A DNA stretch of 32,109 nt, from NCBI GenBank assembly GCA_030741055.1, contig JASLWC010000011.1:1-32109 (forward strand), read 5' to 3'. Positions 1 through 32,109 of the stretch are shown here, one piece after another. This stretch comes from Prochlorococcaceae cyanobacterium ETNP18_MAG_14 (GTDB lineage: Bacteria > Cyanobacteriota > Cyanobacteriia > PCC-6307 > Cyanobiaceae). Each line of letters starts with the position of its first letter. Positions within the stretch are counted from its first letter, which is position 1. The notes below the pieces were generated by a model, which was given only the letters and a program-made list of their open reading frames with translations, was not told the origin of the DNA and did not search any database. Made by a program: the position numbers and the translations under genes.

Positions 1-14
1 CAGAGAAAGGATAA

Positions 15-38
15 ACAAGGCTTTAGAAGGAGCCTTGT
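15..38 (-). terminator. Candidate intrinsic terminator for the small minus-strand gene
   Basis: Perfect 8-bp stem (acaaggct / agccttgt) with an 8-nt loop. Read on the minus strand it is followed by a T-rich run (TTATCCTTTCTC). It starts 5 nt after the minus-strand stop codon at 44-46. That placement argues that a minus-strand transcript really ends here. Confidence 0.5.
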
Positions 39-43
39 GTGAT

Positions 44-251
44 TTAGAAGGGATCATCGTCGGGATCCTCAATGGTCAGCCTCAGTAGACGTTCAAGTTC
101 GCCCGACTTCGGTGCGGTATCGGCGGAAGAGGTCCGATGACCTCCTTCTGCGCAGAGATATGCCAACCCTTTCAGAGGGAACTCCTCTGAGATAATTGGC
201 TAGTTGCCTCAGCCTCTTGCTGTTGTGGCGTATCTCGGAATTAGGCGTCAT
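44..251 (-). pseudogene. Small minus-strand gene, apparently split between two frames
   Basis: No ORF in the track covers this, but two overlapping minus-strand frames both look coding. Frame A starts with ATG at 251 and runs 52 codons to TGA at 93-95. It encodes a basic protein (MTPNSEIRHNSKRLRQ at the N terminus, then an Arg-rich stretch). The second frame is open from 199 to TAA at 44-46 and ends acidic (LRLTIEDPDDDPF). A single +1 shift at the frame-A stop (ACT-T-GAA) would join them into about 68 residues, with a terminator just downstream. I do not recognise the product. It may be a gene broken by a one-base indel, a sequencing error, a recoded gene, or just the 52-codon ORF 93-251. No Shine-Dalgarno sequence is evident. 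Confidence 0.35.
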
Positions 252-344
252 CCAGGGACGCAGTGGCTTGCATGCTCATTTCATCCCTGATCAATCCCTA
301 ATACCAGTTGCACAAGATCTTTACCACTTGCACAGACTGAGACT

Positions 345-1568
345 ATGAGCCCCGAGAATCGAGCTATAGCAGGTCAAGTGAGTGCAACTAAGAGCGTCTC
401 ATGGCTTGATCAAGAGTGGCCTTGGTGGCCGCTGTTGCCTCTATATCCCTACGGACAGCGTCGCACCTTGGTGCGGGAATTGATAGCTAATCAGATCTGG
501 AGTTTTGAACAGCTACAGGGGCTTTATTACGTAGCAGTGCCTGTAAGGCTCACTGTGGTGAAGGTGCCTGGTGGATTGATGTTGTTCAATCCCCTGCCGC
601 CCACGCCCGAGTTGCGTAGTGCTCTGGCTGAGTTGGAGGCCAAGCATGGCCAAGTTGTCACGATCGTGCTTCCTACTGCTTCTGGGTTGGAGCACAAACT
701 ATCTCTACCGGCAATGACTCGGGCCTTTCCAAAGGCAGAAGTCTGGATATGTCCCGGTCAGTGGAGTTTTCCGATCTCCTTACCTTCATCCTTCCTGGGC
801 ATACCGATGGGTCGCACCAAGGTGTTGCAACAGGATGGTTTCCCTCATGCAGATAGCTGCACTTGGCTCCCCTTAGGTCCCTTGAACCTTGGGCTTGGAA
901 ATTTTCAAGAGGTTGCTTGTTTTCACCATGCCTCTGGTGCCGTACTGGTTACTGATGCCCTTGTAGGTATTGAGGCGGAGCCTCCGGCTCTGTTTGCTAT
1001 TGACCCCACTCCTTTGCTTTTTCATGCCCGTGATCGAGGTGATCAACCGCTTGAGGATTCTCCTCAAGCTCGCCGCCGGGGCTGGGCCCGTGTGGTTTTA
1101 TTCGCCACTTATTTGAAGCCGGGGCCGCTCGAGATACCGCCCTTATTGGAAGTGCTGCGCAATGCCTTCAGGCCCGGAACGCTTAGCCCTAGGGCTCACT
1201 TCGGACTATTCCCTTTTGAATGGCAGCCTGGTTGGGAGGCTGTTGCCCAGGAGCGTCTTGGCGAGAAGAGCCCGCTTCTACAGGTGGCGCCAGTATTGGA
1301 AAGGCTGGTAATGCCCAGGGCTAAGGATGTCTTGCTGGAATGGTTGGAGCAGATGGGTCGCCTGAAGGGGGTCTCCTGGCTTGTGTCAGCCCACTTCAGC
1401 GATTTGGTGGCATTCAAGCCGCATCAGATTCGTAAATTTCGTGAATCTATTTCCAAACGTTCTTGGGCTATTAACGAGGGCAGCTGGAGTTTCCTGGGCA
1501 GCGTTGATAAAAGCCTGCTCAGCCTGGGTGTGGTGCCGAAAGATCCGCAAGCTGCATTCAAAGATTGA
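345..1568 (+). CDS. DUF4336 domain-containing protein
   Basis: A 407-residue protein of the cyanobacterial/plant DUF4336 family, whose function is unknown; the fold has been likened to metallo-beta-lactamases. The N-terminal WPWWPLLPLYPYGQRRT segment and the following VRLTVVKVPGGLMLFNPLPP strand region are the recognisable family signature (about residues 26-86). A His-containing segment (TASGLEHKLSLP) follows at about 110-125. No signal peptide or clear membrane segment is visible. The ATG at 345 is a reasonable start. The last 11 nt overlap the 3' end of the convergent DUF760 gene. The DUF assignment is from memory of the family, without a search. Confidence 0.8.
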   Translation: MSPENRAIAGQVSATKSVSWLDQEWPWWPLLPLYPYGQRRTLVRELIANQIWSFEQLQGLYYVAVPVRLTVVKVPGGLMLFNPLPPTPELRSALAELEAKHGQVVTIVLPTASGLEHKLSLPAMTRAFPKAEVWICPGQWSFPISLPSSFLGIPMGRTKVLQQDGFPHADSCTWLPLGPLNLGLGNFQEVACFHHASGAVLVTDALVGIEAEPPALFAIDPTPLLFHARDRGDQPLEDSPQARRRGWARVVLFATYLKPGPLEIPPLLEVLRNAFRPGTLSPRAHFGLFPFEWQPGWEAVAQERLGEKSPLLQVAPVLERLVMPRAKDVLLEWLEQMGRLKGVSWLVSAHFSDLVAFKPHQIRKFRESISKRSWAINEGSWSFLGSVDKSLLSLGVVPKDPQAAFKD

Positions 1569-1908
1569 GGTCGTCTGTATCGACTGCCATTGCTTCATCT
1601 GAGAACAATGATTCTTCTAGTTCTTTGCGTTGCTCCATCTGGCGTAGAAAATAGCCGGTCATCATTGCTGATGCGAGCAGGCTGGCGAGATTATCCCGAT
1701 TGGCGGTGACTTTTACTTCGAATTGTTCACCAGGCAGCATGCCAAGTAGGCCCTGCACGTTATGGCGAATGATGTCCTGTATGTCATTGCTAGCGGACTT
1801 TGCGACCCGTTGCAGCACATCAGGTGATTGATCCTGAAGGTATTGGATTAGTCCATTACCTTCCTGGCAATCGTTGTTGTCGGTAGTCAGGAACTCCGGG
1901 TTGAACAT
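1558..1908 (-). CDS. DUF760 family protein
   Basis: A 116-residue protein matching the DUF760 family of cyanobacteria and plastids. The core reads NGLIQYLQDQSPDVLQRVAK, then DIQDIIRHNVQGLLGMLP and ANRDNLASLLASAMMTGYFLR, a mostly helical domain filling residues 18-95. The C terminus is acidic. It is probably soluble, and the role is unknown. It lies 15 nt upstream of the 3' end of lepB on no shared transcript that I can prove. It is convergent with, and overlaps by 11 nt, the DUF4336 gene. Confidence 0.8.
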   Translation of the reverse strand: MFNPEFLTTDNNDCQEGNGLIQYLQDQSPDVLQRVAKSASNDIQDIIRHNVQGLLGMLPGEQFEVKVTANRDNLASLLASAMMTGYFLRQMEQRKELEESLFSDEAMAVDTDDLNL

Positions 1909-1923
1909 CCGGTGTGCTTTTCG

Positions 1924-2544
1924 TCACGATGCAAACCCTATCGCAGCCAGGTGATTAGATCCACTCTTTTCTTGTGAGGGGAACCGTATTGGGCCGAATC
2001 GGTTGAGTGGCCAGTACCTCCAGATAGCAGTCCCTATCACCTCTTCTTCTGGTAATGAGCCCCAGATGTGAGAGTCGAGACTGACATTGCGGTTGTCTCC
2101 CATTACCCATATTTCATGCTCAGGGACGGTCACTTCAGCCATCTCATAGTCCATTGCTGTTTCACGCCAGTCATTCTGTAAGGCAGTTTTGTTGCGCCAG
2201 AGCTGGCCGTCATGCACTTCCAGATGATCGCCGGGAAGGCCTACTACGCGTTTAATTAAGGCGGCTTTGGGGTCATAACCAGCATCAATTAGCGGCGATG
2301 GTGGATGAAATACCACCACGCTGCCTAGCGGTAGAGGGTGCTGTTGTTGACGGGTAAGTCGTGGACGAAGCTTCTCTACAAGGATTCGGTCTTGTAGCTC
2401 CAAGGTTGGCAGCATTGAGCCGGAGGGGATCCAGCGGGGCTCAACCACCTGCCATCGAATCAGTAAGGCCAGAGTCAGCCAGATGATCAGGCTGAGCCAG
2501 CCGCCGCTTGTTTCTTTTCGAGGTGGTGAAGGTGTAGGGGTCAT
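1924..2544 (-). CDS. lepB: Signal peptidase I
   Basis: Type I signal peptidase (S26 family), which removes signal peptides from exported proteins at the outer face of cytoplasmic or thylakoid membranes. The N terminus has one membrane anchor (WLSLIIWLTLALLIRWQVV, about residues 16-34). The catalytic serine box follows (EPRWIPSGSMLPTLELQDRI), then the lysine box (ALIKRVVGLPGDHLEV) and the C-terminal GDNRNVSLDSHIWG box. The ORF track extends to 2754, but that part is antisense to menD. The ATG at 2544 (MTPTPSPPRKE) gives 206 aa, normal for cyanobacterial LepB. It is divergent from menD with about 50 bp between starts. Confidence 0.92.
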   Translation of the reverse strand: MTPTPSPPRKETSGGWLSLIIWLTLALLIRWQVVEPRWIPSGSMLPTLELQDRILVEKLRPRLTRQQQHPLPLGSVVVFHPPSPLIDAGYDPKAALIKRVVGLPGDHLEVHDGQLWRNKTALQNDWRETAMDYEMAEVTVPEHEIWVMGDNRNVSLDSHIWGSLPEEEVIGTAIWRYWPLNRFGPIRFPSQEKSGSNHLAAIGFAS

Positions 2545-2594
2545 AGAAATTGTTTGATTAGGCTTATGCCGGTCGATGTTGTCCGAGGATCGCA

Positions 2595-4421
2595 TTGGCT
2601 GAGGTTCAAGCTCTGTCAATTGCTCGCAATAATTTGCTGGTTTGCCTGAGCTTGCTCGAGGCATTTCAGGCATTGGGACTGCGCCATCTTGTGCTTTGTC
2701 CTGGCAGCCGCAGTGGTCCGCTTGCAATCGCAGCCGGTGCAATGGCCCGTGCAAATCGGTTGCGGCTTAGCACTGCCATTGATGAGCGTTCGGCTGCTTT
2801 TTTGGCATTGGGTTTCAGTGCGGCTACTGGCAGTGCCACAGCTGTTGTTACCACTTCCGGCACTGCTGTTGCCAATCTCTTGCCGGCAGCAGTAGAGGCT
2901 GATCGTTCCTGTCAGCCTCTACTTTTACTTACTGCCGATCGCCCTGATCGGCTCAAAGACTGTGGTGCTAATCAAACGGTGAATCAGGAGGCTTTCTTGG
3001 CTCCTGTGTGTCGATGGGTTGGCCAGGGGCCAAGAGAGGGGTTACATCTTTTCAGCCAAGAAGCTCTGCAAACGTTTGTGGAGCAGGCCTGGCAGCGGGC
3101 TCATCACCCTGCTGGACCAGTACATCTCAATTTGTCTTTAGAGGAACCTCTGCATGCCAGTGAAGAAGAGCAGGGACTGATTTGGCAGGGGTGGTCGCCT
3201 CGGATTGCACATACATCTGTAATCAAGCCATTGGCTAGGCAAATGCTGGATGAAGTTGCGGATGGATCTGTTGATCAGGCTCTGCCTGAATTGGATCCAT
3301 TGCTACCAGGCGTAGTGGTTGCTGGTCCTTGGCGGGGACTTGCTCAGGACTTGTTTGCATTTCAGCAATCGCTGCGCGAGTGGCAGGCCTTGAGTGGTTG
3401 GCCCGTATTGGCTGACCCACTCTCGGGTGTGCCTGCTGATCAGCCTGGCTTGATCCGTTCTTGGGAGTTAATGCTTACTGCTGAGCTTGTGGATTCTCAG
3501 AAGCAGCTACAGGTGCTGCGCTTAGGGTCGATGCCAGCCAGTCGCAACCTTGAGGCTTGGTTGATAAGCCAGGGTGAAGGGCAGTTGCTGATCACCGAAG
3601 GGGAATCCCGTTGCCTTGATCCCCTTGGATTGTCGATTCAGTGGAGTAATGGTCTGGCGACTTGGTGGCAGCATCATCGCCACGCTTGGGTCTGCGCTGA
3701 TGCCCCCTCTCAGCAGGAAGCCCATTTACTGCTGAAGAGGTGGCAGGCTATCGATCGCTTTGCTCAGGATTGGCTGGATCAGCAGTTGCCCTTGCAGGGT
3801 GCCATCACCGAACCGGCCTTGGCGCGTTGGTTGTCTCGTCTTCTGCCAATTGAGCTGCCGATCATGTTGGCGGCCAGCAGCCCTGTTAGGGATTGGTTGA
3901 CCTATGCGGGAGTGGCTTCGCTCTCTCGGCGCTGCTTCAGCTTTCGGGGGGCTTCAGGTATTGATGGAACCCTCTCTATGGCAATGGGTTTAGCAATGGC
4001 CCTTGGGCCCATAGTGCTTGTGAGCGGCGATCTGGCTCTACTTCATGACAGCAATGGCTGGTTGCTGGCTTATCCCCATCATCCACCACTCGTGGTGGTG
4101 CTGATTGATAACGGCGGTGGTGGCATCTTCCAGCAGCTACCGCTGAAGACAGCTCCAAGCGAAGCGTTTGAGCAGCTGTTTGCCATGCCTCAGATGGTGG
4201 ACCCTCTTGCTCTTGCGGCGGCTCATGGCATTCCTCACCGTCAGCTGGCTTGTTTGGAAGATCTGCCAGAAGCCTTGGACTGGAGTCTTTCTCAGACAGG
4301 GCCTGTGTTGCTACGTGTGTGCACGCATCGTGGTGAAGATTCATCTATGCGGCAGCAGCTACGCGAGGGCTTGGCCAAGCATCTGCAGGTGATTTCCCAC
4401 AATGGTTGTATTGATCTTTGA
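2595..4421 (+). CDS. menD: SEPHCHC synthase (menaquinone/phylloquinone pathway)
   Basis: ThDP-dependent 2-succinyl-5-enolpyruvyl-6-hydroxy-3-cyclohexene-1-carboxylate synthase. It condenses isochorismate with 2-oxoglutarate on the way to phylloquinone, the photosystem I quinone. Seen: the N-terminal [12 protein letters not shown] motif (about residue 35), [12 protein letters not shown] with the ThDP-activating Glu, [16 protein letters not shown] and LTADRP, and a C-terminal ThDP/Mg segment ([14 protein letters not shown] then [12 protein letters not shown]). At 608 aa it is slightly longer than typical. The start is TTG at 2595. The stop overlaps the menB start as TGATG, so translational coupling is likely. 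Confidence 0.95.
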
Positions 4422-5320
4422 TGCCGATGGCTATGGATTCCGGTCGCTCTGATCTGAGCTCAAGACGGGTTTTGCCTGGCGAGCCCACTGTCGACTGGGA
4501 ACCCTGGGGTGATTATCAAGATGTACTGCTCGATCGCTGTTCAGAGGGCATTGCCAGGGTGGCGATTAATCGTCCGGCGAAGCGCAATGCATTCCGGCCG
4601 CGCACTGTGGTGGAACTCTGTGATGCCTTTACCCGGATTCGCGACGACCAGCGTTTAGGAGTGGTTTTGTTCACCGGTGTTGGGCCTGCTGAGGATGGTG
4701 GCTATGCCTTCTGTGCAGGTGGTGATCAAAGCGTGCGCGGCGATGGTGGTTACCTCGATGAGGAGGGATTGCCACGCCTCAATGTTCTCGATCTACAACG
4801 CATTATTCGCAGCTTGCCAAAGGTTGTGATTGCCCTTGTTGCTGGCTATGCCATTGGCGGTGGCCAGGTGTTGCATTTGTTATGCGATCTCAGTTTGGCG
4901 GCTGATAATGCAGTGTTTGGACAAACCGGTCCGAAGGTAGGCAGCTTTGATGGTGGCTTTGGTGCTGGTTACCTGGCCAGAGTTGTGGGTCAGCGCAAGG
5001 CGCGTGAGATTTGGTTTCTCTGTCGTCAGTACGGGGCGCAAGAAGCATTGCAGATGGGATTAATTAATGCGGTTGTTCCTCTTGATGGTCTTGAAGCAGA
5101 GGGAGTGCGTTGGGCACGGGATGTGTTGCAGCACAGCCCTACAGCAATCCGTTGCCTGAAGGCGGCTTTCAATGCTGAAACCGATGGATTAGCAGGACTT
5201 CAGGAGCTGGCCGGTCAGGCCACCCATCTTTTCTATCGCACGGATGAGGCCCAAGAGGGCCGAAATGCATTCCTAGAAAAGCGACGTCCGGATTTTTCAG
5301 ATTCGGGTTGGCTTCCGTAA
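4421..5320 (+). CDS. menB: 1,4-dihydroxy-2-naphthoyl-CoA synthase
   Basis: Crotonase-fold enzyme that closes the naphthoate ring of o-succinylbenzoyl-CoA, acting downstream of MenD in phylloquinone synthesis. Visible motifs are [20 protein letters not shown] near residue 52, the [11 protein letters not shown] oxyanion loop, the helix [20 protein letters not shown], the MenB-typical [13 protein letters not shown], and the C-terminal [13 protein letters not shown]. The ATG at 4421 shares its A with the menD TGA. In-frame ATGs at 4427 and 4433 are alternatives, so the first residues are uncertain. The gene forms a two-gene operon with menD. Confidence 0.95.
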
Positions 5321-5363
5321 CGAGGATTTATAGGCAGCGTCATCATGGGCGCATTGTTCGCTA

Positions 5364-5373
5364 GGGGAAAGGG
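5364..5373 (+). promoter_or_regulatory. Shine-Dalgarno that fixes a TTG start
   Basis: The purine run ggggaaaggg ends 3 nt before the TTG at 5377. An in-frame TAG lies immediately upstream of the run. Together these leave the TTG as the only sensible start for the L,D-transpeptidase. Confidence 0.5.
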
Positions 5374-5376
5374 TTC

Positions 5377-5907
5377 TTGCTACCGCTGCTGTTTTCCCTG
5401 ATCCATTTGGCGGTGCAGGAGCCACCTACTCAAATTCTCAGCAGTATTCCCGCCGCTCTAGTTGAACGAGAAGGGCGGCATCTGGTATTGGCTCGCGATA
5501 ACCGGCGGCTGTTGGTTTTAGAAGATGGCTCCTTGATTGCTAGCTTTTCGGTAGCCGTTGGCATGCCTGGTTGGGAGACTCCAGCTGGTGAGTTTCGAGT
5601 CTTGAACAAAATTCTTCATCCAATCTGGGAGCATCCTCAGAGCGGCATGCAGATCAGCTCCGGGTCGAACAACCCTCTCGGCAGTCGCTGGATTGGTTTC
5701 TACCGTGATTGCAAGGGAAGGGATGCCCATGATGGCAATCGATGGCTAACGATCGATGGCTGTGTGATGGCAGGTTTTCATGGGACACCTCATCGCTGGA
5801 CTGTTGGCCGGGCTGTTTCCCATGGTTGTGTTCGGCTTTTTGAAGAGGATATTGAGACCCTCTATCGGCTAGTGAAAGTCGGCACTCCCGTCAATGTGCT
5901 CCAGTGA
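5377..5907 (+). CDS. L,D-transpeptidase (YkuD family)
   Basis: A 176-residue secreted YkuD-domain enzyme that would make 3-3 peptidoglycan cross-links or attach proteins to the wall. The N terminus (MLPLLFSLIHLAVQEP) looks like a short signal peptide or anchor. The catalytic region is clear: HGTPHRWTVGRAVSHGCVRL near residues 130-150 contains the family HGT...SHGCVR signature with the nucleophilic Cys. There is no separate peptidoglycan-binding domain. It starts with TTG after an SD-like run. It sits alone between menB and glgA, 56 nt after menB. Confidence 0.88.
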   Translation: MLPLLFSLIHLAVQEPPTQILSSIPAALVEREGRHLVLARDNRRLLVLEDGSLIASFSVAVGMPGWETPAGEFRVLNKILHPIWEHPQSGMQISSGSNNPLGSRWIGFYRDCKGRDAHDGNRWLTIDGCVMAGFHGTPHRWTVGRAVSHGCVRLFEEDIETLYRLVKVGTPVNVLQ

Positions 5908-5964
5908 TCGGAAGCAGATTGACGTAATGCCTTTAGAGTCCCGCCTTTATCGATTGGCTTAACA

Positions 5965-7449
5965 ATGCGCGTGTTATTTGCTGCTGCGGAATGCGCGCCG
6001 ATGGTCAAGGTCGGTGGGATGGGTGATGTGGTGGGCTCATTGCCCCCAGCGTTGGCAAAGCTTGATCATGATGTTCGCCTGATCATGCCCGGCTACGGCA
6101 AGCTCTGGAATCAGTTGGATATCCCTGCTGAACCACTTTGGCGTGGTCAGGCAATGGATAACGATTTCGCTATTTACGAGACCCGTCATCCCAGCAATGG
6201 TTTGCGGTTGTATTTGATCGGACATCCAGTGTTTGATCCTGAGCGGATTTACGGCGGAGAAGACGAAGATTGGCGATTTACATTTTTCGCAAGTGCTACA
6301 GCCGAATTTGCCTGGAACGTTTGGAGGCCGCAAGTTCTTCATTGTCACGATTGGCATACCGGGATGATTCCTGTGTGGATGCATCAGGACCCTGAAACCA
6401 GCACGGTATTTACTATTCATAACCTCAAATATCAGGGCCCCTGGCGCTGGAAATTAGATCGAATTACTTGGTGCCCTTGGTATATGCAGGGTGATCACAC
6501 GATGGCGGCAGCTTTGCTTTATGCCGATCGGGTGAATGCTGTTTCTCCGACTTATGCCAAGGAGATTTGCACGTCTGAATACGGTGAAAATCTTGATGGT
6601 TTATTGAACTACATCTCCGGCAAGCTGCGTGGAATTCTCAACGGTATAGATCTGCAGGCCTGGGACCCTGCTACGGATAATTCCTTACCAGCAACTTTTA
6701 GTGCAGATGATCTTTCAGGTCGTGCGTTGAATAAGCGTGCGCTGCAGGAACGAATGGGACTTGAGGTCAACCCAGATAAATATCTGCTTGGGATGGTGAG
6801 TCGTTTAGTGGATCAGAAAGGAGTTGATCTGCTGCTGCAGGTGACCAATCGCTTGCTTGCATATACCGATTCCCAAATCGTGGTGCTGGGTACTGGAGAT
6901 CGGGATTTGGAGTCGGGTTTATGGCAGTTGGCAATTCAGAATCCAGGTCGTATTGCAGTTTTCCTCACCTATGACGATGCTCTTTCGCGCTTGATCTATG
7001 CCGGCAGCGATGCCTTCGTGATGCCGAGTCGCTTTGAGCCCTGCGGCATCAGTCAGCTTTTAGCCATGCGTTACGGCAGCGTGCCGGTGGTGCGCAAAGT
7101 AGGTGGTTTGGTTGACACGGTGCCTTCTTATGACCCCATCAATAAGAGCGGAACTGGTTTTTGCTTCGATCGATTTGAGCCAATTGATTTCTATACCGCT
7201 TTGGTGAGGTCATGGGAGGCATTCCGCCATCGTGATTATTGGCGTGAGTTGCAGCTAAGGGGAATGACTCAGAACTACAGCTGGGATAGGTCTGCTCTCG
7301 AATATGACCAGATGTATCGCGATGTTTGTGGTATTAAAGAGCCATCACCTGATGCAGCAGTTGTGGAGAAGTTCTCACTTGGACAGGATTCCGATCCATC
7401 TCGCCAGGGCCAGAAAACTGCTGTAAAAACAAGAAAAAGAAAAGAATAA
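5965..7449 (+). CDS. glgA: Glycogen synthase (ADP-glucose type)
   Basis: GT5 glycosyltransferase adding glucose from ADP-glucose to glycogen, the carbon and energy store of cyanobacteria. The N-terminal ADP-glucose motif [13 protein letters not shown] is at residues 16-28. The catalytic-domain segment [15 protein letters not shown] and the C-terminal [18 protein letters not shown] and KVGGLVDTV are all present. At 494 aa it is a normal length. The last 30 residues are a basic tail ([11 protein letters not shown]) outside the conserved fold. The ATG at 5965 gives the canonical [12 protein letters not shown] start. Confidence 0.95.
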
Positions 7450-7764
7450 GTAGAACTAAGATCACTAAATATTATGATTATCAATTCAACCTAATGATGT
7501 GTATATTGATTTGGATGTTGTGTCGCTAGCCTAGGCTTCTGGTTAATTATTTTCAAGAATAAGGCAATGCCCTGCTACATAGTTAGCTTTATTGTTTTCA
7601 TTGATGATTGGTTAAGGTGTAATTATCAAAGTAACTCGATATAATCCTAGTTAGCTTGTCTTTTGGTGAGATATTTTGCGGTTGATCTTATGCTCTACTT
7701 CGACAGGCATGGTGCACATAATAAGTATATCCCGGTCTAATTGATATGCAGTGATTTAGAGCCA

Positions 7765-7785
7765 GCAGGCCTCAGGCAGGCCTGC
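7765..7785. repeat. Hairpin, 8-bp stem
   Basis: Perfect inverted repeat gcaggcct / aggcctgc around a 5-nt loop, in non-coding sequence 316 nt after glgA. The downstream run atcttagttgtt is only weakly T-rich. It could be a terminator of a long glgA 3' UTR or part of a small RNA. Confidence 0.45.
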
Positions 7786-7983
7786 ATCTTAGTTGTTATG
7801 GGTGGCTGATTTGTTGTCTTGGTGTTAGTGATTTCTTCTTGATGAATAAGCCTTTCTCTTTAAGTGTCTAACTCCTTTTTTGCATAGTTTGTGTTGATAG
7901 ATTGGCCTTTAATTGCTCTGCAATGAGATCAGCCCATCTCTAACACTGTCGATATGGCTGCTCATTTTAGGTAGAAATGAATC

Positions 7984-8022
7984 GAGCTTATCTAGGCATA
8001 GCAGCTATGCCTAGATAAGCTC
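7984..8022. repeat. Perfect 18-bp inverted repeat, 3-nt loop
   Basis: The arms gagcttatctaggcatag and its exact complement flank a CAG loop. There is no T-tract on either side, so it is not a standard intrinsic terminator. It ends 8 nt before a GTG and 23 nt before the ATG of the next gene. It could be a cruciform/operator site, an RNA structure controlling the murF operon, or an RNase processing site. Confidence 0.75.
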
Positions 8023-8045
8023 TAAACGCAGTGCTCCTGATCAGC

Positions 8046-8762
8046 ATGGACAAATCGTCCAAGCCAGAGCAGCAAAAGGGGCAACTTCCAGCCCCTTATA
8101 CCAATCCCTGGGTTTCCTTGCGTCAGGTCGTTGCTGCTGTCTTCGCTGACCTTTGCCTGCGACTAAGGGAGCTTTGGCGTCGAAATTGGCAAGGAGAGTT
8201 GTTCAAGCCAGGGTTCTGGCCGTCAGCAATAGCAGCCCTTTTCTGGCCATTTTTGCTTGCAAGTGTGATCGTGTTGGGGATTTTCCTGACGGGGGCATTA
8301 ATTGATAGAAGATCTGTTGCCGAGCAGCCAGATATTGCCGAACAGGCTGCTTTCAGCTCGGCAGAGGAGGTTGTGATTTCAACTCCTCCTGCTGTGGAGT
8401 CGCAGCTTGCTTCAGCGCCGTTGGAGTCTCCAGAGCTGGAATCAACAGATGAATTGGCACCTTTTAATGCATCACTACAAGTCGAGCCTCTCTTGATGTT
8501 GCTAACAGATGAAGATCTCCCTGATGGTTTGCTGCTAGCTGCCGAACCAAGACTCCTCGACAATGAACTTGTGCTGAGGCTTAGTTCGACTTGGACTCAG
8601 CTCAGCCCGACTCGCCAGAGCTTGCTAACGGATCGTTGGCAAGCTCTTGTAGAGGAGCTCGGCTATGACGAGCTTCAGCTTCAGGATGAGGATGGACACT
8701 TGTTGGCTAGGACAGCAAGGGTTGGTTTGGGCATGATCGTTTTTGATCAGGATTCGGCTTGA
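8046..8762 (+). CDS. Cyanobacterial single-TM protein of unknown function, upstream of murF
   Basis: I do not recognise a named family. The protein has a polar N terminus rich in Lys/Gln, then one strong membrane segment (about residues 58-82, FWPFLLASVIVLGIFLTG). An acidic, low-complexity linker rich in Glu, Ser, Ala and Pro follows. A folded C-terminal domain of about 60 residues contains LSSTWTQLSPTRQSLLTDRW. The predicted topology is N-inside with an extracytoplasmic C-terminal domain, if the positive-inside rule holds. The ATG at 8046 is chosen; a GTG at 8031 (five codons earlier) is an alternative. Its stop overlaps the murF start (TGATG), suggesting co-translation and possibly an envelope role. 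Confidence 0.7.
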   Translation: MDKSSKPEQQKGQLPAPYTNPWVSLRQVVAAVFADLCLRLRELWRRNWQGELFKPGFWPSAIAALFWPFLLASVIVLGIFLTGALIDRRSVAEQPDIAEQAAFSSAEEVVISTPPAVESQLASAPLESPELESTDELAPFNASLQVEPLLMLLTDEDLPDGLLLAAEPRLLDNELVLRLSSTWTQLSPTRQSLLTDRWQALVEELGYDELQLQDEDGHLLARTARVGLGMIVFDQDSA

Positions 8763-10174
8763 TGCTGCTGCGTTTAAGCCAGCTGATCGAGCTATGGGGT
8801 GTTCCTAATCATGCGCATGCATTTGCTCTAGATCTTCAGCAACCTATTGGTCCGATTTGCACTGATAGTCGCCAGTTGGTCAAAGGAAGCTTCTTTGTGC
8901 CATTGGTGGGAGAGCATTTCAATGCTCATGCCTTCCTCCCTCATGCTCTGGAGCTCGGAGCGCAGGCAGCTGTGGTGGCCAGAAATGACACTCATCCTGT
9001 ACCCGAGGATCTTCCCCATTGGATTGTGGAAGACACTCTCGCTGCTTATCAGCAGTTGGGGTTACTGCATCGCAGTCAGCTAAATGTTCCTGTGATTGCC
9101 GTGACCGGTTCAGCCGGTAAAACCACAACTCGGGAGTTGATCCGCTCTGCACTCGCACCTCTTGGTGAGGTATTGGCGAGTGCCGCTAACAACAACAACG
9201 ATGTGGGCGTACCGCTCACTTTGTTGCAGGCTCACTCAGGCCATGGAGCAGTTGTGGTGGAGATGGGTATGCGTGGGATTGGTGAAATAGAGCGCCTCTC
9301 TTGTTGCACGCAGCCAGATGTCGCTGTGATCACCAATATCGGCAGTGCACATATAGGTCGTTTAGGTAGTCGTGCAGCGATCGCTTTAGCTAAATGTGAA
9401 ATCACCGCTGGCCTAAATGCCAAAGGCTTAGTAGTCATTCCAGCTGGAGATTCGCTACTGGAAGATGCCCTAGGGAGGATATGGAAGGGGCGGGTGGTAC
9501 GTGTGGCAGTTGAAAGCGAAGCTGCTTTGGCGTGTTCAGAGGTTGAGGCTGACAAGCCAGGCCTTCTGCCTCTAGCTGATCTCGTTGGTCGTGTTGACCT
9601 TGCTAAGGGCGAATTATTGCTGGAGAGAGAGACCTACAGCCTCCCCTTGGAAGGAATGCACAACGCTTGTAATTTGATGTTGGCAATAGCTGTTGCACGT
9701 GAATTGCAAGTGTCAAAGGAGTCGCTGGCCCATTTAAAAGTGGAGGTGCCAGGTAGTCGTAATCGACGCTTAAAGGTTGGCAACTTCACCGTGCTTGATG
9801 AGACTTACAACGCATCACCGGAAGCTGTACAAGCTGCCTTAGTGCTCTTAGCCAGCCAGCCAGGTCGTCATTTCGCCGTGCTGGGAACCATGCTGGAACT
9901 TGGAGAACAGAGCGTGGCTTTGCATCGTCAAGTCGCTGAGTGGGCTGTTCAGCTTGGCTTGGATGGACTTGTTGTAGTTGCTGCGGGAGCGGAGGCGGAG
10001 GCTATGGCAACAGCGGCAGAGACTTTGCCGCGTTTGGCTGTAGTTGCTAGCCCTGAGCAGGCTGCACAACCTTTGCGAGCATGGCTTGAAGCCGGGGATG
10101 TAGTGCTACTTAAGGCCAGTCGTGGCGTAGCCCTAGAGCGATTGTTGCCTTTGCTGCCAGGGGCTCAGTCTTGA
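8762..10174 (+). CDS. murF: UDP-MurNAc-tripeptide:D-Ala-D-Ala ligase
   Basis: Cytoplasmic Mur ligase adding the D-Ala-D-Ala dipeptide, the last cytoplasmic peptide-addition step of the peptidoglycan precursor. The N-terminal substrate domain includes [20 protein letters not shown]. The central ATP-binding P-loop is [14 protein letters not shown] (about residues 114-127). It is followed by [16 protein letters not shown] and [13 protein letters not shown], and the C-terminal domain has [16 protein letters not shown]. At 470 aa the length is normal. The ATG at 8762 shares its A with the upstream TGA. The 3' end overlaps convergent glmU by 10 nt. Confidence 0.95.
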
Positions 10175-11526
10175 GTTTTTTCTGGCATTGACCAGCCTTG
10201 TTTGATTAGTTGCTTTGCTCGACCGAGGGCGAGGGCACCGCTTTGAACGTCCTTTGTGAGCGTGGAGCCTGCTCCCACCGTGACTTTTGTCCCCAAGACG
10301 ATTGGTGCCACAAGTACGGAATTCGCTCCGATACTGCTTTGGTCGCCTATCAGGGTGCGATGTTTCATTACCCCGTCGTAATTAGCAGTGATCGTTCCAG
10401 CCCCCACATTGACGTCGCGTCCAAGTTCTGCATCGCCGATATAGCTGAGGTGATTTATTTTTGATCCTTCGCCAATGTGGCTCTTCTTTAATTCAACAAA
10501 GTTGCCAATGCGGCAGTTATCAGCGATATGTGTTCCAGGGCGTAGGTGAGCGAAAGGGCCGATTTTTACTTGCTTGCCTACCTTGACATCGTTTATTACG
10601 GAATGGAGCACGCATACCCCTTGTTCGAGGTAGGCATTAGTAAGTAGGCTAGCGGGACCCAGTTTGCAGCCATCGCCAATATGGCAGCGACCTCGTAAAT
10701 GGGTTTGAGGTTCAATCACCACATCTCTGCCAAACTGACACTCCTCACTGAGGGTGCAGCTGTCCGGATCGACGAAGGTAACTCCCTCGGCCATCCAGTG
10801 ATCGCGCAACCGTTGCTGAAGAACGCCTTCACACTGAGCAAGTTGCTTTCGGTTGTTGACGCCGTTCACCTCGTCAGGGTCGGCCACTTCGACATGCCTG
10901 GCCAAAGGCAGCATCGTCACGGTATCGGTTAGGTAGAGCTCCCCTTGGTCATTGTCGTTGCTCAGTGAGGGCAGCACCTTGGCCAGTGCTGCCCAGTTGA
11001 AGCAATAAATACCAGCGTTCGTGAGGTTGTTTCGGCGCTGATCTTCATTACAGTCGCGGTCTTCCACGATGCTGCTCACCCGGCCCTGGTTATCGCTGAA
11101 TACACGCCCATAGCCGGAGGGATCTGCTAGACGGGCGGTGAGCAGGGTGACATCTGCGCCGCTTTGGCGATGGCCGTTGACCAACACTTCCACTGTCTGT
11201 GTTCGCAGAAGCGGCACGTCGCCGTTCAGTACCAACAGTTCTCCTTGGAAGCCGTCGAGAACCGGTAGCAGCTGCTGCACCGCATGACCAGTGCCGTTCT
11301 GAGGTTGTTGCAGCACGAACTCCAGACCTCCGAGGGGGCTGAGCTGCTCCTCGACGCGCTCGGCCTGGTGCCCCACGATCAGTAGGCGCCGCTTTGGCGT
11401 CAGTGTTTGGGCACTGGCGAGCACCCTTTCCACCAGCGTTGATCCCGCCAGCGGTTGCAGCACTTTGGGCAGGGCGCTCCTCATCCGGGTGCCCTTTCCG
11501 GCGGCCAGAACGGCGACGGCAAGCAT
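10165..11526 (-). CDS. glmU: Bifunctional GlcN-1-P acetyltransferase / GlcNAc-1-P uridylyltransferase
   Basis: Makes UDP-GlcNAc for peptidoglycan and LPS. The N-terminal pyrophosphorylase domain has [21 protein letters not shown] at residues 7-27 and LNGDVPLL near 100. The C-terminal left-handed beta-helix acetyltransferase is shown by hexapeptide-type repeats, with [20 protein letters not shown] and [16 protein letters not shown] carrying the catalytic-site His/Asn/Tyr pattern of the family. At 453 aa it is full length. It starts with ATG at 11526 and is convergent with murF, 10 nt overlap. Two consecutive enzymes of wall-precursor supply thus meet tail to tail. Confidence 0.96.
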
Positions 11527-11591
11527 GAAAAAACGAACTACGAAACGGCCGGAATCTACCGGGATTCGTCAGCCCAAGCGCTGGTTAGGTG

Positions 11592-12086
11592 TCAATTTGA
11601 TTTTGCGAGGAGCAAAGAAAGCTTCTCTTCGATGCTCTGCAGACGTTCTGAGGTGTTGTTGATTTTGAGTTGCTTGTCCGTTAGCTCAGAGAGTTGGTGA
11701 ATTTCTCGGGTCAAAGTGTGCACCGCAGTGAGTGTCTTGTGATCTGTTTTGGCTCGTTTGTCGGATTGTTCAGCTTGAATATTTTGGCCTACGATAATGA
11801 TCGGCAACAGTACAAGTTGTAAGAAAGTTTGAGCACACCATCCAACAATCGTGATCGGGTTTTCTGATTGAATTGCATCTGGTAAAGATACCAATGCCAG
11901 GAGCACAAACATATAGGCACACCACATTGTGCCAACAGTATCTGTGATGAGCGTTGCGATCCGATTGTTTAAACGGCCTATCAATGATTTGCCGTGCACC
12001 GCTTTTTCTGCTGTGCTCATCGTGACGAGAGCAGGGATGTGCTCTTTGGCTTCAGAGACCTTTACGTTCATACTTTTGTTAGTCAT
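11592..12086 (-). CDS. Small membrane protein, DUF1003-like
   Basis: A 164-residue protein with two predicted membrane helices (about residues 53-70, MWCAYMFVLLALVSLP, and 85-103, AQTFLQLVLLPIIIVGQNIQ). A cytoplasmic-looking polar tail follows (QAEQSDKRAKTDHKT), then a likely coiled coil from HQLSELTDKQLKIN onward. The helix-helix-QNxQAE layout resembles DUF1003-type membrane proteins found sporadically across bacteria. The exact family is uncertain. The function is unknown. It starts with ATG at 12086; ATG at 12071 is an alternative. It lies 65 nt upstream of glmU on the same strand. Confidence 0.7.
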   Translation of the reverse strand: MTNKSMNVKVSEAKEHIPALVTMSTAEKAVHGKSLIGRLNNRIATLITDTVGTMWCAYMFVLLALVSLPDAIQSENPITIVGWCAQTFLQLVLLPIIIVGQNIQAEQSDKRAKTDHKTLTAVHTLTREIHQLSELTDKQLKINNTSERLQSIEEKLSLLLAKSN

Positions 12087-12189
12087 TAAGTAAGAGGTTT
12101 TGAAGGAATGACTGTATCAACGATCTGTTTCAATTCTTATCAGCATGGGTTTATTAACGCTTTTGTGATCGGAAGAGTTAGCCCGACCT

Positions 12190-13119
12190 TTATTTAGCTG
12201 CCCAGCGGTGTTGCCAGGCATTTGTCGTTTCCAATCCGCAGTGCTGTTGTTCCGTGTTACGCCGCATCAGGATCACTTCTGCCTCATCTTCCCCTGTTGG
12301 ATCGCGGAAAGGGACGGCGGCGCGCGTGTGTAGATGTTCCTGTTCCATTTTGGCTAGCGACCGCCAACCCGTCCCCGTCTCTACAACGTTGATATCAGCC
12401 TGTTTGACTGCCATGGTGCCACTGCTCCAGCCTCGGCGCTCCCCTGGCACTGGCAGAAGTGAGAACAGTTGCAGCCCTGCTCGCTGCAAGCTGGCTCGTA
12501 TCGCTGCTGCACGGCTGTAGGTGAGTAGCCGCCCACCTGGAGCAAGTCGTGCGGCCAGGTCATACAGAAACTCTTCACTCCATAGTTGAGGGCAGCGGCC
12601 TGGAGAGAAGGCATCGTGGAGAATCAAATCCAGTGGCTCGTCTTGGGGTAACTGATCAAGCGTTTTACGTGCATCACCCCACAACATTTTCCCCCTGCTC
12701 TCGGGCTGATCCCAGCCATCATGATCTCGGATTGAAATGAGTCGCTGGAGCACCGATGTTGACCAGGTACTGCAGAATCTCGCCTGTTCCAGAGCGAGTT
12801 CCAATGGTCGCCGGTCAAGTTCTAGTCCCCACCACTGCACAGTTGGTGCTGGAGTTGGCATAGCTTCCAGCACAACAGCAGTGTTGTAGCCAAGACCAAT
12901 ACATACGTCGAGAATTCGGAGAGTTTGTCCGCTACTGAAGCGCGTTAGCTCTGCCGGTTGCGCGAACTTCACGCGTGCCTCATTAAGCGCTCCAGCGGAG
13001 TTGTGGAACGCTTCGTCGAAGTGCTCACTATGCAAGCTGAAGCTGCCGTCAGCCGTTGGGAAAGCATTCAGCTCCCCCAAGGGGTGGGAGTGACCGTCTT
13101 TAGCGGCGCAAACGTTCAA
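12190..13119 (-). CDS. MnmC/MnmD-like tRNA 5-methylaminomethyl-2-thiouridine methyltransferase domain protein
   Basis: SAM-dependent methyltransferase of the type forming the N-terminal half of MnmC (PF05430-like), which methylates the nm5U wobble base of some tRNAs. Seen: [20 protein letters not shown] at the start, the SAM-binding [19 protein letters not shown], and the late [20 protein letters not shown] motif (DAFxPxxxPxLW). The FAD-dependent oxidase half of MnmC is absent, as in other stand-alone MnmD proteins. The track ORF begins at TTG 13191, overlapping aroA by 92 nt. TTG 13119 is preferred because it cuts the overlap to 20 nt and keeps the whole domain. Confidence 0.8.
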
Positions 13120-14425
13120 GTTCGTCCCAAAAGGTGGGATAGGACACAGCCGCTGCTTCGCTTCTTGAGAGGGTTGAGTTGCCTGTTGCAAGCAACGCCG
13201 CTACCGCCAGGCTCATGGCTACACGGTGATCGGTTTCGCTATCGAGGGCTGCACCTCGCAGTGTTCTTCCCCCACGGATGGTTAGTCCATCGGGATGTTC
13301 GTCAATGTCGGCTCCCATAGCAGTGAGCTGCCTGGTCATTACAGCGAGCCGATCGGTTTCTTTTACGCGCAGTTCACTGGCTCCGGTGATTTTGCTTTCG
13401 CCATCACAGAAACAAGCGGCAACTGCAAGGATCGGCACCTCGTCGACTAGGCGAGGCATGATTTCTTCATTGATGCTGAAGGGTTTCAGTGGTCCTTGCT
13501 TCACCCGTAGGTCTCCAACTGGTTCGCCGGCCACCTCGCGTTGGTTGATCACCTCAATGCGAGCTTCCATGCTCTCCATAACTTCCAGGATGCCGGTACG
13601 TGTGGGGTTGAGGCCGACGTTCTCGATCAGCAATTCAGCACCAGGAACCAGCGAACCCGCTACCAACCAAAAGGCAGCTGAACTGATATCACCTGGAACT
13701 ACAACCGTTTGACCATGCAGGGTTGAACCAGGCTGAACGCTGATGTGACGACCCATCTCACCTACTACTTCGAGATTGGCTCCGAATGCCCGCAGCATCC
13801 GCTCGGTATGGTCTCGAGAATGGGCTGGTTCGATCACAGTGGTCGAGCCTTGAGCAGTTAAGGCCGCCAGCACAAGAGCTGATTTCACCTGTGCACTGGC
13901 AACAGGTGTACCGATCACAGCACCACGCAATTTTTTACCACTCACCGCTAGCGGGGCGAAGTTGCCGCTTGAGCGGCCATTGATTGCAGCACCCATCATC
14001 GCGAGCGGCTGGGCAACGCGATTCATGGGTCGACGACTAAGGGATTTATCACCTGTGAGCACAAAGTGACGACCGTGGCGTCCAGCAAGCAAGCCGAGCA
14101 TCAAGCGCATCGTGGTGCCGGAATTGCCGCAATCAAGAACCTCTTCTGGTTCTTGCAGGCCATCTAGACCTACGCCTTCTACATGAACAATCTCGCCAGC
14201 ACGAATTGGGCTGATCGTGGCACCCATGGCACGAAGACAAGCCGCCGTGCTGAGTGGGTCTTCAGCAGGCAAAAGCCCTTCGATGGTGGTGCTTCCCTCG
14301 GCGATGGCTCCGAATAACAGCGCCCGATGGGAAATCGACTTATCGCCGGGCACCCGCACGGTTCCGCAAAGACCACCACCTGCTCGAAGTTCACGCGATG
14401 TCGAATTAATGCTGGTAGAGCTCAA
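13100..14425 (-). CDS. aroA: 3-phosphoshikimate 1-carboxyvinyltransferase (EPSP synthase)
   Basis: Sixth step of the shikimate pathway, joining PEP to shikimate-3-phosphate ahead of chorismate, which also feeds the menD pathway. Visible: [20 protein letters not shown] near residue 24, [18 protein letters not shown] near 98, [20 protein letters not shown] near 125, and the C-terminal [13 protein letters not shown] and [15 protein letters not shown]. At 441 aa it is normal. The start is TTG at 14425. The 3' end overlaps the start of the methyltransferase ORF on the same strand, so the two are probably cotranscribed. Confidence 0.95.
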
Positions 14426-14573
14426 TTCAATGTGGCCCGGATCAAATTGATTTTATGGGCCAGCCAGTGAGCTGATTGCAAATTTGTTTTTGTGCGGGTG
14501 AGCTTGTCTGTTTGGACCATTTCAACCAGCAGATAGCCAACGAGGTTTTCTTGTTAATCATTTCAGCTTTTAT

Positions 14574-16157
14574 TTAGGTTTTTGTGGTCGTCGCTTGACG
14601 ACGAAAGCTCTCCATCACATAACCAAATAGGCTTGGATCTGGTTCCTCGCTGCCCAGATCCGCCAAGCCTAGCTCTTGCCATCGAGCATCTACCTTGTTT
14701 TCTAGGTCTGCATCATGGCTCAGCGGTTTGCCCCATTCGTGGCGCTTCTCTGGACCGATTTTTGTGGTGGCATCCATGGCCATTCGCCCACCTAGACCTA
14801 GTTGTTCGCTAGCGAAATCAAGGCTGTCGAAGGGTGTGTTTTCCAGCACGAATAAATCCCTTTGAGGATCCACTTGGGCAGCAATTGCCCACACCACTTG
14901 ACGTGGATCTCTGACGTTGATGCTTGCATCCACCACGACAACAAACTTTGTGTAGGTGAATTGAGGTAAGGCGCTCCAGAAGGCCATGGCGGCACGCTTT
15001 GCTTGTCCTGGGTAAGCCTTGTCGATTGCGATTATTGCCAGCTTGTAACTGAGAGCCTCCATCGGCAGAAAGAAGTCAACGATCTCTGAGACCTGTTGCC
15101 GCAAGATCGGCGTGTATATACGGTTCAAGGCAATGGCGAGCATTGCCTCTTCCTTAGGGGGCCGACCGCTAAAGGTCGTTAGGAAGATTGGATTGCGGCG
15201 TTGCGTCATGCAATGGAAGCGCACTAATGGTGAAGCCTCCACTCCTCCGTAGAAGCCCATATGGTCACCAAATGGACCATCCGCCACTTCCTCGCCTGGT
15301 GTGATTGTTCCTTCCAGCACTACTTCGCTATGGCTGGGTACTTGCAAATCGAGTGTTTTGCAGCCAGTTAGGCGTACACCCTCCCCTGCATAAAGGCCTG
15401 CAAAAAGCCATTCGCTTAGTTGTACAGGGATTGGGGTTGCAGCTGCCATCACCAATAGAGGGTGAACGCCAATAGCAATTGCGACCTCCAGCTTCTGGCC
15501 CATGGCAGCAGCTTTACGAAGGTGCCTGGCGCCGCCGCGAACACTCAGCCAATGCACCGTCATGGTGTTTAGCGATTGGCGTTGTAGGCGATAGACCCCT
15601 ACATTTGGCACCCCGGTTTCTGGATCTTTAGTGATCACAAGCCCAAGGGTGATTACACCGCCGGCATCTTCTGGCCAGGGTCGAATCAGGGGCAGGCTGT
15701 CTAAGTTCACCGCGTCTCCACGCAGCACTTGCTGATGGCAAGGAGGTGTTAGGTCTAAATCTGGACGCGCTTTGATTAGATCCCAGAACACGCTTGCGAA
15801 CTGTCGGGTCTCTTTAAGTCCCTTGGGTGGTCTCGGTTGTTGGAGCAGTGCCAGTCGAGTACCCAAATCCTCAAGTTGCTCAGCCTTGTCTAGGCCCATG
15901 CTCCAAACCACTCGTTCCAAGGTGCCCAGCAGATTGACTGCTACTGGCATGTCCGAACCGATCACGTTTTCGAACAGCAGAGCTGGCCCTCCCAATCCCA
16001 GCACCCGATCAGTGATTGCAGCGAGTTCTAAATCTGGATCCACTGCAGCACTGATCCGCCTTAGCTGACCACGTTGTTCAAGTAGGGCTAGAAAGTCCCG
16101 CATGTCTTGGGACGCAGGCCCGGGACGAAGCAGCTGCATGGTTGGTGGAATGGCCAT
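14574..16157 (-). CDS. ubiD: UbiD-family decarboxylase
   Basis: Prenylated-flavin-dependent decarboxylase family. In cyanobacteria the UbiD-like protein is thought to act on the 4-hydroxybenzoate-derived ring in plastoquinone synthesis. Seen: MRDFLALLEQRGQLRRI at the N terminus, LFENVIGSDMPVAVNLLGT, GPFGDHMGFYGG (the Glu/Asp-rich active-site region family members share), and the C-terminal FVVVVDASINVRDPRQVVWA. It is about 527 aa, a normal length. The ATG at 16157 follows a TTG at 16160. ATGs at 16139 and 16103 are also possible, the last directly at the conserved domain. Confidence 0.9.
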   Translation of the reverse strand: MAIPPTMQLLRPGPASQDMRDFLALLEQRGQLRRISAAVDPDLELAAITDRVLGLGGPALLFENVIGSDMPVAVNLLGTLERVVWSMGLDKAEQLEDLGTRLALLQQPRPPKGLKETRQFASVFWDLIKARPDLDLTPPCHQQVLRGDAVNLDSLPLIRPWPEDAGGVITLGLVITKDPETGVPNVGVYRLQRQSLNTMTVHWLSVRGGARHLRKAAAMGQKLEVAIAIGVHPLLVMAAATPIPVQLSEWLFAGLYAGEGVRLTGCKTLDLQVPSHSEVVLEGTITPGEEVADGPFGDHMGFYGGVEASPLVRFHCMTQRRNPIFLTTFSGRPPKEEAMLAIALNRIYTPILRQQVSEIVDFFLPMEALSYKLAIIAIDKAYPGQAKRAAMAFWSALPQFTYTKFVVVVDASINVRDPRQVVWAIAAQVDPQRDLFVLENTPFDSLDFASEQLGLGGRMAMDATTKIGPEKRHEWGKPLSHDADLENKVDARWQELGLADLGSEEPDPSLFGYVMESFRRQATTTKT

Positions 16158-16219
16158 CAATCGAAACGGCCATCAAAATTATCTAGTTACTGTGGCGCAA
16201 GTCGTTCGTTATCGGGGCC

Positions 16220-16951
16220 ATGCAGCTCGCCTATTTCCATGTGGCTGCTGATGTGCCAGAGGGAGACAGGCCGGACGCCGCTGTCGTCATCGACGTTCTC
16301 AGGGCTACTACCACCATCGCCTGGGCCTTGCATAACGGTGCCGAGGCAGTTCAGACCTTCGCTGATTTGGATATTCTCAAGCAGGTGGCTGCCCAATGGC
16401 CGAAGCCTTCTCGCCTTTTGCTTGGTGAGCGTGGTGGCAAGCGGATTGATGGCTTCGATCTGGGGAATTCACCCGTTGCCGTGCTGCCTGAGCTTGTTGC
16501 TGGTAAAAGACTGTTTATGAGTACAACTAACGGCACTCGCTCTTTGCAGCGAGTGCGTGAAGTTGGTCGTTTATACACGTTGGCGTTACCTAATCGCAGG
16601 GCAGTTGCAGAAAAATTACTGAGAGATCAACCTGCGCAGCTTTGGATTGTTGGTAGTGGCTGGGAGGGCACCTATTCCCTAGAGGATTCTTTGGCGGCTG
16701 GAGCGCTGGCGTCACTGCTCTTGGATGCTGAACCTGATATTGCTTGTGTGGTCAATGACGAACTCACTGCGGCCTTAGCCCTTTGGAAGCAGTGGAAACA
16801 CGATCCAGAAGCTTGTCTTCGTCAAGCAAGTCATGGGCAGCGGCTGATTGGGCTTGGCGATCACGATGCAGATTTCAGCTGTTGTGCTGGGCTGGATCAA
16901 CTCTCTGTGGTTCCTATCCAGGTAGAGCCAGGAGTTTTTTGTGCGTATTGA
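16220..16951 (+). CDS. comB: 2-phosphosulfolactate phosphatase family protein (ComB)
   Basis: ComB-family protein. In methanogens it dephosphorylates 2-phosphosulfolactate in coenzyme M synthesis; many cyanobacteria carry a homolog whose substrate is unsettled. The N-terminal [25 protein letters not shown] (Asp and Arg conserved) and the [11 protein letters not shown] and [21 protein letters not shown] segments are diagnostic. At 243 aa it is full length. It starts with ATG at 16220 and is divergent from ubiD with about 60 bp between, which must hold both promoters. It is the first gene of a rightward run into the nitrilase, amidase and murI. Confidence 0.9.
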
Positions 16952-17006
16952 ATCCACGTTTTGAATTCACGTTGCGATCTAAAGTCTCGATCTCTGTTTC
17001 AACCCT

Positions 17007-17828
17007 GTGACTGACTTTCTGGCAGCGGCATTGCAGCTGACGAGCACCTCGGAGCCAGAGGTTAATTTTGCTGCTGCCGAGGAGCAGATTGAAATCGCGG
17101 CGCGCCGCGGTGCCGAATTGGTTGGATTGCCTGAAAACTTCGCCTTTATGGGTGATGACGAGCGACGTTTAGAGCTCTCTTCAGATCTGGCTGAGCAGTG
17201 CAGCCGCTTTTTGGTAACGATGGCAAGGCGTTACCAGGTGGTGCTTCTTGGTGGGGGGTTCCCAGTGCCGGTTGGAGATGGAAAGCACACGGTAAATCGA
17301 GCTGAATTAGTGGGTAGAGACGGCCAGCTGCTGGCTAGATACGACAAGATTCATCTTTTTGATGTCGATCTTCCCGATAGCAACACCTATCGGGAGTCGG
17401 CCACGATTACCCCTGGCCGAGATCTACCACCAGTAGTGGAGGTGCCAGGCCTATGTCGGGTAGGGCTATCTATTTGCTACGACGTGCGCTTCCCTGAGCT
17501 CTATCGCTATCTGGTAGGTGCTGGAGCCGAGTTGTTGATGATTCCTGCAGCATTTACAGCTTTCACTGGCAAGGATCATTGGCAAGTGTTGCTTCAGGCG
17601 CGGGCCATCGAGAACACTGCTTACGTTTTGGCACCTGCCCAGACCGGTTTGCATTACGGCCGTCGACAGAGCCATGGACATGCCATGGTGATTGATCCCT
17701 GGGGAACGGTTCTGGCTGATGCAGGGGTGCTTCAGGGGGCTGCCATTGCTCCTGTGGATAACGCACATATAGGTCGGATTCGCGGGCAGATGCCTAGCCT
17801 TCAGCACAGGCAGTCAGCACTGTTCTGA
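17007..17828 (+). CDS. Carbon-nitrogen hydrolase, Nit2/NitFhit-like
   Basis: Nitrilase-superfamily amidase of 273 aa. The catalytic triad is visible: Glu in LVGLPENFAFMG (about 43), Lys in ARYDKIHLFDVDLP (about 115) and Cys in GLSICYDVRFPELYRYL (about 156). The HLFDVD and YDVRFPELYR wording fits the Nit1/Nit2 branch. That branch includes deaminated-glutathione amidase and omega-amidase metabolite-repair enzymes, but the substrate cannot be fixed from sequence. It starts with GTG at 17007 and is followed after 4 nt by the amidase gene, suggesting one transcript. Confidence 0.88.
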   Translation: MTDFLAAALQLTSTSEPEVNFAAAEEQIEIAARRGAELVGLPENFAFMGDDERRLELSSDLAEQCSRFLVTMARRYQVVLLGGGFPVPVGDGKHTVNRAELVGRDGQLLARYDKIHLFDVDLPDSNTYRESATITPGRDLPPVVEVPGLCRVGLSICYDVRFPELYRYLVGAGAELLMIPAAFTAFTGKDHWQVLLQARAIENTAYVLAPAQTGLHYGRRQSHGHAMVIDPWGTVLADAGVLQGAAIAPVDNAHIGRIRGQMPSLQHRQSALF

Positions 17829-17832
17829 GTCA

Positions 17833-18927
17833 ATGATCTTGGCTCCGTCACGCCGTCTCAGTTTGTTGATGGTTGGCGCTTTACAGATCCCTCTGTTTTT
17901 GGCTTCTTTGCCTGTCAGTGCTGCGAGTGCTTTGGCGGCATGGGCACTTGGAAGTGACGGGGTCTTGCTGTTACGTACTGCAAAAGGGGCTCGCCTGGAG
18001 GCGTTCTTTCAGTCAGCCGATAGAGGCAAGGGAGCAAGGGTCTGGATTGATTTTCCCGGGGAGTTAAGCCGCACACGCACTCTTCGAGGTAGTGGTCCGG
18101 TGCAAGCGATTCGCTTGGGAAAACCAACGCCTGGATCAACACGACTTGTGATTGAGTTTGAGCCATCAATCGACTTAGATCCAGCACAGCTCAAGTTGGT
18201 AGGGACCTCTCCAGATCGATGGAGACTCAGCTTTAAGGGTTTGCCTACCCGTGGCCTTCGTCGCATTGGTGAGGGAGACCTAACGGCATCAACTTCTGGC
18301 CGATGGACTCCGGGGGTGAGCATTTCCCCTACTCGGACACCTATTAACGCCTCTGGTCTGCCGAAGGTGTCTCGCGGTCGCTACAGGGTTGTGATTGATC
18401 CTGGTCACGGCGGTCCTGATCCTGGTGCTATCGGGATCCGCGGGTTGCGTGAGAAGGATGTAGTGCTCGATGTTTCCCTTCAGGTGGCCCAGTTGCTTGA
18501 AGCCCAAGGTGTACAGGTGATTATGACGCGCTCGGCTGATATAGATGTGGATCTTCCGCCAAGGGTGGCGAGGGCTAATCGTGTGGGCGCCACAGCATTT
18601 GTGAGCATTCATGCCAATGCCATCAGTATGTCTAGGCAGGAAGTGAACGGCATCGAAACTTTCTATTTTTCAGATCCACGTTCAGCGAAACTGGCTGCTC
18701 ATATTCAGCAGCAGGTACTTAATGTCTCTCCTGGTAGTCCCGATAGGGGAGTAAGACGAGGGCGATTTTTTGTGATCCGGCGCACCAATATGCCCTCTTC
18801 CCTTGTGGAGACAGGATTTGTTACAGGAAGGCTTGATTCTCCTCGGCTGGCCTCGGCGGCCCATCGCCGCAGGTTGGCCCTTGCAATTGCAACTGGAATC
18901 CTCAATTATCTGCAGGGGGCACGTTGA
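17833..18927 (+). CDS. amiC: N-acetylmuramoyl-L-alanine amidase with AMIN domain
   Basis: Secreted zinc amidase splitting peptidoglycan side chains from MurNAc during septum or cell separation. It has a hydrophobic N-terminal signal (LLMVGALQIPLFLASLPVSAASA). An AMIN-type beta domain spans about residues 45-135 (RVWIDFPGELSRTRTL, TRLVIEFEPSI). The Amidase_3 domain follows from about 180: VVIDPGHGGPDPGAIG (zinc His), LREKDVVLDVSLQ (zinc Glu), FVSIHANAIS (zinc His) and SSLVETGFVT (catalytic Glu). At 364 aa it is full length. The stop overlaps the murI start by 4 nt. The amiC symbol follows cyanobacterial usage for this architecture. Confidence 0.92.
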   Translation: MILAPSRRLSLLMVGALQIPLFLASLPVSAASALAAWALGSDGVLLLRTAKGARLEAFFQSADRGKGARVWIDFPGELSRTRTLRGSGPVQAIRLGKPTPGSTRLVIEFEPSIDLDPAQLKLVGTSPDRWRLSFKGLPTRGLRRIGEGDLTASTSGRWTPGVSISPTRTPINASGLPKVSRGRYRVVIDPGHGGPDPGAIGIRGLREKDVVLDVSLQVAQLLEAQGVQVIMTRSADIDVDLPPRVARANRVGATAFVSIHANAISMSRQEVNGIETFYFSDPRSAKLAAHIQQQVLNVSPGSPDRGVRRGRFFVIRRTNMPSSLVETGFVTGRLDSPRLASAAHRRRLALAIATGILNYLQGAR

Positions 18928-19730
18928 CGCCTCGCTTGGGATTGTTTGATAGCGGTGTTGGTGGTCTGACGGTGCTCAGACGATTACTGGAACGTCATGG
19001 GAAGGTGCCATGTGTATATCTCGGCGACACCGCCCGAGTCCCCTACGGAAGCCGTCTCCCATCAGAGATCCGTCTAATTGCTAAGGAGGTCGTCCAATGG
19101 TTAAGAGATCAGCAGGTGACTGCCGTGGTAATGGCTTGTAACACCACGAATGCGTTGGCTTCTGATGTGGCTTTAGAAGTTGCGGCAGGGATTCCTGTGG
19201 TGGGGTTGATTGAAGCTGCAGCCAATATGCTCTCGGAGAGCCGTGTGGGTGTGCTGGCTACTCCAGCGGCGGCGGCTTCCGGGGCATACCGCAAGCAGAT
19301 TGAGATCAGTCGACCAGGCACCTTGGTTGTTGAGCAGGGATGTCCGGACTTTGTTCCATTGATTGAGGCCGGTCAATTCAGCAGTGAGGAGCTTTTTCAG
19401 GCGGCTTGTGAGTACGTGAAGCCGCTTTTAGATGCTCGGGTGGAAGCTGTGGTCCTCGGATGCACTCACTATCCCCTTTTGGAACCCACCTTGCGGCAGT
19501 TGCTGCCGAAGCATGTGCGCTTGGTGGATCCAGCCATTGGGGTTGCGCGACAACTAGATGAACTTTTGGGTAACCCCATGATCCCTATGGGCGCAACGCT
19601 TTCGCTTGCTTCTACACGCTTTTGCGTGACGGCTGATTCAGAGGGCTTTGCAACACGTGCTACACGATGGTTGGGAGAACGCCCCCAGGTTGAGCTGGTT
19701 TCGCTACAGCATCCTGCCTACGCCTCGTAG
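18924..19730 (+). CDS. murI: Glutamate racemase
   Basis: Supplies D-glutamate for the peptidoglycan stem peptide. Seen: LGLFDSGVGGLTVLRRL at residues 5-21, VVMACNTTNALASD with the first catalytic Cys (about 71) and AVVLGCTHYPLLEPTL with the second (about 178). At 268 aa it is normal. It starts with TTG at 18924, overlapping the amidase stop (TTGA), which is translational coupling between a wall hydrolase and a wall-precursor enzyme. Confidence 0.95.
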   Translation: MTPRLGLFDSGVGGLTVLRRLLERHGKVPCVYLGDTARVPYGSRLPSEIRLIAKEVVQWLRDQQVTAVVMACNTTNALASDVALEVAAGIPVVGLIEAAANMLSESRVGVLATPAAAASGAYRKQIEISRPGTLVVEQGCPDFVPLIEAGQFSSEELFQAACEYVKPLLDARVEAVVLGCTHYPLLEPTLRQLLPKHVRLVDPAIGVARQLDELLGNPMIPMGATLSLASTRFCVTADSEGFATRATRWLGERPQVELVSLQHPAYAS

Positions 19731-19752
19731 GATCATTCCACCGAGGGGATTC

Positions 19753-20724
19753 ATGACCACCGTTACTGAGCTGCTGCAGCCGGTCGAGCTGGATCTGGAG
19801 ACCCTGCTCACTGATCTGCGCAGCTTGATTGGTGCAGGTCATCCCATTCTTCAGGCAGCAGCAGAGCACTTGTTTAGTGCCGGTGGTAAACGCCTGCGTC
19901 CGGGAATCGTGCTGTTGGTCTCTAGGGCCTTATCCCCAGATGGCGATTTATCGGCTCGACATCGTCGGCTTGCGGAGATCACAGAGATGATCCACACGGC
20001 ATCTCTTGTGCACGATGACGTGGTTGATGAGGCGGCAACTCGCCGAGGGGTGGCCACTGTTCATAGCCGTTTTAATCATCGTGTTGCCGTTTTGGCGGGT
20101 GATTTTCTTTTTGCTCAGGCCAGTTGGCACCTGGCAAATCTCGACAACTTGACTGTGGTTAAGCTTCTCAGTCGGGTAATTATGGACCTTGCAGATGGTG
20201 AGGTGAAACAGGGCCTCTATCGCTATGACACCGGTCAGTCCTTTGCCACATATTTAGAGAAGAGTTATTGCAAGACAGCTTCGCTGATGGCTAACAGTGC
20301 GCAAGCAGCCGGTGTGCTTAGTGGTGAGAGCACTGAGCATCAAAAATCGCTGCATCACTTTGGGCGTCAGCTGGGTCTGGCCTTCCAGGTTGTAGATGAC
20401 ATCCTGGATTTCACAGGTTCTGAACAACAGTTAGGCAAACCTGCCGCGAGTGATTTGGCCAGTGGATATCTCACGGCACCTGCTCTATATGCATTAGAAG
20501 AGCATTTGGCTCTTTCTGGGTTGATTGAGAGGGAGTTAAGTGAAGAAGGTGATCTTGATCAAGCCCTTGAATTGGTGCGTGATTCGCAGGCCATTCCACG
20601 TAGCCGTCAGTTAGCAGAAGACTTTGCTCGAGAATCCCGTGACGCTATTGCTTGGCTACCAGATTCACCATGTCGGCGGGCACTAATGGAACTGCCTGAT
20701 TTTGTGCTGAGCAGGCTGTATTGA
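19753..20724 (+). CDS. sds: Long-chain (solanesyl-type) all-trans polyprenyl diphosphate synthase
   Basis: Trans-prenyltransferase expected to make the C45 solanesyl tail of plastoquinone-9. Both aspartate-rich motifs are present: LVHDDVVDEAATRRG (FARM, about residue 87) and FQVVDDILDFTG (SARM, about 214). GGKRLRPGIVLLVSRAL and GEVKQGLYRYDT are also family-typical. The track ORF begins at 19648 inside murI. The ATG at 19753 is chosen because it follows a good SD (gagggga, 19743-19749) and gives the family-like MTTVTELLQPVELDLETLL (323 aa). It starts 22 nt after murI and is convergent with the HAD gene, 5 nt apart. Confidence 0.93.
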   Translation: MTTVTELLQPVELDLETLLTDLRSLIGAGHPILQAAAEHLFSAGGKRLRPGIVLLVSRALSPDGDLSARHRRLAEITEMIHTASLVHDDVVDEAATRRGVATVHSRFNHRVAVLAGDFLFAQASWHLANLDNLTVVKLLSRVIMDLADGEVKQGLYRYDTGQSFATYLEKSYCKTASLMANSAQAAGVLSGESTEHQKSLHHFGRQLGLAFQVVDDILDFTGSEQQLGKPAASDLASGYLTAPALYALEEHLALSGLIERELSEEGDLDQALELVRDSQAIPRSRQLAEDFARESRDAIAWLPDSPCRRALMELPDFVLSRLY

Positions 20725-20729
20725 GCTTC

Positions 20730-21410
20730 TTAGAGAGCATCCTTGGCTTGGTGCAAACGTTTAAGAACTGAGCTCAGTTGAGTGATATGACGAAGATTTT
20801 TAGTTGAAGTTTTTTTATTGCTACTCGGGCAGGGTTCGTATTCATTATTAAGCAGCCAGACCTGGCATCCTGCTACCAGGGCTGCTCTAGAGCCGGCTTG
20901 GGAGTCTTCAAGGGCCCAGCATAAGTTTGGCTTTACTGCTAACCGCTTGGCGGCTAGTAAAAAGGGATCTGGTGCGGGCTTGCCAGCTATTAGGGATGGG
21001 TCGTCTCCGAGGACTCGAATTTGGATTAGTGCCAGCCAGGAGTGATTGAGGCTCTTGAAAGCCACAGCATCTGAGGCACTGCTTGAGACCAGGGCCATTG
21101 GCAGCTTGTTTTCATAGCACCAACGAACCAGTTCTTCTGCTCCCGGCATGGCTTTGGCTTTACTGAGTAGTTGTCTTGCTATGGGTTGTCGCACGGCTAA
21201 CAACTGCTCAGTCCCTACCGGAGAGTCCAACCAGTCATTTACCTGTTCAGCACAGTCAAGCCGCCGCCGACCTTTCAAGATGATTAATTGACTCTTGCTG
21301 AGGCTTGTACCGAAGAAATCGGCAGCTTCAGACCAGGCTTGAGCATGTAGAGGTTCAGTATCGAGCAATAGACCATCCAGATCAAATAGACAGGCCGCAG
21401 GTAAGTGCAT
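20730..21410 (-). CDS. HAD-superfamily hydrolase, beta-phosphoglucomutase/phosphatase-like
   Basis: Subfamily-I HAD enzyme of 226 aa. Motif I is CLFDLDGLLLDTEPLHAQAW (nucleophile and acid Asp at about 10 and 12). Motif II is MALVSSSASDAV. The motif III lysine is in GKPAPDPFLLAAKRLAV. Motif IV is ALEDSQAGSRAALVAGC. A helical cap lies between about 17 and 85. This layout fits sugar-phosphate phosphatases and beta-phosphoglucomutases; the substrate is not determined. It starts with ATG at 21410, and the spacer beyond it begins the accessory region. Confidence 0.88.
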   Translation of the reverse strand: MHLPAACLFDLDGLLLDTEPLHAQAWSEAADFFGTSLSKSQLIILKGRRRLDCAEQVNDWLDSPVGTEQLLAVRQPIARQLLSKAKAMPGAEELVRWCYENKLPMALVSSSASDAVAFKSLNHSWLALIQIRVLGDDPSLIAGKPAPDPFLLAAKRLAVKPNLCWALEDSQAGSRAALVAGCQVWLLNNEYEPCPSSNKKTSTKNLRHITQLSSVLKRLHQAKDAL

Positions 21411-21865
21411 GAATCAATGTGCGATGTTTGTTTTGAATTAATTACGACTCAAAGCCCAGTTCCCTTCTGTTTGTATGAGCTGTTAGATAGTGGCTTGATT
21501 TTAACTTGTACGGGCTTGTTCAATATTGCCATCTCTTTGATGGTGTTGCTGCCTTGCATAGAGTGGAGAAGATCAACCAAGGGTGAAGCTTGGCTAGGGG
21601 TGCATCCTTGTATGGGATTTAGTGCTTTTTAATTGACATCACTATTGCCATGTGCTGGTATTTACTTTGCCTTGATAATAGCAAGTGGCAGACTAGGGTG
21701 CGTCTAAAGCGAATAGATCAAGTTTAGGTATTTCAGGAGAGTTTAGCTTGATTTGTCTAATCGGAGTAAACCCATTCCCCTGATTAATGAAATATTAGAT
21801 GTCTTGGTAATAGACTATTTTTAAGCTATTGATAAGAAGTATTGATTGGTATTGACTTAACAAGT
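21411..21865 (+). other. Non-coding spacer at the start of an accessory region
   Basis: About 455 bp with lower GC than the core genes to the left. The only track ORF (21405-21632, plus) has no recognisable domain and overlaps the HAD start on the other strand. No RNA gene or strong hairpin was found here. It probably holds the HAD promoter on its left edge. Confidence 0.4.
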
Positions 21866-22171
21866 TTACATATCAGCCAGTCCTTTATTAGTGCTTTGCT
21901 TTGAAGTATATAATTCTGGAAAGTATGTTAAATAGATATCAACACAGCCAGTTTTGTATTCGTCAGAATCTCTACCGGTGCTCCAAAATAGTTTACGCCA
22001 GAGTGGTTTTGTGATTTGACTATTCTTGATTGTGGTGTGGATAAAGCTTTTATGTTGAATGTAGATGTCTAGCTTTTCAGTACAAGTCATCTGTTCGAAG
22101 CATCGTTCTTTTATTCTAGCAAGATTCTCTATAGCAATGCTTAAGGCAGCCACTAAGGAGAACGTAATCAT
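21866..22171 (-). CDS. Small orphan protein, possibly exported
   Basis: A 101-residue protein I do not recognise. The N terminus (MITFSLVAALSIAIENLA) is short and hydrophobic and could be a signal peptide. Three cysteines follow (CFEQMTC, then TGC late). The rest is Lys/Thr/Tyr-rich (KPLWRKLFWSTGRDSDEYKT). It starts with ATG at 22171 behind a purine-rich run (GAAAAGAAG on the minus strand). Base composition is A+T-richer than the core genes. It may be a genus-level orphan gene or a chance ORF. Confidence 0.45.
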   Translation of the reverse strand: MITFSLVAALSIAIENLARIKERCFEQMTCTEKLDIYIQHKSFIHTTIKNSQITKPLWRKLFWSTGRDSDEYKTGCVDIYLTYFPELYTSKQSTNKGLADM

Positions 22172-22254
22172 CTTCTTTTCAAGGCGAGGCTTTCATTGCT
22201 CAGTGATTTGAAATGGTCATTTTCATAGAGTTAGTGGTGGCAGGGTATATAGAC

Positions 22255-22286
22255 AAGAGGCGCGCAGGCGTTATTAGCCTCTTTTT
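22255..22286 (+). terminator. Hairpin with T-tract and no clear upstream gene
   Basis: Stem aagaggc / gcctctt with a 15-nt loop, running into TTTTT on the plus strand. The nearest annotated gene to the left is on the minus strand, so on current evidence this would end an unannotated short plus-strand RNA of at most about 80-100 nt starting near 22172. Confidence 0.35.
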
Positions 22287-22385
22287 AGTGGCTGACTTGA
22301 TGCGCATTGGATTATTGGCATGCTCTTCTGCTTGATTATTGATTTATAGGAGGGATACTGAGTCTAATTTGTCATAGCAGCAGCA

Positions 22386-22667
22386 ATGTCTGATGCAAAT
22401 CAAAAAGCAGGCATAGCATGGTTTACAACGGCTGAACTGCTGGACTACTTTCAGATTTCCAGGCAGATGCTTTGGAGCAATCGAAACAGGCTTTATAGAG
22501 GTATTCACTTCAGGCGTGCAAACCCCTTTAATCCATGGAGTTCATTGCTGTGGAGGCTTGAGCTGATGGAAGAGGTTCTAGGTCAGCGTGTTGCCGCCTT
22601 TCAACGCAAGGTCATGGATAATGTTATTCACGAGAGCAGCAGCTGGTCTGATGGCTTGAATAGATAG
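22386..22667 (+). CDS. Small helix-turn-helix-like protein
   Basis: A 93-residue basic protein. Residues 11-30 (AWFTTAELLDYFQISRQMLW) read like the HTH of excisionase/MerR-type small DNA-binding proteins, where a first helix (TTAELLDYF) is followed by a recognition helix (SRQMLWSNR). The next part (RGIHFRRANPFNPWSSLLWR) resembles the wing-like stretch of such proteins, with 'LLWRLELMEEVL' as a last helix. It starts with ATG at 22386. It has no cognate integrase in the window, so it may be a stand-alone regulator or a relic of a mobile element. The function is inferred only. Confidence 0.55.
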   Translation: MSDANQKAGIAWFTTAELLDYFQISRQMLWSNRNRLYRGIHFRRANPFNPWSSLLWRLELMEEVLGQRVAAFQRKVMDNVIHESSSWSDGLNR

Positions 22668-22828
22668 GATTAATGTTGAGAATTTGTGTCTTACCCATCA
22701 AGACCTCTGAAAAGTTTATAGATTCTCGTGAATGATTTCAAGAACTAATTGGTTGTAAGTTTTCGAACAATTATGTTTAGCAATAGCCTGTGGTTGCTTT
22801 CATGGTAATTGCTTGAATATCTTGGTCG

Positions 22829-23152
22829 CTATAAAATAGGTTTTGTGAATACATCTTCTACAAAACCTTGGCCTTGAGAAGTCTTAAGAAATCTTGGCTC
22901 CACAATGCAGCCGGCTCGATTAAAGTTGTCACCTGTGTGTGTTTTCAATACATAGGTTAGCGGCCGAAGCTGCTTTTTGGTTGCATAGCATTTTGGGTAA
23001 TACTTGTTGGCTATATTTTCAGTGATTAACTTGGTGATGTTTTCGCTTCTGTCATGCTCGATGAAACCATAGTCAACACATTGCCTTACGAGTGTAGCCA
23101 TTGATTTGCTTAGCTGCTTTGTTGATTTGTTAGAGGCTGATTGTGGCATCAT
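22829..23152 (-). CDS. Small orphan protein
   Basis: A 107-residue basic protein, not recognised. The N-terminal half is helical and polar (SNKSTKQLSKSMATLVRQCV, then DRSENITKLITENIANKYYP). The C-terminal half is beta-like with three spaced Cys in total. No signal peptide is seen. Two consecutive ATGs (23152 and 23149) are candidate starts. It is divergent from acs with 209 bp between, in the A+T-rich accessory stretch. It may be a lineage-specific gene. Confidence 0.45.
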   Translation of the reverse strand: MMPQSASNKSTKQLSKSMATLVRQCVDYGFIEHDRSENITKLITENIANKYYPKCYATKKQLRPLTYVLKTHTGDNFNRAGCIVEPRFLKTSQGQGFVEDVFTKPIL

Positions 23153-23235
23153 CGTGTGTTAAAAAGCATAGCTTTGCTCTGCTGGCTTGACTTACTGTTG
23201 TTTGTATGACTTCAGGTTTTTGGTCTTTTGGGCCA

Positions 23236-23257
23236 ACTTCTAACTTAGAAGTCTTTT
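23236..23257 (+). terminator. Weak hairpin with T-run between divergent genes
   Basis: Stem acttct / agaagt with a 5-nt loop, followed by ctttt. A further self-complementary gtcttttaaagac starts inside it. It lies about 105 bp upstream of acs, where no gene ends on the plus strand. It could be part of the acs leader instead. Confidence 0.25.
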
Positions 23258-23361
23258 AAAGACACACGTTTATGGGGTCTGTTTAAACAACCGTGTCACA
23301 GCGCTGATGTAACTGTGTTAACTAGCTTGAATGCAGAAAATCACCGAGCGCTCATTGCCCT

Positions 23362-25338
23362 ATGTCCTCTGACTCTTCCTCCAACATCCAGTCGGTTCTG
23401 CAGGAACAGCGCGTTTTTCATCCCACTGCGCAGCAGGCATCGCAGTCCTTGATTGGCAGTCTGGAGGCCTATAGGCAGATTGCAGATAAGGCTAAAGCTG
23501 ATCCCGACAGTTTCTGGGGAGAGGCCGCCCGTAGCGAGTTGGAATGGTTTGAGCCTTTTCATACTGTGCTCGATTGGTCGAATCCCCCGTTTGCACGCTG
23601 GTTTGAAGGGGGCACAACAAACCTCTCCAGCAATTGTCTTGATCGTCACCTCAATGGCCCTAAGGCGGATAAAACAGCCTTGATCTGGGAGGGTGAGCCT
23701 GGTGATGTGCGGAGCTTCACCTACAAACAGCTTCATGCTGAAGTGTGCAAAGCGGCCAATGCTTTAAAAGCTCTTGGCATTAAAAAGGGCGACTTGGTTG
23801 CGCTTTATATGCCGATGGTGCCAGAGGCGGCCATTGCCATGTTGGCTTGTGCCCGTATCGGAGCACCTCATTCGGTTGTGTTTGGTGGATTTTCAGCCGA
23901 AGCCCTTAGAGATCGCTTAGTGGATGGCGATGCCAAAGCAGTGATCACCGCTGATGGCAGTTTTCGCAAAGACAAGGCCGTTGCGTTAAAGCCTGCTGTT
24001 GATGCAGCTTTAGCCAATGATGCCTGCCCCAGTGTGCAGTCGGTGCTGGTTGTGCAGCGCACTAAGGAATCCGTCGTCATGGAGCCTGGTCGGGATCAGT
24101 GGTGGCACGAACTTGTGCCTGCTCAGTCTCAGCAGTGTCCGGCGGAGCCTATGGCGAGTGAGGATCGTCTGTTTGTGCTCTATACCTCTGGCTCAACCGG
24201 CAAGCCAAAGGGTGTTGTTCATACAACGGCGGGTTACAACCTTTGGGCACATTTAACTTTTAAGTGGATTTTCGACGTACGTGATGGCGATGTCTACTGG
24301 TGCACCGCCGATGTTGGTTGGATCACTGGTCACAGTTACATCGTTTATGGGCCGCTCTCCAATGGGGCTACCACAGTTATGTATGAGGGAGCGCCGCGTC
24401 CTTCTAAGCCGGGAGCCTTCTGGGAACTTATTCAAAAGCACGGGGTAACGATCTTTTATACCGCTCCAACAGCGATACGTGCCTTTATGAAAAATGGTCG
24501 TGAGGTGCCAGATCAATACGATATGAGCAGTCTCAGGTTGTTGGGCACCGTTGGTGAGCCAATTAATCCTGAAGCCTGGATGTGGTATCGGCAGGTGATT
24601 GGAGGTGATCGTTGCCCAATAGTTGATACCTGGTGGCAAACAGAAACTGGTGGAGTGATGATTAGTCCATTGCCTGGTGCCACTCCGACCAAGCCTGGTT
24701 CTGCAACCCTTCCTCTACCTGGTATTCAGGCCGATGTGGTTGACGCTAAAGGAGACCCAGTAGCGGCTGATGAAGGCGGATATCTAGTTGTACGCCAACC
24801 CTGGCCAGGGATGATGCGCACGGTGCACGGCAACCCTCAGCGCTTTCGTGAGAGTTATTGGGAATATCTCCGACCCAGTGACGGCAGCTTCATTTATTTC
24901 GCTGGCGATGGAGCTCGTCGTGATGCCGATGGTTACTTCTGGGTAATGGGCCGTGTGGATGACGTCATTAACGTCTCCGGTCATCGTCTTGGCACGATGG
25001 AAATCGAATCGGCGTTAGTTAGTCACCCGGCAGTGTCGGAGGCGGCTGTGGTGGGACGTCCTGATGACCTTAAAGGTGAAGTAATTGTTGCCTTCGTTAC
25101 TTTGCAAAGCGGTAGGGATGTTAGTGACGATTTGATTAAGGAACTTCGTATTCATGTAGGTAAGGAAATAGGACCCATAGCCCGACCTGAAGAGATCCGA
25201 TGTAGTGATGCCCTGCCCAAAACGCGTAGTGGCAAAATCATGCGTCGGATTCTTCGTGCTTTAGCAGCTGGAGAAGAAGTGAAGGGTGACACCAGCACCC
25301 TTGAGGATCGCTCGGTGCTCGATCGGCTTAGGGCATGA
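23362..25338 (+). CDS. acs: Acetyl-CoA synthetase (AMP-forming)
   Basis: Activates acetate to acetyl-CoA through acetyl-AMP. The adenylation core motifs are clear: [20 protein letters not shown] (about residue 273), [15 protein letters not shown] (about 423), [20 protein letters not shown] and [20 protein letters not shown]. The C-terminal [17 protein letters not shown] contains the catalytic Lys that is acetylated and regulated in many Acs enzymes. At 658 aa it is full length. It starts with ATG at 23362. It is convergent with the DUF1350 gene (3 nt apart). Confidence 0.96.
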
Positions 25339-25341
25339 TCG

Positions 25342-26079
25342 TCAACTTGCTTGTGGGCTTGCCCAACAGCAGATAGTTTCTACTAGTTGCTTAATTGTCT
25401 CGGCTCGGGCGGAATCATCCGCCCAATTCCCGAGCAGGTTTTGGCGTAAACCTGCGCTGGCTGGGGTGAGGTGATCGCCTGGGAGATGGCAGCTTTGTGT
25501 TGCATCATCACTTCGTTGCTGAAGACAATGCAAAAGGCTTGGGCTCTGATCAAGGTCGTCCTTCCCGAAGCTGACCAATAAGTTATGGGGTTGGTGGTAG
25601 CACTCTCGGATTAGGCGCATTGTTTCTTTGGGGCTTGGGCTGAATTCCGTATGGAAGTCAAGTCTTGATCTGAGTTCCCGAAGCATGGGGATTGAACGAT
25701 CCGCCGTGAAATTGTTAAAGCTCAATGCCACCAGAGCTTTGCTGTTGCGGCCGCCATCTGGAGAGAGAAGATGCAACTTGCAGCCAAGGCTATGCCCCAG
25801 GCGAAGGGGTGCTGGTAGCGGACCAACCCTTGTCTCAAGTTCTTGTCGGCAACGACGCAGATTGCTCCAGGCTTCATTTGCTTGCGCCTGATGATCGAAG
25901 CCTGGCACATAGCCCCAAGTGTGAACTGCGAGGTTGTGGTCAGCCAGAGCTTCTAGTAGTCGGCGATAACTGAGCTGAGGACTCGCCGCTAAATAGCTGC
26001 CGCCGATCATCTCCACCAGTGCGATTGGCTGGGCTGGCCAGAGCCCCCAGGCTTTGCCTAGGCGTCTCCATCTGGTCAT
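25342..26079 (-). CDS. DUF1350 family, alpha/beta-hydrolase-like protein
   Basis: A 245-residue protein of the cyanobacterial/chloroplast DUF1350 family. The opening ALVEMIGGSYLAASPQLSYR and AVHTWGYVPGFDHQAQANEAW are family-typical. A nucleophile-elbow-like motif, LGHSLGCKLHLL, sits near residue 96, supporting an alpha/beta-hydrolase fold. The activity is unknown. The ATG start overlaps the stop of the upstream peroxiredoxin gene (ATGA), so the two are translationally coupled. Confidence 0.82.
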   Translation of the reverse strand: MTRWRRLGKAWGLWPAQPIALVEMIGGSYLAASPQLSYRRLLEALADHNLAVHTWGYVPGFDHQAQANEAWSNLRRCRQELETRVGPLPAPLRLGHSLGCKLHLLSPDGGRNSKALVALSFNNFTADRSIPMLRELRSRLDFHTEFSPSPKETMRLIRECYHQPHNLLVSFGKDDLDQSPSLLHCLQQRSDDATQSCHLPGDHLTPASAGLRQNLLGNWADDSARAETIKQLVETICCWASPQAS

Positions 26080-26537
26080 GGTTGGTTGGCGATCGTCTCC
26101 ACGATGTGACGTGCTTCTCGCACATGGGCAGGTCCATCGAGAAGATTATTAAAAACGTGGCGGATTAGGCCTTGTTTATCAATTACGTAAGTGACGCGGC
26201 TTGGCAAAACTCCAAGGGTTCGTGGCACCCCAAAGGCTCTTCTTAGTGTGTTTTCCTTGTCGCTGAGCAGGGCATAGGGAAGCTGATATCTCTCTGCGAA
26301 TCGACGATGGCTGATGTCATCATCACCACTCACTCCCCAAACTTCGGCGCCGAGTTTCTGGAAAACCGCATGATCATCTCGGAAGCCACAGGCTTCAGCT
26401 GTACATCCAGGCGTGTCGTCCTTTGGATAGAAAAACAGCACTAGCACTTTGCCCTTGAGGTTGCTACTGCTCCGGGTGGTCCCATTTTGGTCTTTAAGCA
26501 CAATTGCGGGGGCCTTATCACCAACCTGGAGGGTCAT
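26076..26537 (-). CDS. bcp: Peroxiredoxin Q / BCP
   Basis: Thiol peroxidase reducing hydrogen peroxide and organic peroxides with thioredoxin-type donors. The peroxidatic Cys is in DDTPGCTAEACGFRDD, and the second Cys five residues later is the resolving Cys of the BCP/PrxQ class. VLVLFFYPKDDTPG and EVWGVSGDDDISHRRFAERY complete the fold. The track ORF begins at a TTG (26561). The ATG at 26537 (MTLQVGDKAPA) matches the usual family start and gives 153 aa. The gene is coupled to DUF1350 downstream and divergent from the DnaQ-like gene. Confidence 0.93.
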   Translation of the reverse strand: MTLQVGDKAPAIVLKDQNGTTRSSSNLKGKVLVLFFYPKDDTPGCTAEACGFRDDHAVFQKLGAEVWGVSGDDDISHRRFAERYQLPYALLSDKENTLRRAFGVPRTLGVLPSRVTYVIDKQGLIRHVFNNLLDGPAHVREARHIVETIANQP

Positions 26538-26623
26538 CAGGAGCTCTTTTTGGGTTAACAAGCAGCCTAGGGACCCCCTTGATGGCTACGGGAGAATACA
26601 AGTGATCGATTGAGGCCGACGAA

Positions 26624-27532
26624 GTGGTGGAAGAGAAGAAGCAACAGTTAGGCGCTGGCCAGTTGGATCTTCTTTGTGAAATGGATGCAGAGGAGGCTGT
26701 TGTTTCTTCGTCAGAGGCTGTTGTTCCTCCGCTAGAGGCTGTTGTCCCTCCGCTAGAGGTAGCTTCTGCGCCGCAGCCTTTGCCGATTGCCCTCCCTTGC
26801 TTTACCCCTGAAGCCTCGATTCCTTTACCAGAAATGTTGCTCATCATCGATACGGAAACCACAGGGTTGGATCCGAAACAGGATCATTGCCTGGAGGTTG
26901 GAGCAATTCTTTTTCATGCACCACGGCGCGCGGTGCTGGCCCAGCATTCTTTTCTGTTGCCTGTGCAGGACAATTCGGCTGAGTTGATTAATCGCATCCC
27001 TGCTGATGTCACACGGCTGAATCAGCCCTGGCGAGAGGGGCTTAACTATTTCCAATCTTTACTCGATGCCGCTGAACTATTGGTTGCTCATAATGCTGCC
27101 TTTGATCGTCAGTGGTTTGGAAAGGATCACCTCCCAGCTGTAGCCAAACCCTGGCTCTGCACGATGGAAGATATTGCATGGCCAGCGGATCGCCAGCTTC
27201 GCTCTAGACCTTCTGTAAGGGATTTAGCACTCGCTTATGGCGTACCGGTATGGGCAGCACATCGTGCTCTCACCGACTGCATATATCTGGCGGAGGTATT
27301 TAGTCGCTGCAATGAATTGGAAACCCTTCTGCTTCATGGGCTTGAGCCACGGCGTTTGATGCGTGCCCAGGTTTCTTATCAGCAAAGACATCTGGCCAAG
27401 CAGGCTGGTTTTCGTTGGAATGATCCAGTTCAAGGTGCTTGGACACGGCGTTTGAGTGATCGTGAGGCCGCCGGCCTCGGTTTCCAGGTGGTTTCTATTG
27501 ATCAGGATGAGCAAGGTGCTTTGTGTGCCTAA
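26624..27532 (+). CDS. DnaQ-like (DEDDh) 3'-5' exonuclease
   Basis: RNase T/DNA polymerase III epsilon-type exonuclease domain from about residue 70 to 230. ExoI is LLIIDTETTGLDP, ExoII is LLVAHNAAFDRQWFG and ExoIII is HRALTDCIYLAEVF, giving the full DEDDh set. The first 65 residues are an acidic, Pro/Val-rich low-complexity extension containing a 7-residue repeat (EAVVPPL). The C terminus (about 240-302) is an extra basic domain without a name I recognise. The start is GTG at 26624; ATG at 26681 (MDAEEAVV) is an alternative. It could act in DNA repair, RNA trimming or polymerase proofreading; this cannot be told from sequence. Confidence 0.88.
   Translation: MVEEKKQQLGAGQLDLLCEMDAEEAVVSSSEAVVPPLEAVVPPLEVASAPQPLPIALPCFTPEASIPLPEMLLIIDTETTGLDPKQDHCLEVGAILFHAPRRAVLAQHSFLLPVQDNSAELINRIPADVTRLNQPWREGLNYFQSLLDAAELLVAHNAAFDRQWFGKDHLPAVAKPWLCTMEDIAWPADRQLRSRPSVRDLALAYGVPVWAAHRALTDCIYLAEVFSRCNELETLLLHGLEPRRLMRAQVSYQQRHLAKQAGFRWNDPVQGAWTRRLSDREAAGLGFQVVSIDQDEQGALCA
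26693..26755 (+). repeat. Three in-frame 21-bp tandem repeats
   Basis: Three consecutive 21-bp units beginning gaggctgttgt lie in the N-terminal extension of the exonuclease gene and encode EAVVSSS, EAVVPPL, EAVVPPL. A fourth degenerate unit follows. This looks like a slippage-expanded linker. Confidence 0.85.
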
Positions 27533-27964
27533 ATAGGATCCCAGCAAGATTCTTGCTTGCAACAAGGCATGAGTGCAAAACCTTTTTATTTAGCAAGTCG
27601 TTCAGGTCTCCTTGATTTCAGATGTATAGAACTGAACCCTCGAAAGCAGTCCATCGCTTCATCTTGTTTAGTTGATATGGGCTGACAGCTTCCACAAAGA
27701 CTTGGCACTTGAATTATTGTGATCTTTATCAAAATGAACTCTGACAGCAATAGTGCCAGTTGACTTAGGGCTGAGTGAGTTTTAGTGAGAAGTTGATTAT
27801 AGCCCTGATTTATATCAGGGCTATTCCTTTGATCTGGGCTGCTGTGAGCAAGATCACAGATTTGATTGCTCCAGATCAATGCTTTGGATGCCAGTGAAAG
27901 CGATGGTATGTGCATCGGAGGCAATCAAGCTTTCTGTATTACATACGCTATCAACTTCAAGATC
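27533..27964 (+). other. Non-coding spacer upstream of the double-glycine peptide gene
   Basis: 432 bp without a convincing gene. The minus ORF at 27586-27924 has no recognisable domain. A small hairpin just after the exonuclease stop (agcaag / cttgct) is followed at a distance by ccttttt and may terminate that gene. A stronger hairpin is at 27799-27824. The rest presumably holds the promoter of the peptide gene. Confidence 0.4.
27799..27830 (+). terminator. Perfect 11-bp hairpin with weak T-run
   Basis: Arms atagccctgat and atcagggctat around a TTAT loop, followed by tccttt. It is 140 bp upstream of the double-glycine peptide start. It may terminate an unannotated RNA or be an attenuator in the peptide leader. 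Confidence 0.45.
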
Positions 27965-28186
27965 ATGACTACTTCCAACAGCGACTACCCTAGCGAAATT
28001 CTAGATCAGGAACTTTCCTTTACTGAACTTGAAAATCTATCTGGTGGCAAAGGGTTTAGCTATTCGCATGAATCTCTCGTGGTCACAACCAACGGCAGAA
28101 AGATCGTTCTAAAGAATCGGAGCGAATTCAAGGGGGATAAAGAGTATGAGAAGTATTTCAAGGAAAGAATCAAGGAGTTTGCATAA
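27965..28186 (+). CDS. Double-glycine-leader peptide (bacteriocin-type precursor)
   Basis: The track ORF opens at 27866. The ATG at 27965 is preferred because it starts a typical short leader, giving 73 aa. The first 28 residues (MTTSNSDYPSEILDQELSFT, then ELENLSGG) are acidic and end in a Gly-Gly processing site, the pattern cut by the peptidase domain of C39 ABC exporters. The remaining 45 residues (KGFSYSHESLVVTTNG..., ending YFKERIKEFA) are charged, lack Cys and are not like lanthipeptide cores, so an unmodified bacteriocin- or signal-like peptide is the best guess. No transporter is nearby. A terminator follows at 28249. Cleavage and function are inferred. Confidence 0.7.
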   Translation: MTTSNSDYPSEILDQELSFTELENLSGGKGFSYSHESLVVTTNGRKIVLKNRSEFKGDKEYEKYFKERIKEFA

Positions 28187-28248
28187 ATTTAGTAAATCCC
28201 TAGCGAACATGTTTGCAGATATACATTTCCAAAACAAGCGATCGCATG

Positions 28249-28280
28249 ACAGCCCTGCTAACCAGTGGGGCTGTTTTATT
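28249..28280 (+). terminator. Intrinsic terminator after the double-glycine peptide gene
   Basis: Stem acagccc / gggctgt followed by tttatt, 62 nt after the peptide stop. The cyanobacterial HIP1 octamer gcgatcgc lies just upstream (28238-28245). Confidence 0.6.
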
Positions 28281-28293
28281 GGCTGCAAGATAA

Positions 28294-28315
28294 TACCGCT
28301 AACTCCCTTAGCGGT
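28294..28315. repeat. 8-bp inverted repeat
   Basis: Arms accgctaa and ttagcggt around ctccc, immediately after the peptide-gene terminator. No T-tract follows on the plus strand. It may be a second structure of the 3' UTR, or an operator. Confidence 0.4.
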
Positions 28316-28395
28316 GAGGCCGCTTGAGCGCTGTTGTGAATTCATAGTATAAAAGCTGGCCGCGGTTGGCCATGAGATTATCTATGTTGTTTAAT

Positions 28396-28632
28396 CTATT
28401 TGGGTAAAATAGAACTGCTATCAAAGTAAATACCCTCCATGAGGTTATCGGTGCATTTATAAAAGCCTTGTGAGAATTTCTTATAGCCAGCATTCGTGCA
28501 TTTAATACTCACGTGATTTATTGTGTTGTCAAACTCTTTCAACGGCAGATAAATCTCTTTTGACAATGTAGATTCTTGAGAGAGGATAAGTGATGAGATT
28601 GCTGATAGTGTTATAGGAGTTATTTTGCGCAT
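28396..28632 (-). CDS. Small secreted-type orphan protein
   Basis: A 78-residue protein with a plausible signal peptide (MRKITPITLSAISSLILSQES), then a polar mature part containing two Cys about 16 residues apart (KCTNAGYKKFSQGFYKC) that could form a disulfide in the periplasm. An SD-like AGGTG lies 8 nt before the ATG at 28632. I recognise no family. It sits beside the double-glycine peptide gene, but on the other strand, with no proof of shared function. Confidence 0.5.
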   Translation of the reverse strand: MRKITPITLSAISSLILSQESTLSKEIYLPLKEFDNTINHVSIKCTNAGYKKFSQGFYKCTDNLMEGIYFDSSSILPK

Positions 28633-28732
28633 GGATTTGCACCTGTGAATTGCAGTATGGCCCAGATTGTGTACCTATATCTTCTTTGCGTCCACTAAAG
28701 CAGCTGTTGGTTTTAGGTCAGTTTCTGCTCTT

Positions 28733-28748
28733 ACAACACATGTGTTGT
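28733..28748. promoter_or_regulatory. 16-bp perfect palindrome, operator-like
   Basis: acaacacatgtgttgt is fully self-complementary. It sits between the divergent starts of the small secreted protein (28632) and the deaminase (28925). That is the usual place for a dimeric repressor or activator site. No known box consensus is recognised. Confidence 0.45.
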
Positions 28749-28889
28749 GTTTTGACCAGGCAACGAAGGCACAATTCGTGAGCAAATTTCAGCGCTGCCT
28801 AGCGTGATTTCAAAGCGTCATCTATTTCATAGCTATCTGCCTCTATAAGCAAAAAATACCAGCACAAGCAGCACTGAAAGCAAGCAGGC

Positions 28890-28922
28890 GCTATAGCTGG
28901 TGTGTTGAGCTATAGCCTTTTT
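28890..28922 (+). terminator. Hairpin plus T5 directly before the deaminase start
   Basis: Stem gctatagct / agctatagc with a 9-nt loop, then cttttt. The T-run ends 2 nt before the ATG at 28925, so no room remains for a ribosome-binding site. It could end an upstream RNA or attenuate the deaminase mRNA. Confidence 0.6.
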
Positions 28923-28924
28923 CG

Positions 28925-29404
28925 ATGGCTACACAACAGCAGTTGGCTTTCATGCGTGAGGCCATTCGCATTCAGCGCGATGCAGGGGTCATTCGTAAAA
29001 GCGGAGGTGCCTTCGGGGCCCTGATAGTCAAGGGCGGTGCCGTAGTTGCTTCCTGTGGTAACAGCGTAATTCGGGATATGGACCCCTCAGCTCATGCCGA
29101 GGTGAACGCCATCCGTCAGGCATGCAGAAAACTAGGAACTTGGGATTTATCTGGCTGCGAGCTCTATACCAGTTGTCAGTGCTGTCCGATGTGTTACGCA
29201 ACCGCCTACTGGGCCAGGATCAGCCGCATTTACTACGCCGCTTCATGGCAGGCGTATCGAGATCTGTTCTCCGATGAAGAAATTAGTGAAGACATGCTTA
29301 AACCAATTGCTCAACGTCATATACCGCAGGAACAGATGCTTGAAGAGGAGGCAATGAAGGTCTGGGGAGAGTTCCGTGCCCTGCCGGATGGAGCCAGATA
29401 TTGA
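28925..29404 (+). CDS. Cytidine/deoxycytidylate-type nucleoside deaminase, guanine deaminase-like
   Basis: Zinc-dependent purine/pyrimidine deaminase of 159 aa. The zinc and catalytic motif HAEVNAIRQACRKLG is near residue 58, and the second zinc motif is CCPMCYATAYWARI near 93. Here the usual PC of PCPMC reads CC. The shared order of motifs plus the C-terminal ISEDMLKPIAQRHIPQEQM tail resembles bacterial guanine deaminases rather than the tRNA deaminase TadA, but this is a judgement from pattern. The ATG at 28925 abuts a terminator-like hairpin; ATG 28952 (MREAIRIQRDAG) is an alternative start that would lie in the conserved helix. Confidence 0.85.
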   Translation: MATQQQLAFMREAIRIQRDAGVIRKSGGAFGALIVKGGAVVASCGNSVIRDMDPSAHAEVNAIRQACRKLGTWDLSGCELYTSCQCCPMCYATAYWARISRIYYAASWQAYRDLFSDEEISEDMLKPIAQRHIPQEQMLEEEAMKVWGEFRALPDGARY

Positions 29405-29511
29405 GCTCTTCACTAGCTTTGAAAATCAATGCAAGAGCAGATTTGTTTCAGCACTCTGAAGTCACACTGATGAATTTGCATTTCAGGCTTTGAATTCGTC
29501 AAGCTGGTCTT

Positions 29512-29814
29512 ATGGATGCGTTATCTCGCCAGCATCAACCTTTACCGCATTGGGCTTTCCGTCGGCAGGTTCTTAGTGATCCCCTGCGGCTGCGGCTACG
29601 TCAATGGCAGCAGGTACGCACATGGGCCCGCTTGATTCGAGAGGCGGAGGCGCTTTGGCATGTAGATGTGAGGGAATTAAGGCGTTTAGGTGCTTTGGAG
29701 TTATACCAGTTGCTACAGGAGGTGCCGCCTCCTCAGCGAGGACGGGTAAATCGATGGTTGGATCGCTATGCCGTTGCAACCAGATTTCAATCAGAAGAGT
29801 CTGAGTTTGATTGA
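29512..29814 (+). CDS. Small basic protein of unknown function
   Basis: A 100-residue, Arg- and Leu-rich, probably all-helical protein (LRLRLRQWQQVRTWARLIRE and LYQLLQEVPPPQRGRVNRW are the densest parts). No signal peptide or TM segment is seen. Codon use and GC match the core genes better than the nearby orphans do, which supports a real gene. It starts with ATG at 29512 and is on its own transcript or follows the deaminase by 107 nt. I do not recognise the family. Confidence 0.6.
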   Translation: MDALSRQHQPLPHWAFRRQVLSDPLRLRLRQWQQVRTWARLIREAEALWHVDVRELRRLGALELYQLLQEVPPPQRGRVNRWLDRYAVATRFQSEESEFD

Positions 29815-29838
29815 CAAGAACTGCAAAACAGTGTCAAT
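29810..29838 (+). terminator. Bulged hairpin overlapping the stop codon
   Basis: Outer stem attgac / gtcaat and inner stem actg / cagt, separated by a 4-nt bulge on the 5' side. It overlaps the TGA of the preceding gene (29812-29814). The downstream T content is poor, so its role as a terminator is uncertain. Confidence 0.3.
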
Positions 29839-30023
29839 TAAGTTGTCAGATTTAAGCCGAACTGATCTTGCTAACCAGCTCTTAATTTGCATGTTGGTTG
29901 GCTCAATTACTTAAAGAATTTAAGCCAATACTCATAAAGAAGATCTCCATATCTCTTCTTAGGCTGCGCTCAGGAGAGCAGCGATATTTCATGGCAGGGC
30001 ATTAAGACCTATTGCCGCGTCTC

Positions 30024-30035
30024 AACGCTAGCGTT
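30024..30035. promoter_or_regulatory. 12-bp palindrome
   Basis: aacgctagcgtt, perfectly self-complementary, 28 bp upstream of a strong plus-strand terminator in a 319-bp spacer. It could be an operator or an RNA stem. Confidence 0.3.
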
Positions 30036-30063
30036 ATGACATTAAGTGCGAGGGAACAAGCCT

Positions 30064-30096
30064 CCCCCAGATATATACCTGGGGGTTTTCCTTTTT
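30064..30096 (+). terminator. Strong intrinsic terminator in a gene-free spacer
   Basis: GC-only-core stem cccccag / ctggggg with an 8-nt loop, then ttttccttttt on the plus strand. The nearest upstream plus gene ends 250 nt earlier and has its own hairpin. The minus-strand TM2 gene ends at 30134, and on that strand the T-run is poor. The likeliest role is ending an unannotated RNA. Confidence 0.65.
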
Positions 30097-30133
30097 ATAG
30101 GTAAAGGGATCGCCGACCCGAAGGTTTAGTGGC

Positions 30134-30451
30134 CTAGTCGCCGGCCTGTTCAAACTGGCGCAGAAGATGGAAGGCCTTGCGCAAAACCAACACTGCTCCA
30201 ACTACGCCAAATGCCAGGGGGATGATCACGAATGGATTCGGAGGGATCATTTCTGAGACTCCGCTACCGCCCTGGAAAGTACTGGGGCAAGGAGCTAGAA
30301 GCATGATGCTTCCAAACACAAGGCACCAGCCGATGATTGAGAGAATTCCGTCGCGGGCTTTGCCTTCATAAAAACGATCAAGACCGGCAGGCCAGCCGAT
30401 GGATAGCAAAGCCAGACGTGTCAGGGCTTTTTTTTCTTCTTTGCGAAACAT
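30134..30451 (-). CDS. TM2-domain-like membrane protein
   Basis: A 105-residue protein whose first half reads ALTRLALLSIGWPAGLDRFY then EGKARDGILSIIGWCLVFG, the TM2-domain pattern with the conserved GxDRFY turn between two helices. A second hydrophobic region is at about 73-92 (FVIIPLAFGVVGAVLVL). The N terminus is Lys-rich, so it is likely cytoplasmic. The function of TM2 proteins in bacteria is unknown. It starts with ATG at 30451, after a T9 homopolymer on the plus strand at 30498-30506 that lies in its leader region. Confidence 0.75.
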   Translation of the reverse strand: MFRKEEKKALTRLALLSIGWPAGLDRFYEGKARDGILSIIGWCLVFGSIMLLAPCPSTFQGGSGVSEMIPPNPFVIIPLAFGVVGAVLVLRKAFHLLRQFEQAGD

Positions 30452-30645
30452 GTTCGGCTAGAAACCTTTGTTGTTTGTTGATCAGAGATCTTAGGCCTTT
30501 TTTTTTCTTGTTGCGAGCTGTTCCCTTCTGGCTATAGCGACTGAAGCATTGTGGCGATAAACAAATTCTGCTCAGGATTAGCTCATACTCTCAAAAATAG
30601 TGAATGAAGAGTTGGATTTAGTCATTTTCAGCATTACCATTTGTA

Positions 30646-30825
30646 ATGGCAGCAAAGATAGGCAAGCAGCAAGTGCAGACCAAGGCTACAGGCTCTATGA
30701 TTACTAGAGAAGATATCTTAGTTAAGGCCCAAGAGACTTGTTTTGAGGAGCCAAGGCCTGTAGAGCTAACTTCAGATATTTTAGGTGGCAAAGAACAATT
30801 AATATGCGCTGATTCGAGGATGTAG
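30646..30825 (+). CDS. 59-codon Nif11/prochlorosin-leader-like peptide ORF (below track cutoff)
   Basis: Translation from ATG 30646 reads MAAKIGKQQVQTKATG, SMITREDILVKAQETC, FEEPRPVELTSDILGG, KEQLICADSRM. The stretch from KATGSMITREDI to ELTSDILGG matches the shape of the C-terminal half of Nif11-type leaders of marine picocyanobacteria: an ITxED helix start, an acidic helix, then a Gly-Gly site. The putative core is only 11 residues with one Cys, too little for a lanthionine ring without a Ser/Thr partner. The N-terminal half of the leader is not found in frame. It may be a decayed or truncated precursor gene. The minus ORF 30618-30893 is its antisense shadow. No SD is visible. Confidence 0.45.
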   Translation: MAAKIGKQQVQTKATGSMITREDILVKAQETCFEEPRPVELTSDILGGKEQLICADSRM

Positions 30826-31110
30826 AGGCTGAAGATATCAGCTTTGAGATCTTTAGAATACCTGCAATTCAGAGCATTGGGCATTTTTCCCAAGTTCTAG
30901 TTATTGAATCCAAGCAACTCATTAGAGGGCGTAACGAAATAGAGTAAACTTTGTAACTTACCCCATGGTTACTAGGTGCTTATCTACTAGAGCTAGAATT
31001 AGATTTAATGTGTAACGCCGCATACGTAACTAGGTCACAAGCTTACGTCTAAACCAGCACACCACACACTGTTTATCAGCGCTATAAACAATCAGCTCCT
31101 ACATTGATAA

Positions 31111-31293
31111 ATGATTCCCTCCGCTGCTATTTTTGGGATTTTAAGCCTGCTTGGTTTTGCCTGCTTCGTCATAGTTGGTAGAAGCGACACCTCCGGAAGT
31201 TCATGGTTAATCCAGAAGGATAAACTGAGTCGTATCTCTAATGATGTCTCAACTGAACAACCAGTAGTTGCTTCATCTGAAGCTAATGAATAG
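31111..31293 (+). CDS. Small one-TM protein
   Basis: A 60-residue protein with one membrane segment at residues 6-22 (AIFGILSLLGFACFVIV), followed by a polar Ser/Thr-rich tail. No family is recognised. It starts with ATG at 31111 and lies 51 nt before the HU gene on the same strand, which could mean cotranscription. It may be a small membrane protein or a chance ORF. Confidence 0.5.
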   Translation: MIPSAAIFGILSLLGFACFVIVGRSDTSGSSWLIQKDKLSRISNDVSTEQPVVASSEANE

Positions 31294-31344
31294 TTTCACA
31301 CCAGGAGTCAAAACTAATCAGCCACTTGCTAACGCCTTCCTCAA

Positions 31345-31620
31345 TTGAATAAAGCTAGTCTGGTCAACGCTATTGCTAAACGCACGAGGCAAAGCAAAAC
31401 TGATGTCTCTTTGGTGTTAGCGGCCCTCACTGATTCAATCATTGATTCGTTAGCGGAAGGCAAGAAGGTTTCTTTTCTAGGTTTTGGTTCATTTGAACCT
31501 CGCGAACGTTCTGCCCGTAAAGGTTTGAACCCGAAAACAGGCGAGAGCATTAAGATCCCAGCCAAACGTGTACCTGTTTTCAAAGCAGGCAAGTTGTTTA
31601 AGGATCGCCTACAAAGCTAA
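31345..31620 (+). CDS. HU-family DNA-binding protein
   Basis: Full-length 91-residue HU/IHF-type histone-like protein. The N-terminal dimerisation helices begin MNKASLVNAIAKRTRQSKTD. The strand and turn GKKVSFLGFGSFEPRERSAR and the DNA-binding beta-arm GLNPKTGESIKIPAKRVPVF are conserved, including the Pro tip region. It starts with TTG at 31345. It may be a paralog of the genome's main HU gene, because the setting is an accessory region and the helices differ from the highly conserved picocyanobacterial HU that I recall; that is an inference. Confidence 0.93.
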   Translation: MNKASLVNAIAKRTRQSKTDVSLVLAALTDSIIDSLAEGKKVSFLGFGSFEPRERSARKGLNPKTGESIKIPAKRVPVFKAGKLFKDRLQS

Positions 31621-32109
31621 AGCTTTTACTCCTATGTGAAGGCCTTAGGCGTGCAAGATTGATTTGATGCGCAAAGCAATGGCCGCTTTGTATTTATTTC
31701 AATCAGAGCTATTGCACAATGGGGTATAACTTCACGTTTAAAACAGGTAAAAGTCATCTTTGATTAGAAACCATAAGCAAAGTGCCTTGTCTCTCTGCAG
31801 TCTTCCTAGCTCTCTGAACCCTCCGATACCAAACGCCTCAGAGGTATAAGCAGTCAATGAAGACGTTCGATCTCAGAATTACAACTGGATTGATATCCAC
31901 TTTCGAGTGACTTTAGCTTTGGTATTTGTCGGAATTTTTCGCTTTTGGAAAAGGATAGGCACGCAAGATACAAAGCTCGGTATCCGTAGTTACATGATTT
32001 TTTCATTGCTCACAGTTCTCCTGCGAAATTGCTGGATTGCGTTCAACCTCATGAGGTAAAAAGTGCCTCTTTATCACATGAGCCAACATCTAATTGATCA
32101 GTATCTGAT
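31621..32109 (+). other. Mostly non-coding right end of the window
   Basis: 489 bp, A+T-rich, with no track ORF. One possible short membrane-protein ORF (31907-32059) is listed separately. No strong hairpin was found in the rest. A gene may extend beyond the window edge, but none is visible entering it. Confidence 0.4.
31907..32059 (+). CDS. Possible 50-residue membrane peptide
   Basis: GTG at 31907 opens a 50-codon frame with two hydrophobic stretches (VTLALVFVGIFRFW and YMIFSLLTVLL) around a basic loop. The frame is open 18 codons further upstream, back to TAA at 31847, but has no ATG. It could be a small membrane protein or a chance frame. Confidence 0.25.
   Translation: MTLALVFVGIFRFWKRIGTQDTKLGIRSYMIFSLLTVLLRNCWIAFNLMR

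Follow-up and report, generated by a model that had tools for sequence, protein, structure and literature searches.

A double-glycine peptide gene behind a CRP-type operator in a Prochlorococcaceae genome, a probable CCRG-2-like member of a CRP-governed peptide set

The window analysed here, a 32,109-nucleotide stretch of the draft genome of Prochlorococcaceae cyanobacterium ETNP18_MAG_14 (assembly G000), carries a conserved reading frame with a double-glycine leader behind a CRP-type operator shared with other genes, in an assembly where a CRP orthologue is also encoded, along with a cluster of NHLP exporter genes. Judged from these elements, the gene probably encodes a secreted, CCRG-2-like peptide, made from a single-gene unit within a CRP-governed regulon. 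Double-glycine peptides, CCRG-2 and cyanobacterial CRP are each already known, and the CRP–peptide link is the new part; no paper linking CRP to double-glycine (GG) peptide genes was found in the openly readable literature, and subscription papers, including the CCRG paper, may already report it.

Translation of the forward strand at 27965-28186 gives MTTSNSDYPSEILDQELSFTELENLSGG as leader and KGFSYSHESLVVTTNGRKIVLKNRSEFKGDKEYEKYFKERIKEFA as core, in agreement with the original prediction of a 73-aa ORF, a 28-aa acidic leader ending in LSGG and a Cys-free 45-aa core. The frame is open upstream to 27866, and 27965 is the likely start because protein homology begins only at the MTT there; according to the original prediction, the track start at 27866 hides the leader. 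With no basic and six acidic residues (pI 4.1) and hydrophobic residues at -12, -7 and -4 relative to GG, the leader fits the double-glycine consensus ELx3E(I/L)x2(I/V)xG(G/A), quoted in PMC3140520, with which a short acidic N-terminus ends. Among 393 window frames of at least 40 codons, this ORF alone matches the consensus, which is the leader motif of C39-exported precursors, and does so with L at the I/V position. The leader profile recovers it within its own genome at E=4.9e-15. The core is strongly charged (11 K/R, 7 D/E), with no Cys, a pI of 9.6 and a GRAVY of -1.04. No match was obtained for the ORF in Pfam, for the peptide among solved structures or in the phage search, for the core among viral contigs, or for the window in Rfam, and the AF2 model, a strand pair followed by a helix, is too weak to help (mean pLDDT 55.7). 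An exact-pattern scan of a named GTDB collection with the ORF alone likewise returned nothing, relatives emerging only through whole-genome searches.

Conservation shows that the frame is a gene. An orthologue with 74% amino-acid identity (L004) lies between the same exonuclease and deaminase genes in a genome of the same genus (G004), and its leader ends in GA, not GG. Relative to this orthologue, the ORF as a whole has a dN/dS of 0.23; the leader alone gives 0.45 and the core 0.13, and in the core synonymous and non-synonymous changes differ significantly (Fisher P=4e-5). A third core relative, 31% identical and again behind a GG leader, occurs in Prochlorococcus sp. MIT 0701; across 300 family genomes, the core profile found relatives solely in G004 and MIT 0701. 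A lack of homologues with a conserved GG site had been named as a ground for abandoning the prediction, and those found retain GG or GA. By its conservation, 27965-28186 is thus to be regarded as a real gene, and the substitution pattern points to purifying selection on the core, hence to a core that matters.

Table 1. Coordinates of the precursor gene and of the elements around it in the window.
Feature	Position	Strand	Basis or remark
Weaker CRP-like site TGTGATCTTTATCAAA, 9/10, 125 bp upstream of the first	27718..27733	.	Window sequence
Hairpin ATAGCCCTGAT-TTAT-ATCAGGGCTAT, perfect 11-bp arms, 140 bp upstream	27799..27824	+	Window scan; shorter arms in G004
CRP-type operator TGTGAGCAAGATCACA, perfect TGTGA-N6-TCACA, 106 bp before ATG	27843..27858	.	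1 of 3 perfect sites in assembly
Second conserved element TGCTCCAGATCA, TGA-N6-TCA type, 8 bp after operator	27867..27878	+	Aligned promoters
Conserved block GATGGTATGTGCATCGGAGG, probable -10/start region	27902..27921	+	Aligned promoters; role inferred
Conserved 5' message end at ATG (CAACTTCAAGATCATG)	27952..27967	+	Common to L004, L009, L021, L039
Double-glycine precursor gene, 73 aa	27965..28186	+	ORF translation; syntenic orthologue L004; dN/dS 0.23
Leader, 28 aa, ends ELENLSGG, MTTxNxDYxxELLDQEL group	27965..28048	+	Leader profile and consensus match
Core, 45 aa, predicted mature peptide, hydrophilic, Cys-free	28049..28183	+	Core profile; dN/dS 0.13
Intrinsic terminator ACAGCCCTGCTAACCAGTGGGGCTGTTTTATT, 62 bp after stop, -18.4 kcal/mol	28249..28280	+	Stem, then TTTTATT

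The leader is far more widespread than the core. Copies recovered by the leader profile number four in the window genome and seven in G004, rising to at least 27 in MIT 0701 and, in a closed genome of another genus, to 18, and the leader group is present in 12 of 300 family genomes, three of the 12 being assigned by weak leader matches. In MIT 0701 and the closed genome the leaders are near-invariant (MTTFNTDYNNTELLDQEL...GG) while the cores have almost nothing in common. By its profile match, the window leader belongs to a picocyanobacterial double-glycine leader group joined to unrelated cores. The precursor, described earlier as unrecognised, is not named by NCBI's CCRG-2 model; it does not stand alone, being one of many picocyanobacterial short-leader GG peptides, a group partly modelled as CCRG-2. 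GG peptides with NTDY leaders are amplified in MIT 0701 and G270 (L065, L066, L077-L084), their leaders being almost identical and their cores unrelated. Such amplified copies, in MIT 0701 and in the other-genus genomes, have no CRP box; most of them are preceded by a 5' region of CACCAG repeats, possibly reflecting a second regulator or a spread cassette. A neighbouring GG-leader copy (G000:C47:4829-4912 and G004:C3:35572-35655) has one in-frame TGA in both genomes and is apparently a shared pseudogene.

As for regulation, the element connected with the gene is, from the aligned sequences, the CRP-type operator at 27843-27858, overlooked earlier, and not the hairpin. TGTGAN6TCACA is the CRP consensus in cyanobacteria as well as in E. 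coli (PMC2633013). In the aligned promoters both half-sites are fixed and the N6 spacer varies, and the operator stands at a fixed upstream distance, as in a CRP regulon. Downstream of the CRP sites the layout is TCACA-N8-TGA-N6-TCA, followed by a GATGGTRTGTNCATCGGAGG-like block. Six GG genes of G001 stand behind boxes (277570, 1006618, 1008247, 1011447, 1577252, 2234689), and their transcripts would be expected to begin about 60 bp past the box, in a GTRTGT-CATCGGAGG-like block. The counterpart of the weaker upstream site is perfect in G004, with the same 125-bp spacing (sites 9366 and 9491). A sigma-70 scan detected no -35/-10 pair, which fits an activator-dependent promoter while constituting no proof of one.

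The hairpin 140 bp upstream and the terminator 62 bp downstream, both part of the original prediction, are indeed there. Perfect 11-bp arms occur six times in the window (four of them being one overlapping palindrome) against 0.25 per shuffled window. The hairpin was rejected as the gene's regulator because of its position upstream of the operator and its degenerate form at the C47 paralogue; it probably ends an upstream transcript and falls outside the peptide message. Of the "own regulatory frame" claimed for the gene, then, a regulatory element survives, but it is a shared CRP operator, with the hairpin upstream of it and outside the likely transcript. A separate 78-aa ORF on the reverse strand (28396-28632), with a signal-peptide-like start (MRKITPITLSAISSLILSQ...) and no Pfam match, lies between the GG gene and the deaminase gene and seems absent from G004, whose intergenic region is shorter.

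A candidate regulator is encoded in the same assembly. The CRP homologue at G000:C85:35584-36273 (about 230 residues, 85% identical to the G001 copy) contains cNMP_binding and HTH_Crp_2 domains above cut-off, and a search of the PDB matched it to E. coli CRP; a CRP gene is thus present in the genome. Its recognition helix, SRETASR, resembles SRETVGR of E. coli CRP. A CRP orthologue occurs in 12 of the 12 leader-positive genomes against 59 of 300 family genomes (P=1e-9 before kinship correction, the genomes being related), and every CRP-positive genome of at most 2.0 Mb (G000, G004, G059, G165, G189) contains the leader group. A second, different CRP gene was observed in the assembly (G000:C117:4796, 91% identical to the G001 copy). 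As two different CRP copies are present, this 79%-complete draft may mix strains.

The association between box and peptide genes can be followed beyond the window. Three perfect boxes occur in the 1.54-Mb assembly (expected 1.4; one for the reversed control pattern), and two of the three sit 106-107 bp before GG-peptide ATGs. The third, with the same downstream layout, precedes a metalloprotease-like ORF (L112 1501-2364, G000:C74) with the zinc-metalloprotease motif HEIGHALGLSH, whose Pfam matches fall slightly under cut-off. In the remaining four genomes of the genus there are 17, 16, 10 and 7 perfect sites, where about two would be expected. By manual count, an intact GG-leader ORF follows about 21 of the 53 perfect sites in the genus and a decayed one follows several more, over half of the boxes having no recognisable GG gene downstream. 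One box (L161; G003:C25, box 9334) stands before an ORF in which a Nif11-like leader containing GG is joined to a segment resembling type IV pilin (GFTMVEVIIAGLL).

A test made independently of the box took 95 distinct short-leader genes from 12 genomes, chosen by leader profile, and recorded perfect boxes up to 200 bp upstream. Such boxes precede 22 of the 95 genes, against 0.01 expected from shuffles, leaving 73 without one; in 20 of the 22 the box lies 80-108 bp before the ATG, and the boxed genes are spread over eight genomes and four genera. One CRP operator thus appears to serve many short-leader GG genes, that of the window included. A CRP operator was also considered for prochlorosin-type genes and rejected, the 20 Nif11/prochlorosin-type regions sampled in G001 (2,410,873 bp) containing no perfect box and a single 9/10 match, 188 bp upstream.

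Candidate export machinery is likewise encoded on contig C85, where an NHLP/NHLM export cluster (TIGR03797, TIGR03794, TIGR03796) lies at a distance of about 3-10 kb from the CRP gene. Its C39/NHLP subunit (L063 2312-4552, G000:C85), the sole catalytic-type C39 subunit in the assembly, keeps the QLENTECGAAS motif but is interrupted by two in-frame TGA codons (near L063 3379 and 2695), at positions that encode Arg and Cys in relatives; the other C39-like ABC protein has no ECG cysteine motif. A C39 exporter, which the original prediction had suggested looking for in the same genome, is present, but its assembly copy is interrupted. Export here may consequently be failing or use another system; conversely, since the assembly may mix strains, the stops may be errors. 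The finding may thus reflect either ongoing loss of export in the organism or a fault of the assembly at this subunit. The box at the exporter operon is itself variable, being perfect and just upstream of the first gene in G004, matched at 9/10 in G002 and absent from G001 and G003.

Taken together, the following route is proposed. The CRP-family regulator, presumably with cyclic AMP, would bind TGTGAGCAAGATCACA about 70 bp upstream of the likely start point and activate transcription, which would stop at the 28249 terminator to yield a single-gene message. A C39-type ABC exporter of the NHLP/NHLM kind would then cut the 73-aa precursor after GG28 and export the 45-residue hydrophilic core. 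The gene would be one of a CRP-governed, short-leader (CCRG-2-like) set with differing cores, which most likely act extracellularly, on neighbouring cells or surfaces, this being the weakest step. That CRP occupies the site with cAMP as its ligand, that the precursor is cleaved and exported and that the core acts outside the cell is inferred from gene anatomy and family knowledge, and the nearest precedents for such a role of the core would be EbfG and CCRG-2.

Several other explanations address what the exported core does, or whether it is exported at all. One reading, on balance unlikely, is that it is a matrix or adhesion factor resembling EbfG1-4, exported to aid attachment or aggregation: EbfG proteins, with GG or GA leaders and C39 export, are required for biofilms (PMC4997328), in Synechocystis surface functions, type IV pili among them, are under the control of SyCRP1 (PMC2633013), and surface-like or pilin-like ORFs stand behind some of the other CRP boxes. 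A resemblance in sequence to named matrix proteins was not found, however, and according to PMC4997328 other cyanobacteria have no homologues of the mature EbfG proteins. A classical class II bacteriocin or microcin, killing or inhibiting related cells while the producer is immune, is less probable still, and decidedly unlikely. The double-glycine leader and the C39/NHLP exporter are what such a peptide would have, and hydrophobic, Gly-rich cores do occur in some of the paralogues of MIT 0701 and G270, one of which scores above the class IIb cerein cut-off (29.3 against 21.5 bits). The window core, on the other hand, is hydrophilic (GRAVY -1.04), no bacteriocin family scores above cut-off for the ORF (the CTB family model NF038167 gives 13.9 bits against a cut-off of 32, from the leader only), and no immunity-like gene adjoins it, the flanks being the exonuclease and deaminase genes that also flank the orthologue. 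The original label "bacteriocin-like" consequently went further than the core and its neighbours support.

The interrupted C39 subunit raises an unlikely rival to secretion, namely that the gene is a relic whose peptide is still encoded after export was lost in the lineage. The few leader copies here compared with at least 27 in MIT 0701, the neighbouring GG copy with a stop in both G000 and G004, and the replacement of GG by GA in the orthologue all agree with such decay. Yet the core evolves at a dN/dS of 0.13 behind an intact operator, and the two TGA codons lie in a 79%-complete, possibly mixed-strain draft with two CRP copies, where they may be errors. Least probable of all, and very improbable, is that the box is an NtcA site and the gene answers to nitrogen instead of CRP. 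NtcA is a CRP-family protein that recognises GTA-N8-TAC sites, to which the box bears a partial resemblance, and every genome of the genus has an NtcA-like CRP-family gene; the conserved bases, however, are the full CRP TGTGA/TCACA, and it is with the CRP orthologue that the leader group co-occurs (12/12 against 59/300). Secretion of a CRP-governed, CCRG-2-like peptide remains the preferred explanation.

A broader proposal, tentative and a little short of evenly balanced, is that picocyanobacterial CRP serves mainly as a switch for exported peptides: cAMP-CRP would activate many short-leader GG peptides with unrelated cores, the window gene among them, and would also act on certain further secreted proteins and, depending on the lineage, on the exporter operon, and the small-genome Prochlorococcus lineages keeping CRP would be those keeping the peptides. 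A shared operator bears on what triggers the release of small peptides in Prochlorococcus and on the roles they play: it predicts which peptides are co-expressed, points to cAMP as trigger and reduces the link to one regulator and one 16-bp site.

Comparison with known systems places the gene nearest to CCRG-2, secreted small peptides related to prochlorosins (PMC8120280, which cites Aharonovich and Sher 2016 as the CCRG source); the CCRG name derives from co-culture responsive genes, CCRG-1 being so described in PMC5974335. Likeness lies in the short double-glycine leader, the small predicted-secreted product and the multiple copies in Prochlorococcus and Synechococcus. The window leader differs by additional residues at its N-terminus (MTTSNSDY...), and the core is without a named relative. 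The CCRG-2 model NF033456 of NCBIfam (cut-off 24 bits) gives no match to the ORF at E<=10, while scoring 25.2 bits for an NTDY paralogue and 42.3 and 29.8 bits for CRP-box genes of G001 and G059. In the original CCRG paper, CCRG-2 peptides are reportedly released into the medium.

EbfG1-4/PteB of Synechococcus elongatus also combines small GG- or GA-leader proteins with C39-type ABC export, and the GA site of the orthologue has its parallel there (PMC4997328), but the EbfG genes are clustered beside the exporter gene whereas the window gene stands alone behind its CRP box, and similarity between cores is not reported for EbfG. Prochlorosins (ProcA/ProcM) resemble the peptide in their double-glycine cleavage site, multiple copies, variable cores and shared genus, but have a long Nif11 leader, Cys/Ser/Thr cores and a lanthionine synthetase. 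The ORF has no Cys, no match to TIGR03798 (Nif11) and no place among the genome's four matches to that model, and the CRP box, missing from the promoters of the 20 sampled Nif11-leader genes, sets the short-leader GG peptides apart; the original separation from prochlorosins is thus upheld in core, leader and promoter class. The cyanobacterial CRP regulon (SyCRP1), finally, shares the TGTGAN6TCACA operator and has a CRP orthologue in MIT9313-type Prochlorococcus, but its published predictions comprise photosystem, transport and hypothetical genes, with peptide genes unmentioned (PMC2633013, 2009).
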